A stretch of DNA of 58,737 nucleotides from an uncultured Ruminococcus sp. (GTDB taxonomy: Bacteria > Bacillota > Clostridia > Oscillospirales > Acutalibacteraceae). Under the pieces are notes generated by a model. It was not told the DNA's origin. It did no database searches and worked only from the letters and a program-made list of their open reading frames with translations. This document shows, in pieces, positions 1 through 58,737 of this stretch; position 1 is the stretch's first letter, and every line of letters starts with the position of its first letter. Location of the stretch: contig CACYDP010000095.1 in assembly GCA_902773135.1 (NCBI GenBank), forward strand, positions 1 to 58,737, in the 5' to 3' direction. A program made the translations under genes and the position numbers.

Positions 1-2
1 AG

Positions 3-76
3 TGGAGCGGGTGATGGGAATCGAACCCACACAACCAGCTTGGAAGGCTGGGGTTCTACCACTGAACTACACCCGC
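3..76 (-). tRNA. tRNA-Gly (anticodon TCC)
   Basis: Read on the minus strand, the gene starts GCGGGTG and ends CACCCGC-T-CCA, so the seven-pair acceptor stem is complete and CCA is encoded. The T arm contains GGTTCGATTCC. The anticodon stem CCAGC/GCTGG encloses the loop CTTCCAA, giving anticodon UCC, which reads glycine GGA/GGG codons. The length is 74 nt with the encoded CCA. The gene lies at the window edge, so any neighbouring tRNAs cannot be seen. Confidence 0.96.
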
Positions 77-194
77 GTATCAGCGACGGTTATTATATTA
101 CCATATCATTCTTTATTTGTCAAGCGTTTTTTTAAAAATTTTTTAAATTTTTTTTATTTTTTCAAAAACGCCTTTATCAAGCCTTTTATAATAC

Positions 195-231
195 AGACCT
201 GTCCGGTATTTTCAGGAATCCGGACAGGTCT
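195..231 (-). terminator. hairpin downstream of clpE
   Basis: Perfect 12-bp inverted repeat (agacctgtccgg / ccggacaggtct) with a 13-nt loop, 34 bases past the clpE stop. No clear U-run follows on either strand, so it is only a probable terminator or 3'-end stabilising structure. Confidence 0.55.
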
Positions 232-264
232 GCTGCACTTCCTGTCAAAGCAACGATTCTGCTA

Positions 265-2595
265 TTACGTTATTTCCAATTTAATTTCATCTTCATCTGC
301 TGTAACATTAACGGAATGAATCGTGCCGGATTCTTTTTCAACAATTGCAGAAGCAATCTGATCTTCCACTTCTTTCCTGATCAAATTACGCAGATCTCTG
401 GCACCGCTCTTTCCGCCGTATGACTTACGGGCAAGGAGCTGCCTTGCTTTTAAATCAAAACTGAATGCTATTCCTTTTTCTTTCAGAGAATCTGTATATT
501 CGCCGAGCATCAGTGCGGCAATCTGTGCATAATCCTCTTCTGTAAGATGACGGAAAATAATAATTTCGTCAAGTCGGCTGAGAAACTCAGGACGCAAAAA
601 TTCTGACAAAGCCGCTCTGACTTTTTCATTGGTGGCATCTTCTTCCGTTTTAGCAAAACCAAGTGCGTTTTCACGTCTTTCGCTGCCGGCATTCGATGTC
701 ATCACAATCACAGTATTACTGAAATTAACCTTTCTTCCCTGTGCATCGGTCAATACGCCTTCATCCAATATCTGAAGGAGTATGTTCAGCACATCAGGAT
801 GTGCTTTTTCTATTTCATCAAACAACAAAACCGAATAAGGACGGCGGCGGACTTTTTCCGTAACCTGTCCTGCTTCTTCATATCCTACATATCCGGGCGG
901 AGAACCTATGATTTTAGATACGGAATGTTTCTCCATAAATTCGGACATATCAAGCCTTATCAACGTTTCAGGCGTATTAAAAAGATCTTCCGACAATACT
1001 TTTACCAGTTCTGTTTTACCCACGCCCGTAGGACCTACAAAGATGAAGGAGGCGGGTCTTCTGCGGGGGCTTATCTGAACCCTGCTGCGTTTTACCGCCG
1101 CCGCAAGAGCCTTTACAGCCTGTTCCTGACCTATTACACGTTCACCCAGATGTTTTTCAAGTTCTGCGAGCTTATGCAGCTCGTTTTCCTGCACTTTCGA
1201 GGCAGGTATGCCTGTCCAGAGTTCTATTACATGTGCGATATCTTCTTCGGTAACAGCAGCAGTAAGAGCATCTGCATCTGTTTCCTCCAGGATTTTTTCC
1301 ATTTTTGCCGCATTATATCTGACAGTGGCAAGTTTTTCATAATCTATTTCGGATTGAGAAGCAAGTTCTTCCTCTTCCTTTTTCAGTTCCGAAAGTTTTG
1401 CGGTATTTCTGTCAAACTCTTCCAGATCTTTATTTCTGAGAGCCGCATATGTGCAGGATTCATCTAAAAGATCAATTGCCTTATCGGGCAAAAATCTGTC
1501 TGTAATGTATCTTTCGGAAAGGACAACGGTTTTTCTAACAACATCGTCCGACATTTTCACTCGATGATATTCCTCATAATAAGACTTGATTCCGAGAATA
1601 ACGTCGATGGTTTCGCTGATTGACGGCTCGGCTACCGTAACGGGCTGAAAACGTCTTTCAAGGGCAGCGTCTTTTTCGATATATTTTCTGTACTCATTAA
1701 AAGTTGTGGCACCTATTACCTGAATTTCGCCTCGTGAAAGTGCCGGTTTCATAATATTGGCAGCATTCATAGAACCTTCAGATTCGCCTGTACCGACAAG
1801 ACTGTGCACCTCATCAATAAAGAGTATGATATTACCGTCATTTTTAACTTCTTCTATCAGACCTTTGATACGGCTCTCAAACTGACCTCTGAACTGTGTT
1901 CCGGCAACAAGAGAGGTCAAATCCAGCAAATGTATTTCCTTATTCTGAAGTCTGAGAGGAACATTTCCCTCTGCTATTTTCAGTGCAAGACCTTCCGCTA
2001 TTGCTGTTTTTCCGACACCGGGCTCACCAATCAGGCAAGGGTTGTTTTTGGTACGTCTGCTCAATATCTGTATCACACGGTCGATCTCTTTATCACGTCC
2101 GATGATCCTGTCAAGTTTACCATCTTTTGCCTTTTGGGTAAGATCGGTGCAATACGAATCAAGATGTTTGCGTTTGCGTTTCTTGTCACGTTTCGGGGCT
2201 TCCTGTTTTGCTTTTTTCTTCTCCTCCTTTTCGGATTTTGCATTAGAAAGAGGGTCAGACGGCTTATTGGTAGAAAACAGATTTTTGAAGAACGGAGGAA
2301 AAGCCGGTGCTCCTCCACGGCTGAAATCATTTTCATCATCGCCGAAAATCCCATTAATATCTTCCATATCGTCACTGTCGTCCAGTATTCCCGATTCCAT
2401 AAATTCACTCATCTGGTCCTGCATCATATCAAGATCTTCTTCGGATACACCCATTTTTTCCATTATATCGGTAACGGGTTTTATTCCCATTTCTTTCGCA
2501 CAAACAAGACAATAACCTATGGTATTGGAAGCATTGGCTGTATTAGACAGGAAAACCACTGCCGGTCTTTTTTTGCATTTTGTACAAAGCATCAT
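265..2595 (-). CDS. clpE: ClpE-type AAA+ unfoldase (Clp ATPase with N-terminal zinc finger)
   Basis: A 776-residue Hsp100 ATPase that should unfold proteins and feed them to ClpP in the cytoplasm. It starts with a zinc-finger-like pair of CxxC motifs (Cys4, Cys7, Cys29, Cys32) and an acidic/basic linker instead of the double Clp_N repeat of ClpC, which points to ClpE. Two AAA+ modules follow. The first has GEPGVGKT near residue 190 and a FIDEVHSL Walker B; the second has GPTGVGKT and LLFDEIEKAHPD. Between them lies a charged coiled-coil (M domain-like) segment. A loop with LGF in the second module resembles the ClpP-docking tripeptide. The first of two adjacent ATGs is chosen because GGGAGG lies 9 nt upstream. 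ClpC is the alternative name, but the N terminus argues against it. Confidence 0.88.
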   Translation of the reverse strand: MMLCTKCKKRPAVVFLSNTANASNTIGYCLVCAKEMGIKPVTDIMEKMGVSEEDLDMMQDQMSEFMESGILDDSDDMEDINGIFGDDENDFSRGGAPAFPPFFKNLFSTNKPSDPLSNAKSEKEEKKKAKQEAPKRDKKRKRKHLDSYCTDLTQKAKDGKLDRIIGRDKEIDRVIQILSRRTKNNPCLIGEPGVGKTAIAEGLALKIAEGNVPLRLQNKEIHLLDLTSLVAGTQFRGQFESRIKGLIEEVKNDGNIILFIDEVHSLVGTGESEGSMNAANIMKPALSRGEIQVIGATTFNEYRKYIEKDAALERRFQPVTVAEPSISETIDVILGIKSYYEEYHRVKMSDDVVRKTVVLSERYITDRFLPDKAIDLLDESCTYAALRNKDLEEFDRNTAKLSELKKEEEELASQSEIDYEKLATVRYNAAKMEKILEETDADALTAAVTEEDIAHVIELWTGIPASKVQENELHKLAELEKHLGERVIGQEQAVKALAAAVKRSRVQISPRRRPASFIFVGPTGVGKTELVKVLSEDLFNTPETLIRLDMSEFMEKHSVSKIIGSPPGYVGYEEAGQVTEKVRRRPYSVLLFDEIEKAHPDVLNILLQILDEGVLTDAQGRKVNFSNTVIVMTSNAGSERRENALGFAKTEEDATNEKVRAALSEFLRPEFLSRLDEIIIFRHLTEEDYAQIAALMLGEYTDSLKEKGIAFSFDLKARQLLARKSYGGKSGARDLRNLIRKEVEDQIASAIVEKESGTIHSVNVTADEDEIKLEIT

Positions 2596-2614
2596 AATAT
2601 TTTTCCTCCCTTTT

Positions 2615-2660
2615 AGAAATTGGTATCAGAGCTTTCCGATCATCTGTACCGGAAATTTCT
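2615..2660 (-). promoter_or_regulatory. structured 5' leader hairpin abutting the clpE ribosome site
   Basis: Interrupted inverted repeat: agaaatt-ggta-caga on one side and tctg-tacc-aatttct on the other, about 15 pairs in three blocks around a 12-nt loop. The base of the stem lies about 4 nt from the GGGAGG ribosome site (2605-2610). This position fits translational control, for example by temperature, but that role is inferred. Confidence 0.45.
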
Positions 2661-2740
2661 GTTCAATCTTCTCTTTTTCTTTTTATCAAAATGAAAGGAT
2701 TGATCTGTTTGCCTATTTAGTCAACAGATATTATTTGAAT

Positions 2741-2770
2741 ATAATAACATATTTGAAGTCCGCTTGTCTA
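2741..2770 (-). promoter_or_regulatory. possible sigma-A promoter for clpE
   Basis: On the minus strand TAGACA (2765-2770) and TATTAT (2741-2746) are separated by 18 bp, just downstream of the pgsA stop. No CIRCE element or clear CtsR heptad pair was found nearby. Confidence 0.35.
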
Positions 2771-2783
2771 TATCATCTCAAAA

Positions 2784-3368
2784 TTATTTTTCGGTATTTT
2801 CTTTTTTATCCTTAATCAGTTTAAAAAACAAGATGGCATAATTGGCAAGGGAAAACAGCATGGCAAAGGTAGTAATTGAAAACAATATCACAATCAGAAA
2901 CTGATCCGTAATATTCCAGATGGCTTTTAATAATACCACTGTCACAACCGATACATAAAATATCACCGTCGAAACTTTTCCGTACCACTTGGCAGCCGGG
3001 GGCTTTATTTTCATTCTTAAAAGCAGAAATCCTCCGCAGAGCATCAGGATTTCTTTGGAAAATAAAACAATAACAAAAGAGGTCACTACCGGATAAATAA
3101 TATTGATGCATATGACAACGGCAATCAGCGTCAGTTTATCGGCAATCGGATCCAGAATTTTTCCCAATTGTGTGATTTGATGAAACTTCCTTGCAATGAT
3201 TCCGTCAAACATATCACTTACCGCAGAAATCAACAACATCAAACCTGCTCCCACATATTGTTCACGAAGCATAAATATTACAAGAGGAACTATAATTATA
3301 ATTCTTATCAATGAAAGTGCATTTGGTACTGTTAAATTTTTTTTTATACAGTTTTTTGCATTGAGCAA
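2784..3368 (-). CDS. pgsA: CDP-diacylglycerol-glycerol-3-phosphate 3-phosphatidyltransferase
   Basis: Integral membrane enzyme of the CDP-alcohol phosphatidyltransferase family that makes phosphatidylglycerophosphate, the committed step to phosphatidylglycerol. The signature D-G-x2-A-R-x8-G-x3-D-x3-D is intact (DGIIAR ... GKILDPIADK, about residues 54-80). Several hydrophobic segments surround it, and 194 residues is normal for the family. The start is TTG: an AAAGGAGG ribosome site lies 8 nt upstream and the next Met is inside the first membrane segment. It follows the cvpA-like gene by 37 bp on the same strand, so the two are probably co-transcribed. Confidence 0.93.
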   Translation of the reverse strand: MLNAKNCIKKNLTVPNALSLIRIIIIVPLVIFMLREQYVGAGLMLLISAVSDMFDGIIARKFHQITQLGKILDPIADKLTLIAVVICINIIYPVVTSFVIVLFSKEILMLCGGFLLLRMKIKPPAAKWYGKVSTVIFYVSVVTVVLLKAIWNITDQFLIVILFSITTFAMLFSLANYAILFFKLIKDKKENTEK

Positions 3369-3405
3369 TTATAAAACCTCCTTTAGTAAAAATTTTATAA
3401 TAATT

Positions 3406-4119
3406 TCATGCAAATGTCATTGCCGATATAATGGCAGAAGGCAGGTTCAGTTCATATATACCGCTGTAAAGCAGTGAACTGTTGACTACTCCATGTACGG
3501 CATGATATGTATCGGGTGAAAGAAAAACAATAATAAAATCGAATACAAGCGAAAAAATCATAACGGTAAGAATCGCTTCCGCAATCCCTATCACAGCACC
3601 CGCTACTCTGTTGACGGTAGAGAGATTGGCAAAATCAATTGCTTTCGTTAAAAAATTCGTTGTCAGTTTGATAATAACCGTAAGTATGATAAATAAAATG
3701 GCTGTCAAAGCCATCGTCACAATATTGATCATTGTCGGTCTTAACATAGATTCTATCATCTGAGGAACAGCATTCTTGGAGGTTCCCGAAATCTGAGATG
3801 CCAATGAGTTGACATCAATACCAAGATCGGAAAGCGAATTATAAATCACAGATGGAACAGAATCAAACAGTTCCTGTGCTTTTTCTGCGGACGAATTCAG
3901 ATTCGGACCATTATTTAAAATATCGGCAGACGTTTCAATCACTTTTTCTTTAATCAATCCGTCATAAACCGGATATGCCAAAAAAGTAGCAAGAAACGAT
4001 GATCCGGCACTGGCAATTAATGTTCCGAACACACCCGCAACAGAATAAATTAAGCCTTTTCTGTATCCCGAAACAGAAAATAAAATAATCAATATAATAA
4101 CCGCTAAATCCAATATCAT
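3406..4119 (-). CDS. CvpA-like membrane protein
   Basis: A 237-residue protein with an N-terminal hydrophobic segment containing G-Y-R-K-G-L, a typical CvpA/colicin V production start, and further membrane segments near residues 20-45, 130-150 and 185-205. The middle, soluble region (about 55-120) is probably external. CvpA proteins are required for colicin V export in enterobacteria, but their role in Firmicutes is not defined. The ATG follows GGGAGG by 8 nt. The gene precedes pgsA, and the promoter region lies in the 300-bp gap upstream. Confidence 0.75.
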   Translation of the reverse strand: MILDLAVIILIILFSVSGYRKGLIYSVAGVFGTLIASAGSSFLATFLAYPVYDGLIKEKVIETSADILNNGPNLNSSAEKAQELFDSVPSVIYNSLSDLGIDVNSLASQISGTSKNAVPQMIESMLRPTMINIVTMALTAILFIILTVIIKLTTNFLTKAIDFANLSTVNRVAGAVIGIAEAILTVMIFSLVFDFIIVFLSPDTYHAVHGVVNSSLLYSGIYELNLPSAIISAMTFA

Positions 4120-4425
4120 TATAATTCCTCCCTGCGTTTGATACTATTCCTGCTTGATTGTCCTCGTTTTTTCGGAGTGAAGCCTCAATCATAAAACACG
4201 AAGATTTTCACGATGACAAATCTTTTATTTTTTGTGCAAATTTACATCAACACATACATACTATAACATATTTTTTGCTCAACTACAAGTAAAAAATACG
4301 GATACTTCCATTTTACGCAGGCACTCCTGTATTGGTTCTCTATGATAAAAACAAGAAAATTTTCAATTTAAACAAAAAATCAATAACGCAGAATACAAAA
4401 GATTTTCGTCAAAAAATCAAACAAA
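4120..4425 (-). promoter_or_regulatory. cvpA-pgsA promoter region with extended -10
   Basis: This 306-bp AT-rich gap has no supported gene. On the minus strand it contains TG-T-TATAGT, an extended -10 (TATAGT at 4260-4265), with a weak TTGTAG 17 bp upstream. A 7-bp hairpin (aagattt/aaatctt) lies near 4200-4225 in the predicted leader. Confidence 0.45.
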
Positions 4426-4453
4426 AAAGACCCGGATCAAAACCCGGGTCTTT
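4421..4453 (-). terminator. intrinsic terminator of der-plsY
   Basis: Ten-bp stem (aaagacccgg / ccgggtcttt) with an 8-nt loop, followed on the minus strand by a T-rich run. It starts 7 bp past the plsY stop. Confidence 0.9.
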
Positions 4454-4459
4454 AAAAAT

Positions 4460-5173
4460 TCATTTTTTAGCTGTTATTTTCTTTTCCGTGCCGTTACGCA
4501 ATCGTTTAATATTATCTTTATGTCTGAATATAACAAGAGCCGCAATGAGGAAAGAAACAGCAAATGCATAAACCGCCAACGAAACGCTGGAAGGAGTAGG
4601 TGAAAGAAATTTAGTCACTCCGGTACAGTCAAGCATTTTCAGGGTAATAGTTGCAACCGGATAGATAGCCGCATTGACAATCGCACAGATCGATATAATC
4701 TTGGTAGATAAAAACATAATCACAAAAACAAGCAATGCAATTGCCAACATTCTCCAGTCTGTCATCAACATAACCGAAGCCGTTGTCACTACACCTTTTC
4801 CGCCCTTAAATTTGTAATACACGGGAAAAGTGTGTCCTATTACTGCAAAAAGACCCGCTGTATACATCAGATAGGTTCTGTACAAGATTTCTTCACTGCC
4901 GGAAGCATGGAACAAAAGAAAATAGGCAATCGCAACCGAAATCACGCCTTTCAGAAAATCTCCGATAAATGTGATGACCGCCGGAAATTTTCCCACACAT
5001 CTTAACACATTGGTAAATCCCGCATTGCCGCTTCCGAGCGTTCTGATGTCCTTATGAAGTACAATGCGTGTAACAATAATCGATGTATTGACGCTGCTGA
5101 TCAGATATGCCAAAACAATAACGATCAGAATTTGCAGCCAATATCCCGAAAAGAAATTCATTAATTCAGTCAT
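4460..5173 (-). CDS. plsY: glycerol-3-phosphate acyltransferase PlsY
   Basis: Membrane acyltransferase that uses acyl-phosphate to acylate glycerol-3-phosphate, the first step of phospholipid synthesis (PlsX/PlsY pathway). Family motifs are visible: GSGNAGFTNV (about residues 47-56) and GHTFPVYYKFKGGKGV (about 112-127). About five hydrophobic segments cover most of the 237 residues. Motif 1 has Phe where most family members have Ala (GATN). The gene follows der by 19 bp and ends at a strong terminator. Together with pgsA and cdsA in this window it covers much of the phospholipid route. Confidence 0.94.
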   Translation of the reverse strand: MTELMNFFSGYWLQILIVIVLAYLISSVNTSIIVTRIVLHKDIRTLGSGNAGFTNVLRCVGKFPAVITFIGDFLKGVISVAIAYFLLFHASGSEEILYRTYLMYTAGLFAVIGHTFPVYYKFKGGKGVVTTASVMLMTDWRMLAIALLVFVIMFLSTKIISICAIVNAAIYPVATITLKMLDCTGVTKFLSPTPSSVSLAVYAFAVSFLIAALVIFRHKDNIKRLRNGTEKKITAKK

Positions 5174-5192
5174 TCAATAAAGCACCTCTTCG

Positions 5193-6518
5193 TCAATTTT
5201 TATCTCCGCGTTCCCTTATAATAAACCTGATGGGTGTTCCCTGCATACCAAAAGTTTCCCTTATCCTGTTTTCCAAGTATCTTTGGTACGAAAAATGGAA
5301 CAGCTCAGCAGAATTGACAAAAAAGACAAATGTAGGAGGTTTAACAGATGCTTGTGTCATATAAAGGATTTTTAAGCGTCTTCCCTTATCCGTAGGCGGC
5401 TGTACTCTGGCAGTTGCTTCAGCAAGAAGGTCGTTCAGCGTTCCCGTTGAAATCCTCATTGCTGCCGAATTGGATACCGCAATAATCAGTTCAAAAAGCC
5501 GATCAAGTCTTTGACCTGTTTTCGCTGAAATAAAGATCATTGGTGCATAAGACATAAATGCAAAATCCACTTCCAGCTTTTTACGGTATTCAGACATTGT
5601 TTTGTCATCTTTTTCCACAGCATCCCATTTATTGACCGCTATAATACACGCTTTGCCGGATTCGTGGGCAAGACCTGCAATTTTGGAATCCTGCTCGGTA
5701 AATCCCACAGTCGCATCAATCATAATCAGGCAGACATCGCTTCTTTCTATCGCCATTTTTGCACGGATAACGCTGTATTTTTCTATGGCATCGTCCACTT
5801 TACTGTACCGGCGAAGTCCTGCGGTATCGGTGAGTTTAAATCTGCCGAAACGATTTTCAAATATCGTGTCGATACTGTCACGGGTCGTTCCTGCAATATT
5901 CGACACAATGCATCTGTTTTCACCTGTTATTTTATTAACAAGTGAAGATTTACCGGCATTCGGTCTGCCTATCACAGCTACGCTTATTGTATCTTCTTCC
6001 TCCGTACTCTCATTATCATCAGAAAGATATTCATATACGGCATCCAGAAGATCACCTGTACCGTGTCCATGAACAGATGATACCTGTATCGGATCACCCA
6101 GTCCCAGATTATAAAATTCATAAAAATTCGGGTCCGGTTCGCCGATGCGGTCACATTTATTAACACAAAGCACTACCGGTCTTCCGCTTTTTTGAAGCAT
6201 CATCGCTACTTCCTGATCGGTAGCGACCACACCGCTCGTAATATCCGTTACAAGCACAATAACATCTGCCGCATCGATTGCAAGCTGAGCCTGACGACGC
6301 ATTTGTTTCAAGATAATATCATCCGAATACGGCTCTATGCCACCCGTATCCACAAGATTGATTTTTCTGTTTCTCCACTCACATTCCCCAAAGATTCTGT
6401 CACGGGTAACGCCGGGCGTATCATTGACAATCGCAACACGTTCACCGATCAGTTTATTAAAAAGTGTAGATTTACCTACATTCGGTCTGCCAACGATTGC
6501 GACAACAGGCATCGACAT
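5193..6518 (-). CDS. der: ribosome biogenesis GTPase Der (EngA)
   Basis: Double-GTPase needed for maturation of the 50S subunit. Two G domains follow one another: GRPNVGKST with DTPG and NKCD in the first half, and GRPNAGKSS with DTAG and NKWD in the second, from about residue 180. A C-terminal KH-like domain (from about 350) ends in a basic tail. 441 residues is the usual family length. The ATG is preceded by GGGAGAG. No promoter is obvious in the short gap to rpmF, so expression may depend on read-through of the rpmF terminator. Confidence 0.97.
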   Translation of the reverse strand: MSMPVVAIVGRPNVGKSTLFNKLIGERVAIVNDTPGVTRDRIFGECEWRNRKINLVDTGGIEPYSDDIILKQMRRQAQLAIDAADVIVLVTDITSGVVATDQEVAMMLQKSGRPVVLCVNKCDRIGEPDPNFYEFYNLGLGDPIQVSSVHGHGTGDLLDAVYEYLSDDNESTEEEDTISVAVIGRPNAGKSSLVNKITGENRCIVSNIAGTTRDSIDTIFENRFGRFKLTDTAGLRRYSKVDDAIEKYSVIRAKMAIERSDVCLIMIDATVGFTEQDSKIAGLAHESGKACIIAVNKWDAVEKDDKTMSEYRKKLEVDFAFMSYAPMIFISAKTGQRLDRLFELIIAVSNSAAMRISTGTLNDLLAEATARVQPPTDKGRRLKILYMTQASVKPPTFVFFVNSAELFHFSYQRYLENRIRETFGMQGTPIRFIIRERGDKN

Positions 6519-6552
6519 AGTATCTCTCCCCTCTTGTATGATGATTAAACAA

Positions 6553-6580
6553 CAAAAAAGAGAAGGATTTCTCCTTCTCT
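6553..6580 (-). terminator. intrinsic terminator of yceD-rpmF
   Basis: Nine-bp stem (agagaagga / tccttctct) with a 4-nt loop, followed on the minus strand by six T. It lies 31 bp after the rpmF stop and in front of der. Confidence 0.9.
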
Positions 6581-6610
6581 ATTTTCGTAGAAAATTTTAG
6601 AAGGCTAAAA

Positions 6611-6793
6611 TCAAGCCTCTTTTGCGATTACTTCTCTGCCGTTGTATACACCGCAGTTCTTACAAACTCTATGAGCGAGCTTATATTCACCGCAGTTAGG
6701 ACACTTTGTAAGTGCAGGAGCTTCGAGCTTCCATACAGCCGAACGTCTTTTGTCTCTTCTTGCCTTAGAAGTTTTTCTCTTTGGTACTGCCAT
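6611..6793 (-). CDS. rpmF: 50S ribosomal protein L32
   Basis: A 60-residue basic ribosomal protein with the typical start [18 protein letters not shown] and a zinc ribbon of two pairs, CPNC and CKNC (the zinc-binding or C+ form). An AGGAGG-like site precedes the ATG. It is the second gene of the yceD-rpmF pair, an arrangement common in bacteria, driven by the consensus promoter at 7381-7409 and ending at a strong terminator. Confidence 0.98.
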
Positions 6794-6828
6794 TGCAATT
6801 AACCTCCTTGAAAATAAAGTACTTAAAA

Positions 6829-7332
6829 TCAGTCTGACAGAAGCTGTTTCAGCACTGCCAAGCGTGGGTCGACTTCGTGAGTATCACAACCGCAGCCGCC
6901 CTCATTCAGATTTTTGCCGCACTTTGGACACAAGCCCTTACAAGATTCTTTACAGAGAAACTTTGACGGAAGTTCCAAAAGAATATCATCTCTGAGCAGA
7001 GCATCGGTATCGAGCTTATAGTCAGGTGCTTCAATATAATCATCGCCGCTTTCTTCCGAAAGTGCAGCAACGAGAATATGACGAAATTGATAGGCATATT
7101 TTCTATGAGAAACTTTCATACATCTATCACAGCAGAAATGATAATCAAGCTCGGTATCTGCTTCAAAATCAATGACACCTGCATGGTTCTGAACTGTGAT
7201 ATTCGCAAAAACAGGCTTTTGAAAAGCATGGTCAACCCCGTTTGATGTTATATCATCCATACTGTTAATTTCAGTTTTCACGGAGAGTTTTTCATTCTCA
7301 TTCAAAAATATGTTTTTCAGATCGAGAATCAT
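6829..7332 (-). CDS. yceD: YceD/DUF177 family protein (23S rRNA accumulation protein)
   Basis: A 167-residue protein of the YceD (DUF177) family, nearly always found in front of rpmF and linked to 23S rRNA/50S assembly. The N-terminal half is beta-rich, with a CDRC pair near residue 70. The C-terminal half contains CKGLCPKCG and NEGGCGC, a likely zinc-binding cluster, and ends in the family pattern [11 protein letters not shown]. The gap to rpmF is 35 bp. Confidence 0.9.
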
Positions 7333-7380
7333 CCATCACAGCCTCCGAACATCCCATAGTATTTTAAAACGCCATAGTTT

Positions 7381-7409
7381 ATTATAATGACAGCGAACGT
7401 TTTTGTCAA
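7381..7409 (-). promoter_or_regulatory. consensus sigma-A promoter for yceD-rpmF
   Basis: TTGACA (7404-7409) and TATAAT (7381-7386) on the minus strand with exactly 17 bp between them, about 50 bp before the yceD start. Confidence 0.88.
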
Positions 7410-7491
7410 TAGGTTTTAAGAGAAATTTTTATTTTCTGAATCCCGAAAATTCCTGTTAACAGAAAACAGCCCGCAACTGTCCCATCAATAT

Positions 7492-7519
7492 AAACGGGGA
7501 AGCTGATGCTCCCCCGTTT
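7492..7519 (-). terminator. probable terminator of the small P-loop gene
   Basis: Eight-bp stem aaacgggg/ccccgttt with an inner agc/gct extension and a TGAT loop, 24 bp past the stop at 7544. The trailing T-run is weak on the minus strand. Confidence 0.65.
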
Positions 7520-7543
7520 TATCCGTTACTTTAACAGCAATGA

Positions 7544-7960
7544 TCAAATTTTAACCGATACAGCATCAAGACTCTTCGGAAGCTCTGATTCATCAGCAGA
7601 CACAAGGAACGTAAACTTTGTTTCTGTTTTTGCTGCCAGAACGTTGATTTTTTCGATAAAAGAAGCAAACTCGCCGAAATCCTGACCGCCGATTTTCAAT
7701 GTAGAATCAACAAGAACATCTGTCAGGTCATAGTTTCCGGCACAAAGACCGCTGAGGAAACCGAAAAATGCGTCATAACCTGTGATTGCATACTGTTCTG
7801 TGTCGATCAGTCTTGCTTTATGTGTTACGTCATAAGTAAGTTTAGAACCTTTTTCAATAACAACGACATTGCCGTTGGAAGCTTCAACAGCGTCATTGGT
7901 AAGATTGATCAATTTTTTTGTTTTGCCTGTACCCTTTTTGCCTACGATAAGTGTTACCAT
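7544..7960 (-). CDS. small P-loop nucleotide-binding protein, function unknown
   Basis: A 138-residue protein starting MVTLIVGKKGTGKTKKL, so a Walker A motif (GKKGTGKT) sits at residues 7-14. A hydrophobic strand ending in VLVDST (about 83-88) could be Walker B-like, and the C-terminal FTFLVSADESELP may hold a sensor-type segment. It is too short for a full AAA+ or RecA core, and nothing outside the P-loop is recognised. It is monocistronic: its own 17-bp-spaced promoter, AAGGAGG ribosome site and downstream hairpin are all visible. The high density of well-formed signals suggests solid expression. A DNA- or cell-envelope-linked ATPase fragment is possible but not supported. Confidence 0.7.
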   Translation of the reverse strand: MVTLIVGKKGTGKTKKLINLTNDAVEASNGNVVVIEKGSKLTYDVTHKARLIDTEQYAITGYDAFFGFLSGLCAGNYDLTDVLVDSTLKIGGQDFGEFASFIEKINVLAAKTETKFTFLVSADESELPKSLDAVSVKI

Positions 7961-8014
7961 AATTTTGGCCTCCTTGAATAGTTACCCGTCAAACGGATTT
8001 TATCTCTTAATAGA

Positions 8015-8043
8015 ATTTTACAATAAATGAATCAGCTTGTCAA
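8015..8043 (-). promoter_or_regulatory. sigma-A promoter for the small P-loop gene
   Basis: TTGACA (8038-8043) and TAAAAT (8015-8020) on the minus strand with 17 bp between them. Confidence 0.75.
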
Positions 8044-8096
8044 CTCATTTTGTCATTTTCATCAAAATAATGTGAATCAGACTTGTCAAGCTGCCA

Positions 8097-9434
8097 TTAT
8101 TTCAATCTTGCTTCAAGAGCTTCTTTCTGATCTTCGTATCCGGGTTTTCCGAGAAGAGCGAACATATTCTTTTTATAGCTTTCCACACCGGGCTGATTAA
8201 ACGGATTGATACCGAGTGTATAGCCGCTGATTGCACAAGCTTTTTCAAAGAAGTAAATGAGATAACCCAGTTCATTTTCGTTTGCTTCGGGCATATTCAG
8301 AACCACATTTGGAACACTGCCGTCAGTATGGGCAAGCACTGTACCCTCAAAAGCCTTTTTGTTGACAAAATCAACTGTTTTGCCGGAAAGGAAATTCAGA
8401 CCATCCACATTTTCGGGGTCGGTTCCGATTTCGATCTCATATTTTGGTTTTTCGATCTGAACAACTGTTTCAAACATTGTTCTTGAGCCTTCCTGTATAA
8501 ACTGACCCATTGAGTGAAGATCGGTCGAGAATACAACAGAAGCCGGGAAAAGTCCTTTATTGTCTTTTCCTTCACTTTCGCCGAAGAGCTGTTTCCACCA
8601 TTCGTTCATCATGGTAAAGGACGGTTCATAGCTTACCAGCAGTTCAATGGACTTGCCTTTGCGGTAAAGAATATTTCTGACAGCTGCATATTTATAGCAG
8701 TCGTTCTTGGAAAGATCTGTATCACAGAGTTCTTCACGTGCTTTTGCGGCACCCTGCATCAGTGCATCTATATCTGCACCCGAAACCGCTATGGGAAGAA
8801 GTCCGACTGCTGTCAGCACGGAGTAACGTCCGCCTACATCATCCGGTACGACAAATGTTTCGTATCCCTCACGATCAGCAAGCATTTTGAGTGTACCTTT
8901 TGCCTTATCCGTTGTACAGTAAATTCTTTCCTTTGCACCCTCTTTACCGTATTTCTTTTCAAGAAGTTCTCTGAAAACTCTGAATGCAATAGCGGGTTCG
9001 GTAGTTGTACCGGATTTTGAGATCATATTGATAGAAACATCTTTGCCTTCGCAGATCTGAAGAAGTTCCGAAAGAGCCGTAGAACTGATGGAATTGCCGG
9101 TAAAATAAATATCGGGTGTATCTTTCGGCAATGCGTTATAGTTAGGCGATTTCAGAAATTCAATTGCCGCTCTTGCACCGAGATAAGAACCGCCGATACC
9201 AATAACAACAAATACCTGTGTATCCTTTTTAATTTTTTCGGCTGCCTTTTTGATTCTTGCAAATTCTTCCTTGTCATAATCAACGGGAAGGTCAACCCAA
9301 CCTGTAAAATCATTGCCGAGACCGGTTTTGTTGTGAAGAAGTTCGTGTGCAGATTTAATCTGAGGTGCGATTGCCTCATATTCTTCGTTGGAAATAAATT
9401 CTTTAATATGCTTGTCGCTGAGAGTAATAGACAT
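8097..9434 (-). CDS. pgi: glucose-6-phosphate isomerase
   Basis: Glycolytic enzyme that interconverts glucose-6-phosphate and fructose-6-phosphate. 445 residues fits the shorter Firmicute form. The SIS sugar-binding motif is clear: [14 protein letters not shown] (about 74-87), and [16 protein letters not shown] (about 136-151) carries the phosphate-binding Ser/Thr run. The catalytic Glu lies in QEGSRTMFE. The ATG is preceded by AAGGAGGA. The leader of about 95 nt holds an imperfect palindrome (9458-9501) that recurs in front of trpE. Confidence 0.97.
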
Positions 9435-9457
9435 AAGCAGTGTCCTCCTTTGATTTA

Positions 9458-9501
9458 GGGGCTGTCTGAACAGTCAAATTCTTTGTTTTCAGATACACCC
9501 C
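9458..9501. repeat. 44-bp imperfect palindromic repeat, copy A (pgi leader)
   Basis: Begins ggggctgtctgaa and ends ttcagatacacccc, so the ends fold back on each other. It matches 36 of 44 positions of the element at 36829-36872. The outermost pair changes from G-C here to A-T there, which keeps pairing. It lies between the pgi promoter and start codon and resembles a small non-coding mobile or REP-type unit. Confidence 0.7.
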
Positions 9502-9536
9502 GGATAAATCCCTGACGGATTTTATCTTCTTCATAT

Positions 9537-9565
9537 ATTTTACAATATCCGTTTTCTTTTTGCAA
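9537..9565 (-). promoter_or_regulatory. sigma-A promoter for pgi
   Basis: TTGCAA (9560-9565) and TAAAAT (9537-9542) on the minus strand, 17-bp spacing, giving a leader of about 95 nt. Confidence 0.65.
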
Positions 9566-9690
9566 GAAGAATTGTAACATTTATTAATTTTTTTCAAAAC
9601 TTTTCCGACAAACGCCGATCAGAAAAAATAAAATGATTTCATATAGGAATTTTTGACAATTATTTACTGTTTTCAAACGAAACATTTGTC

Positions 9691-9719
9691 TTGACACCAA
9701 TCGCATTATAATGTAAATT
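9691..9719 (+). promoter_or_regulatory. probable promoter for the membrane-anchored D,D-carboxypeptidase
   Basis: TTGACA (9691-9696) followed after 17 bp by TAAATT (9714-9719), 41 bp before the ATG. A TATAAT lies nearer (9707-9712) but its spacing is wrong. Confidence 0.5.
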
Positions 9720-9759
9720 GATATATGTAGATTTTTATATCAAGGGGATTTAAGGAAAA

Positions 9760-11184
9760 ATGGCTCAATCAAAAAACAACGGCAAAGACCGTAATATATA
9801 CAGCGACAGCAGTCAGGATATTTATTCCAGAAGTGACAGGAATATTAACTCGCCTACTTTGAACGATATTATCAACAGCAGCAGCCGCAGGGTTCCGGAA
9901 AACACCGCAAAACCCAATCCGAACCGCCGCATCGTACCCAAACGAAAAAATAAAAGAAAACTGACAGATCAGGAAATATATGCACAGGCTGCCCGTGAAA
10001 GACGTGCTGCCGTATCTGCTGCAATCGCAAGAAAAAAACGACAGAAAACCCTTAAAAGAACCGCCGCTGTGGTCTGTATCGCAGCCGTTCTGGCAATAAC
10101 GGTTTCACTTGCCGTTACCACCGGTATTTTTGAAGATAAAAGCGTTGCCCCTGTCAATACGGCTGCCGAAAGTATCAAAGATACAAAACCCGAAATCAGC
10201 CAGGAAAGCGTACAGTCATCTGTGGTATCTTCTGAACCTGAAGAATCTCATATACTGAACAATCCTACCAGCAGCAGAAATTTCACAGCAGCCAATGACA
10301 AATTCACAGAGGCACAAAACGAGAAACTCAACAAGGAACTCACATCGGAATTTATTGTTTTGTATGATATGACATCAGATGAAATCCTTTATCAGAAAAA
10401 CGGTGATAAAAAATTATACCCTGCAAGCACTACCAAAATCCTTACCGCTATTGTTGCGTGCAGCATTATAGATGATCCCGATAAAGTCCTGACAGTCGGA
10501 GATGAAATCGACCTGATCGGTGAAGAATCCAGTATTGCAGGTTTACAAAAAGGAATGCGTCTGACATTTGAAACACTGCTTGATGCCCTGCTCCTCCCGT
10601 CAGGCAATGATGCGGCGTATACCATTGCTGTCAATTGTGCGAGAATCTATGAGGGAAATGACAAACTTTCTTCCAGCGAATCCGTTCGGATTTTTATGGA
10701 ACTGGTTAACGAATGTGCCAAAGAACTGGGAGCAGAAAATACCCATTTCGTTACTCCGGACGGCTGGCACAATGATGATCATTATACGACCGCAACCGAT
10801 CTGGCACGTTTTGCCGCATATGCCAAAAGTATACCGATGATTCAAAAATCGTGTTCAAAATCCTATGCAAGCTGGGAGCTGATTGACGGAGGAACGCTTG
10901 AATGGGAAAACTCCAATAAACTCATTCTTCCCGACAGCGAAGTATATTCTCCCTACTGTGACGGAATGAAAACAGGTTTTACCGATGAAGCAGGTTCATC
11001 GGTCGTGTCCTCAGCCACCATTGGCGGTCATACGCTGATTGCTGTTGTTATGAACGGTCAGACAATGTATACAAAATATTTTGATGCCAATTATCTTTTT
11101 GAAGAGGGCTTTGCTTTGAATCATTTTGAATACACCTACAACAAACCCGATTCTCAGGAAGATTTGTCCGATGAAATAACCTGA
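9760..11184 (+). CDS. membrane-anchored serine D-Ala-D-Ala carboxypeptidase (S11) with cytoplasmic basic domain
   Basis: A 474-residue peptidase S11 family protein that should trim the terminal D-Ala from peptidoglycan stem peptides outside the membrane. The S-x-x-K motif is in YPASTTKILTA (about 223-233), the second motif is SGND (about 286), and the third is KTG in DGMKTGFTDEAGSS (about 405-418). Before the enzyme come about 100 hydrophilic, Arg/Lys/Asn-rich residues and one membrane segment (about 106-126). The active domain is therefore outside and a long basic tail faces the cytoplasm. The usual C-terminal PBP5 domain is absent. The gene converges on another S11 gene with a shared terminator. 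Confidence 0.88.
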   Translation: MAQSKNNGKDRNIYSDSSQDIYSRSDRNINSPTLNDIINSSSRRVPENTAKPNPNRRIVPKRKNKRKLTDQEIYAQAARERRAAVSAAIARKKRQKTLKRTAAVVCIAAVLAITVSLAVTTGIFEDKSVAPVNTAAESIKDTKPEISQESVQSSVVSSEPEESHILNNPTSSRNFTAANDKFTEAQNEKLNKELTSEFIVLYDMTSDEILYQKNGDKKLYPASTTKILTAIVACSIIDDPDKVLTVGDEIDLIGEESSIAGLQKGMRLTFETLLDALLLPSGNDAAYTIAVNCARIYEGNDKLSSSESVRIFMELVNECAKELGAENTHFVTPDGWHNDDHYTTATDLARFAAYAKSIPMIQKSCSKSYASWELIDGGTLEWENSNKLILPDSEVYSPYCDGMKTGFTDEAGSSVVSSATIGGHTLIAVVMNGQTMYTKYFDANYLFEEGFALNHFEYTYNKPDSQEDLSDEIT

Positions 11185-11211
11185 AACGGATTCATCTTTG
11201 AATCAAAAAAT

Positions 11212-11254
11212 GAAAAGCTGTCCGGAAACCATATTGATTTCCGGACAGCTTTTC
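11212..11254. terminator. bidirectional terminator between convergent S11 peptidase genes
   Basis: Perfect 17-bp stem (gaaaagctgtccggaaa and its complement) with a 9-nt loop and T-rich flanks on both strands. It serves the plus gene ending at 11184 and the minus gene ending at 11279. Confidence 0.93.
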
Positions 11255-11278
11255 TTTTATTGACAGCAAACAAGAATG

Positions 11279-12445
11279 TCATTGGCTGCAAGTACCTGCC
11301 AAAGCTCTGAATATTATGCGGAAAATATCACCGAATGTAATCTCTTTTACAGAATCTGCCGCTGTAACCGGATATTCCGCCACCAGCGTTCCGTTGTTCT
11401 TATATACGATTTTTCCCACCTTACTGCCCTTTTTAACAGGTGCGGACAGCTCTTCGGGAAGAGAAATATCGTATGTTATTTTTTCTTCATCACCTTTTTT
11501 GATCAGAACAGACGAATCGGCACTGTAAGACAGCCGCACATTTTTCTCCATTCCGTTTTTGACTTTGATTTCTTTGGCAATGTCATCGGGAATTTCAGGT
11601 GTATACATCGCATAATTTGCAAAACCGTAATCTAATAATTTGGCTGCATCTTGAAAGCGTTCTTTTCCCGTACTGCTGCCAAGAACCACCGCTATTAAAT
11701 TCAGTCCGTCACGCTCTGCCGTTGCACTGATACAACTTCCTGCCTGTGAAGTAGTTCCTGTTTTTAATCCGGTAATTCCCTGATAGGTTTTTAAAAGTTT
11801 ATTGGTATTGACAAGCTGTGTTTTGCCGCCCCTTAACTGATCCATCCATATACAGCTGTATTCCAGAATTTTCGGGTGCTTGATCAACTCCCGTGACATC
11901 AGGGCAACATCATAGGCACTCGTCACGTGTCCCTCTTCGTCCAGACCGTTGCAGTTTTTGAATACGGTTTCTTTCATTCCCAGTTCTTTGGCCTTTTGAT
12001 TCATTTTTTCGACAAACTCGTCTTCCGTACCGCAGATATATTCAGCAAGTGCAACGGCTGCATCATTGGCACTTGCCACAATCGTTGCCTTGACCATTTC
12101 ATCAACCGTCATTACTTCACCCTGCTCCAGCCAAATATCTGAACCTCCCATAGAGGCGGCATGGGCAGAGGCGGATACTTTATCCGACCAGGAAATTTTT
12201 CCGCTGTCAATGGCTTCCATCACAAGCGTAAGAGTCATAACTTTTGTAATCGAAGCACAGGCACGTACTTCGTGAGGATTTTTTTGATAAAGCACCTTTC
12301 CCGTTTCTGCGTCCATCAGAACGGCGGCAGGAGCGGTTATTTCTTTCTCCGACAACGCCGAAACATCGGAGGGTATCCCGATGGAGAATAACATTACCAG
12401 CAGCAAAAGCAACGTTTTAGAAAAAACTTTTTGATAGAATTTCAT
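11279..12445 (-). CDS. secreted D-alanyl-D-alanine carboxypeptidase (S11, DacF/PBP5 type)
   Basis: A 388-residue exported enzyme with a clear signal peptide (MKFYQK then about 15 hydrophobic residues, cleavage likely after DVSA near residue 30). The S11 triad motifs are ACASITKVMT (SITK), VASANDAAVALAEY (SAN) and KTGTTSQAGS. The C-terminal beta domain (about 285-370) fits PBP5_C, and a short hydrophobic/amphipathic end could tether it to the membrane. It lies 23 bp after asnB on the same strand, so the two may share a transcript. Similar proteins include vegetative DacA and sporulation DacF; the sequence alone does not decide which. A ribosome site GAGGGG lies just upstream. Confidence 0.9.
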   Translation of the reverse strand: MKFYQKVFSKTLLLLLVMLFSIGIPSDVSALSEKEITAPAAVLMDAETGKVLYQKNPHEVRACASITKVMTLTLVMEAIDSGKISWSDKVSASAHAASMGGSDIWLEQGEVMTVDEMVKATIVASANDAAVALAEYICGTEDEFVEKMNQKAKELGMKETVFKNCNGLDEEGHVTSAYDVALMSRELIKHPKILEYSCIWMDQLRGGKTQLVNTNKLLKTYQGITGLKTGTTSQAGSCISATAERDGLNLIAVVLGSSTGKERFQDAAKLLDYGFANYAMYTPEIPDDIAKEIKVKNGMEKNVRLSYSADSSVLIKKGDEEKITYDISLPEELSAPVKKGSKVGKIVYKNNGTLVAEYPVTAADSVKEITFGDIFRIIFRALAGTCSQ

Positions 12446-12468
12446 ACGTACCCCTCAACAATCACGAA

Positions 12469-14304
12469 TTATGATATAACGATCTTATTTTTTCTGAACC
12501 AATAATCGATCTGTATGATATATGCCAATATCTGCGGGGCTTTCATCAGCTGACCGTACCAGGGAGATGATATTTGGTCGGGGTTGGAAATGATATTCTC
12601 TACACCGTCCCGGTTCAAAATAGCATAAAGCGGTGAGTGTTTATCTTTCAGTATCTCCCTTACACGCAAAGCACAAAGTTTCATATAAATGGGATGATGT
12701 GTTTTCGGATAGGGACTTTTTTTACGGTCAATGATGGAATCCGGCAGCAGTCCTCTGAATGCCGCTCTTACAATTCCTTTTTCTCTGCCGCCCAGTGCCT
12801 TGATCTTCCACGGAAGATTATAAGCATAATCAACAATCCTATAATCACAGAACGGAACACGTACCTCAAACCCGTTATACATTGACATACGGTCTTTTCT
12901 GTCGAGAAGGGTCTGCATAAACCAATGAAAATTCAGCGAAAACATCTCTCTCATTCTTGCGTCTAATGCGGAATCACCCGGCAGTTTGTCGGTGTTCCGG
13001 CACGTATCAAGATAACGCTGCCGGACATATTCTTCCCCTTTCGGAAGAAATCCGTCTTTCAATACGGAACGTCTTACAGCAAGCGAACGTGACCACGGAA
13101 AAGTGTCTTCAAATAAAATGGCTTGATTATGGTACCACGGATAACCCCCGAACAGTTCGTCCGCACATTCTCCTGATAGTGCCACCTTAAAATCCTCTTT
13201 CATTTTTCCGCAGAAAAGAAGAAGCGATGAATCGACATCTGCCATTCCCGGAAAATCCCTTGCATCGACCGCAGGCAGCAATGCATTGTACAAATCATAA
13301 TTATCCAGGGTAACACTGTGATGACGGGAGGCAATGGCATCTGCCATTATACCGATAAACTCACTGTCGGGTGTAGGCTGAAAAAGACTTTTCTGAAAAT
13401 ATTGATCATTGTCCGTATAATCCACAGAATAAGTATCGATCGGATCCAAATGCAGCCGCTTATGATGTTCTGAGGCAACATAGGATATGATACTGGAATC
13501 AAGCCCTCCCGACAGGAAACAGCACAAAGGAACATCTGATACAAGCTGACGCTCCACAGAGTCGATCAGAAGAGTTCGGACTTCTTCAATACTTTGGTCA
13601 ATATCTGATGTGTGTTCGTGAGCCGTGAGCTGAAAATATCGGCTGCGTGTCAATTTTTTGCCGTCATACAAGGCAGTTTCACCGGGCAGTATCTCTTCTA
13701 CCCCCTTATAAATTCCCTGCCCGAGCGTTCGTCCCGGTCCGATCAGAAAAATTTCGGACAGTCCCTGTTCATCAATTTCGGGTTTGACAATCGGATTGGC
13801 AAGGAGTGTCTTGACTTCGGAAGACAGCAATAAACCATTCTTGTACTGATAAAAAAACAATGGTTTGACACCGATCCTGTCCCTCGCTGCAAACAATGTT
13901 TTTTCATCTTCATCAAAAACAACAAAGGCAAAGATGCCGTTTAACTGATAGACACAGTCCTTTCCCCATTTCATATACGCCGAAAGAACCACTTCCGTAT
14001 CACTGTTTGTCGCAAAGTTAAAACCATAGGAACAAAGTTCCCTCCGAAGTTCGGCAGTATTATATAATTCGCCGTTATAGACAATGGTACAGGTACGATT
14101 GTTATGATTTTTTGTCATTGGCTGCCTGCCGTTTTCGGGATCGATGACCGCAAGGCGATGATGCATCAGACATACCGGATGATTGATATATACGCCTCTG
14201 TCATCAGGTCCTCTGCGAACCATTGTATGCAGCATATCTGTGATAGTTGTTTCTTCATTTTTTAAATTTGTTGAGGTATCATACCATACCGCAATACCGC
14301 ACAT
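12469..14304 (-). CDS. asnB: asparagine synthase (glutamine-hydrolysing)
   Basis: A 611-residue AsnB. It uses the N-terminal class II glutaminase domain (catalytic Cys2 in MCGIAVWYD) to release ammonia and the C-terminal ATP-pyrophosphatase domain to amidate aspartate. The PP-loop SGGLDSS lies near residue 264. The glutaminase motifs RRGPDDRG and NGELYN are intact. The ATG is preceded by AAGGGGGAA. AsnB-like enzymes in Firmicutes also amidate cell-wall precursors, and the adjacent D,D-carboxypeptidase gene makes that use possible here, but free asparagine synthesis is the default reading. Confidence 0.94.
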   Translation of the reverse strand: MCGIAVWYDTSTNLKNEETTITDMLHTMVRRGPDDRGVYINHPVCLMHHRLAVIDPENGRQPMTKNHNNRTCTIVYNGELYNTAELRRELCSYGFNFATNSDTEVVLSAYMKWGKDCVYQLNGIFAFVVFDEDEKTLFAARDRIGVKPLFFYQYKNGLLLSSEVKTLLANPIVKPEIDEQGLSEIFLIGPGRTLGQGIYKGVEEILPGETALYDGKKLTRSRYFQLTAHEHTSDIDQSIEEVRTLLIDSVERQLVSDVPLCCFLSGGLDSSIISYVASEHHKRLHLDPIDTYSVDYTDNDQYFQKSLFQPTPDSEFIGIMADAIASRHHSVTLDNYDLYNALLPAVDARDFPGMADVDSSLLLFCGKMKEDFKVALSGECADELFGGYPWYHNQAILFEDTFPWSRSLAVRRSVLKDGFLPKGEEYVRQRYLDTCRNTDKLPGDSALDARMREMFSLNFHWFMQTLLDRKDRMSMYNGFEVRVPFCDYRIVDYAYNLPWKIKALGGREKGIVRAAFRGLLPDSIIDRKKSPYPKTHHPIYMKLCALRVREILKDKHSPLYAILNRDGVENIISNPDQISSPWYGQLMKAPQILAYIIQIDYWFRKNKIVIS

Positions 14305-14325
14305 AAAAATTCCCCCTTCAAAATC

Positions 14326-14331
14326 ACTATA
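14326..14331 (-). promoter_or_regulatory. extended -10 element for asnB
   Basis: On the minus strand TGG-TATAGT lies about 20 bp before the start codon, an extended -10. The -35 is poor. Confidence 0.45.
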
Positions 14332-14364
14332 CCATATTTATGCATTATGAAAAGAAGAAAGAAC

Positions 14365-15492
14365 TTATCGGGCGGGTCTGCTGTATCGCAATGGACGGTT
14401 GGCATAATAGGAACGCTTCAAAGAAAGCACAAAAATCATACACATTACCACTAATGCTGCCGCTCCTATATAAGTTCCCGATACCCACTCTGCTTCTGTG
14501 GTTTCGGAAACGGCAAACACCTGCACTTCCGGACGATAAAAACAACATATCGCATAGGTCACTAATGACGACAATACGGCATTGACCAATCTGAATATTA
14601 AAAATACGCTTTTGCCGATATTGACTGATTTCAGAATACCGAAAATTTGAAGATGGACACATAGTCCCCCGAAACCTGCTGCAAAAGAAACAGCCCATAA
14701 TGGAAATGCCCCCTCACATATGCGGCTGCATGCTCCGGTTACTTCCAGAATGACCGGCAAAATCAGACCGGAAATCTGTTCGGGCAATATCCCTACGCAG
14801 TCAAAAATGCGGTCAACCCCGATTGTTTCGATGACAGACATTATCATTGAAAAAATTGCTACCAATGCCGTCATTTCAAGAATCGCATAAGCACTGTCGG
14901 AACTTGACAGTATCAATGAATCCGAAATGCTTTGATGTTCGGCAGAGATATGTTTGCGGGTCGCATCTGTTTTGTCAAAACGTGCAGTGATGATACCAAT
15001 CAAAAAAGCAGAGATCACCTGAGAAATATACAAAATCACACCGGCTGTCATATTATGAAGCATCATCGTTCCCACAGCCGTGATTAAAAACGCAGGCCCT
15101 GAACATACACAAAACATCATCATTCTGACCGCCTGAGAATGATTGATTTTTCCTGATGAAAACAGCATACTGACACATTTTGCTCCCACCGGAAATCCTC
15201 CTGTCAGGCTCATTACCACCGCAAATGCCGCTTCTTCGGGCAGACGGAACAAATGCCGGAACACCAAAGAAAAGATCTTTCCGAAATATTCATAGACTCC
15301 ACTGTACATTATCATTGACGAAATAAACATAAAGGGAAACAGGGACGGTATCAAATAGTTGGACGAATAGGACAGCCCTTTTCTGATTCCCTCCGCCGAA
15401 GCCGCCGAGTAGTGCAAAAGAATGACCATCATCCCCGATACTGCCAATAAAAGAAACCACATTTTCAAACGATTTTTATGAATCACTTTCAT
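14365..15492 (-). CDS. ylbJ: sporulation integral membrane protein YlbJ-like
   Basis: A 375-residue polytopic protein of the nucleoside-recognition/Gate family with the YlbJ pattern: a first membrane segment, then SLFPFMFISSMI and the conserved GGFPVGAKCVSMLF. In Bacillus, YlbJ is made in the mother cell under sigma-E and is needed for spore cortex formation. About nine hydrophobic segments are visible. The ATG at 15492 is preferred over an in-frame TTG three bases earlier, with GGGTG upstream. It is divergent from yqfC-yqfD, also sigma-E genes in Bacillus, and sigma-E-like elements lie between them. Confidence 0.82.
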   Translation of the reverse strand: MKVIHKNRLKMWFLLLAVSGMMVILLHYSAASAEGIRKGLSYSSNYLIPSLFPFMFISSMIMYSGVYEYFGKIFSLVFRHLFRLPEEAAFAVVMSLTGGFPVGAKCVSMLFSSGKINHSQAVRMMMFCVCSGPAFLITAVGTMMLHNMTAGVILYISQVISAFLIGIITARFDKTDATRKHISAEHQSISDSLILSSSDSAYAILEMTALVAIFSMIMSVIETIGVDRIFDCVGILPEQISGLILPVILEVTGACSRICEGAFPLWAVSFAAGFGGLCVHLQIFGILKSVNIGKSVFLIFRLVNAVLSSLVTYAICCFYRPEVQVFAVSETTEAEWVSGTYIGAAALVVMCMIFVLSLKRSYYANRPLRYSRPAR

Positions 15493-15509
15493 CAATCATC
15501 ACCCGTAAA

Positions 15510-15539
15510 TTTATATGTGCCGGGTGATTTTTATATCTT
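15510..15539 (-). promoter_or_regulatory. sigma-E-like promoter toward ylbJ
   Basis: On the minus strand AAGATATA (15532-15539), 14 bp, CATATAAA (15510-15517). The -10 agrees with Bacillus sigma-E (CATACAAT) at 6 of 8 positions; the -35 keeps only the ATAT core. Confidence 0.4.
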
Positions 15540-15553
15540 CATCTGCATAAAAT
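15524..15553 (+). promoter_or_regulatory. sigma-E-like promoter toward yqfC-yqfD
   Basis: GTGATTTT (15524-15531), 14 bp, CATAAAAT (15546-15553). Against the Bacillus sigma-E consensus GTCATATT-N14-CATACAAT this is 6/8 and 7/8. It overlaps the opposite-strand element. Confidence 0.5.
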
Positions 15554-15572
15554 TGATTATCGGGGTGAGGCA

Positions 15573-15830
15573 ATGAAGAGCAATCCAAAAAAGAAAGACA
15601 AACCTGTTATCGCCGCTAATCTGGGAAGTGTCCATATGGATATAAGCGGCAACCGTGAAGTGATTTTTGAAGGCTGCAAAGCCGTAGTGGAATACAGCGA
15701 TACCAGCATCAAATTGAATACCGGAAAATACCTTGTATGTTTCGCAGGAAGAAACCTCTGTATCAAATGTATGACGGACTGTGACCTTGTTGTCAACGGT
15801 TTTATCACAGAAATCAAATATATAATGTGA
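15573..15830 (+). CDS. yqfC: YqfC/YabP-family sporulation protein
   Basis: An 85-residue protein whose middle follows the YabP/YqfC fold pattern (a beta-strand series with EGCKAVVEYSD and later the hydrophobic LVVNGFITEI end). Bacillus yqfC is a sigma-E-dependent mother-cell gene paired with yqfD, and the same pair occurs here with a 9-bp gap. GGTGAGG lies 4 nt before the ATG. Biochemical function is unknown in the family. Confidence 0.85.
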   Translation: MKSNPKKKDKPVIAANLGSVHMDISGNREVIFEGCKAVVEYSDTSIKLNTGKYLVCFAGRNLCIKCMTDCDLVVNGFITEIKYIM

Positions 15831-15839
15831 GGTAGGAAT

Positions 15840-17033
15840 ATGTTTACTGTCGATATTTTAAGATGGCTGTTCGGATATGTTGATTTTGAGCTTCACGGAA
15901 AATTTCCGGAACGCTTTATCAATCTTGCCGCCAAAAGAGGCATCAATCTGTGGAATCTGAGCGGCAGAAAAGAATTTTTTTCTGCAAGTACGAAAACTGC
16001 CTTGTACGGCGAACTTGAAAAAATAGCAGAAAAAAACGGAAATGAAATACATATCGAAAAATATCACGGATTGTCCCACTTTATGAAAAAATACAAAAAT
16101 CGTTCAGGACTTATCATCGGTGCTGTTCTCTTCGCTGTCTTATGTACACTGATGTCAAAATTTGTCTGGAATATCAAAATTGATGCTCCTCCATCCATTA
16201 ATGAATATGAAATCAGGCAGCAGCTGAATGATCTGGGACTGCACGAAGGGCTTTGGGGAAAGAGTATTGATACGGAAAGAATCGAAAGAGAAATGTCTGT
16301 CAAAAATCAAAAAGTCAGCTGGATTGCCGTGAATGTTCTCGGTTCGGATGTGGAAGTGACGATCAGTGAAAAAATTGAAAGCGATAAACAAAAACAAACC
16401 AAAAATGATGCCACCAATATCAAATCATCGGCGGACGGCGTAATTACAAGAATGGAAGTCAAAAAGGGCCGTTCGGCTGTAAAAATCGGTGACGGTGTCA
16501 GAAAAAATCAGCTGCTTGTCAGCGGCGTTCTTGAATATACCGACGGAACTATTTCTTATGTTGACAGCGATGCCAAAATATATGCCCAGACTTCCAAGAG
16601 CATTGAAATCAATATTCCGAAAGAAATCAACCTGATCGATATTACAGATGAAACAGTCCTTAAATCCGATATTTCAATATTCGGACTGGAATGTCCCGTT
16701 CAGCTCGGCTACGTTCCAAAGGGTAATTATATTCAGCGTATCAATAAACAGCAATCCAGTATTTTTGACAAGACCTTACCAATCTACTGCAATACAAAAA
16801 TTTTTCAAAAATATAATTCCCGCTCCGTAAAGCTAAATACCTTACAAAGCAGGAATCTATTAAATCATCAGCTGCGATTCTATGAAGTTTTTTTGCTTTA
16901 CAGTTCTGATTCTATGAAAATAATTTCCCGAAATCAAATATTTTCAGAAAATTCTGAGAATTATATTCTAAAAACAGACTATATCACAGAAGAAAACATT
17001 GGCTATCAAGAAGCAATCAATAAAGTTATGTGA
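15840..17033 (+). CDS. yqfD: sporulation protein YqfD
   Basis: A 397-residue protein of the YqfD family (sporulation; mother-cell membrane). The N-terminal cytoplasmic part contains AKRGINLWNL, a family signature, followed by one membrane segment (about 92-112, GLIIGAVLFAVLCTLMSKFVW). A larger extracytoplasmic part has NQKVSWIAVNVLGSDVEV (about 159-176), typical of the domain. The ATG follows GAGGTAGG. It ends 25 bp from the convergent radical SAM gene with only a weak hairpin (aaaac/gtttt) between. Confidence 0.9.
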   Translation: MFTVDILRWLFGYVDFELHGKFPERFINLAAKRGINLWNLSGRKEFFSASTKTALYGELEKIAEKNGNEIHIEKYHGLSHFMKKYKNRSGLIIGAVLFAVLCTLMSKFVWNIKIDAPPSINEYEIRQQLNDLGLHEGLWGKSIDTERIEREMSVKNQKVSWIAVNVLGSDVEVTISEKIESDKQKQTKNDATNIKSSADGVITRMEVKKGRSAVKIGDGVRKNQLLVSGVLEYTDGTISYVDSDAKIYAQTSKSIEINIPKEINLIDITDETVLKSDISIFGLECPVQLGYVPKGNYIQRINKQQSSIFDKTLPIYCNTKIFQKYNSRSVKLNTLQSRNLLNHQLRFYEVFLLYSSDSMKIISRNQIFSENSENYILKTDYITEENIGYQEAINKVM

Positions 17034-17058
17034 CTTTACACTTGAGAAAACCAAAGTT

Positions 17059-17943
17059 TTATAACTTGTCAATATCAAAATCAGGTATATATTGTGTTGT
17101 CGCAGAAGAACGTTCCTGCACAAAACCTTCCAGCGTCAGTTCTTCAAGATATTCCAGTACTTTCTGATATTCTCTGCTGGTAATTCTTCTGTCGATTTCA
17201 GGATAGTGTCCGGCCTTTCCGAAAGGGATATATTGTGCCATCAGACTGATGAGTATCTTTTTACCGAATGTTTTATCAAGCCAGCCCAGAACTGCAATGG
17301 AATTCTTGGTATTGGACGGCAAGATCAGATGTCTGACTACTGTTCCCTTTTGCAGCATACCTTTATCATCAAATACAGGTTCTCCGGTTTGTCTTACCAT
17401 TTCTGTTAGCGACTCTGATGCATATTTGAAATAATCCTTTGCATTGGAATATTTCATCGAAAGATCACTGCTGATATATTTTATATCTGGAAGATATATA
17501 TCTGCTATTCCCTCCAGACGCTTGATTGTTTCCGCTTTTTCGTACCCTCCTGTATTATACATTACCGGTACGGAGGGCTTATATTTAGAAAAACATTCTA
17601 TAATGCTTTCAATGTACGGCGTCGGGCTGACTAAATTGATATTGCTGACTCCCTGCGATTCAAGACGTTTGACGTACTCGATCAATTGCTCAACGGTGAT
17701 TTCTTTTCCGTAAGCACCGCTGCTGATTTTACTGTTCTGACAAAAAACACACGAAAGCACACAGCCGGAAAAAAAGATGGTCCCCGAACCTTTTTCTCCG
17801 CTGATACAGGGTTCTTCCCACATATGAGGTGCTGCACGGGCAATACGTGGATTGGTACCCATCTTACAGTAACCCGAACCACCGGACAGCTGCCTTCTGG
17901 CATAACAATTTCTCGGACAAAGACTGCATATATATTCACTCAT
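17059..17943 (-). CDS. radical SAM protein, PflA/PflX-like
   Basis: A 294-residue radical SAM protein of the putative pyruvate-formate-lyase-activating type. The [4Fe-4S]/SAM motif CVLSCVFC has the spacing C-x3-C-x2-C (Cys61, 65, 68). An additional Cys set at the N terminus (Cys6, 9, 13, 26) may bind a metal or second cluster. The start at 17943 is chosen because GGAG lies about 9 nt upstream and family similarity begins there; an open extension upstream overlaps the adhE end. No glycyl-radical enzyme is in the window, so the target is unknown. It is downstream of adhE on the same strand, separated by a hairpin. Confidence 0.82.
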   Translation of the reverse strand: MSEYICSLCPRNCYARRQLSGGSGYCKMGTNPRIARAAPHMWEEPCISGEKGSGTIFFSGCVLSCVFCQNSKISSGAYGKEITVEQLIEYVKRLESQGVSNINLVSPTPYIESIIECFSKYKPSVPVMYNTGGYEKAETIKRLEGIADIYLPDIKYISSDLSMKYSNAKDYFKYASESLTEMVRQTGEPVFDDKGMLQKGTVVRHLILPSNTKNSIAVLGWLDKTFGKKILISLMAQYIPFGKAGHYPEIDRRITSREYQKVLEYLEELTLEGFVQERSSATTQYIPDFDIDKL

Positions 17944-17962
17944 AACAATTGCTCCAAACTGC

Positions 17963-17995
17963 AAAAGAACGCTGTACATTGTACAACGTTCTTTT
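17963..17995 (-). terminator. hairpin after adhE
   Basis: aaaagaacg/cgttctttt with an inner tgtac/gtaca extension (one C-A mismatch) and a 3-nt loop, 37 bp past the adhE stop. The stem ends in TTTT on the minus strand, but the run is short, so some read-through into the radical SAM gene is plausible. Confidence 0.65.
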
Positions 17996-18031
17996 GTATT
18001 GTATATGATATTGCAAATTTGAGAAAACTGA

Positions 18032-20662
18032 TTATTTGCCGTAGTATGCCTTGAGGAACATTTCCTTGATTTCAGACATAAGCGGGTATCTCGGGTTTGC
18101 ACCTGTGCACTGGTCATCGAATGCATTCTCAACCATTTGATCAAGAGTTGCAAGGAAGTCTTCTTCCTTAACACCGTAATCAGCAATAGTCTTCTTAACG
18201 CCGCACTTAACCTTGAGTTCTTCGATCTTAGCAATGAAGAGTTCGAGTGTTTCGTTATCATCTTTGCCCTTGATACCGAGGAAGTGTGCACATTCGCAGT
18301 ATCTTTCAAGTGTATGCGGATACTGATACTGTGAGAAAGTACCCATCTTAGGCGGTACAGGCTCAGCGTTATATCTCATAACTTCTGTGATGAGAAGTGC
18401 ATTAGCGATACCGTGAGGAATGTGGTGGAAAGCACCCAGCTTATGAGCCATTGAGTGACAAACACCGAGGAATGCATTGGCAAATGCCATACCAGCCAGT
18501 GTAGAAGCGGTTGCCATCTTTTCACGAGCGATCGGATCATTTGCACCATTCTCATATGCAGACGGGAGATAATCAAAGATATTCTTCATTGCTTTCAGAG
18601 CAAGACCATCTGTATATTCGGTAGCCATAATAGAAGCATATGCTTCAAGAGCATGAGTAAGAGCGTCGATACCCGATGCACTTGTCAGACCCTTCGGCTG
18701 ATTCATCATATTGTCTGCATCGATGATAGCCATATTCGGAAGAAGCTGATAATCAGCAAGCGGATACTTAATGCCTGTCTTTTCATCTGTGATAACAGCG
18801 AAAGGTGTTACTTCCGAACCGGTACCCGAAGAAGTAGGAATAGCGATAAAGTATGCTTTTTCGCCCATTTTCGGGAATGTGTAGATTCTCTTGCGGATAT
18901 CCATAAAACGCATTGCCATATCCAAGAAGTCAGCTTCAGGATGTTCATAAAGAACCCACATAATTTTACCTGCGTCCATTGCGGAACCGCCGCCAAGAGC
19001 GATAATGGTATCCGGCTCAAACTGACGCATAGCTTCTGCACCCTCAAGAGCCGATGCAAGTGTCGGGTCGGGCTGTACATTATAGAAGCATGTATGCTGA
19101 ATGCCGAGTTCATCCAGTTTATCTTCGATCGGCTTTACATAACCGTTTTTATAAAGGAATGAGTCAGTAACGATGAATGCTTTCTTTTTATTCATAACCG
19201 CACCGAGCTCATCAAGAGCAACAGGCATACAGCCTTTCTTAAAGTAAACCTTTTCAGGTGCTCTGAACCAAAGCATATTCTCTCTCCTCTCAGCAACGCT
19301 TTTAATATTGATCAAATGCTTGATGCCAACGTTCTCAGAAACCGAGTTGCCGCCCCAAGAACCGCAGCCGAGTGTGAGTGACGGATTAAGAGCAAAGTTA
19401 TAAAGGTCACCGATACCGCCGTGTGAAGAAGGAGTATTGATTACGATACGGCAGGTTTTCATTGCATTGTAATGCTTAGCAATCTTTTCTTTCTGTGCGG
19501 GATGAATGTAAAGTGAAGATGTATGACCGTAACCGCCGTCTGCTACCAGCTGTTCTGCTTTTGCGATTGCTTCGTCAAAGGTTTCAGCCTTATACATAGC
19601 AAGTACAGGTGAAAGTTTTTCGTGAGCAAATTCTTCGCTGATGTCAACAGACTCAACTTCACCGATCAGAACCTTGGTAGATACCGGAACGTCTACACCG
19701 GCAAGTGCTGCGATAGTATGAGCACTCTGACCAACGATTTTTGCATTAAGAGCACCATTGATGATGATAGTCTTTCTTACCTTATCAAGCTCGTCGCCTT
19801 TCAGGAAGTAGCAGCCTCTGTATGCAAACTCTTTCTTTACTTCGTCATATATATCCGACATAACGGTTACACTCTGTTCCGAAGCACAGATCATACCATT
19901 ATCGAATGTTTTAGAATGAATAATGGAGTTAACAGCAAGTTTAATATCAGCAGTGCTGTCAATGATAACAGGTGTATTACCTGCACCAACGCCGAGAGCC
20001 GGCTTACCTGATGAATAAGCAGCCTTTACCATTCCCGGACCGCCTGTTGCGAGGATCGTATCGGAGTTTCTCATCAGCTCATTGGTGAGTTCGAGAGAAG
20101 GAACATCGATCCATGCAATGATATTTTCGGGAGCACCTGCTTTTACGGCAGCGTCAAGAACTACTTTTGCAGCCTCGATAGTAGATTTCTTTGCACGAGG
20201 ATGCGGGCTGATGATAATTGCATTTCTTGTTTTAAGGCAGATCAGAGCCTTGAAGATGGCGGTTGAGGTGGGGTTGGTTGTCGGGATAACGGCACCGATT
20301 ACACCGATCGGTTCAGCGATCTTGGTAAGACCGAAAGCAGTATCCTGTTCGATCACACCACAGGTTTTTACAGCCTTATACTTATTATAGATATACTCTG
20401 AAGCGTAGTGATTCTTGATGATCTTATCTTCCACTACACCCATACCTGTTTCTGCAACAGCCATTTTTGCAAGCGGTATACGAGCCTGGTTAGCAGCGAT
20501 AGCCGCAGCCTTGAAGATTTTGTCAACCTGTTCCTGTGTATAGGTAGCAAAGACCTTCTGTGCTTCTTTTACCTGAGCGAGCTTTGCGTTAAAGCTGTCA
20601 AGATCTTCAACAAGTCCGCTGGGTGTTGCCTGAACTTCGACTTCTTTTTCTTTGTTAGCCAT
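18032..20662 (-). CDS. adhE: bifunctional acetaldehyde-CoA/alcohol dehydrogenase AdhE
   Basis: An 876-residue fermentative enzyme that reduces acetyl-CoA to acetaldehyde and then ethanol, reoxidising two NADH; AdhE forms spirosomes in other bacteria. The N-terminal aldehyde dehydrogenase half carries the acylating Cys259 in NGMICASEQS. A linker leads to an iron-dependent alcohol dehydrogenase half (from about 470) with GGGSAMDAGK and the metal-site His cluster in CHSMAHKLGAFHHIPHG. ACGGAGGA lies 8-9 nt before the ATG. The consensus promoter at 20756-20784 is overlapped by a Rex-like palindrome, pointing to NADH/NAD+-responsive control. Confidence 0.97.
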   Translation of the reverse strand: MANKEKEVEVQATPSGLVEDLDSFNAKLAQVKEAQKVFATYTQEQVDKIFKAAAIAANQARIPLAKMAVAETGMGVVEDKIIKNHYASEYIYNKYKAVKTCGVIEQDTAFGLTKIAEPIGVIGAVIPTTNPTSTAIFKALICLKTRNAIIISPHPRAKKSTIEAAKVVLDAAVKAGAPENIIAWIDVPSLELTNELMRNSDTILATGGPGMVKAAYSSGKPALGVGAGNTPVIIDSTADIKLAVNSIIHSKTFDNGMICASEQSVTVMSDIYDEVKKEFAYRGCYFLKGDELDKVRKTIIINGALNAKIVGQSAHTIAALAGVDVPVSTKVLIGEVESVDISEEFAHEKLSPVLAMYKAETFDEAIAKAEQLVADGGYGHTSSLYIHPAQKEKIAKHYNAMKTCRIVINTPSSHGGIGDLYNFALNPSLTLGCGSWGGNSVSENVGIKHLINIKSVAERRENMLWFRAPEKVYFKKGCMPVALDELGAVMNKKKAFIVTDSFLYKNGYVKPIEDKLDELGIQHTCFYNVQPDPTLASALEGAEAMRQFEPDTIIALGGGSAMDAGKIMWVLYEHPEADFLDMAMRFMDIRKRIYTFPKMGEKAYFIAIPTSSGTGSEVTPFAVITDEKTGIKYPLADYQLLPNMAIIDADNMMNQPKGLTSASGIDALTHALEAYASIMATEYTDGLALKAMKNIFDYLPSAYENGANDPIAREKMATASTLAGMAFANAFLGVCHSMAHKLGAFHHIPHGIANALLITEVMRYNAEPVPPKMGTFSQYQYPHTLERYCECAHFLGIKGKDDNETLELFIAKIEELKVKCGVKKTIADYGVKEEDFLATLDQMVENAFDDQCTGANPRYPLMSEIKEMFLKAYYGK

Positions 20663-20755
20663 AGTTCTTGTCCTCCGTTTTATAATTTTTTCTCAAATTG
20701 CAAATATAAACTTCCAAGTCAAATTTGCCGTGTAATCTTGTTTGATTACAAGTCT

Positions 20756-20784
20756 ATTATAATAGATTGTTAAAACTTTGTCAA
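20756..20784 (-). promoter_or_regulatory. consensus sigma-A promoter for adhE
   Basis: TTGACA (20779-20784), 17 bp, TATAAT (20756-20761) on the minus strand, both hexamers perfect. The leader would be about 85 nt. Confidence 0.88.
20767..20784 (-). promoter_or_regulatory. candidate Rex operator in the adhE promoter
   Basis: The minus strand reads TTGACAA-AGTT-TTAACAA against the known Rex site TTGTTAA-N4-TTAACAA: 12 of 14 defined positions agree and the spacing is correct. It covers the -35 hexamer and part of the spacer, so binding would block RNA polymerase. Rex repression of adhE is established in other Firmicutes; here it is inferred. Confidence 0.65.
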
Positions 20785-21095
20785 TATCATTTTTTGTTAT
20801 TTATGTTTATTCTGAACACATATTTTTGATTTAAAAATAACGTTGGGATGATTCTTTTTATTTTTTGTTGATAAAATATAAAAAAATATTTATATTTTGT
20901 TATGTTTTATCAGTATTTTTGGATTTTATATTGTAAATTGACTATTTTCAATAAATTATCGTCAATTTTTATATGAATTATAACGATTTTTCTTTTTCGT
21001 TTTTATTTTAAAATATCTCCCCAAAATATCGATTAGTATATCATCAATTACGATTGCCATGCGAAAAAGAAATGCAATTCAAATCACAGTTTTCA
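20785..21095. other. AT-rich divergent intergenic region
   Basis: About 310 bp, extremely A+T rich, between the adhE and metH promoters. No gene, hairpin-terminator or riboswitch pattern is seen; it may hold upstream promoter elements or bend the DNA. Confidence 0.6.
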
Positions 21096-21124
21096 TTGCA
21101 AGAAGTATTCGTTTATGTTATAAT
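21096..21124 (+). promoter_or_regulatory. sigma-A promoter for the metH operon
   Basis: TTGCAA (21096-21101), 17 bp, TATAAT (21119-21124). The predicted leader is only about 40 nt, which leaves no room for a SAM or cobalamin riboswitch. Confidence 0.75.
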
Positions 21125-21170
21125 TTTTCAGACGGACAATCCTATTCTATTCGGAAACAGAGTGATACAA

Positions 21171-21764
21171 ATGAAAATCAATGACATACAAATCATCTCC
21201 GCCAATGCTGACGATATTGTGATCAATCAAAATGAAATTGCGGCACGGCTGAAAGTGAAACGAGGATATACGGACAATCTGATGGAAGAATGTCAAAAAC
21301 GACTGGCAAACGTCATTCAATACAAATGTGCCTATATCAGAACCAATGTGGATCTGTCTTCTGAAAATGTATGCGATTTCGGTTTTATGACGGTCGAAAG
21401 CAGCCATCTTTACCGCAATCTGTCCGGCTGCCGTGAAGCCTTTGTGATGGCAGTCACAACCGGAATCGGCGTGGACAGGCTGCTGGCAAGACTCAACGTA
21501 ACTTCTCAGGCAGAACATTTTGTAACGGACGGTCTGTCTTCTGCTGCCATAGAATCTTTCTGCGATTATGTGTCCGACCAAATGAAGCAGGGACTGAACT
21601 GTGCCCCGAGATTCAGCCCGGGATACGGCGATGTTTCAATAGAAGTGCAGAAACCTTTGCTTCAAAGACTGAATGCTGCCGAAAATCTCGGAATCAGCCT
21701 GAACAGTGCCTGTTTGATGACACCGATCAAATCCATCACAGCTATTATGGGGGTAAGAAAATGA
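21171..21764 (+). CDS. methionine synthase reactivation (activation-domain) protein
   Basis: A 197-residue stand-alone version of the C-terminal activation domain of MetH. It should bind S-adenosylmethionine and remethylate oxidised cob(II)alamin. Family-like parts are the N-terminal Y-I-R-T motif region (about 44-55), SSHLYRNLSGCREAFVMAVTTG (about 75-96) in pieces, and the C-terminal RFSPGYGD (about 145-152), the family's SAM/cobalamin interface. The start at 21171 is taken because it follows the promoter and a GAGTGA site, whereas an upstream in-frame Met lies before the promoter. The stop overlaps the metH start (ATGA), so translation is coupled. Confidence 0.88.
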   Translation: MKINDIQIISANADDIVINQNEIAARLKVKRGYTDNLMEECQKRLANVIQYKCAYIRTNVDLSSENVCDFGFMTVESSHLYRNLSGCREAFVMAVTTGIGVDRLLARLNVTSQAEHFVTDGLSSAAIESFCDYVSDQMKQGLNCAPRFSPGYGDVSIEVQKPLLQRLNAAENLGISLNSACLMTPIKSITAIMGVRK

Positions 21765-24133
21765 AAAGTATTGTGGAACTGATAAAAGAAAAAAGAGTTT
21801 ATTTTGACGGCGGTACAGGAACCATTTTACAGGATATGGGACTGCCGCCCGGACAATCTCCCGAACTCTGGAATATCACCCATCCGGAAAAAATCATTGC
21901 CCTGCACCGCTCTTATTTTGATGCGGGTTGTCATATCGTCAAAACAAATACCTTTGGTGTCAATGCCGATAAATTTGAAAATTATGAAGAACTGATACAA
22001 AAAGGGATTGAATGTGCCAGAATTGCGGCGGACGGCCGTGAAGAAAAATATGTTGCCTATGATATGGGACCTACGGGAAAATTGTTGGAACCTCTCGGCG
22101 AACTGAAATTTGAAGATGCCGTTGAACTTTTCTCCAAAAATATACGTGTCGCTGCAAAATGCGGAGCGGACCTTGTATTGATCGAAACAATGAATGACAG
22201 CTATGAAACAAAAGCTGCTGTCCTTGCTGTAAAAGAAAATTCGGATCTTCCTGTTTTTGTTACCAATGTGTATGACGCTTCGGGCAAACTGATGACCGGA
22301 GCAAATCCTGCCGCAATGATTGCTCTTCTTGAAGGGCTGCGTGTAGACGCTTTGGGTATGAACTGTTCTCTCGGTCCTGATATGATGCTCAAAATCATCG
22401 GCGAATTCCATCGGTATTCTTCGACACCGATCATCGTCAATCCTAATGCCGGACTTCCCGAAGTGGTAGACGGAAAAACCGTATACAATATCGGTGCCGA
22501 TGATTTTTCGGACTATATGCTGACACTGGCAGAAAACGGTGCCTCTATTCTCGGCGGCTGCTGCGGCACAACGCCGGAATTTATCCGGAAAACCATTGAA
22601 AAAACAAGCACCATCCCCTACAAAGCTCCTTCTGAAAAAGAAATCACGATGGTTTCCTCTTACACTCATTCTGTGATCATTGATAAAGATCCTATCCTGA
22701 TCGGCGAAAGAATCAACCCCACAGGCAAACCGAAACTGAAAGAGGCTCTCAAAACCGAAAATCTCAATTATATTCTGAATGAAGCAATCACCCAATCGGA
22801 AGCAGGCGTACATATTCTCGATGTCAACGTAGGTCTTCCCGAAATTGATGAAACGGAAATGATGATAAAATGCATCTCTGCCATTCAGGCTGTCAGTGAT
22901 CTGCCGATACAGATAGACACCACAAAAACGGAAACCCTCGCCTCCGCTATGAGAATGTACAACGGAAAACCCCTGGTCAACTCTGTAAACGGCACAGAGG
23001 AAAGTATGAACCACGTTTTGCCCATCGTACAAAAATACGGAGGAGGTCTGATTGCACTGACCATAGACGAAAACGGTATTCCCGACAAGGCGGAAGACCG
23101 TGCAAAAATTGCCGCTAAAATCACCGAACGTGCCGCCCAATACGGTATCAAGAAAAAAGAAATCATTGTTGACCCTCTCGCCCTTACCGTTTCATCAAAT
23201 CCCGAAAGTGCCATTGTAACATTACAGTCCATTAAACTCATTCGTGAAATGGGACTGAAAACCAGTCTGGGTATCTCCAATATTTCCTTTGGTCTGCCGC
23301 AAAGAGATATTGTGACAAGTACATTTTATGCCAATTCTCTCCAGAGCGGTCTGAACTGTGCTATTATGAACCCGTTTTCCAAAGCAATGATGAACACCTA
23401 CCACGCTTATCGTGCATTGAATCTTCTGGATACAGGCTGTGTCGATTATATCAATTACGCTTCCGCCAATCCCGATGCCAATCAAAAACAGTCAAACGGG
23501 GAAAACAAAGAATCTTTGCATACCAGCATTGTCAAAGGTCTGAAAGACAGTGCCGTCCTCTGCACCAAGGAGCTGCTGAAAGATACAGCACCTCTCGATG
23601 TCATCAATCAGCATATTATTCCGGCACTGAATGAAATCGGCACTGCCTTTGAACAGAAAAAAGCCTATCTCCCTCAGCTGCTGATGAGTGCCGAAACCGC
23701 ATCGGCATCTTTTGATGAAGTGAAAAAGAACATTGCGACCGACCAGACCGATAAAAGCAAAGCCATCGTTCTGGCAACCGTAAAGGGTGATATTCACGAT
23801 ATAGGAAAAAATATCGTGAAGGTATTGATGGAAAGCTACGGCTTTACGGTATATGATCTCGGACGTGATGTCGCCCCCGAAAAAATACGTGACTGTGCAG
23901 TGGAAAACCATTGCAAACTGGTCGGACTGAGTGCATTGATGACTACCACCGTTCCCTCTATGGCAGAAACCATTGAGCTTCTGAACCAAACCGACAGAAG
24001 CATTAAAGTGCTCGTAGGCGGTGCGGTTCTGAACCGTGAATATGCCGATATGATAGGTGCGGATTTTTACGGTGCAGATGCAATGGACAGCGTAAGATAT
24101 GCCGAAAGTTTTTATGCGGAAAGTACCGGTTGA
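21761..24133 (+). CDS. metH: cobalamin-dependent methionine synthase core (MetH without activation domain)
   Basis: A 790-residue enzyme that transfers a methyl group from methyltetrahydrofolate to homocysteine through cobalamin. The homocysteine domain starts FDGGTGTILQDMG and holds the zinc cysteines in GMNCS and GGCCGTTPEFI (about 265-275). The pterin-binding domain begins at ILIGERINPTGKPKLKEAL (about 315). The cobalamin domain has the D-x-H-x-x-G motif in KGDIHDIGKNIV (about 675-686), whose His ligates cobalt, and ends at about 790. The usual fourth domain is missing and is supplied by the gene just upstream. No obvious terminator follows. Confidence 0.94.
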   Translation: MKSIVELIKEKRVYFDGGTGTILQDMGLPPGQSPELWNITHPEKIIALHRSYFDAGCHIVKTNTFGVNADKFENYEELIQKGIECARIAADGREEKYVAYDMGPTGKLLEPLGELKFEDAVELFSKNIRVAAKCGADLVLIETMNDSYETKAAVLAVKENSDLPVFVTNVYDASGKLMTGANPAAMIALLEGLRVDALGMNCSLGPDMMLKIIGEFHRYSSTPIIVNPNAGLPEVVDGKTVYNIGADDFSDYMLTLAENGASILGGCCGTTPEFIRKTIEKTSTIPYKAPSEKEITMVSSYTHSVIIDKDPILIGERINPTGKPKLKEALKTENLNYILNEAITQSEAGVHILDVNVGLPEIDETEMMIKCISAIQAVSDLPIQIDTTKTETLASAMRMYNGKPLVNSVNGTEESMNHVLPIVQKYGGGLIALTIDENGIPDKAEDRAKIAAKITERAAQYGIKKKEIIVDPLALTVSSNPESAIVTLQSIKLIREMGLKTSLGISNISFGLPQRDIVTSTFYANSLQSGLNCAIMNPFSKAMMNTYHAYRALNLLDTGCVDYINYASANPDANQKQSNGENKESLHTSIVKGLKDSAVLCTKELLKDTAPLDVINQHIIPALNEIGTAFEQKKAYLPQLLMSAETASASFDEVKKNIATDQTDKSKAIVLATVKGDIHDIGKNIVKVLMESYGFTVYDLGRDVAPEKIRDCAVENHCKLVGLSALMTTTVPSMAETIELLNQTDRSIKVLVGGAVLNREYADMIGADFYGADAMDSVRYAESFYAESTG

Positions 24134-24157
24134 ACACCGGACGGTCTATGATACACT

Positions 24158-24187
24158 GACATATTAAGATGGACGGATTCATAAACA
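24158..24187 (+). promoter_or_regulatory. sigma-E-like promoter for spoIIM
   Basis: GACATATT (24158-24165), 14 bp, CATAAACA (24180-24187), 7/8 and 5/8 against the Bacillus sigma-E consensus with the right spacing. Confidence 0.4.
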
Positions 24188-24226
24188 TTAACAAAAACCT
24201 TATCAATTTTCAGGGAGTTAATGACA

Positions 24227-24868
24227 ATGAAGAATTTCATTTTTATGGGTCCGTTGAAAGATAAAATCAAATTCAATCCACCGAATATCAAAAAAAAACT
24301 TCCTATGATATTCTTTTGTTGTTTGCTTGTTTTCGGTATCGTATTCGGCTCTCTGAATGTAAAAGATGCCGATAGAAATTTGCTGAATCAGCTTGACTTT
24401 ATCTTTTTGACAAACTATGATATACGATGTTCAAAAGGTATTTTTTCTTCCTTCATTGCTTCTTTCGCCTCGTCTTCTATCTTTCTTTTTGTTATATTTC
24501 TGTTCGGACTTTCTTTATGGGGCGGCATTTTTGCGGCAGTCATTCCCTTTTTGAAAGGGTACGGATACGGACTGGCAGCAGGATTTTTATATCATTCCTA
24601 CGGTGTTTCGGGAATTTTATATAACATTCTGATCATACTGCCGGGGACATTATTTTGTTCCGTGATTATTTCATCGGCTGCACAGCAGTCTGTGATCAAT
24701 TCCGTAAAAATGTGTTCCTACTTTTTGAAATCGGCAGTCAAAGACGATCCTCAGCTGCAAATGAAAAAGTATGTCATATCAATGCTTTGGTATCTGGGAC
24801 TTTGTGCTTTGTCTGCATTGCTCGATATGTTGTGTTCGTTAGGTTTTTCGTGGATATTCAGATTTTAA
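24227..24868 (+). CDS. spoIIM: stage II sporulation protein M-like
   Basis: A 213-residue polytopic membrane protein with about five hydrophobic segments. Its middle, with a glycine-rich helix (GLSLWGGIFAAVIPFLKGYG in part, about 96-115) then GLAAGFLYHSYGVSGIL and LPGTL, follows the SpoIIM/DUF95 pattern (…FLKG…G…LP…). SpoIIM is the membrane scaffold of the SpoIID-M-P machine that drives engulfment. The second ATG (24227) is preferred: GGGAG is 9 nt away, but only 3 nt from the first. A sigma-E-like element lies about 40 bp upstream. It is likely co-transcribed with the next gene. Confidence 0.75.
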   Translation: MKNFIFMGPLKDKIKFNPPNIKKKLPMIFFCCLLVFGIVFGSLNVKDADRNLLNQLDFIFLTNYDIRCSKGIFSSFIASFASSSIFLFVIFLFGLSLWGGIFAAVIPFLKGYGYGLAAGFLYHSYGVSGILYNILIILPGTLFCSVIISSAAQQSVINSVKMCSYFLKSAVKDDPQLQMKKYVISMLWYLGLCALSALLDMLCSLGFSWIFRF

Positions 24869-24887
24869 ATCACAGGATGTGTATATT

Positions 24888-25805
24888 GTGTCACAAAACA
24901 AAAAATTAACTTACAGGCTCAGGGATTTTTTTATCAGATATACCAATAATTTTTGGCGGCTGATCATCGTCAATCTTTTATTTTGTATTCCATTATCTAT
25001 GTTTACGGGAATCAGTATTCTGTTAATGAATTCCATTCATCAATTCAATATTTATATCATCGCTTTGGTGATTCCCGTGATGTCACCGTTTTTTGCCGCA
25101 CTGAACCATATATGCAAAAAAGTCACATTGAACCAAAAAATTCAGCCTCTCAAAGACTTTGGCAGGGGAATCAAAAACAATTGGAAATTCTTTTTGGTCA
25201 ATTCTCTTTTTATTTATATTATCGGCATCGGATTATGGATTACTTTTTCTTTTTATCGTGATTTTGCCGGTGATGGAAATATGATGATAACGGCAAGCAT
25301 TATTATCAGTCTGATCGTTGCCGTTTTGTTTATGCTGATGGAATTTACCATACAGGTAATGGCGGTGTCAGTAGAACTCCGACCGATACAGATTCTGAAA
25401 AACTCGGTGTTTCTGATTATCGGAGGTTTTACCTATCATCTCAAAACCTTGATTTCCCTGTTCCTTGTATTTTGCCTTTTATATACCATTGTTCAAATAT
25501 CCGTTACACCGGTTATTGCCATTATTTTAACAGGAATTCTGACCCTGCTGCTCCTGCCCGTACTGATTGTTTATATCATTGTTTTCAATTCCTATCAAAT
25601 CGTTGAAAAAAATGTCATTACCCCTTATATGAATGAACATAAGTCGCCCAAAAACAATGAAATAAAAACCAAGCAATACACTTATGAAGAACTTCTTCAG
25701 CTTTCTAAGGGCAATCCGGACGAATATGTGTCGGTAGGCGGAAGAATGTTAAAACGCAGTACAGTTGCCAAAATGGCAGATGCACACAAAAATGATATAT
25801 CTTAA
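24888..25805 (+). CDS. polytopic membrane protein, YesL/DUF624-like
   Basis: About 305 residues with six membrane segments and a hydrophilic C terminus of about 70 residues. The start RLRDFFIRYTNNFWRL followed by NLLFCIPLS resembles YesL/DUF624 proteins, whose function is unknown. The GTG at 24888 is preferred because AGGA sits about 10 nt upstream; a GTG three codons earlier has no usable spacing. The C-terminal tail contains YTYEELLQLSKGNPDEY, probably cytoplasmic. It follows spoIIM by 19 bp, hinting at a sporulation or envelope role, and ends before a shared terminator. Confidence 0.65.
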   Translation: MSQNKKLTYRLRDFFIRYTNNFWRLIIVNLLFCIPLSMFTGISILLMNSIHQFNIYIIALVIPVMSPFFAALNHICKKVTLNQKIQPLKDFGRGIKNNWKFFLVNSLFIYIIGIGLWITFSFYRDFAGDGNMMITASIIISLIVAVLFMLMEFTIQVMAVSVELRPIQILKNSVFLIIGGFTYHLKTLISLFLVFCLLYTIVQISVTPVIAIILTGILTLLLLPVLIVYIIVFNSYQIVEKNVITPYMNEHKSPKNNEIKTKQYTYEELLQLSKGNPDEYVSVGGRMLKRSTVAKMADAHKNDIS

Positions 25806-25815
25806 AAACATAGAA

Positions 25816-25851
25816 AACACTCTGCCGCACCAATCGGTATGGCAGAGTGTT
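25816..25851. terminator. bidirectional terminator between the YesL-like gene and glmM
   Basis: Eleven-bp stem aacactctgcc/ggcagagtgtt with an inner acc/ggt pairing. T-rich sequence follows on both strands, between convergent genes. Confidence 0.88.
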
Positions 25852-25854
25852 GTT

Positions 25855-27207
25855 TTATGAAAGTCTGGTTTTGATAAGATTCGCAGTTTCGTTGGCAAGA
25901 CGTGTGATAAGGTCTTTGTCAAGTCCTTCAATCATCACACGTACAAGAGGTTCTGTTCCCGAAAGTCTTACAAGGATTCTTCCTCTGCTGCCAAGTTCTT
26001 CTTCCACACTCTTGATTTTTTCTTTAATTGTTTCGTCTTCTGCAAATTTTTCTTTTCCGCTCGGCGTGACTTTTACATTTAAAAGAACCTGGGGATAACG
26101 TTTCATCAATTTAGTTATATAAGAAAGTTTAGTCTGTCTTCTGTTCACAATGCTCAAAAGCTGTGCGGCTGTCAGCTGACCGTCACCCGTAGTGGTATAA
26201 TCAAGGAAAATAACGTGTCCTGACTGTTCACCGCCGAAATTATAACCGTCTTTCAGCATTGCTTCCAGTACATATCTGTCGCCTACACCTGTTGCAACAA
26301 AATTGATATTGTTTTCTTCGCAGAAACGCCCGAATCCCATATTGGACATTACAGTGCCGACAGCTGTATTCTTGCTGAGTTTTTCTCTTGAAAGCAAATC
26401 CATCGCACAAACAGCCATAATGAAGTCACCGTCAACAACATCGCCGTTATCGTCAACAGCAAGGCATCTGTCCGCATCACCGTCAAAAGCAACACCCATC
26501 TGTACATCGTTTTCCATTACGTATCTTTGCAGATTTTCAAGGTGAGTAGAACCGCAGTTATCGTTAATGTTCAGTCCGTCCGGTTTGTCGAACAGCATTG
26601 TACATTTCGCACCGAGTTTTGAAAACAGCTTTTCGGCTGTGCGTGATGCTGAACCATTGGAACAATCAACAGCGATCTTCATACCATCAAGTCTGTACGG
26701 AACTGTCTGAACAACGTGTTCAATATAATCATTAACGGCATCGTCCGCTCTCTCAACACTTCCCAGACCTCGTCCCACAGGCATTTCATAGGGTTTAGTA
26801 TGATCCAGAACGATCGATTCGATTTCTTCTTCCAGTTTGTCCGGCAGTTTAAAGCCTTCGCTGGAGAATATTTTGATTCCGTTGAATTCAAAGGTATTGT
26901 GTGATGCGGAAATCATAATGCCCGCATCGGCTTTATATTTTCTGACAAGATAGGCAACTGCCGGTGTCGGAACAACTCCCAGCAAAACCACATCTGCTCC
27001 TACGGAACATAATCCCGCTATCAATGCACCTTCTATCATATCGGATGAAAGACGTGTATCTTTACCGATCAAGATGGTCGGGTGCTTGCTTTTTCCGCTT
27101 GCCGTCAGTACCATTGCCGCTGCTTTGCCGATATTCATTGCGAGTTCACAGGTCAGTTCGGCATTAGCAACACCTCTTGCACCGTCTGTTCCAAAAAGTC
27201 TTCCCAT
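25855..27207 (-). CDS. glmM: phosphoglucosamine mutase
   Basis: A 450-residue alpha-D-phosphohexomutase that converts glucosamine-6-phosphate to glucosamine-1-phosphate for UDP-GlcNAc and peptidoglycan. It starts MGRLFGTDGARGVAN. The phosphoserine loop is ISASHN (Ser102), the Mg2+ loop is DGDADR (about 240) and the sugar loop GEQSGH (about 325) is of GlmM type. The start at 27207 is set by GGAGG 9 nt upstream and family length; an open extension upstream overlaps the TsaD-like gene. The residues after ASHN (TFEFNGIK) differ slightly from the usual PVEDNGIK. Confidence 0.95.
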   Translation of the reverse strand: MGRLFGTDGARGVANAELTCELAMNIGKAAAMVLTASGKSKHPTILIGKDTRLSSDMIEGALIAGLCSVGADVVLLGVVPTPAVAYLVRKYKADAGIMISASHNTFEFNGIKIFSSEGFKLPDKLEEEIESIVLDHTKPYEMPVGRGLGSVERADDAVNDYIEHVVQTVPYRLDGMKIAVDCSNGSASRTAEKLFSKLGAKCTMLFDKPDGLNINDNCGSTHLENLQRYVMENDVQMGVAFDGDADRCLAVDDNGDVVDGDFIMAVCAMDLLSREKLSKNTAVGTVMSNMGFGRFCEENNINFVATGVGDRYVLEAMLKDGYNFGGEQSGHVIFLDYTTTGDGQLTAAQLLSIVNRRQTKLSYITKLMKRYPQVLLNVKVTPSGKEKFAEDETIKEKIKSVEEELGSRGRILVRLSGTEPLVRVMIEGLDKDLITRLANETANLIKTRLS

Positions 27208-27226
27208 TGAATGTTCCTCCTTCAAA

Positions 27227-28180
27227 TTAATTTTTATTATTTTCACTGTTATATCGATATGCACACAAAAATGCCGTACCGGCTGCATTGTCTGCCGAAA
27301 ACTCCGGCTGAGCAAAATAGGCATTATATTTTTCCGTAAAGTATGCTTTGATAATGGTATTTGACATTACCCCTCCGGCAAATACAACAGGCATTTTTCC
27401 GTATTTCTCAATGATACGGAGGTACATTTTCTCTATCGTTTTCTTGACGTATTCCAAACAAAGCCCTGCCACTTCTTCTTTGCTGCTGCCGCTTTGATAG
27501 GCTCTTTCGCAGATATTCTGCACACCGGACAAACAGCAGTCGCAATCTTTCAGTGTGGGCTTTACTTTATGTTTTACCGTACAGTTCAATGCCAGTTTTT
27601 CAAGTTCCGCACCGCACGGGAAAGGCAGTCCCATCATCACCCCGACACGGTCGATCAGCTGACCGGCATTCAAATCCAATGTTTTTGCGGCAAGCTCGGA
27701 CGAAAAAATATCATTTTCGTCCGGGCTGACAATCACCGCTTCCGTTGTTCCGCCGGAAATATGAAAAGCAAGAAAACGGCTTTGCATCAATTCACTTTGT
27801 CCCGAAGAATACAACGCAGCAGCAATATGACCGCTTTGATGAGAAAAAGTATATAACGGAACATTCAGAGCACTTGACAGTATCTTTGCAGCCGAATACC
27901 CCACCGTAAAACACGGCATATACGAACCCTCAACATCTCTCGGACGTGAGGAGACACCGATGGCGGATATTTTGCCGTTAAAACCACCCAGAATTTGTTC
28001 CGTCATCTCCGGCAGCTGCTGTACGTGGTGAAATACCGCATCACTCTGACGCAGACCACATTCGCCGCTTTTGACCGGGAGAAGTTTTTTGGTGTGGATC
28101 ATACGATGATCTTCGCTGCTGTACAAAGCAGCTGATGTCGTATAATTACTGGTATCGATTCCGAGAAAATATGACATCAT
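27227..28180 (-). CDS. TsaD/Kae1-like M22 family paralogue
   Basis: A 317-residue ASKHA-fold protein related to TsaD, the tRNA t6A-modifying enzyme, but divergent. The N terminus (FLGIDTSNYTTSAAL) holds the phosphate-1 Asp. The metal-binding pair is kept as FSHQSGH (His-x3-His, about 113-119). HISGGTTEAV and GLPFPCGAELEKLA match the nucleotide region, and FAGGVMSNTII is the C-terminal motif. The usual GRTRDDAAGEAFDK has become AKTLDLNAGQLIDR, so catalysis may differ. Its first ATG overlaps the nusB stop (ATGA), so the two are coupled. The true tsaD is presumably elsewhere. Confidence 0.8.
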   Translation of the reverse strand: MMSYFLGIDTSNYTTSAALYSSEDHRMIHTKKLLPVKSGECGLRQSDAVFHHVQQLPEMTEQILGGFNGKISAIGVSSRPRDVEGSYMPCFTVGYSAAKILSSALNVPLYTFSHQSGHIAAALYSSGQSELMQSRFLAFHISGGTTEAVIVSPDENDIFSSELAAKTLDLNAGQLIDRVGVMMGLPFPCGAELEKLALNCTVKHKVKPTLKDCDCCLSGVQNICERAYQSGSSKEEVAGLCLEYVKKTIEKMYLRIIEKYGKMPVVFAGGVMSNTIIKAYFTEKYNAYFAQPEFSADNAAGTAFLCAYRYNSENNKN

Positions 28181-28617
28181 TGATCACCGCTTGTGTCCAA
28201 TGTTTTTGCAATGGAACCCAGAACCCCGTTGATAAATGAACTGTCCTTTTCCGCCGCATATTGCTTCGCCAGTTCGACAGCCTCATTGATTGATACGCTG
28301 ATCGGAATATTTTTTTCATAAAGCATTTCATAAACCGCAATACGCAGGATGGTAAGAGCCATTTTTGATATGCGGCTGATTTTCCAGCCGGTCAGATTCT
28401 CTTCTATCAGGCGGTCAATCTCGGACGAATGTTCTTCGACACCATTGACAACTCTGCGTACATAATCACTCACCACCGTATCACGTGCGGTTTCCGCATC
28501 GGAAAAAACATCTTCGGCAGTATCGTCACGAAACATACGCTCAAATACAAAATCCAGAGCCGTTGTTCTTTCTTCACGGAATTTTTGTGTCTTATCATTA
28601 TTTTTTGAATTTTCCAT
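28177..28617 (-). CDS. nusB: transcription antitermination factor NusB
   Basis: A 146-residue all-helical NusB protein, which with NusE (S10) binds boxA RNA in rRNA antitermination. Family features are the N-terminal RTTALDFVFERMF and the C-terminal SINEAVELAKQYAAEKDSSFINGVLG pattern (in part, residues about 105-130). The start at 28617 is chosen because GAGGAG lies 7 nt upstream and homology starts there. It is between tyrS and the TsaD-like gene. Confidence 0.93.
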   Translation of the reverse strand: MENSKNNDKTQKFREERTTALDFVFERMFRDDTAEDVFSDAETARDTVVSDYVRRVVNGVEEHSSEIDRLIEENLTGWKISRISKMALTILRIAVYEMLYEKNIPISVSINEAVELAKQYAAEKDSSFINGVLGSIAKTLDTSGDQ

Positions 28618-28655
28618 ACCAATACTCCTCATTCTTCGGTGATCGAACAAATCTG

Positions 28656-29894
28656 TCATTCGACACTGCCGTTAAAAATCACTTTATGGAATACTTTTTT
28701 GCCCTTTTTGATGACAACATAGCCTTTTGAAAAACTGTCTGCCGGGATTTCCGCTTTGACATCGGTGATTTTTTCATCGTCCACGGAAATGCCGCCCTGC
28801 TGAATCAAACGTCTTGCTTCCGCTTTGGACGGAACCAATCCAACTGTGGCAAGCAGATCAATAAGACCGATTTTTCCGTCTGTCAACGCCGATGCAGCAA
28901 GTTCCGTTGACGGCATATTGTCAGTATCGGCTTTTTTGCTGAACAATGCTCTTGCACCTTCCAGTGCTTTTTCTGCCTCTTCTTCACCGTGTACCAGTTT
29001 TGTCAGCTCATAGGCGAGAATTTCTTTTGCCTTGTTCAGTTCGCTGCCTTCTAATTTTTCAAGCTCCCTGATCTGCTCCATCGGAACAAACGTAAGCATT
29101 TTAAGGCACTTGATAACATCGCTGTCCGCAACATTTCGCCAGTACTGGAAGAAATCAAACGGGCTTGTCTTTTCGGGATCAAGCCATACAGCACCTCTTT
29201 CGGTCTTGCCCATTTTCTTGCCTTCGGAATTCAGCAAAAGAGTAATCGTCATTGCATAAGCATCCTTGCCGAGTTTTCTACGAATCAGTTCTGTACCGCC
29301 CAGCATATTGCTCCACTGGTCATCGCCGCCGAACTGAAGATTACAGCCGTACTTTTTGTACAAAGCAAGGAAATCGTAACTCTGCATAATCATATAGTTA
29401 AACTCAAGGAAACTGAGTCCTTTTTCCATACGCTGTTTGTAACATTCGGCACGCAGCATATTATTGACCGAGAAACAAGCTCCGACTTCACTGAGCAATT
29501 CCACATAATTCAGTTTCAGCAGCCAATCAGCATTATTGACCATCAGAGCCTTGCCATCTGAAAAATCAATAAAACGGCTCATCTGTTTTTTAAAACAGTC
29601 TATATTATGCTGAATCATTTCCTTTGTCAGCATCTTACGCATATCGGTTCTTCCTGATGGGTCGCCTACCATACCCGTTCCGCCTCCAAGGAGTGCGATC
29701 GGTTTATTTCCTGCCATCTGAAGACGCTTCATCAAAATCAAAGCCATAAAATGTCCTACATGCAGGCTGTCGGCTGTCGGGTCAAAACCGATATAGAATA
29801 TTGCATTGCCCGAATTGATCAGTTCTTTGATCTCTTCTTCGTCTGTCATCTGGGCAATCAGACCTCTTTCCTGCAATTCTTCAAAAACTCCCAT
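28656..29894 (-). CDS. tyrS: tyrosyl-tRNA synthetase
   Basis: A 412-residue class I synthetase that charges tRNA-Tyr. The HIGH-like motif is HVGH (about 46-49), the KMSKS-like motif is KKMGKT (about 228-233), and a C-terminal S4 RNA-binding domain (about 345-405) contains [18 protein letters not shown] in part. The tyrosine pocket pattern GGDDQWSNM is intact. Start 29894 is preferred because the upstream Met abuts the AAGGA ribosome site. A tyrosine T-box leader lies directly upstream. Confidence 0.96.
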
Positions 29895-29933
29895 TTTAAA
29901 TATCATTCCTTTCTATTATATATGACAGGGGAA

Positions 29934-30192
29934 TAAAAAAACACCCCCTGCTTATAAAAAACAGAGGGCGATTATCACCGCGGTACCACCTCAATTTACC
30001 GACACAACACAATGCCGGCCTCATGGTTTTAAAACCTCGCACAATAACGTGTGCAAAACGTCCGCACCTACATCGAACTTTCTCGGCACGGCAGCTCCAA
30101 GATGTATTTCCGACAGCACTTTGAGATATTTACACCAACCATATCCTCTCTGAACAAAGTCATCTGACGTACTTTTTCTTTTCTCAGCCTTT
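29934..30192 (-). promoter_or_regulatory. T-box riboswitch, tyrosine-specific (tyrS leader)
   Basis: The minus-strand leader holds the T-box core GGTGGTACCGCG (29979-29990). The stem I specifier loop reads GAAA-UAC-A, with UAC (Tyr) at 30104-30106. A terminator hairpin follows: cgccctctg (29962-29970) with caggggGtg (29942-29950) and seven T. Uncharged tRNA-Tyr should stabilise the antiterminator and allow tyrS expression. Confidence 0.93.
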
Positions 30193-30198
30193 TACAAT

Positions 30199-30226
30199 AG
30201 TATACCATAAATTTACTCTTTGTCAA
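30199..30226 (-). promoter_or_regulatory. promoter for the tyrS T-box transcript
   Basis: TTGACA (30221-30226), 16 bp, TATACT (30199-30204) preceded by TGG, an extended -10. It starts 16 bp past the trpA stop. Confidence 0.8.
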
Positions 30227-30241
30227 GGCGGTGAAAAAATT

Positions 30242-31024
30242 TTATATTGATATGCTGTGACAAGCATCTGCCATCGACTTGATGTACTCGCCTACATATT
30301 GAACGCTGTCTTTACCGTATTTCGCAATGATTCTTACAATGGCACTGCCTACAATGACACCGTCTGCCTTGCGGCACATATCTGCTGCCTGCTCGGGCGT
30401 GGATATACCAAAACCTACCGCACACGGAATATCGGAAACCGATTTTGCAAGAGATACCAATTCTCCTATGTCAGTCTTGATTTCGGAACGGACACCTGTT
30501 ACACCAAGAGAGGAAACAACATACAAAAATCCTTCCGCATCTCCGGCAATGTTTTTAATTCTGTCGTGAGAAGTCGGTGCCACAAGCGATACCAGTTCGA
30601 TGCCGTATTTCTGCGTATACGGTTGGAGTTCCTGCTTTTCTTCATAGGGCACATCGGGAATGATGATTCCGTCTATGCCGATCTGGCTGCATCGCTGCAT
30701 AAACTTTTCTGTTCCGTAGCCGAAAACAACATTACAATATGTCATAAACACAAGCGGAATATCGATCCGGGGACGTATTTTTTCCACAAGATCAAAGATT
30801 TTTTCTGTGGTCGTTCCGCTTGCCAGAGAACGAATATCCGCTTCCTGAATCACAGTTCCCTCTGCAATAGGGTCAGAAAACGGAATCCCTATTTCTATCA
30901 GATCCACACCGTTATTCACCATTTCAAAAATCAGTTTTTCAGTGGTTGCCAGATCCGGATCGCCGGCTGTCAAAAATGCGATGAATGCTTTTTTATTTTC
31001 AAAAGCCTTGCTCAGTTTAGTCAT
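30242..31024 (-). CDS. trpA: tryptophan synthase alpha subunit
   Basis: A 260-residue TIM barrel that cleaves indole-3-glycerol phosphate to indole, which is channelled to TrpB. Catalytic Glu lies in [11 protein letters not shown] (about 47-57) and Asp in [11 protein letters not shown] (about 127). The phosphate-binding GFGIS is near 210. The start overlaps the trpB end by 8 bp, implying coupled translation. It is the last gene of trpEGDCFBA, and no terminator is visible after it. Confidence 0.97.
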
Positions 31025-32201
31025 GAATATCTACCCCCCTGTATCTTGCGATTGCTGCAACGTCCTTATCGCCTCTGCCGCTGATGTTAATGACCATTAT
31101 CTCATTTTTGGACATTTCGGGGGCAAGTTTCAGAGCGTGTGCGACAGCGTGGGAACTCTCAATGGCAGGGATAATTCCCTCCGTACGTGAAAGATATTCA
31201 AAAGCATTCACGGCTTCTTCGTCTGTTACCGGAACATATTCCGCACGGTTCGTATCCTTGAGATTAGCGTGTTCGGGACCGATACCAGGATAATCAAGTC
31301 CGGCAGAAATAGAATAAACCGGAGCTATCTGACCAAATTCGTCCTGACAGAAGTAAGATTTCATTCCATGGAAAATACCCAGTCTGCCATTCGCCATTGT
31401 AGCGGCATTCTGAGGATTGTCAACGCCCAGTCCGGCAGCTTCACAGCCGATCAGACGTACGTCCTTATCATCAATAAAATGATAGAATGCACCTATCGCA
31501 TTACTTCCTCCGCCTACACAGGCAAGAACCACGTCCGGAAGTCTGCCCTCTTTTTCCAGTATCTGACTTTTGATTTCACGGCTGATCACGGACTGAAAAT
31601 CACGGACAATTGTCGGGAACGGGTGCGGACCCATCACCGAGCCGAGTACGTAATGAGTATCATCGATTCTTGAAACCCACTCACGAAATGTTTCGTTGAC
31701 GGCATCTTTCAGCGTCTTTGTACCACTCTTGACCGGATGAACTTTCGCACCGAGCAGTTCCATTCTGTATACGTTCAAAGCCTGACGTTCACAGTCTACT
31801 TCTCCCATAAATATCTCACATTCCATACCCATAAGAGCCGCAACTGTTGCTGTTGCTACACCGTGCTGACCTGCACCTGTTTCGGCGATCAGTCTGGTTT
31901 TTCCCATTTTTTTGGCTAACAGTGCCTGACCAAGAGCATTATTGATTTTGTGAGAACCTGTATGGTTCAGATCTTCCCGCTTCAGATAAATTTTTGCTCC
32001 TCCAAGGTCTTTTGTCATCTTTTCAGCATAATACAAAAGTGACGGTCTGCCGGTATATTCCTGAAAAAGAGCGGTAAGCTCCTGATTAAAATCTTCATCA
32101 TTTTGATAATAATGATAAGCCGTTTCCAGATCATTCACGGCATTCATCAATGTTTCGGGAATATACTGACCGCCGTGTATTCCAAATCTTCCTTTAGACA
32201 T
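31017..32201 (-). CDS. trpB: tryptophan synthase beta subunit
   Basis: A 394-residue PLP enzyme that joins indole and serine. The PLP lysine is in [15 protein letters not shown] (Lys about 84), and the glycine-rich phosphate site GGGSNAIG is near 231. It is a TrpB1-type protein of normal length. The start at 32201 is chosen for its AGGAGGAG ribosome site and family N terminus ([18 protein letters not shown]); an upstream in-frame Met lies inside trpF. It follows the trpF stop by 1 bp. Confidence 0.97.
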
Positions 32202-32202
32202 T

Positions 32203-32814
32203 CTATCTCCTCCTGACAATTTTGATAAGCTCTGCAATTTTCTTTTCGTCTTTGACCCCGTCTGTTTCCGCACCGCTGCTCACATCAATACAATATGCTC
32301 CGTAACGAAGTGCATTTTCTATATTATAAACATTGATTCCGCCGGCAAGAAAATACGGTTTACTGATTTTCGGGATAATGCTCCAGTCAAATACTTTGCC
32401 TGTTCCGCCGTAAGCATTGGGATCATATGTATCAAACAACAGATAATCAACAGGCAGTTTGTCGGCTGCAAGAATATCCTCTGCCGTTCTGACACGGACA
32501 GCACGAATGATCGGTATATTGGTGTGCTTTCTTAACAAACGAATATATTCTGTATCTTCATCACCGTGAAGCTGTATACAATTGATGATTTTCTGCTTTG
32601 CCAGTTCAATCACCAGTTCCGCTTCATTATTGAGAAATACCCCTACTGTCAGGATATGATCATCAAGGTTTTCTCTGAATCGTTTAGCCTGTTCGGCAGT
32701 TACGGTACGTCTTTTGCCAGGAGCAAAGATAAATCCTGCATAGTCGGGCTGACAACGATTGACGATGTCAATATCTTCGCTGCGTCTTAAGCCGCATATT
32801 TTTATTTTTGTCAT
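32203..32814 (-). CDS. trpF: phosphoribosylanthranilate isomerase
   Basis: A 203-residue TIM barrel catalysing the Amadori rearrangement of phosphoribosylanthranilate. It starts [14 protein letters not shown], with catalytic Cys7. The catalytic Asp is in LLFDTY (about 125), followed by the phosphate-binding FLAGGIN (about 155). The ATG at 32814 shares its A with the trpC stop (TGATG). It is a stand-alone enzyme, not fused to TrpC. Confidence 0.95.
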
Positions 32815-33593
32815 CACTTTTCGCCTTTCAACTGTGCCAGCATTCTTCCTTTATCGTCTGCTCTCATTAATGTTTCTCCGATGAGAACAGCATTAACATT
32901 GGCATTTCTTAAAACCGTAATATCCTCCGCTGTTTGAATACCACTCTCGGCGACAAATGTAATGTCATCGGGTACCAGTTTTCTCAGACGGGTACAGTTA
33001 TTGATGTCTACCGTAAAGTCTTTTAAATTTCTGTTATTGACTCCGACCAGTCTTGCTCCGGAACGCAGAGCGGATCTGACTTCCTCTTCATCGTGTGCTT
33101 CCACCAAAGCCGACAAACCAAGTTTATCACATATTTTCAGATATTCCGAAATGGTTTCGGTATCGAGTATGGCACAAATCAGAAGAACGGCAGAGGCACC
33201 AATCACCCGTGCCTGATAAATCATATATTCATCCACTGTAAAATCTTTGCGAATAATGGGCAGTGTAATATTTTGGCTGATTTCCTCAACAAAACGGTTG
33301 CTCCCCTTGAAATATTCCGGCTCAGTCAGAACCGATACAGCGGCAGCACCTGCACTCTGATAATCCTTGGCAATTTGCACATACGGAAAATCAGCCGCAA
33401 TCAGTCCTTTGGACGGAGATGCCTTTTTGACTTCGCATATAAAACGTATATCATCGCCTCTGAGAGCCTTTTCAAATTCAAAATCTTTTTTTGGCATAGA
33501 AAGTGCCAGTTCTTTCATTCTTTCTGCCGATATGATTTTCTTTTCATTTTCGACACGTCGTCTTGACGACTCGGCAAGTTTATCGAGAATCAT
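32814..33593 (-). CDS. trpC: indole-3-glycerol phosphate synthase
   Basis: A 259-residue TIM barrel that closes the indole ring. Family motifs: FICEVKKASPSKG (catalytic Lys near 55), LPIIRKDF (Lys near 110), GVNNRNLKDF and FVAESGIQ. AAGGA lies 10 nt before the ATG. Its stop overlaps the trpF start. Confidence 0.96.
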   Translation of the reverse strand: MILDKLAESSRRRVENEKKIISAERMKELALSMPKKDFEFEKALRGDDIRFICEVKKASPSKGLIAADFPYVQIAKDYQSAGAAAVSVLTEPEYFKGSNRFVEEISQNITLPIIRKDFTVDEYMIYQARVIGASAVLLICAILDTETISEYLKICDKLGLSALVEAHDEEEVRSALRSGARLVGVNNRNLKDFTVDINNCTRLRKLVPDDITFVAESGIQTAEDITVLRNANVNAVLIGETLMRADDKGRMLAQLKGEK

Positions 33594-33634
33594 TCTGTTT
33601 CATTCCTTTTTATGCTGCTTTTGATGGAGAGATC

Positions 33635-34654
33635 TCATTGTGTTATCTCATTGGTTGCCTTGACAAATTCATCTAATTTTGCTTTGGCTTTTCCGCTGTC
33701 AATCGTATCCTGTGCCAATCTGATACCGTCTTCTATCGACTGTGCAGCTCCTGCAAGATACAAACTCATACCGGCATTCAGAACCACTATATCACGCTTT
33801 GCTCCCTTTTTGCCGTCAAGAATGTCCTTGGTGATTTGAGCATTATCCTCCGGTGAACCGCCGAGAATATCTTCCAGCGGAACTTTTTTCAGCCCGTAAT
33901 CTTCCGCATTGACGGTATAGGTCGATGTTGTTCCGTTTTTGATTTCACATACGAGGTTTGTTCCTGTTGTAGTCATTTCATCAAGTCTTGCATCTCCGCA
34001 TACCGCTGCCCCCCGTTTTACGCCGAGATTCTGAAGAACCTTTGCCAGCGGTTCGGCAAGCTCATCGGAATAGACACCCATCAGCTGATATTCCGCTGCG
34101 GCAGGATTAGTCAGCGGACCGAGAATATTGAATACGGAACGGATACCCGTTTCACGTCTTGCCGGAGCTGCAAAACGCATAGAAGCGTGATACACAGGGG
34201 CAAACATAAAGCATACTTTTGCTTTTGCAAATACCTGTTCATTCTGTTCGGGTGTGAGATTGATGTTTGCTCCCAGTCTTTCCAGCACATCAGCTGCACC
34301 GCTCTTGCTCGATACACTTCTGTTGCCGTGTTTGGCAACCGGAATACCTGCACCTGCAACGACAAATGCCGCTGTGGTGGAAATGTTAAACGTTCCGACT
34401 TTATCGCCGCCTGTTCCTACAATCTCAAAGGCTTTTTCTCCGTTGGTATTGAATGTAACCCCCTTGGCACGCATTACTTCGGCACACGCAGTGATTTCTT
34501 CGATGGTTTCACCTTTTATGCTGAAGGCAGTAATAAATGATGCTATCTGGGCATCGGTTGCCTTGCCGTCCATAATTTCACTCATTACTTCTTTTGTCAT
34601 ATCATATCCGAGGTCTTTGCCATCAACCAGTTTTGCTATTGCTTCTTTTATCAT
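33635..34654 (-). CDS. trpD: anthranilate phosphoribosyltransferase
   Basis: A 339-residue enzyme that joins anthranilate to PRPP. The glycine-rich PRPP site is IVGTGGDKVGTFNIST (about 78-93), KHGNRSVSSKSGAAD follows, and a further Asp pair lies near 222. It is separate from TrpG. The start at 34654 fits the family N terminus (MIKEAIAKLVDGKDL) and has AAAGGA upstream; open reading upstream runs into the intercistronic hairpin region. Confidence 0.96.
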   Translation of the reverse strand: MIKEAIAKLVDGKDLGYDMTKEVMSEIMDGKATDAQIASFITAFSIKGETIEEITACAEVMRAKGVTFNTNGEKAFEIVGTGGDKVGTFNISTTAAFVVAGAGIPVAKHGNRSVSSKSGAADVLERLGANINLTPEQNEQVFAKAKVCFMFAPVYHASMRFAAPARRETGIRSVFNILGPLTNPAAAEYQLMGVYSDELAEPLAKVLQNLGVKRGAAVCGDARLDEMTTTGTNLVCEIKNGTTSTYTVNAEDYGLKKVPLEDILGGSPEDNAQITKDILDGKKGAKRDIVVLNAGMSLYLAGAAQSIEDGIRLAQDTIDSGKAKAKLDEFVKATNEITQ

Positions 34655-34678
34655 ATTGATCGTATCCTTTCTGTTATC

Positions 34679-34758
34679 GTAAATGACATTGACCAATGCC
34701 AATTTCTCAATATTGAGTCTTTGCTCCAAACCCGCAATGGATAAAAAAAGTCATTTAC
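34679..34758 (-). repeat. intercistronic inverted repeat between trpG and trpD
   Basis: gtaaatgac (34679-34687) and gtcatttac (34750-34758) can close a 62-nt loop that itself contains the perfect 12-bp palindrome ctcaatattgag (34706-34717). It fills most of the only sizeable gap in the trp operon. The function is unknown: RNA processing, or control of trpD translation, are possible. Confidence 0.45.
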
Positions 34759-34763
34759 TATCA

Positions 34764-35330
34764 TTACATATTTAAAAAGTTTTCCATAATGGTTCTGCCC
34801 TGAGGCGTCATAATGGACTCGGGATGAAACTGCAAACCGTAAAGCACACTGTCCTTATGTTTCACAGCCATTATTTCACCTTTATGATCTTCAGCTATGA
34901 TTTCAAAACACTCGGGCAGTGTTTCTCTGTCCGCAATTAAGGAATGATACCGTGCAGCGTCCATTTCCTGACCAAGCCCTTTGAAGATGGCTGATGATGA
35001 ATCAATACTGATTCTGTCGGTTTTTCCGTGCATCAGTTCCTTTGCATGACGTATGATTCCTCCATATGTTTCACAGATTGCCTGATGTCCCAGACAAACA
35101 CCCAGTATCGGCATTTCATCTCTCATTTTCAAGGCAACTTCTTCGCAAATACCGGCATCTTTGGGATAACACGGTCCGGGAGAAAGGATAATATGAGTCG
35201 GTCTGAGCTGTCTGATTTCTTCCACCGTCATTTCATCATTTCTGATGACCTTGATGTCCGGATTAATCGAACCGGCAAGCTGAACAAGGTTGTATGAAAA
35301 ACTGTCGTAATTGTCAATCAATAAAATCAT
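34764..35330 (-). CDS. trpG: anthranilate synthase glutaminase subunit
   Basis: A 188-residue class I glutamine amidotransferase that supplies ammonia to TrpE. It starts MILLIDNYDSFSYNL, has the catalytic Cys in GVCLGHQAI (about 79) and His-Glu in LQFHPES (about 167). The start at 35330 follows AAGGAGGGGG; an earlier Met has no family support. It follows trpE by 20 bp. It could also serve folate synthesis as PabA, but its place in the trp operon favours TrpG. Confidence 0.95.
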   Translation of the reverse strand: MILLIDNYDSFSYNLVQLAGSINPDIKVIRNDEMTVEEIRQLRPTHIILSPGPCYPKDAGICEEVALKMRDEMPILGVCLGHQAICETYGGIIRHAKELMHGKTDRISIDSSSAIFKGLGQEMDAARYHSLIADRETLPECFEIIAEDHKGEIMAVKHKDSVLYGLQFHPESIMTPQGRTIMENFLNM

Positions 35331-35350
35331 TTGATTCTCCCCCTCCTTAC

Positions 35351-36811
35351 TCAAATATTGGCACTGGATTGTACCGCATTCATTACCGCAAGGGCTTTAT
35401 TATAGGATTCCTCATATTCATTTTCGGGAATACTGTCCGCAACGATTCCGCCGCCTGCCTGCACATATACTTTATTGTCCTTTTTGACTGCCATTCTGAT
35501 GGCAATACAGGTATCAAGATTTCCCGAAAAATCCATATATCCCAATGCACCGCCGTAAATTCCTCTCGGACATTTTTCCAGTTCTTCAATAATTTCACAG
35601 GCACGTATTTTCGGAGCACCCGAGAGAGTTCCCGCCGGAAGAACACATTCAACAGCATCCAGTCCGTCTTTTTCTTCTCGTATATCGCCCTCGACCTGCG
35701 AACAGATATGCATAATTTTGGAATACCGGTGTATCATTTTATATTCGGTCACTTCAACCGTACCAAATTTCGAGATTCTTCCGAGATCGTTTCTTCCCAG
35801 ATCGACCAGCATATTATGTTCGGAAAGTTCCTTTTCATCGGCAAGAAGTCCCCGTTCCAGTTCCAGATCTTCTTTTTCTGTTTTTCCTCTCGGACGTGAA
35901 CCTGCCACAGGGAAAGTATACAATCTGCCGTTTCTCAGGCTGACCAATGTTTCGGGAGAAGTACTCATAAGTTCCTGACCGTCAATGCTCATATAAACCA
36001 TATAAGGTGATGGATTGGTCGTTCGGAGAACACGATAAGCATTGATCAGGCTGCCCTTGAAATCCGCTTCAAACCGGCGTGAAATAACTGCCTGAAAAAT
36101 ATCTCCGTCACGGATATATTCCTTTGTTCTTTCAATAACACCGCAGTATTCTTCTTTTGAAAAATTGCATTTGAATTCCGAATATTCAGGTTTTTCCGTT
36201 TTGGGCAGCGGTTCTTCCGAATTGATCAATTTGGCGATACGGTTAATGATGTCTTCTGCCAGATGATAATTGGTTTCGATATTATCATTTTTGATGTTGA
36301 CCGTGATATTGATTTTTTGTTTGAGATGATCGTAGGCAATCACTTTTTCAAAAAGCATCAAATCCAGATCGTTAAAATCTCCGCTGCTGATTTTCAGTTT
36401 TGGTTCGGCATAACCTATCATAGAATAGGAAAAATATCCCACAAAACCTCCTGTAAAAGGAGAATCGTCCGGACATTTCGGTGAGTGATAGTCTTTCAGA
36501 ATATCACGAACCACATCAAACGGCTTTGCGGTAGTCACAGTTTCTGTTTTTCCGTCCTTTTCCACAGTCAGTTTTTGGTTTTTACAAACAATATGCATAA
36601 TCGGGTCAAAACCGAGGAATGAATATCTTCCCCATTTTGTACCGTTTTCAACACTTTCGAGAAGAAAATAGCGGTTACTAATTCCCGAAATTCTTCTGAG
36701 AAGTGTAATCGGCGTAACAACATCCGCATAAAACTCCTTGGATACGGGAATGGTGTTGTATTGTTCTGACAATGATTTTACTGTTTCAAAATCGGGTTTT
36801 AACATATTCAT
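35351..36811 (-). CDS. trpE: anthranilate synthase component I
   Basis: A 486-residue chorismate-binding enzyme that, with TrpG, makes anthranilate. The catalytic C-terminal half contains FQAVISRRFE, STSPETLVS, RPRGKTEKED, ELSEHNMLVDLGRNDLG and AGTLSGAPKIRACE in order. The N-terminal half has LLESVE (about 50-55), part of the tryptophan feedback site. GGAGG lies 5 nt before the first ATG. It is the first gene of the operon behind a tryptophan T-box. Confidence 0.96.
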   Translation of the reverse strand: MNMLKPDFETVKSLSEQYNTIPVSKEFYADVVTPITLLRRISGISNRYFLLESVENGTKWGRYSFLGFDPIMHIVCKNQKLTVEKDGKTETVTTAKPFDVVRDILKDYHSPKCPDDSPFTGGFVGYFSYSMIGYAEPKLKISSGDFNDLDLMLFEKVIAYDHLKQKINITVNIKNDNIETNYHLAEDIINRIAKLINSEEPLPKTEKPEYSEFKCNFSKEEYCGVIERTKEYIRDGDIFQAVISRRFEADFKGSLINAYRVLRTTNPSPYMVYMSIDGQELMSTSPETLVSLRNGRLYTFPVAGSRPRGKTEKEDLELERGLLADEKELSEHNMLVDLGRNDLGRISKFGTVEVTEYKMIHRYSKIMHICSQVEGDIREEKDGLDAVECVLPAGTLSGAPKIRACEIIEELEKCPRGIYGGALGYMDFSGNLDTCIAIRMAVKKDNKVYVQAGGGIVADSIPENEYEESYNKALAVMNAVQSSANI

Positions 36812-36828
36812 CTTTACCTCCGTTATGA

Positions 36829-36872
36829 AGGGCTGTCTGAAAAATCAAAATATTTGTTTTTAGATACGCCCT
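36829..36872. repeat. 44-bp imperfect palindromic repeat, copy B (trpE leader)
   Basis: agggctgtctgaa...ttagatacgccct, 36/44 identical to the element at 9458-9501 and in the same orientation relative to the downstream minus-strand gene. It begins immediately after the T-run of the trp T-box terminator and lies in the trpE leader. Confidence 0.7.
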
Positions 36873-37170
36873 AAAAAATAAAAGACTTTTATCCCTCTGT
36901 GAAAAGGGACAAAAGTCTGAATCAACTTCTGCGGTACCACCCAAATTGATGAAAATACATCCGCTCATTTTACGTACTTACATACATAACTCTGCTGATA
37001 ACGGTCAGAGTTCCGTCGGCCATTACTTTCGCAAAAAAGCGATTTCCTGCCGCCCTTACGAGTCCATTCCATACAGGTTAAGCCACTGTCATCGCACCAA
37101 CCGACAGCTCTCTGAATGCATTGCCCGCATATACTACTCTCGTTCAACGGTTTTACTATTATCTGATGAT
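36873..37170 (-). promoter_or_regulatory. T-box riboswitch, tryptophan-specific (trp operon leader)
   Basis: The T-box core TGGGTGGTACCGC lies at 36931-36943. The specifier loop reads GAA-UGG-A, with UGG (Trp) at 37064-37066. The terminator pairs agacttttgtccct with agggataaaagtct (36883-36896 and 36905-36918, one mismatch) and is followed by a T-rich run (36873-36882). The leader should sense uncharged tRNA-Trp and control trpEGDCFBA. Confidence 0.93.
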
Positions 37171-37176
37171 AAACAA

Positions 37177-37205
37177 ATTATAAAACGGTTTTGTGCTTTT
37201 GTCAA
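37177..37205 (-). promoter_or_regulatory. consensus sigma-A promoter of the trp operon
   Basis: TTGACA (37200-37205), 17 bp, TATAAT (37177-37182) on the minus strand, both hexamers perfect, just upstream of the T-box. Confidence 0.88.
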
Positions 37206-37247
37206 TAGTTAATTTTAAAAAAGCACAGAAATCAATTTGGTCGGACA

Positions 37248-37284
37248 GTTTTCCCAGACCCCTTCCTAAGAGTCTGTTGAAAAC
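37248..37284 (-). terminator. hairpin after polC
   Basis: gttttc/gaaaac outer stem and cagaccc/gagtctg inner stem (one G-T pair) around an 8-nt loop, 67 bp past the polC stop. No U-run follows directly; one (CTTTTTT on the minus strand) comes about 25 nt later. Probable 3'-end structure or weak terminator. The rest of 37206-37351 holds nothing recognised. Confidence 0.45.
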
Positions 37285-37351
37285 CTCCGCACCGCACGGT
37301 ACAGATATGAAACAGGCTCTAAAACCGCTGCATTTTGTCATATTCTACTAC

Positions 37352-40300
37352 TTACAGCGAGAAGGTAAGCTGGCTGCTCTCGGGAAGGTCACCAAAAGCA
37401 CCTACGCCCCGCAGCAGTTCAATGACGGATTTGGAAACCTTGGCACGCTGCTGAAAATCTTCGATAGAGGTAAATTCCCCCTCTTTTTTGGCATCGGAAA
37501 GGCTTCTGGCAGCAGCTTCGCCCACGCCGGGCAGCGAAGAAAACGGGAGACGTATTTTATCATTTTCAATCAGAAATCGCTTGGCATCAGATTTGTAAAT
37601 ATTAACAGGCAGAAGTTCAATACCTCTTGCCAGCATTTCATTGACAATCTGCAATGTCGCATAAGAAGATTCGTCTTTCGCAGTGGCTTCTTTTTTCTGT
37701 ATTTTCAGATTGATTTCCTGCATTTTGTTTCTGACGGATTCTTTGCCTTTGCAGGCAACTGTCGCATCAAAATCATCACTTCTTACTGTAAAGTATGCTG
37801 CATAATATTCCTTTGGTTTATGTACCTTGTACCAGCCGAGCCGCAGTGTAGCAATCATATAGGCGGCTGCGTGAGCTTTCGGGAACATATATTTGATCTT
37901 CATACAGGAATCAATATACCATTGCGGTACATGATGGTCTTTCATTGCCTTGATATGTTCTTCGGTCAATAATTTTGTTGCATTGCCCTTACGGACGATT
38001 TCCATTATCTTAAATGCCATATCGGGTTCAAGCCCTTTATGCATCAGATAAACCATAATATTGTCACGAGTACCGATTACTTCCGAAATGGTACAGATCT
38101 TTTTTTCAATCAGGTCGGACGCATTGCCGATCCATACATCCGTACCGTGTGAAAGTCCCGAAACCTGAAGAAGATCGGAAAATGTTTTCGGCTGCGTATC
38201 GATCAGCATATGCCGCACAAAACTGGTTCCCACTTCGGGCAGCGAAAATGTTCCCGTTTCGGAATCAATTTCTTCGGGTGTCACACCGAGAGCCTTTGTA
38301 GAAGTAAACAGCGACATTACATCGGGGTCACTCATAGAAACATTCATCACATCGATTCCCGTATATTCCTCAAGATAATGATAAATAGTAGGAACATCGT
38401 GACCGAGTTCGTCCAGTTTACAAACCGTGTCGTGAATGGAATGAAAATCAAAATGAGTGGTGATAATATCGGTTTTCTGGTCGTTTGCCGGACGCTGAAT
38501 CGGACAGAATTCATAGATGTCATTCATTCTTGGTACAACCACCATACCGGCAGGGTGCTGTCCTGTTGTTCTTCTGATACCCGTACAGCCGTTTGCCAGC
38601 CGGAGTTCTTCGGCTTTGTTAACGCTTTTCCCTGTCAGTTCAGTATATTTTCTGACATAGCCGATAGCGGTTTTTTCTGCAACGGTTGCGATAGTACCCG
38701 CCTTAAACACATTTTCTTTTCCGAAAAGCTGTTCTGTATATCTATGGGAAAGCGTCTGGAATTCGCCGGCAAAGTTCAGGTCAATATCCGGTGTTTTATC
38801 TCCCTTGAAGCCCAGAAATGTTTCAAACGGAATATCATGACCGTCACGAATATAGTCTGCACCGCAGTTCGGACATTTTTTTTCGGGAAGATCAAATCCC
38901 GAACCGTAACTGCCGTCATCAAAAAATTCCGTATTCTGACATTTCGGACAAACATAATGAGGACAAAGCGGATTCACTTCCGATATACCGGACATCGTTG
39001 CTACAAAAGAGGAACCAACAGATCCTCTCGAACCGACAAGATAACCATGTTCGTTGGAATTAGCAACCAATTTTTGTGCTGTCATATACAAAACCGAAAA
39101 TCCGTTTTTGATAATGGAATTCAATTCTTTGTCGATTCTGGCTTTTACAATTTCCGGCAAAGGATCACCGTAAGTATTTTTGGCTCTTTCCCAGGTAATT
39201 CTTGTCAGATCTTCTTCCGCTCCCGGAATGAAAGGCGGAAAATTGCCTTTGGGTACGGCACGTATGCTTTCTACCATATCCGATATATAGTTGGTATTGC
39301 TGACCACCACTTCATAGGCTTTTTCTTTGCCGAGATAGGCAAACTCCCGGAGCATTTCTGCGGTCGTTCTGAAATAAAGCGGTGCCTGTTCTTCGGCATC
39401 ACTGAATCCCTGTGCGGTCATCAGTATCTTTCGGTATTCGCTTTCGTGAGGGTCCATAAAATGCACATCACAGGTCGCCACAACAGGAATATTCAGTTCT
39501 TCTCCGAGTCGGACAATGGTTTTGTTAAATTCTTGGAGTTCTTCCACACTTCCCACTGTCCCGTTTCGGTACATATACATATTGTTGCCGATCGGCTGTA
39601 TTTCAAGATAATCATAGAAAGAGGCAATACTTTTCAATTCTTCCCATTTTTTGCCCTCAACCACTGCTCTGAAAAGCTCTCCCGCTTCACAGGCACTGCC
39701 GATAATCAGACCGTCACGGTATTTCACCAGTTCTGATTTGGGAATCAGGGGCTTTTTATAAAAATAATTGATATGGGACATTGAAATCAATTTATAAAGA
39801 TTTTTCAGTCCTGCCTGATTTTTCGCAAGAATGATCTGATGAAACGATTTATAGGTTTTAAAATCGGCTTTTGGCAGGGCTTGATTGATTTGGGAAGTTT
39901 TTGCCACACCATAATCTTCGGACAATTTTTTCAGCATCACCTGAAAAATCCGTGCCAGCATCATCGCATCATCGCAGGCTCTGTGATGGTTAAAATTGCC
40001 GAGTTTCAGAAATTTTGCGATACTGTCCAGTTTATGTTTTGAAAGCTGAGAGAAAATGCCTCTGGAAATGGCAAGCGTATCAATATGAGTCAGAGTGTAT
40101 GGCAGACCGCATCTTTCTGCTGCTTCCTTCATAAACGAAGTATCAAAAGACGCATTGTGTGCTACAACGACCGCATTATCACCGCAGAAATCAAAAAAAC
40201 TTCTGACGGCCTGCTCTTCTGACGGTGCATCTGCCACCATATCATCGGTGATGCCTGTGATTTCCGTGATTTTTTCGGGAATATGTTTTTCGGGATTGAC

Positions 40301-41749
40301 AAAAGTAGAGAACGTTTCTTTGATTTCACCGTTCTTCAGTCTTACAGCACCGATTTCCGTGATTCGCTCTTTCTTTGGACTAAGCCCCGTCGTTTCAATA
40401 TCAAAAACGATGAATTCTCCGTCCAGCGGCTGCTCGGCACTGCCGACAACAGCAGTGGAGGACTCATCATTGATAAAATAGGCTTCCACACCATAAATAA
40501 TTTTAAAATCGCCGCCTTTTTTGCGGATAGCATCACAGGCATTCATAGCATCAGGATATGCCTGTGCCACGCCGTGATCCGTAATTGCTATGGAGGGCAT
40601 TCCCCAGGAATAAGCTCTTTTGACAAGATCGCCGGCATTTGTGACACCGTCCATTGCCGACATATTGGTATGAAGATGAAGTTCCACTCTTTTCTTCTCG
40701 GCATTATCCACTACTTTCTGCATAGCAACGGTACTGATGTCATCGGCAAGAACATTAACATCGTGTTCGTAGTTATCATATTGGGCTTTTCCTCTGACAA
40801 GAACTGCCATTCCTTTTTTCAAGTCCAGAATACCTTTGCATTTTTCATTCGCCGCAATCACTTTCACAGTAATGGAACCTGTAAAATCGGTCAGCATCAT
40901 CGAAATAATTTTCTTTTTATTGTCACGGGTATCTCTGGCATCAATCGAAAATACCTGTCCCCAGAACACAATTCTGCCCGATTCCTGTGTAACATTTTTC
41001 AGAGGAAACAACTCTCCCCTGATCGTCCCGCCATATATAGGATTGGCACTTTCATATATCACAGACGGCATCAGACTGCTGCCTTCACGGATTTCGATTT
41101 CCGCAATTTCAGCAGAAACGGATTTCGGCTGCTTTGGTGCAAATTTGGCTTTATGGTCAGCACCGGCTTTCATCATACTTTCATACTGTTCATTCTCTGC
41201 GATCTGAGCCTCACGAAGTGCTTGTTCTTCATTGATTTTCTGATGTTCGATATACACCTGGCTTTCGGTATCAATACTCAGGATTCCGTTATATCGAACA
41301 TTGACAGATAAACCAAATTCCTCGTGAATCAATTGAGCAAGATTTTGACCGAATTTCTGTTGATCGAGTATCTCTTTGCCGCCGTGCTGAAGTGTAATGA
41401 CCAGTTCATTGTCTTTCAGTTCGGCCGTTGATTCATTCAGTGTACCGTTGAGCGTGGCATATCTTCTTTTCATTTCAAGAATCAGATCATCATAGTAATC
41501 GATATGAAATAAACTGCTGTCATAGCGTGGGTGAATCAGACATTTGGATAAATTCAGCAAACTTGTTCTGATGATAGTTTCCGCCTCAAACAAAGCTGTT
41601 CGCTCTGCCATTTGACTGCATTTTACGAAAATATCCATGGTACGCATTACGGAGTCTATTTTGACTGTCAGAATCTCACTCTGAGCAATGCTTTCGGGCA
41701 GTTTGTCCGCATCTGTATAATTTTTAAAAAAATCCGAAAATGTTTTCAA
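37352..41749 (-). CDS. polC: DNA polymerase III alpha subunit, PolC type
   Basis: A 1465-residue replicative polymerase of low-GC Firmicutes. Order: N-terminal domain; OB fold (about 240-335); PHP domain starting ELHLHTNMSAMDG (about 355); inserted 3'-5' exonuclease with FIVFDIETTGL (DEDD Asp/Glu, about 448-458) and the distal HRACDDAMM; rest of PHP; zinc ribbon CPKC...CPNC (about 925-955); polymerase with TPDIDLNFAGEF (catalytic Asp pair, about 982); fingers; and the C-terminal duplex-binding helix-hairpin-helix. The start is TTG with AAGGAAG 6-7 nt upstream. It is the last gene of the uppS-cdsA-dxr-rseP-ispG-polC run. Confidence 0.97.
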   Translation of the reverse strand: MKTFSDFFKNYTDADKLPESIAQSEILTVKIDSVMRTMDIFVKCSQMAERTALFEAETIIRTSLLNLSKCLIHPRYDSSLFHIDYYDDLILEMKRRYATLNGTLNESTAELKDNELVITLQHGGKEILDQQKFGQNLAQLIHEEFGLSVNVRYNGILSIDTESQVYIEHQKINEEQALREAQIAENEQYESMMKAGADHKAKFAPKQPKSVSAEIAEIEIREGSSLMPSVIYESANPIYGGTIRGELFPLKNVTQESGRIVFWGQVFSIDARDTRDNKKKIISMMLTDFTGSITVKVIAANEKCKGILDLKKGMAVLVRGKAQYDNYEHDVNVLADDISTVAMQKVVDNAEKKRVELHLHTNMSAMDGVTNAGDLVKRAYSWGMPSIAITDHGVAQAYPDAMNACDAIRKKGGDFKIIYGVEAYFINDESSTAVVGSAEQPLDGEFIVFDIETTGLSPKKERITEIGAVRLKNGEIKETFSTFVNPEKHIPEKITEITGITDDMVADAPSEEQAVRSFFDFCGDNAVVVAHNASFDTSFMKEAAERCGLPYTLTHIDTLAISRGIFSQLSKHKLDSIAKFLKLGNFNHHRACDDAMMLARIFQVMLKKLSEDYGVAKTSQINQALPKADFKTYKSFHQIILAKNQAGLKNLYKLISMSHINYFYKKPLIPKSELVKYRDGLIIGSACEAGELFRAVVEGKKWEELKSIASFYDYLEIQPIGNNMYMYRNGTVGSVEELQEFNKTIVRLGEELNIPVVATCDVHFMDPHESEYRKILMTAQGFSDAEEQAPLYFRTTAEMLREFAYLGKEKAYEVVVSNTNYISDMVESIRAVPKGNFPPFIPGAEEDLTRITWERAKNTYGDPLPEIVKARIDKELNSIIKNGFSVLYMTAQKLVANSNEHGYLVGSRGSVGSSFVATMSGISEVNPLCPHYVCPKCQNTEFFDDGSYGSGFDLPEKKCPNCGADYIRDGHDIPFETFLGFKGDKTPDIDLNFAGEFQTLSHRYTEQLFGKENVFKAGTIATVAEKTAIGYVRKYTELTGKSVNKAEELRLANGCTGIRRTTGQHPAGMVVVPRMNDIYEFCPIQRPANDQKTDIITTHFDFHSIHDTVCKLDELGHDVPTIYHYLEEYTGIDVMNVSMSDPDVMSLFTSTKALGVTPEEIDSETGTFSLPEVGTSFVRHMLIDTQPKTFSDLLQVSGLSHGTDVWIGNASDLIEKKICTISEVIGTRDNIMVYLMHKGLEPDMAFKIMEIVRKGNATKLLTEEHIKAMKDHHVPQWYIDSCMKIKYMFPKAHAAAYMIATLRLGWYKVHKPKEYYAAYFTVRSDDFDATVACKGKESVRNKMQEINLKIQKKEATAKDESSYATLQIVNEMLARGIELLPVNIYKSDAKRFLIENDKIRLPFSSLPGVGEAAARSLSDAKKEGEFTSIEDFQQRAKVSKSVIELLRGVGAFGDLPESSQLTFSL

Positions 41750-41770
41750 ACCAATCTTCCTTTACTCACG

Positions 41771-42820
41771 TTAAAGACTTTCTATTTCTTCCACCAAAGC
41801 ATTTAAAAGCTGATCCTCGGGAACTTTCCGTACAATTTCGCCTTTTTTGAAAATCAATCCCTGATTATTTCCACCTGCAATGCCTATATCAGCTTCTCTG
41901 GCCTCTCCCGGACCATTTACGGCACAGCCCATTATCGCAACAGTAATATTTTTCTTACAGTTTTTCAGACGTTCTTCTGCTTCTTTCGCAATATCTATCA
42001 GATTGATTCTGGTTCTTCCGCAGGTCGGGCAGGAAATAAATTTGATACCCTCATCATTCAGGCACAGTGCTTTCAGTATATCTTTGGCGGCATACACTTC
42101 TTTCACCGGTTCATCGGTCAGTGATACACGTATGGTATCTCCGATCCCCTTGAGCAGAAGTGAACCGATTCCTATTGAAGATTTAATGATTCCCATTCTT
42201 TCCGTGCCTGCTTCGGTGACACCGAGATGAAGAGGATAACTGCATTTTTCGGCTGCAATGCTGTATGCTCTGTTCATAAAATCTACGTTTGACGATTTCA
42301 TCGAAAGAACAATATTGTCAAAATCAAACTTTTCCAGCAAAGAAGCATGATAAAGTGCACTGTCACACAATGCTTCGGGGGTCGGTTTACCGTATTTTTC
42401 GAGTATGTGTTTTTCCAGAGAACCGGAATTGACACCTATTCTGATGGGAATATTTTTTTCTCTGCATATATCCGCTACTTGTTTGACACGGCTGTCATCA
42501 CCGATATTGCCGGGATTAATACGAATTTTATCGATGCCGGCATTGGCAGCTTCCAAAGCGATTCTGTAATCAAAGTGAATGTCCGCAACCAATGGTATGT
42601 GCAGTTCCTTTTTAATGGCCGGTATCAGTCGTACCGCCTCCCTGTCCGGAACGGCAATCCGCACAATGTCACAGCCTGCCTGTTCCAACTCCAGTGCCTG
42701 TCGGACACTGTTTTCTATATCGGTCGAAGGAACATTCAGCATAGACTGTACAGAAATTTTGGCATCTCCGCCGATAGACAGATTGCCTGCCTTGACTGTT
42801 TTGGTTTTTCTTCTGTCCAT
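41771..42820 (-). CDS. ispG: 4-hydroxy-3-methylbut-2-en-1-yl diphosphate synthase
   Basis: A 349-residue [4Fe-4S] enzyme of the MEP isoprenoid pathway. The N-terminal TIM barrel has the family start V-x-x-G-x-L-x-I-G-G and VQSMLNVPSTD. The C-terminal part carries the three cluster cysteines in ISCPTCGR and MGCAVNGPGEAREADIG. GGGAGAGGA precedes the ATG. It follows rseP by 15 bp. Confidence 0.96.
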   Translation of the reverse strand: MDRRKTKTVKAGNLSIGGDAKISVQSMLNVPSTDIENSVRQALELEQAGCDIVRIAVPDREAVRLIPAIKKELHIPLVADIHFDYRIALEAANAGIDKIRINPGNIGDDSRVKQVADICREKNIPIRIGVNSGSLEKHILEKYGKPTPEALCDSALYHASLLEKFDFDNIVLSMKSSNVDFMNRAYSIAAEKCSYPLHLGVTEAGTERMGIIKSSIGIGSLLLKGIGDTIRVSLTDEPVKEVYAAKDILKALCLNDEGIKFISCPTCGRTRINLIDIAKEAEERLKNCKKNITVAIMGCAVNGPGEAREADIGIAGGNNQGLIFKKGEIVRKVPEDQLLNALVEEIESL

Positions 42821-42835
42821 TATTTTCCTCTCCCA

Positions 42836-43891
42836 TCATGCCACAAGACGTATTACATCATTAACAGATACGATGACCATAAATATTAAGAGCAACGCCA
42901 TTCCCGCTGCGTGAATATAAGCCTCGATTTCCGGCTTAATACGTTTTCTCCTGATTGCTTCAATAATCAGAAAAACAAATCTGCCTCCGTCAAGTGCCGG
43001 AAGCGGAAGAAGATTCACGACACCAAGATTGACCGTGATGATCGTCATTACATAAATCAGATTGCTCAGACCGTCCCAGAAACTCACGGCAAGACCCGAA
43101 GCCGCCGCCTGAGAAATAGCACTTGTCATTCCTATGGGACCTGCTACCTCATTGAATCCGAACTGACCCGTGATTAGTCCGAAAAGGCTTGCCCATACCA
43201 TTTTTACCATTGAAACCGTAGACTTAAACGTCTGGCTGATCAATGTACCGAAATTATTTTCTATCGGATCAACTTTAAAGTCAAGCTGTATAATTTCTTT
43301 TCCATCTTTTTCAACCGTTCCGAATTGGACATCAATGTCTTTGAGTTTGCCGTTGCGGAGAACTGTCATTGTCATTTCATTGGACTGTGCCGTTGCAAGT
43401 GCAAAACTGAGATCCGTTGAAGTGAGTATGCCGTATCCGTTGACCTTTTTGATTTCATCTCCCACTTTTAATGACTGTGAAGACGGTGCATTTTCAGAAA
43501 ATACCGATACCGTGGTCGAAGCGAAGTATTGATTCGGAATCAGTGTTATCATCATTAACACAAAACCGAGAATGATATTCATAACAGCACCGGCAACGAC
43601 AATGATCATTCTCTGCCATACAGGTTTATTGGAAAATGCACGCTGGTCACTGCTATCCTCATCTTCGCCCTCCATCGCACAGAATCCGCCTATCGGAAAC
43701 AGACGGAGCGAATATAATGTTTCACCTTTTTGAAATTTAATGATTTTCGGTCCCATTCCCAATGCAAATTCATTCACTTTAACGCCGCATTTCTTCGCCG
43801 TAATAAAGTGTCCGAACTCGTGAAGAAATATGATAAGCTCAAAAATCAAAATACCTATGATAATCAATAATGCAGTTTCTATCAGAATCAT
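42836..43891 (-). CDS. rseP: site-2 intramembrane metalloprotease RseP/RasP
   Basis: A 351-residue membrane protease that cleaves anti-sigma factors, signal peptides and FtsL in relatives. The zinc motif HEFGH is at residues 24-28 in the first membrane segment. One PDZ domain (about 115-200) contains KVGDEIKKVNGYGI. The LDGG motif (NLLPLPALDGGR) in the third membrane segment supplies the metal-binding Asp. The ATG at 43891 directly abuts an AAGGAG site, an unusual spacing. No better start is seen, and the dxr stop lies only 7 bp upstream. Confidence 0.92.
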   Translation of the reverse strand: MILIETALLIIIGILIFELIIFLHEFGHFITAKKCGVKVNEFALGMGPKIIKFQKGETLYSLRLFPIGGFCAMEGEDEDSSDQRAFSNKPVWQRMIIVVAGAVMNIILGFVLMMITLIPNQYFASTTVSVFSENAPSSQSLKVGDEIKKVNGYGILTSTDLSFALATAQSNEMTMTVLRNGKLKDIDVQFGTVEKDGKEIIQLDFKVDPIENNFGTLISQTFKSTVSMVKMVWASLFGLITGQFGFNEVAGPIGMTSAISQAAASGLAVSFWDGLSNLIYVMTIITVNLGVVNLLPLPALDGGRFVFLIIEAIRRKRIKPEIEAYIHAAGMALLLIFMVIVSVNDVIRLVA

Positions 43892-43898
43892 CTCCTTA

Positions 43899-45044
43899 TC
43901 ATCGCTGACACAGGATTTCTTGTCTGGTTTCTCTGTCTGCTTCAAGAATATCCTGCAAACTTATTGTTTCGTTGCGGCTGCTAAAATTTTCCACCGCTTT
44001 TCCCACTATATCGGGAATATCCAAAAATCCGATTTTTCTTTCCAAAAACATCTGAACAGCAGCTTCATTTGCAGCATTTGCCACTGCCGGATATAAGCCG
44101 CCTTTTCGGAGTGCTCTGCGGCATATCTCCAGACACTCAAACGTATCGTTATCGGGCGGATAAAAGCTCAGCTTGGCTATTTCCGTGAGATCAAGTTCCT
44201 TGACAGGTGACGGAAGCCTTTCCGGATAGGTAAGGGCATATTGTATCGGCACACGCATATCCGCAGTTCCCAGCTGAGCGATCACGGCATTATCTTTCAG
44301 CTGTATCATAGAATGAATGATACTTTCACGATGAACCACCACATCAATCTTTTCATCGCCGACATCAAACAGCCATGATGCTTCAATCACTTCCAGACCT
44401 TTATTCATCATTGTAGCGGAATCAATGGTAATTTTAGCACCCATATTCCAGTTGGGGTGTTTTAAGGCATCTTCTACTGTCACATTTTTCAGTTCCTCTT
44501 TGGATTTTCCGAAAAAAGCCCCTCCCGATGCTGTAATAATCAATTTTTTCAATGCATTGTCGGGACAGCCCTGCAAACACTGAAAAATGGCCGAATGTTC
44601 GCTGTCAACAGGATACAGCTGAACCGAATGTTTTTTTAGTTCCGATTTCACAATACTCCCGCCGGCAACCAATGTTTCTTTATTGGCAAGTGCCACATTT
44701 TTTCCTGCTTCTATGGCAGAAAGGGTCGGCAGCAGTCCTGCCACTCCCACAACAGCATTAACAACGGTATCGGCACCGGCAATCTGAGCCGCCTCCGTCA
44801 TACCGTTTTTGCCACTGACAACCTTAGTCGATGTATCTGCAATGGATATTTTGAATTGTTTGGCACGCTCTTCGTTGACAACACAAACCAGCTCCGGATG
44901 AAATTCTCTTACCTGCTGTTCAAGAATATCGGTACGGGTATTGGCAGTCAATGCTTTGACCCCGATATGATGCATTCTTGCAACGTCAAGGGTCTGTTTT
45001 CCAATAGAACCTGTTGCACCAAGCAGTGATATATTTTTTGTCAA
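43899..45044 (-). CDS. dxr: 1-deoxy-D-xylulose 5-phosphate reductoisomerase
   Basis: A 381-residue NADPH enzyme, the second step of the MEP pathway (IspC). It starts with the nucleotide fold SLLGATGSIGKQTLD. The substrate/metal residues lie in VDSEHSAIFQCL (about 143-154) and in ASGGAFF and NMGAKITIDSATMMNKGLE. The start is TTG, with GGAG 9 nt upstream; no in-frame ATG lies near. With ispG, uppS and cdsA it forms an isoprenoid/lipid carrier cluster. Confidence 0.96.
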   Translation of the reverse strand: MTKNISLLGATGSIGKQTLDVARMHHIGVKALTANTRTDILEQQVREFHPELVCVVNEERAKQFKISIADTSTKVVSGKNGMTEAAQIAGADTVVNAVVGVAGLLPTLSAIEAGKNVALANKETLVAGGSIVKSELKKHSVQLYPVDSEHSAIFQCLQGCPDNALKKLIITASGGAFFGKSKEELKNVTVEDALKHPNWNMGAKITIDSATMMNKGLEVIEASWLFDVGDEKIDVVVHRESIIHSMIQLKDNAVIAQLGTADMRVPIQYALTYPERLPSPVKELDLTEIAKLSFYPPDNDTFECLEICRRALRKGGLYPAVANAANEAAVQMFLERKIGFLDIPDIVGKAVENFSSRNETISLQDILEADRETRQEILCQR

Positions 45045-45066
45045 TTTCTACGTCTCCTTTCATTCC

Positions 45067-45891
45067 CTATATATTCAGCACAGGCAGATATTTCACCATA
45101 ATATACAGAAACGGTGCGACAAATATGACACTGTCGAACCTGTCCAGTACGCCTCCGTGACCGGGAATCAGATTTCCGTAATCTTTGATTTTGAACGAAC
45201 GCTTTACCAGTGAAAAAGACAGATCTCCCAATATGGAAAAAAGCGAACCGAAAAATGAAAGCAGCATCAGATACCAATAATTAACGCTTACAGTGCCGAC
45301 AAATATCCACTGTGAAAATACATATCCCAACACACAGGTTGACAAAATACAGAATAAAGTTCCCCCGATAGCTCCCTCAATCGTTTTTTTGGGGCTGATC
45401 TCGGGGCAAAGTTTATGTTTTCCAAAAAAAGTTCCGGCAAAATAGGCACCTGCGTCTGCCAGCCACGGAAGTGCTAATGCCAATACAAAATAAAATGCCG
45501 AATGATCAATATCCATATCTTTCATCATAATGACGGTAGACATAGAAAGTGTGATTATCACTGTCATACTGTAAACATATGCAAACTGCAAAAAAGATAT
45601 ATTCTTATGATTAAAAATCATCATTGACAGCATCACCGCCGTATAGATATACCAGATAATCAGACCCATATCATAATTCAAAAGCATCGGATACACAAAG
45701 GCAAAGGTAATACTTGCAACACTGATCGGAAGCAGTCTGATGGTTTTGGTAGCAGCCGTAAATTCCGATACAGCCACAGCTGAAACCAGAGCAACAAAAA
45801 TATCTATCAGAATCGGAACAGCGGAACTGAAAAAAATAATCCCCAGTATCAATGCAATTCCCACCGCACCGGAAAAAATTCTTTTAAACAT
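45067..45891 (-). CDS. cdsA: phosphatidate cytidylyltransferase
   Basis: A 274-residue integral membrane enzyme that makes CDP-diacylglycerol from CTP and phosphatidic acid, the substrate of PgsA at 2.8-3.4 kb. The family signature near the C terminus is present: S-x-x-KR-x3-K-D-x3-x-I-P-G-H-G-G-x-L-D-R-x-D (KRSFKIKDYGNLIPGHGGVL in part, about 225-245). Eight or so hydrophobic segments precede it, including DAGAYFAGTFFGKHKLCP. The ATG at 45891 is preferred over an in-frame TTG overlapping the uppS stop. Confidence 0.93.
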   Translation of the reverse strand: MFKRIFSGAVGIALILGIIFFSSAVPILIDIFVALVSAVAVSEFTAATKTIRLLPISVASITFAFVYPMLLNYDMGLIIWYIYTAVMLSMMIFNHKNISFLQFAYVYSMTVIITLSMSTVIMMKDMDIDHSAFYFVLALALPWLADAGAYFAGTFFGKHKLCPEISPKKTIEGAIGGTLFCILSTCVLGYVFSQWIFVGTVSVNYWYLMLLSFFGSLFSILGDLSFSLVKRSFKIKDYGNLIPGHGGVLDRFDSVIFVAPFLYIMVKYLPVLNI

Positions 45892-45893
45892 TA

Positions 45894-46613
45894 TCAAACA
45901 CCACCAAATCTTCTGTTTCTACGATTAAACTCAAGAATGGCTTTGTCAAAATCTTCCGGTTTAAAATCGGGCCAGAGTGTTTCCGAAGAATAAAATTCGG
46001 CATAAGCAGACTGATACAGCAAAAAGTTACTGAGCCTGTGTTCTCCGCCTGTTCTGATGATCAGATCGGGATCGGGGATATTCGCCGTATAAAGTCCCGA
46101 TTGAATTTCTTTGTCCGTTATCTCTTCAATATTGATTTTTCCGTCTTTGACATTCTGACATATAAGTTTCACGGCACGGAGTATTTCATCTCTTGAACCG
46201 TAATTCATCGCAATATTCAACAACATTCCCTGTCGGTCTTTTGCAACATCTTCCGTTTCATCGATCAGTTTTACCATTTCCTTTCCGAAAGCGGATCTGT
46301 CACCGATAAATCTGACTTTAATGTCATCATCTCTGAAATCAGTCAGGGCATCTGTGAGATATTGACGAAAGATTTTCATAATGGCATTGACTTCTTCCGG
46401 AGGACGCTTCCAGTTTTCTGTTGAAAACGCATACAGCGTCAAAACCTTTACGCCCTGTTTACTGATATATCTGGTAATATTTCTGAATGTCTGAGCACCG
46501 TACGTATGACCTATATATCTGGGAAGACCTTTTTTTTTAGCCCATCGCCCGTTGCCGTCCATAATAATACCCACGTGGTACGGAATAATTAATTCTGTTT
46601 CTTTTTGATTCAC
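45894..46613 (-). CDS. uppS: isoprenyl transferase (undecaprenyl diphosphate synthase)
   Basis: A 239-residue cis-prenyltransferase that makes the C55 carrier for peptidoglycan. The signature IIMDGNGRWAKKKGLPR (about 16-32) holds the catalytic Asp, and GHTYG follows. The C-terminal LIIRTGGEHRLSNFLLYQ (about 190-207) binds diphosphate. The start is GTG: GGAGG lies 7 nt upstream and an overlapping ATG is followed at once by a stop. Confidence 0.95.
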   Translation of the reverse strand: MNQKETELIIPYHVGIIMDGNGRWAKKKGLPRYIGHTYGAQTFRNITRYISKQGVKVLTLYAFSTENWKRPPEEVNAIMKIFRQYLTDALTDFRDDDIKVRFIGDRSAFGKEMVKLIDETEDVAKDRQGMLLNIAMNYGSRDEILRAVKLICQNVKDGKINIEEITDKEIQSGLYTANIPDPDLIIRTGGEHRLSNFLLYQSAYAEFYSSETLWPDFKPEDFDKAILEFNRRNRRFGGV

Positions 46614-46659
46614 ATAAACACCTCCATTGAATCTGAAACCTGAAAGAACGGTAAAATAT

Positions 46660-46688
46660 AACTCGGCAAGAAATATTCCTGCCGAGAT
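46660..46688 (-). terminator. terminator after frr
   Basis: Seven-bp stem ctcggca/tgccgag with an 11-nt loop, about 20 bp past the frr stop and followed on the minus strand by TTATATTTT. uppS has no visible promoter of its own, so termination is probably partial. Confidence 0.7.
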
Positions 46689-46704
46689 ATTCGTTTGTCA
46701 GATA

Positions 46705-47259
46705 TTAAATTTCCATAATTTGTTTCTGCTTCTTTTCGGTCAGAGAATCTATTTTTTTAATATGGCTATCGGTAATTTCCTGTATTTTCTTTTCACCGTG
46801 TTTCTGATCATCTTCGGTAATATCGCCGCTCTTTTTCATTGCCTTGAGCTTATCCATCGAGTCACGTCTGATGGAACGGACAGATATTTTTGCTTCTTCT
46901 CCCATTTTTGCGATCTCTTTCACGATTTCCTTACGTCTGTCCTCTGTCAGCGGCGGAAAAATCATACGAATAACCTTGCCGTCATTTTGCGGATTGATGC
47001 CTACATCGGAAGTCTGTATTGCTTTTTCGATACTTCTGAGAATCGAAGTGTCCCACGGCTGAATAGTGAGTGTTCTTGCTTCTGTCACTGATACAGCGGC
47101 AAGCTGATTAATAGCTGTCGGAGTGCCGTAATAATCTACTTTAACTTTATCGAGCACGGCAGGATTGGCACGTCCTGCACGAATTTCTGAAAATTCCGTT
47201 TCCAGATGGTGAATGGATTTTGTCATTTTTTCTTCTGTACTTTTTATTACAGTTTTCAT
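46705..47259 (-). CDS. frr: ribosome recycling factor
   Basis: A 184-residue L-shaped factor that splits post-termination ribosomes together with EF-G. Family features: EFSEIRAGRANPAVLDKVKV in part (about 23-42), YYGTPTAINQLAAV, and IRMIFPPLTEDRRKEIVK. GGAGG precedes the ATG. It follows pyrH by 24 bp; the order pyrH-frr-uppS-cdsA-dxr-rseP is classic. Confidence 0.97.
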   Translation of the reverse strand: MKTVIKSTEEKMTKSIHHLETEFSEIRAGRANPAVLDKVKVDYYGTPTAINQLAAVSVTEARTLTIQPWDTSILRSIEKAIQTSDVGINPQNDGKVIRMIFPPLTEDRRKEIVKEIAKMGEEAKISVRSIRRDSMDKLKAMKKSGDITEDDQKHGEKKIQEITDSHIKKIDSLTEKKQKQIMEI

Positions 47260-47283
47260 TTGCCTTTACCTCCGGTCAAAAAA

Positions 47284-47991
47284 TTATTGTTCTACCAATG
47301 TTCCGATACTTTCGCCGCATACCGCCGAAACAATATTATCGGGATTATCAAGGCTGAATACGATTATCGGAAGATGGTTATCTCTGCATATTGCGGCAGC
47401 GGTGCTGTCCATTACTTTTAAATCGAGGTTCAGCACATCGTGGAATGAAACTTTATCATATTTTTTCGCATCCGGATTTGTCTTCGGATCGCTGTCATAT
47501 ACACCGTCTACCATGGTTGCTTTCAAGATAATATCTGCTTCAATCTCCGCAGCTCTGAGAGAAGCCGCTGTATCTGTTGAGAAAAACGGATTGCCGGTAC
47601 CGCAGCCGAACACGACAATTCTGCCTTTTTCCAAATGTCTGATGGCACGGTTTCTGATATAAGGTTCTGCTACCTGCTGCATCGAAATAGCTGTCTGAAC
47701 ACGTACTTCCAGATCCAACTGTTCCAAAGCGTCGCATACTCCGAGGGCATTGATGACTGTGGCAAGCATACCCATATGGTCTGCTCTGGTTCTATCCATT
47801 TTTCCGCTGGAACGTCCACGCCAAAAATTACCTCCGCCTACTACGATCGCAACCTCTACACCCATTTCATTGAGTTTTTTTATCGGTTTGCAAAAACTGA
47901 GCACAGTTTCAAAATCAATACCGTGTTTTTCGTTTCCGGCAAGAGATTCACCGCTGAGTTTCAAAAGCACTCTTTTATATTTTGGTTCCAT
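47284..47991 (-). CDS. pyrH: UMP kinase
   Basis: A 235-residue amino-acid-kinase-fold enzyme that makes UDP. The start motif is [11 protein letters not shown] (about 9-19), the glycine loop is [11 protein letters not shown] (about 51-61), and the acceptor region [13 protein letters not shown] (about 130-142) is intact. ACAGGAG lies upstream of the ATG. Its promoter is visible at 48029-48057. Confidence 0.96.
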
Positions 47992-48028
47992 ATTAACTGC
48001 ACACTCCTGTTTTTATTTTATCTCTATT

Positions 48029-48057
48029 ATTTTACAATATAAAATCGGTAATGTAAA
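48029..48057 (-). promoter_or_regulatory. sigma-A promoter for pyrH-frr
   Basis: TTTACA (48052-48057), 17 bp, TAAAAT (48029-48034) on the minus strand, about 40 bp before the start. Confidence 0.7.
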
Positions 48058-48155
48058 GCATATTTTGGTATTTTTTTCATATGGTTTTTATTCTGTCACA
48101 CATTCTGATGAAAAGCGTATTATGTAATGTAATCAATCAAAGGAGGAAATAACTT

Positions 48156-48275
48156 ATGTGTAACAATAATCTTTTTGGTGGAAACTGCTGCTGGATCATC
48201 CTTCTCATCATCATCCTCGTTTGCTGCTGCGGCAACAACAACAACTGCGACAACAACTGTGGCTGTGGCTGCTGA
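48156..48275 (+). CDS. 39-residue Cys/Asn-rich membrane miniprotein
   Basis: Below the size usually called, but well supported. A full AAAGGAGG lies 9-10 nt before an ATG that opens 39 codons, and a 14-bp terminator follows the stop by 27 bp. The product has an N-terminal MCNNNLFGGN, a hydrophobic core CCWIILLIIILVCCC (residues 11-25) able to cross a membrane, and a tail of Asn with spaced cysteines ending CGCGC: 11 Cys in total. Low-complexity Cys/Asn miniproteins are annotated in Clostridia without a known role. Metal binding, disulfide networks or spore-coat use are possible. It is the only plus-strand gene between 26 and 58 kb. Confidence 0.75.
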   Translation: MCNNNLFGGNCCWIILLIIILVCCCGNNNNCDNNCGCGC

Positions 48276-48302
48276 GCCTGACGCTGAACTAAAAAAATAA
48301 TG

Positions 48303-48341
48303 CAGCTCCCGATATATCGGCAAACGGTATATCGGGAGCTG
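48303..48341. terminator. bidirectional terminator between the miniprotein and Gx-transporter genes
   Basis: Perfect 14-bp stem cagctcccgatata/tatatcgggagctg with an 11-nt loop. The minus strand continues into seven T; the plus strand has a weaker TGTGTTT. Confidence 0.9.
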
Positions 48342-48346
48342 TGTGT

Positions 48347-48871
48347 TTATGATATTTTGGTGATATTTTTTGAAGAGAAAAACGAACAGGATAAAATCCG
48401 CTTGACAACAAAGCCATTAAACGCACCGGCAGCAATACCTCCTATGATGAGATACGGCATATAATAAATCAGCATTGGTGTTTTCAGAACAACCATCGCA
48501 GCAGCAAGCTGTCCTATATTATGAAACACTCCTCCGATAATGCTGACGGTGATCATTTTATCCGGTAGGATTTTTTTAGCAATACACATCACTGCAAAAC
48601 TAAGCAACCCGCCCGAAACACTGTAAATCAGCGAAGCGGCATTGCCGAAAAGTATGGCATTCAGCACCAATCGTCCGCATAATATCCCCAACGTATCTCT
48701 GCTTCCGCAATAATAGATCGAAAACAGTATGGCAAGATTGGCAAGCCCTATCTTGATACCCGGAACGACCATTGGCAGAGAAACCATCAACTCTATCCAG
48801 CTTAATATAAAGGCAGCGGTCAGCAGCATTGCCAATGTTGTCAACCGTTTTGCATCAACTTTCTTTTGCAT
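48347..48871 (-). CDS. Gx transporter family membrane protein (HepS component I-like)
   Basis: A 174-residue protein with five or six membrane segments. The pattern LVSLPMVVPGIKIGLANLA (in part, about 30-46) and GGVFHNIGQLAAA (about 113-125) is that of the 'heptaprenyl diphosphate synthase component I'/Gx transporter family. Despite the name, members have no known synthase activity and look like small substrate-binding (S-component-like) transporters. They often sit beside FMN_bind or NusG-like secreted redox proteins. Here it lies 62 bp after such a gene, with GGTGAT before the ATG. The substrate may be a quinone precursor or flavin; this is inference. Confidence 0.8.
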   Translation of the reverse strand: MQKKVDAKRLTTLAMLLTAAFILSWIELMVSLPMVVPGIKIGLANLAILFSIYYCGSRDTLGILCGRLVLNAILFGNAASLIYSVSGGLLSFAVMCIAKKILPDKMITVSIIGGVFHNIGQLAAAMVVLKTPMLIYYMPYLIIGGIAAGAFNGFVVKRILSCSFFSSKNITKIS

Positions 48872-48933
48872 ATTATATCACCGTCATTTCGCAAATATCA
48901 TATCCATCATATTATAAAATATTTTCAGCTTTG

Positions 48934-50499
48934 TCAAATTCTCGCCGAATTTAATGCCAGCTGCACAGCATTCATAATTCCATAGGAACTGTATGTTGCT
49001 TCGGAAACCGCATCAACATTTGCCTGCTGTGTAGCAAGAATCTGATTGATTACTGTATTTTTCGCAGAATTAAAATAAGTCCAGTCTTCTTCATTGGTCT
49101 GTGCCGCTATCGCAATAATTTGATCGTGTTCAACAGTGACCTGAACAGTTATATCACCGTCATATCCGGGTGCGGATGCCGTATAAACTCCATCATTATA
49201 AAGTACGTTCTGAGGAACAGACGGTTCGGGGTCAGGTTCGGGTTCAGGGGTCGGAGCAGGCTGTGGAGCGGTACTCTGCTGTACGGACTGCTGGGCAGGC
49301 TGATTGGTATTCTGTGTTGTCTGTGTATGTCCGGTATCTTGCTGTTCATTGTGAGTATCATCATTAGCAGGATTTTGTTCAGCTGTATTGTTTTGATTTT
49401 CGTCAGCGGGCTGTTCCTGCTGTACAGGTTCTTCCGTTACAGTGACGGTTGTTTCGGGTGTCTGCTGTTCAGCAGCCGGCGAATGCTGCACGGCAGGTAC
49501 AGAAGATACCGATACTTTACTTGTATCTTTGGAAGTCTGAGAAGATTTGCTTGTCTGAGCTGCTTTTTGGCTCGTTTCTCCGGAAGTCTGAGAAGATTCT
49601 TTTTTCGATACTTCACTGCTCAGTCTGCTTTCACTGTCCCCCGCTGTTGACACTTGCGGCTGACTTACCGGTACACTGACCTGTGAAGAAGATACCGACG
49701 GTGACGGCAGGGGCTGAACGCTCATCGCAGGTGCTTTTGACATATTCGGATATGCCATCACGGTGACCGCTGCAGTGCACGCCAATGCTGCCGCTGTTGA
49801 AACGGAATTGAGCAGTATTTTTCCTGCCGGCTTTTTACGGACAAGAATATATTTTCTGATTCTGAACACCGCATAAGCAATAAAAATTAGACTGTAACAA
49901 AGCAGGTCGATATACTTCGATACATTGCCATTGACAGCTTTTGTCCAACCGACCACCATAATATGGATATATACAAGTGCATAAAATCCGTAAGCAAAAC
50001 GCTGAATATTTTTCCACGTTTTTCCTTTGATTTTACGACGCACCGCTTTAATGGAAATAACGGTAAGCGGCGTCATTATGACAACAAGAAGCAGTGCAAC
50101 AATGAATGAAATCAAAAAGTCCGTTTGGTCTGCTCTGCCCTTGAATATCATTTTAAGGTAGGTTATACCGTATCTTAAAATGTGCCCTATTGTCAGTATC
50201 GCCGCCATGATGGAAAGTTCGCCTCTGATCGGCATAAAAGTTTTTATCAGCTTTGAGCCGTTCGGCAGTGCACCTGTCCACATTACAATTGCCCAGACCG
50301 CTGTACCGATAATACAATTGGTAACTAAGGGAGCCACGTACTGTGCCAGATACGAGGGCAAAACCTTGGTATCAATAAAATATCCGCAGGCAGAAAGCAG
50401 TGCCGCTGCAATATAGAATACATGCGGGTGCTTCTTGATATAGTTGGACATCAAAAAGAATGCCGCAGAAAGAACGGCAAAAGATAGGATAAACAACAT
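48934..50499 (-). CDS. ferric-reductase-like membrane protein with C-terminal FMN_bind domain
   Basis: A 521-residue protein. Residues 1-250 hold about eight membrane segments of a ferric-reductase/YedZ-like core. Single histidines His106 (IGHILRYG) and His179 (YIHIMVVG) sit in membrane helices and could bind heme. Residues about 255-430 are a Ser/Thr/Gln/Pro-rich spacer. Residues about 432-521 form an FMN_bind domain (DGVYTASAPGYDGDI ... VDAVSEATYSSYGI), where Thr502 occupies the position that ApbE flavinylates in such domains; the usual Gly (SGAT) is Glu here. Electrons could pass from the membrane to an external FMN. AGGAGAA precedes the ATG. Confidence 0.82.
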   Translation of the reverse strand: MLFILSFAVLSAAFFLMSNYIKKHPHVFYIAAALLSACGYFIDTKVLPSYLAQYVAPLVTNCIIGTAVWAIVMWTGALPNGSKLIKTFMPIRGELSIMAAILTIGHILRYGITYLKMIFKGRADQTDFLISFIVALLLVVIMTPLTVISIKAVRRKIKGKTWKNIQRFAYGFYALVYIHIMVVGWTKAVNGNVSKYIDLLCYSLIFIAYAVFRIRKYILVRKKPAGKILLNSVSTAAALACTAAVTVMAYPNMSKAPAMSVQPLPSPSVSSSQVSVPVSQPQVSTAGDSESRLSSEVSKKESSQTSGETSQKAAQTSKSSQTSKDTSKVSVSSVPAVQHSPAAEQQTPETTVTVTEEPVQQEQPADENQNNTAEQNPANDDTHNEQQDTGHTQTTQNTNQPAQQSVQQSTAPQPAPTPEPEPDPEPSVPQNVLYNDGVYTASAPGYDGDITVQVTVEHDQIIAIAAQTNEEDWTYFNSAKNTVINQILATQQANVDAVSEATYSSYGIMNAVQLALNSARI

Positions 50500-50526
50500 T
50501 TTTTATTCTCCTGTTTACACTTTGCA

Positions 50527-50564
50527 AACAAACAGCTTCCCGAACGATCGGAAAGCTGTTTGTT
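50527..50564 (-). terminator. hairpin between the Tp47-like and FMN_bind genes
   Basis: Perfect 12-bp stem aacaaacagctt/aagctgtttgtt with a 14-nt loop, without a good U-run on the minus strand, and only 28 bp before the next start codon. It may attenuate rather than end the transcript. Confidence 0.55.
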
Positions 50565-50589
50565 GAGTCTGTGCTAAAAATATGATCAA

Positions 50590-52299
50590 TTAAACATTTT
50601 CACTCTTTTTTCTTCTGAACGCAACTGCTATTCCCGCTGATACGGCAGCTACTGCCAAAGCTGCTGCCGCTGCGGTTTCTGATGCACCTGTGGAAGGAAC
50701 GGAAGAATTAGTTGCCGCAGAAGATGTTGTATTGACAGATGTAGTTGTAGTACCTGTTGTTGTACCTTTTGTCGTACTTGTGGTTGATGCTGTGCTGCTC
50801 TGTGAAGAAGCGGTGGAAGTATCCGCACTGCTTTCAACAGAACTTTCTGTGCCTGAAACTGCTGATACTGTACTGTTTTCGATGCTTGATTCAGCCGATG
50901 TTTCCTCAGAAGATTTTGCTGCGGAAGTTTCCGAACTTTCTTCCGGTACCGATGATTCCTCTGTCTTGGAAGATTCTTCAGGTTCGGACGATTCTTCTGC
51001 TGCACCCTTTACAACGGTAAATTCGTATGCATTTTCATAGCCTGTTGCTGTTACGGCAACGCTGTATTCCTTGTCTTCCGCAAAAATTTCTGTATCACCT
51101 GATGCGGCTGTCAGATCAAGATTGCCTTCTTCATCAAAGAATTTGATACTTTTCTTGCCTGATGCGGCATAGGAAGATTCATCAACACTGACGGTAGTGA
51201 TGTTCTTCAGGAACTGCTTTGCCTCTTCTTCGCTGAAACCATCAGCCGCTGTGAGCTTTTCGCCGTCAAATGCTACGGGGATATTCTTGGAGGAAAGCAA
51301 AAATGCAGTATTGACATCGGCATATTTGCCGTTGGCATCAGAAATGGTAAGCGTATAAGAACCCGGCAGTGCCTCTGTGAAATCGATCCTACCCTCAGAT
51401 GCTGTAAAGTTCTCTGCATTGACGGAATAGGTCTTTTCATAATCTTCCGGGAAGCCTTCTGCGGTGAATACCGTGCTGTCTGTGGTATCAGAAGTAATAT
51501 CCACACCTTCTACTGCAACTGTATTTTCAAACTTTACGGGAACATACAGTTTCGTGCTGAGTGAATGATAACCTGTATCGGTAATGTAAACGATTTCATT
51601 GATGGTTTTGCCCATAATGCTTTCATAATCTTCATAATCAAGCGTATTGCCGTGAGGTTCGGTTGTCTTAAAACCGCTTGACCACGCTATTTCATCTCTC
51701 CAGATATTCTGAAGATGACGCATTGCATAGCTGCTGCCGTCTGTTGTGTTGACGATAACACCGTAGATCGTACCGAAATCGGAGGTACCTTCTTTATTAT
51801 TAATCGACTTAACATCGATTACATAGTCACCCCATACCATTTCTGTTGAAATCGTAATTTCTCTTTCATCTTTTTCTTCTGTCACGTCACCGGTGATTTT
51901 AGAAAATACAGCCTTTCCGTCCTCAACCGAAACGGTCTTGTAAGCAGCGGGAACTGTATCAATCTTTGTGAAATTATAATTATTGTCACCAAGGGCTGCC
52001 AGTGTATCGTCTGTCAGTGCAACATAGTATTTGACACCGAGAATTGTACCTGTACCGTCTTCATTTGCAGCACTGTATGTACCGTTGACAAGGTTCATAT
52101 TGTTCCACTTGCTTGTTGTTGCGGAAGATACCGCATCTACCTCGTGGTCTACTTCTTCGGCTGCGAAAAATTCACCGTACGGAATATCCATTGTACCGTA
52201 AATAATATCGTCGGAAGCATTCGCTGTTCCTCCGCATATCATTGCAGCACCTGCTGTTGTTACTCCGAGAATCAGCGACATAACTGCTCTCTTCTTCAT
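50590..52299 (-). CDS. Tp47-like surface protein with Ser/Thr stalk and LPXTG-like tail
   Basis: A 569-residue exported protein with a signal peptide (1-29, cleavage near TANA-SDD). Residues about 34-260 resemble domain A of Treponema Tp47 (IYGTMDIPYGEFF, then VDAVSSATTSKW, and later TDTGYHSLSTKLYVPVK), and about 300-430 contain one or two small beta domains (PGSYTLTISDANGKY). A Ser/Thr/Glu stalk (about 435-530) leads to VPSTG, a hydrophobic helix and RRKK, a sortase-type sorting signal in which V replaces L. V-D-A-V-S-S-A-T (Thr61) matches the FMN attachment motif of FMN_bind proteins, also present in the next gene. Tp47 is known to bind and slowly cleave penicillin; that activity here is unproven. 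Confidence 0.78.
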   Translation of the reverse strand: MKKRAVMSLILGVTTAGAAMICGGTANASDDIIYGTMDIPYGEFFAAEEVDHEVDAVSSATTSKWNNMNLVNGTYSAANEDGTGTILGVKYYVALTDDTLAALGDNNYNFTKIDTVPAAYKTVSVEDGKAVFSKITGDVTEEKDEREITISTEMVWGDYVIDVKSINNKEGTSDFGTIYGVIVNTTDGSSYAMRHLQNIWRDEIAWSSGFKTTEPHGNTLDYEDYESIMGKTINEIVYITDTGYHSLSTKLYVPVKFENTVAVEGVDITSDTTDSTVFTAEGFPEDYEKTYSVNAENFTASEGRIDFTEALPGSYTLTISDANGKYADVNTAFLLSSKNIPVAFDGEKLTAADGFSEEEAKQFLKNITTVSVDESSYAASGKKSIKFFDEEGNLDLTAASGDTEIFAEDKEYSVAVTATGYENAYEFTVVKGAAEESSEPEESSKTEESSVPEESSETSAAKSSEETSAESSIENSTVSAVSGTESSVESSADTSTASSQSSTASTTSTTKGTTTGTTTTSVNTTSSAATNSSVPSTGASETAAAAALAVAAVSAGIAVAFRRKKSENV

Positions 52300-52486
52300 C
52301 TGACATCTCTCCTGTTCTCTATTGATGCTGTATTACAGCAAAAACGATAAAATAATAAGCTAAATGAAATCATATTAATTTATATTAAATACATTTAACT
52401 ATATATCAAGTTTAATATATTTAACTGTTGTTGTCAATACTTAAAATATAAAAATAAAAATTATTATTAATTTTCGATAAAATCAA
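52300..52486 (-). promoter_or_regulatory. AT-rich upstream region of the Tp47-like gene
   Basis: No gene. The minus strand holds TTGACA (about 52435-52440) but no good -10 at 17 bp. A near-palindrome gtttaatatatttaac and two atttaact copies about 30 bp apart lie at 52388-52425 and look operator-like. The start codon is preceded by AGGAG with 9-nt spacing. Confidence 0.35.
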
Positions 52487-52525
52487 AAACAGTCTGAAAA
52501 CATTTTTTATATTTTCAGACTGTTT
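52487..52525 (-). terminator. intrinsic terminator of the ABC transporter operon
   Basis: Perfect 14-bp stem aaacagtctgaaaa/ttttcagactgttt with an 11-nt loop, 6 bp past the permease stop, continuing on the minus strand into TTTTTGATTTT. Confidence 0.92.
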
Positions 52526-52530
52526 CCTAA

Positions 52531-54774
52531 TTATTCAATATTTTTCAATGCATTTGTCATCGGGATTTTATGTACTTTTTTCATCAGAATAAAATGAACC
52601 GCAAAATAGCATACCACACCTATCAGGAACATTGCAGGATAGATCCAAGGAGCTACGTAGAAGTTGACCCAACCGTTCAGTTCTTTGATAAAGATATAAT
52701 ATAACACTCTCATTACCAAATAAGAGATGGGTATATTGATCAAAATAGAAAACAGCACAACAATAGCGGTTGAAGAATTATACAATCTTCCAGCTTCACG
52801 GTTGCTGTAACCCAATATTTTGATCATTGAAATTGATGCTGTATTTTTTTCTATGACCAGTTTCGCAAGAATATACATCAGCAGTACGTACAAAACAGCC
52901 GAAAAAACAGAAATCAGCGGGAACATAGAACCCATTGAATCTTCCAACTGATCGGTGAGTACCGTCAGATCGTTTGACCTTATCACGGAAGCAATATACA
53001 GATCATCAATATCGGTGATTTCATCATCGGAAAAATAGCCGCTGAAATAATCGTTTTCCATCTCAAAGGTATCGTTAAAATTGCTTGTCGGCATAAATAC
53101 TGCCAATGCGGCGGCATAATAATAATGACCCACGATTTTGAACTGATATTCCTTATCTTCATATTTCTTAACCAGCTTAATAGTATCTCCTGTCTGAAGA
53201 TTGTATTTTTCCATATATCCGTCTGTTACAATCACTTCATTTTGATTTTCGGGCAGGTCAATGTCGGACAAATATTTTGAATTCTCGGAAATACCGTAAA
53301 TCGTAATGCTTTCCCCATCAGGTATATTCAGGGAATTGACGCAGTATTTCTCGGCATCTTTATTTTTCGTTTCAACAGGTGCTTTCAGAATATACTGGTA
53401 TTCCGAAATCAGAGAATCTTTGACTTCCACTTTGAAATGATCAATCAAAGGACTCATCACCATACCGAAAATGAGCAGTACACTTGCCAGCATAATGCCA
53501 ATAAACAGTGTCAGATAAGCAGGGATATTCTGCAATATAATGCGTATGCGGAATCTCGTGATGAATTTTCCTCTTTTCAGTTTAGTGACACGTTTTTTCT
53601 TTTTACGCTGGAGTTCGTGACGCAAAAACTGCAGCGGCGGAAGTGACAATGCTGTATGTAAGATCACAAAATCAACAATAAAAATAATCAGACACGGTAT
53701 GACAGTGGTACTTACAAAAGCATCTGTATTCCATATGGTCGTATAAGTAGGAAGTGAATAACTGGCATAATACATTGATACCACGATTTCTTTCATACAG
53801 CTGTAACCGAGAACGTTGCCGATAATGGCTGCTATCAATGTAATCATCACCGGAAGTATCAGATAATGCCTGACCATTTCGGAACGAGTATAGCCCGATG
53901 CTCTGAGCGTTCCTACTACGGAGGCTTCTTTTTCTATTGTGCTTTTAATAGTGATGCCGAAAACAAACGCAAGAATGACCACGATCACATACAAAAGCAT
54001 CATCATCATACTTTTATCGGAACCCATATCATTTCCGGTAAAAACAATAGCTTGATTATCGGAACGTTTCACAAAATCAGTCAATAAACCTGTTTCTTTC
54101 AGAATATCCATTATATCGTCCGCTTTATCCGCCTGCTGTTGATCGTTCAGAGAAGTATCGTTATTCAGCCATACATAGCAGTAAACTTCATTAGTATCAG
54201 AAAGACTGTCATATGCCTCGTCGGAAACGATCGCCGTACTGAATCGGTTGGCATCAAACATCATATCTGTATTATTCTTAAACAGTGCACTGTAATCCGA
54301 AAAAGCGACCAAGCCGCTGATTTTGAATTTTTTGCCGTCTGCTTTGATTGTATCTCCGACAGAAATATCATTGTTTTCGGCATACAGTCTGTCAATCACG
54401 ATTTCCGAATCATTCTGTGGCATATCACCGTACATCAGACAGGTTTTATCAACTGTTTTTCTGCTTCGATAGATTCTCAGCGTATCATCTTTCCGAACAG
54501 AAAAATCTTTATAGAACAGCTCATTAATTTTTACGTCTTCTTTTTCCAATTTTTCTTTTACCTGTGACGGCATCTCTGCCGCCAAAGCAAAATGACCGTT
54601 TTCAATTTGGTATTTGTCGAAACTCTCATCATAAGCTATTTTCATACTGTTATCAGCAACAAGAAAGCCCGATACAAAACTGATCGTTAAACATAAAAAC
54701 AAAAACAGCGATATGTATTTTCCCAAGTCCTGTTTGAATTCCCTGAGCAGTCTGCGATTCAAGGGATTTTTCAT
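52531..54774 (-). CDS. ABC transporter permease, FtsX-like (two FtsX domains)
   Basis: A 747-residue permease of the MacB/FtsX type. The first membrane segment (about 20-38) is followed by a large external domain (about 40-235). Three membrane segments then form the first FtsX domain, with the family pattern EKEASVVGTLRASGYTRSE. Next comes a segment pair near 400-425, a second external part, and a second FtsX domain at the C terminus (ISMIKILGYSNREAGRLY). The start at 54774 has AAGGGGG 8 nt upstream. It follows the ATPase gene by 13 bp. Such pairs export lipoproteins, lantibiotics or other peptides, or act in envelope signalling; the substrate is not known. Confidence 0.88.
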   Translation of the reverse strand: MKNPLNRRLLREFKQDLGKYISLFLFLCLTISFVSGFLVADNSMKIAYDESFDKYQIENGHFALAAEMPSQVKEKLEKEDVKINELFYKDFSVRKDDTLRIYRSRKTVDKTCLMYGDMPQNDSEIVIDRLYAENNDISVGDTIKADGKKFKISGLVAFSDYSALFKNNTDMMFDANRFSTAIVSDEAYDSLSDTNEVYCYVWLNNDTSLNDQQQADKADDIMDILKETGLLTDFVKRSDNQAIVFTGNDMGSDKSMMMMLLYVIVVILAFVFGITIKSTIEKEASVVGTLRASGYTRSEMVRHYLILPVMITLIAAIIGNVLGYSCMKEIVVSMYYASYSLPTYTTIWNTDAFVSTTVIPCLIIFIVDFVILHTALSLPPLQFLRHELQRKKKKRVTKLKRGKFITRFRIRIILQNIPAYLTLFIGIMLASVLLIFGMVMSPLIDHFKVEVKDSLISEYQYILKAPVETKNKDAEKYCVNSLNIPDGESITIYGISENSKYLSDIDLPENQNEVIVTDGYMEKYNLQTGDTIKLVKKYEDKEYQFKIVGHYYYAAALAVFMPTSNFNDTFEMENDYFSGYFSDDEITDIDDLYIASVIRSNDLTVLTDQLEDSMGSMFPLISVFSAVLYVLLMYILAKLVIEKNTASISMIKILGYSNREAGRLYNSSTAIVVLFSILINIPISYLVMRVLYYIFIKELNGWVNFYVAPWIYPAMFLIGVVCYFAVHFILMKKVHKIPMTNALKNIE

Positions 54775-54787
54775 TTCTTTTTCCCCC

Positions 54788-55486
54788 TTACCAATCAAGA
54801 TCCGCAGCCGGTATTTTTTGTTTATTGATCTCATTTTTACGTATCTGACCGTCACGGAGTTTGATCACTCTGTCCGCCATATTTTTGATGGCATCATTAT
54901 GTGTCACAATAATGACCGTATTGCCGTACTTCTGATTAACTTCTTCTATCAGTTTCAGTATTTCTTTTGATGTATTATAATCCAAAGCTCCGGTAGGCTC
55001 ATCACAAAGCAATATATCGGGATTTTTAACAATAGCTCTGCCGATGGCGGTTCTTTGCTGCTGTCCCCCCGAAAGCTGGTTGGGAATTTTATTTCGATGT
55101 TCCCAAAGCCCCAAAGATTTCATCAGTTCATCGACATCTAAGGGTTCGTCGGAAAGGTATGCCCCTACTTCTATATTTTCTTTGACCGTAAGATTCGGAA
55201 TCAGATTATAAGACTGAAAAACATATCCCAAGTGCCGTCTGCGATACTGGGAAAGCTGTTTTTCGTTCATATTTTCCATTACGTCGTCACCAATCGAAAC
55301 CGAACCGCTGTCGGCATTTTCGATTCCTCCTATAATATTGAGGAGCGTGGATTTTCCCGAACCGGACGGTCCGAGCAGAACACACATACTTCCCTCCTCT
55401 ACTGTACAGCTGATTCCTTTTAACACTTCTGTTTTGTTGTCGCCGCTTCCAAAAGATTTATAAATTTCCTTTAATTCAAGCTGCAT
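54788..55486 (-). CDS. ABC transporter ATPase (LolD/MacB type)
   Basis: A 232-residue ATPase. Walker A is GPSGSGKST (about 39-47), the Q-loop is in YVFQSYNLIP, the signature is LSGGQQQRTAIGRA (about 140-153), and Walker B is ILLCDEPTGALD (about 160-171), with the H-loop at IIVTHN. It matches the small ATPases that serve FtsX-type permeases. The start at 55486 follows GAGAGGA; an upstream extension has no family support. The 158-nt leader contains several inverted repeats. Confidence 0.93.
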   Translation of the reverse strand: MQLELKEIYKSFGSGDNKTEVLKGISCTVEEGSMCVLLGPSGSGKSTLLNIIGGIENADSGSVSIGDDVMENMNEKQLSQYRRRHLGYVFQSYNLIPNLTVKENIEVGAYLSDEPLDVDELMKSLGLWEHRNKIPNQLSGGQQQRTAIGRAIVKNPDILLCDEPTGALDYNTSKEILKLIEEVNQKYGNTVIIVTHNDAIKNMADRVIKLRDGQIRKNEINKQKIPAADLDW

Positions 55487-55512
55487 AATGATTCCTCTCC
55501 TTTTTATTGGTT

Positions 55513-55574
55513 GGTTAAATATGTCTAACCTAAGGTTCAAAAATATTGATTGGCATTGCACCAATCAATATTTT
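55513..55574 (-). promoter_or_regulatory. palindromes and attenuator-like hairpin in the ABC operon leader
   Basis: The perfect 14-bp stem aaaatattgattgg/ccaatcaatatttt (55540-55553, 55561-55574), 7-nt loop, continues on the minus strand into TTTTTG, as an intrinsic terminator would. Next to it lie GGTTA-N8-TAACC (55513-55530) and AACC-TAA-GGTT (55527-55537), which look like repressor half-sites. All are downstream of the promoter at 55651-55679. No regulator gene is in the window. Confidence 0.55.
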
Positions 55575-55650
55575 GTTCAGGTTAAAAACTTTTTTCCGAA
55601 TGTTGTTCTTCGGCATTCATCAAGAGATTGATGCTCTCCTGATCAAGATT

Positions 55651-55679
55651 ATTATATCTCTCTGATGCTGACTTGTCAA
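55651..55679 (-). promoter_or_regulatory. consensus sigma-A promoter of the ABC operon
   Basis: TTGACA (55674-55679), 17 bp, TATAAT (55651-55656) on the minus strand, both perfect, with a leader of about 158 nt. Confidence 0.85.
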
Positions 55680-55773
55680 GTTTGATTAACGGCGTCATTA
55701 CACATATCAACATCTCAGAGAAATTGTGCAGCAATGCTGAAACCGCCGGAATAATCACTCGGAAAACACTGCA

Positions 55774-57516
55774 TTATTCGTCTTTTGTTTTTTTGGCTGT
55801 CGGTTCTTTTTTAGCTTGCCCAACAATTTTCTTTTTTGCTGTTGTTTTCTTGACTGTACCTGCCGCCTTTTCAGTTTTCGTTTCAGCTGTTTTGGCTGCT
55901 GTTGTTTTTTTGGCTGTATCTGCCGTCTTTTCAGTTTTCGTTTCAGCTGTTTTGCTTGTTTTGGCTGTTGTCTTTGCAGCGGACTTTACCGCTGTCTTCT
56001 TGGCAGAAGGTTTGTATGTATCAAGACCCTCGCAGCTTTCAAGGAACGGCTGTATTTTTTTATAAATTTTTTCCGCACCATCTATGCTGTCACTTTCGAT
56101 GTTCAGCGGCATAATCGGATCGTGTACACTGAGCCTGAGCAAAAACCAGCCGTTACCGTTTCTCTTATCAAAATACACTCTGATACCCTCGTGGTTATCG
56201 TCTGCGATTTTAAAGGTCTTCTGCTTTTCAGCATAGGCAAACAGATCTTTAATCACTTTTTCACCGTAATTCCGGAAATCTTTTTCGGTGATTTTAATTC
56301 TGTATTCTTTGCTTTCGGCAGGTTCTTTGAGATTTTCGATCAGGCTTTCCAGTGTTTTGCCTTCCTTGCGGAGCTGTGCCATCTTGATAATGATTTTGGT
56401 AACAAGATAAGCACCGTCATCAAGAAAATAATTTTCCCTCATAGCTGCGTGACCTGATGTTTCAATGGCAAGAGGACAATTGACACCGTTTTTATTTTGT
56501 TTTACTGCTTCATCAATGACATTCTTATAGCCTCGCTTAAAACGCAGATGTTTGCCGCCGAGATCATTTTCAATAAATTCTTTAAGTCCGCTTGAGGTAA
56601 TGGAATCTGTTACGATCAGACCACCTTCATTATCTTCCAGTGCAATGGCAGAAGCAAGTGCCACCAGTCTGCTTTTATTGATTTCTTTTCCCGATGCATC
56701 TACGGCACCGCCTCTGTCTACGTCCGTGTCAAATATCACACCCAGATCGGCATTTGCTTTTTGAACTGCCTGACTGATCGATGCCATTGCCTCCTTATCT
56801 TCTGGATTCGGAATATGATTCGGGAACATTCCGTCAGGTTCAAGGAACTGGCTTCCTCTTACGTCAGCTCCGAGTGCTTCGAGTACATCACCTGCATAAA
56901 ATCCTCCGACACCGTTACCTGCATCTACAACGATCTTAAATCCTTTCAAAGGACGGTTATAATCATCATCGGAATTAACTGCTTCTTTGATCATTTCACG
57001 GAGCTGAAAAGCATACTGGCTCATATAATCACATTCGACAAGTTTCCCACCCTTGTTTTCTTCGGGCTTTTTGCCTTCCTGTGCAGATTCCAGAATAGAT
57101 TCAATATCTGTTCCTTCCAGACCGCCCTCACGTGTAAAGAATTTCAGCCCGTTTCTGTAATAAGGATGATGACTTGCCGTGATTTGTACCGCACCATCGC
57201 AGCCAAGATCGACTGTTGTCATAAACATGGACGGCGTAGAGGCAAGATCACAGTCAACGACCAGTACGCCGGCTCTGAGCATCGTATCCGCTGCCGTTTT
57301 TGCAATGTGGGGTCCGGAAATTCTCGAATCACGTCCGATAGATATTTTCAGTTCATCGGGATTTTTTCCTGTCTTGTTGCAGAGCCAAAGGACAAAACCG
57401 TTGATCATCGCAGAAACGGTTTCGTCTGTCAGATTGACTTCCTGTCCGTCAAACGCAACTGCCACTCCTCTGATGTCCGTACCGCTTTTGAGCTGTTTCC
57501 AAAAATCATTTAACAT
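55774..57516 (-). CDS. phosphomannomutase/phosphoglucomutase with Lys/Ala/Thr-rich C-terminal tail
   Basis: A 580-residue phosphohexomutase. The catalytic part (1 to about 495) has the phosphoserine loop TASHHP (Ser115; usual form TASHNP), the metal loop DTDVDRGG (about 262-269) and sugar loop ETSGHAAMR. It most resembles bacterial PMM/PGM. From about residue 500 comes an 81-residue tail of Lys, Ala and Thr that is absent from the family. It contains two near-identical 20-residue units (524-543 and 544-563; each TAETKTEK then KKTTA), encoded by a tandem 60-bp repeat at 55828-55947. Such histone-H1-like tails usually bind nucleic acid or polyanions. An AGGAGG site precedes the ATG. Confidence 0.85.
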   Translation of the reverse strand: MLNDFWKQLKSGTDIRGVAVAFDGQEVNLTDETVSAMINGFVLWLCNKTGKNPDELKISIGRDSRISGPHIAKTAADTMLRAGVLVVDCDLASTPSMFMTTVDLGCDGAVQITASHHPYYRNGLKFFTREGGLEGTDIESILESAQEGKKPEENKGGKLVECDYMSQYAFQLREMIKEAVNSDDDYNRPLKGFKIVVDAGNGVGGFYAGDVLEALGADVRGSQFLEPDGMFPNHIPNPEDKEAMASISQAVQKANADLGVIFDTDVDRGGAVDASGKEINKSRLVALASAIALEDNEGGLIVTDSITSSGLKEFIENDLGGKHLRFKRGYKNVIDEAVKQNKNGVNCPLAIETSGHAAMRENYFLDDGAYLVTKIIIKMAQLRKEGKTLESLIENLKEPAESKEYRIKITEKDFRNYGEKVIKDLFAYAEKQKTFKIADDNHEGIRVYFDKRNGNGWFLLRLSVHDPIMPLNIESDSIDGAEKIYKKIQPFLESCEGLDTYKPSAKKTAVKSAAKTTAKTSKTAETKTEKTADTAKKTTAAKTAETKTEKAAGTVKKTTAKKKIVGQAKKEPTAKKTKDE

Positions 57517-57533
57517 ACTGTAAAATCCTCCTG

Positions 57534-58466
57534 TTATTTTATATCTTTTTGATAAGCATATTGATCATCCACTCTTTTGAGTTGATAACTGCCATTTAAT
57601 GTAAGTGTATCGCCATCTACGGAATATTCGCCGGTATAATCAGCTGTGCTGCTTTTTGCTGCTACAAAATTAAAAGTAAGTACTCCGTCTTTGGCTTTGT
57701 ATCCTCCGATCATATCGATTTCTTCCGACATTTGTTCAAATACGCCGTCAGAAGTAAAAGTATAGGTATAGGCATAAGCCGAGCTGTCATCTTCGTAAAG
57801 CCATATTCCTGTCAAATCCTTATCTTCCTGAAAATCGTCATACTTTTGTATTTCGGGTTCTATCGAGTAGTTTTCAAAAACCAGTTTGTAATATCTGATA
57901 CCGTCATCGTCCACACTTTCGGCGACCTCATTTTTACTTTTGAACAGATCGCTGTTTTTATTTTCATCGGTCAGTTCATCGGGCGTAAACATCAGACCCG
58001 TTCTGTCCGTCAATATCAGTTTTCGTCCGGTAAAGAGATTGCCCGAAAACTCATAATCAAAATAAACATCAATAAATGTCTGTCCGTTGCTGGCAATAAA
58101 AACGTGAACACGGGGTACCCCATCAACAAAATTATATCTTCCTATGTATGTCCGTCCGCCAAAGTGGTATTTCACAACGTTGTCATCTTCAAACGTCAGA
58201 TTATAGGTATATTGATAATCGTCATTTTCTATATGGAACGTCCAGCTTCCGATGATGCTTGTATCAAAAAAACATTTCCACGCCCCGAAAAACAGGATCG
58301 TTGCCAGAAATACCGAAAATGCAATGCATAAAGGAGCACCTATCCGATCGGTAAATTTTTTTCCGGATTTTTTCCTGTTCTTTGGAGCATTGAGTTGCTG
58401 TCCGGAATCCTGAACCGTTTCATTTTCTTCCGAAATATTTTCGTCTGCACTGATTTCAGATGTCAT
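57534..58466 (-). CDS. membrane-anchored protein with two similar beta-rich units, function unknown
   Basis: A 310-residue protein not recognised as a family member. Residues 1-42 are hydrophilic and acidic then basic, residues 43-66 are one membrane segment (IAFSVFLATILFFGAWKCFF in part), and the rest should be outside. Two beta-rich units resemble each other: one begins IIGSWTFHIENDDYQYTYNL (about 71-90), the other LTGIWLYEDDSSAYAYTYTF (about 218-237). Both have a G-x-W start and an alternating Tyr/Thr pattern, like lipocalin-type or DUF5640-type domains. CGGAGGA precedes the ATG. It ends 17 bp before the mutase gene, so both probably share a transcript. Confidence 0.6.
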   Translation of the reverse strand: MTSEISADENISEENETVQDSGQQLNAPKNRKKSGKKFTDRIGAPLCIAFSVFLATILFFGAWKCFFDTSIIGSWTFHIENDDYQYTYNLTFEDDNVVKYHFGGRTYIGRYNFVDGVPRVHVFIASNGQTFIDVYFDYEFSGNLFTGRKLILTDRTGLMFTPDELTDENKNSDLFKSKNEVAESVDDDGIRYYKLVFENYSIEPEIQKYDDFQEDKDLTGIWLYEDDSSAYAYTYTFTSDGVFEQMSEEIDMIGGYKAKDGVLTFNFVAAKSSTADYTGEYSVDGDTLTLNGSYQLKRVDDQYAYQKDIK

Positions 58467-58530
58467 AAAATTCCTCCGCTGCTAATAATGTTTTGAAGTG
58501 TATAAATATCCTGACATCTATACATTCTTA

Positions 58531-58559
58531 ACTATATTTTACCTTAAAATCGTTGTCAA
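58531..58559 (-). promoter_or_regulatory. sigma-A promoter for the 58.4-55.8 kb operon
   Basis: TTGACA (58554-58559), 17 bp, TATAGT (58531-58536) on the minus strand, about 65 bp before the start codon. Confidence 0.75.
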
Positions 58560-58671
58560 TACAAGCAAAATTTCGTATCAAAATATTCTATATTTTTTGT
58601 AATTTTTATATTTAATTGTATAAATGAAAAAAATTTTGCCAAATGAAAAAGTTGTAGGTTTACAATTGATA

Positions 58672-58724
58672 TGTTACAGTTAGAAAAAAAGAATAGCAAA
58701 TAGGAAGAACCTGTGTTACAGTTA
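58672..58724. repeat. short direct repeats at the window edge
   Basis: tgttacagtta occurs at 58672-58682 and 58714-58724, 42 bp apart, in an AT-rich stretch with no gene (58560-58737). The copies are too short and few to name; the region continues outside the window. Confidence 0.3.
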
Positions 58725-58737
58725 ATTTACCACAACC

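Follow-up and report, generated by a model that had tools for sequence, protein, structure and literature searches.

A candidate flavin-based electron transfer cassette with a Tp47-fold wall protein in an uncultured Ruminococcus

A three-gene cassette of an uncultured Ruminococcus sp., an anaerobe with relatives in gut and rumen, probably serves flavin-based extracellular electron transfer, with FMN on Thr502 of a membrane protein and on Thr61 of a wall protein that has the fold of Treponema Tp47. We infer an electron path in which a heme-binding, STEAP/MsrQ-like membrane core would accept electrons from the cell interior and pass them to FMN covalently bound to Thr502, in the FMN_bind domain tethered to the same protein, then to FMN covalently bound to Thr61 of the separate, sortase-anchored Tp47-fold protein, and finally to an acceptor outside the cell. 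The FMN would be attached by ApbE, encoded at another locus beside a NusG_II protein, and the FAD needed by this enzyme may be exported with the help of an EetB-type (Gx) protein.

The cassette and its wall protein

The window is the whole stretch of DNA analysed, 58,737 nt long (assembly GCA_902773135.1, contig CACYDP010000095.1), in which the cassette occupies positions 48347–52299. The three open reading frames (ORFs) of the original prediction were confirmed, all on the minus strand, as are the cassette features given below; they encode proteins of 174 aa (48347–48871), 521 aa (48934–50499) and 569 aa (50590–52299). A promoter-like site upstream (52409–52437, minus strand) matches 10 of 12 consensus positions and is weak, since the scan found 16 such sites in the region against 10.6 expected. 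Directly 3′ of the cassette lies a terminator-like 20-bp stem (48300–48344), listed by the scan on the plus strand.

The 569-aa protein, a predicted FMN carrier, was modelled by AlphaFold2 over residues 31–432 (51004–52209; pLDDT 95.3, pTM 0.88) from alignment A2, which holds 80 units picked by a pattern requiring D..[STG].AT. The first Foldseek match in the PDB was Treponema Tp47 (1o75_B, E = 6e-9, probability 1.00, TM 0.47), which bears out the earlier Tp47-like assignment. The Pfam models PBP-Tp47_a and PBP-Tp47_c matched neither the 569-aa protein at E ≤ 1 nor any of the 14 members of alignment A1 at E ≤ 10, and because these models miss it the protein is filed only as a distant relative with the Tp47 fold; its branch is called Tp47N here. 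Searches of the PDB sequences with phmmer, using the 569-aa protein, and with a profile of 14 units from this protein and its close relatives found nothing. The kinship with Tp47 was recognised through the fold search and a bridge of canonical Tp47 units (alignment A3), and the comparison of the A2 and A3 profiles gave E = 4e-5 and a probability of 70, with the motifs aligned.

The signal peptide of the 569-aa protein was judged by eye. A Shr-like HID domain covers residues 360–427 (51019–51222; PF07550, 1.7e-6, above cut-off), and Pfam found HID in 37 of the 41 long Tp47N ORFs scanned (at least 590 aa, from a total of 76 of at least 400 aa). It is followed by a spacer with 56% Ser+Thr (residues 436–534, 50698–50994) and by an NPXTG/LPXTG-type sorting tail (50596–50697), where the NPXTG anchor NF033846 of NCBIfam scored 24.9 bits (cut-off 23.5) and Gram_pos_anchor (PF00746) 23.2 bits, also above its cut-off. 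The cell-wall-sorting-like tail that had been predicted is thus recognised by two models, and a search of the genome for sortases gave three PF04203 matches.

The motif around Thr61

The sequence V-D-A-V-S-x-A-T-x-S, claimed for both exported proteins, is read in the translations as VDAVSSATTS with Thr61 and as VDAVSEATYS with Thr502. The motif D55-A-V-S-S-A-T61 (52117–52137) sits in the model just past strand 27–29, at a helical turn, and D496-A-V-S-E-A-T502 (48994–49014) lies within the FMN_bind domain; Thr61 and Thr502 are the predicted FMN sites. The ApbE motif is D-x-x-[S/T]-G-A-[S/T] according to PMC12052999, and the Tp47N motif is this pattern with Ser replacing Gly. This Ser counts against flavinylation of Thr61, and a Gly-to-Ala change is reported to roughly halve the flavinylation of one substrate. 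Among the 169 FMN_bind domains with the strict motif at the same loci, the fifth residue was G in 138, R in 12, S in 6, N and T in 4 each, H and E in 2 each and Q in 1 (after matches with a domain E above 1e-6 were discarded, 183 were kept, the other 14 being without the strict motif).

Conservation of the Thr61 motif among homologues, on which the original prediction hung, was found in the main count of 108 Tp47N units, chosen by HMM match alone with the motif ignored. Asp55, Ser59 and Ala60 were invariant (108/108), residue 61 was Thr in 107 units and Ser, also a target of ApbE, in one (L115), and residue 58 was only Ser (55) or Thr (53), with 18 switches on the tree. While the median column changed 26 times on this tree, D55, S59, A60 and K64 had no change and T61 had one (to Ser), which ties it with T185 for the fewest of all 46 columns with Thr. 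In NqrC an essential Lys lies close to the flavinylated residue (PMC4767422). An earlier count on A2 gave no change for D55, A60 and T61; it is partly circular, because the pattern used for picking demanded D..[STG].AT, and A2 lacks the L115 unit with Ser, but the 108-unit count leads to the same conclusion. When units were found by their N-terminal start, D..[ST].A[TS] was present in all 113 (79 loci, the window included), compared with 0.49% of 20,000 windows of 70 aa drawn at random from neighbouring proteins, indicating that its presence in the family is not due to chance. The fifth residue was Ser in 108 of these units and Arg in five, the canonical Tp47 units, and all other positions agreed with the ApbE motif. 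Loci L035–L043 (same genomes as other loci) were left out throughout, two ORFs without the N-terminus (L074 and the second ORF of L117) were dropped, and L103 was absent from the picking by pattern and from the random-window comparison and included in the 113- and 108-unit counts. The Ser of L115 and a distant homologue with DAVTSST at the motif site (L132) speak against flavinylation of Thr61. A codon-pattern search in one genome gave 47 matches against 81 in the reversed control and was not used.

Thr61 might also be flavinylated in a surface flavoenzyme that reduces a specific substrate outside the cell, rather than in an electron relay. Conserved residues outside the motif, namely the invariant K64 together with K121, Y159 and W200 (one change each on the 108-unit tree), could form its active site, and many Tp47N proteins have a single unit. 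We nevertheless regard this reading as rather unlikely, since Pfam recognised no catalytic domain in the 569-aa protein or its 14-member alignment, and relatives often have repeated units in combination with FMN_bind and wall-binding domains, as in multi-flavin relays.

Membrane protein, cofactor supply and gene linkage

The relay that we prefer would start at the 521-aa protein, whose assignment as a heme-reductase-like membrane protein with a C-terminal FMN_bind domain comes from Pfam and from relatives with the same neighbours. FMN_bind was matched at 1.8e-11 (48949–49167; PF04205, 8.1e-13 in the genome search) and Ferric_reduct at 4.1e-5, with 24.1 bits under the family cut-off of 28. The membrane core (residues 1–235, 49795–50499) gave an all-helical AlphaFold2 model (pLDDT 90.8), and its best five Foldseek matches were STEAP1/2/4 chains with a probability of 0.98–1.00 and E of only 0.03–0.14, the weakness of this match (0.03) being a point against the proposal. 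In the alignment of 30 homologues the single His residues H106 and H179 are conserved at 97% and 100%, as expected from the heme-type core with single His in helices that had been described, and these two residues suggest one heme. The D, S and T of the Thr502 motif are conserved at 90, 87 and 93% in the same alignment. Core and FMN_bind are joined by a flexible tether rich in Ser, Thr, Pro, Gln and Glu (residues 258–435, 49195–49728), which has 28% Ser+Thr and 69% S/T/P/E/Q/N; the long Ser/Thr-rich spacers ascribed to both proteins are therefore a good description of the 569-aa protein and a loose one of this protein.

The STEAP chains as best, though weak, matches of the core and the HID domain of its partner would also suit a STEAP-like ferric reductase whose main task is to reduce iron or heme for their uptake, and MsrQ-like/iron-transport links are reported in the eLife 2021 study (PMC8238504). 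That this is the main role, which would be compatible with the electron transfer proposed here, seems unlikely: in the neighbourhood of the cassette the genes look by eye like housekeeping genes (pyrH, frr, uppS, dxr), next to an FtsX-type ABC pair (from Pfam, its ATPase named by eye), and not like genes of iron or heme uptake, and HID may be just an Ig-like spacer.

The 174-aa Gx protein is a member of the EetB family (PF07456, 126.3 bits against a cut-off of 30, 1.2e-36). EetB of Listeria binds FAD, is needed for flavinylation of PplA and is implicated in FAD export for flavinylation (PMC9973259), so that, where supply of a cofactor or quinone precursor had been suggested, FAD is a likelier candidate than a quinone precursor. 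PF07456 is present in 34 of the 79 Tp47N loci, often adjoining apbE. The genome itself contains apbE, as the original prediction called for (C89, 361 aa, E = 3e-91, beside a NusG_II gene); its location outside the cassette is a point against. The search detected ApbE in 47 of 50 Tp47N genomes, compared with 218 of 293 genomes of the class (Fisher p = 0.0016, kinship ignored), and both the 74% baseline and the three genomes in which the search gave no ApbE, their completeness not being given, weaken the association. This search covered 50 of the 79 loci, and the genome search for FMN_bind covered 20.

Genes for FMN_bind, apbE, heme-reductase or NapH are held by 66 of the 79 related loci. In 65 of them such a gene is separate, at a median distance of 123 bp (83 bp when fused ORFs are counted as zero) and in 47 within 300 bp. 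FMN_bind occurs in 59 of the 79 loci, compared with approximately 1.8% expected for a random 24-kb stretch; our own HMMs gave 19 ORFs with Tp47N fused to FMN_bind, and Pfam detected FMN_bind in 16 of the 41 long Tp47N ORFs. One operon (L063) has the order Tp47N(x2)-apbE-NusG_II-EetB, with no FMN_bind found within 21 kb and Tp47N as the only listed ORF there with the motif, although one FMN_bind gene on another contig means that apbE is not an orphan at the genome level. The 13 loci without a redox neighbour count against the proposal; in eight of them the sequence stops no more than 168 bp downstream of the gene, and five have no such neighbour despite longer downstream sequence (L077, L080, L101, L115, L120). 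At L130 no redox neighbour was found within 19 kb. Among 59 related genomes 22 matched, nine with true relatives (one truncated) and 13 only from query residue 222 on. The class-wide family-profile search matched 7 of 293 genomes, which is too sparse for a presence/absence test; in two of the seven the match covered the C-terminal HID part alone, and the remaining five include the genome of the window.

It is quite improbable that the Tp47-like protein, anchored in the wall, carries no flavin and binds or docks to the flavinylated reductase, with D-x-x-[S/T]-S-A-T as a structural turn of its fold. The motif does lie at a helical turn, is kept with Arg in the canonical branch and is accompanied by other invariant residues (Y41, G88, G230, Y326) and by HID. 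Yet it is not obvious why a simple turn should require Ser/Thr alone at 58 through all its switches or Thr/Ser alone at 61, the constrained positions are those that ApbE reads, and the linkage and fusion to FMN_bind and the apbE operon of L063 point the other way.

The Tp47 family and known systems

Tp47 of the syphilis spirochete is a 47-kDa lipoprotein filed as a penicillin-binding protein, with a structure available since 2002. The canonical Tp47 units examined retain D-x-x-[S/T]-R-A-T, which reads D-V-V-T-R-A-T in the clostridial unit of L127. Its Arg is also found in 12 of the FMN_bind domains above, and canonical Tp47 domains, present in two of 391 class genomes, are near apbE in both. 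From this we tentatively raise the possibility that proteins of the Tp47 fold are, as a whole, electron carriers with covalently bound flavin; the syphilis lipoprotein would in that case belong, as a flavoprotein, to a redox chain in the periplasm. Tp47N itself would be a new fold among the few known flavin carriers served by ApbE, one easily overlooked because the motif usually searched is S-G-A-[S/T]. It may explain some of the large surface proteins without annotation that have been reported from flavinylation clusters, and a testable function is offered for the Tp47 family. In the literature searched, whose coverage was incomplete by one key paper, no paper proposing flavin on Tp47 was found, and no FMN is reported for Tp47 of Treponema pallidum. 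That protein (PDB 1o75) shares the fold and has D-A-V-S-R-A-T in the solved chain, aligned with the Tp47N motif, but differs in the Arg at the fifth place and in being a lipoprotein.

ApbE substrates other than FMN_bind, namely DUF2271, DUF3570, FMN_red and Flavodoxin_4, were, according to PMC8238504 and PMC11334425, recognised like Tp47N by motif conservation and apbE linkage in another fold. Tp47N differs from them in its Tp47 fold and in S-S-A-T instead of S-G-A-[S/T], and is a predicted substrate. The MsrQ-like flavinylation systems (Meheust et al., eLife 2021, PMC8238504) likewise combine a PF01794-type membrane protein with FMN_bind, and with apbE in relatives; two heme sites and frequently a NAD domain are described for them, whereas in the cassette FMN_bind is fused, a Tp47 partner is added and Pfam finds no NAD domain. 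As in flavin-based electron transfer of Listeria (PplA, FmnB/ApbE and EetB; PMC9973259), ApbE-attached FMN is predicted on an extracytosolic carrier and FAD would be supplied with an EetB (PF07456) component, but here the surface carrier is a Tp47-fold protein, the likely electron source is a heme membrane protein, and apbE is at another locus.

The cassette and its predicted proteins

The cassette lies on the minus strand (48347-52299) and encodes, in the order of transcription, a 569-aa exported protein (50590-52299), a 521-aa membrane protein (48934-50499) and a 174-aa membrane protein (48347-48871). The genes are separated by 90 and 62 bases, respectively, with a promoter-like site upstream and a long stem immediately past the last gene. 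The 569-aa protein has an HID domain and an NPXTG-type tail, and a Pfam search of its N-terminal part gave no match above the family cut-off. In the 521-aa protein, Pfam identified FMN_bind and a Ferric_reduct-like core, the latter under the Ferric_reduct cut-off, and STEAP metalloreductases were the top, though weak, matches of its model. Because two His residues are conserved in this protein, its sequence suggests a single heme in the membrane core.

The 174-aa protein was assigned to PF07456 (Gx), the family of EetB, which according to the available text of PMC9973259 is required for PplA flavinylation in Listeria and binds FAD; in the same text, eetB mutants showed no detectable difference in extracellular flavins. 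The original prediction was that the Gx protein supplies a cofactor or quinone precursor. By homology only, what it supplies would be FAD. Elsewhere in the window, a 310-aa protein unrelated to the cassette (57534-58466) matched DUF5640 barely above the cut-off.

A Tp47-like fold in the exported protein

Sequence searches of solved structures with the 569-aa protein and its family gave no match. The AlphaFold model of its Tp47-like region (a branch termed Tp47N), obtained from 80 family sequences, was confident (pLDDT 95.3), and the first PDB match in a structure search was Treponema Tp47 (E 6e-9, TM 0.47). FMN_bind structures were absent among the 50 matches listed, so that the modelled fold looks different from FMN_bind. 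The model places Thr61, the predicted FMN site, in a loop following a strand. A profile of canonical Tp47 units matched the solved Treponema structure 1o75 at 3e-27. Compared with the profile of Tp47N, it gave an alignment that superposes the two motifs (E 4e-5, probability 70). Canonical (Pfam Tp47_a and _c) and Tp47N units occur in the same polypeptide at loci L086, L087, L091, L092, L106 and L124. The Tp47N unit is single in the window, L035 and L036, and is tandemly duplicated inside one ORF in L037, L038 and L039, relatives with the window's gene order.

Flavinylation genes around Tp47N and canonical Tp47

Genomes were scanned with peptides that do not overlap the motif. This yielded 79 loci, which their titles assign to Clostridia and, in one case, Coriobacteriia. 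Neighbouring genes were called with HMMs built from these loci themselves. A flavinylation gene was present at 66 of the 79; FMN_bind was found at 59, ApbE at 41, heme reductase at 32 and NapH at 30. In addition, Gx was found at 34 and NusG_II (which we take to be EetA) at 31. The chance of an FMN_bind place in a random 24-kb stretch was about 1.8%, as estimated from 20 genomes. The flavinylation gene was separate in 65 loci, at a median distance of 123 bp, and 8 of the 13 loci lacking one stop within 168 bp downstream of the Tp47N gene. The loci show two recurring gene orders. One is Tp47N, heme reductase/FMN_bind, ApbE, NusG_II, Gx; the other runs ApbE, multi-FMN_bind, FMN_bind, NapH, NusG_II, Gx, Tp47N. 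At L063, Tp47N is directly followed by apbE, and FMN_bind was not found within that locus. Tp47N and FMN_bind are joined in 19 ORFs, and Pfam found FMN_bind in 16, FIVAR in 8 and SLH in 6 of 41 long Tp47N ORFs. The available part of a 2021 eLife survey describes multi-flavinylated clusters with large unannotated proteins bearing SLH, Rib, FIVAR or LysM (PMC8238504); Tp47N proteins may be among them, and the word Tp47 is absent from its main text.

In the window's genome, the cassette is without apbE and NusG_II, which lie together at another locus (C89). ApbE was present in 47 of 50 Tp47N genomes versus 218 of 293 class genomes (p 0.0016), a modest difference that ignores kinship. A flavodoxin gene lies near Tp47N (L036:6812-8157, L041:9462-10769 and others), often with two small genes in fixed order; its HMM matched in 24 of 91 scanned loci, and it is perhaps a cytosolic electron donor. 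A second cassette (C36 of the window's genome, locus L044:6639-9939; also L136:3937-5415) encodes an FMN_bind lipoprotein, a 165-168-aa protein and a 181-182-aa membrane protein, with a fumarate-reductase-like flavoprotein in addition at L044. The 165-168-aa protein, for which Pfam gave no match at L044, has DAVSSAT (L044) or DAVSSAS (L136) near its start and may be a further ApbE substrate class.

Canonical Tp47 (PF14889) was found in 2 of 391 class genomes, in both at most about 4 kb from ApbE. The order at L127 is ApbE, FMN_bind x4, FMN_bind, NapH and Tp47, with the Tp47 motif D-V-V-T-R-A-T; at L128, one ORF holds two Tp47N units and D-A-V-S-R-A-T, adjoining ApbE, Gx and NusG_II. Because these are just two genomes, a flavin role of canonical Tp47 is put forward as a hypothesis. 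Flavinylation in T. pallidum was reportedly described by Deka et al. in 2015. Among openly licensed papers searched by title or abstract, none was found proposing flavin on Tp47, TP0574 or the 47-kDa lipoprotein, which is not proof of absence; nor was it found in the available portions of PMC10979944, PMC11334425, PMC8238504, PMC12052999, PMC4767422, PMC7512555 and PMC5956850.

The motif compared with the ApbE consensus

All 113 units chosen solely by their N-terminal start, including the window's own and five canonical Tp47 units, had D-x-x-[S/T]-x-A-[S/T] inside 70 residues, a motif present in 0.49% of random windows of other proteins. Residues were counted in the 108 of 110 strong HMM matches that covered the N-terminus: D55, S59, A60 and K64 were invariant, residue 58 was Ser in 55 and Thr in 53, and residue 61 was Thr in 107 and Ser in one. 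On the tree of these units, residue 58 changed 18 times, exclusively between Ser and Thr, and residue 61 changed once, versus 26 times for the median column. Five extra Tp47-type ORFs of other genomes had the strict motif in four cases and DAVTSST in the other (L132).

In genuine FMN_bind domains encoded at the 79 loci, 169 of which bear the motif, the Gly position was occupied by Gly in 138, Arg in 12 and Ser in 6, and by Glu in the window's own FMN_bind. The 12 domains with Arg, such as DAVSRAT, lie outside the published consensus. As reported in the available text of PMC12052999, this consensus is D-x-x-[S/T]-G-A-[S/T], with Thr favoured over Ser, and replacement of Gly by Ala lowers labelling to about half. 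Compared with the consensus given there, the Tp47N family has Ser at the position of Gly.
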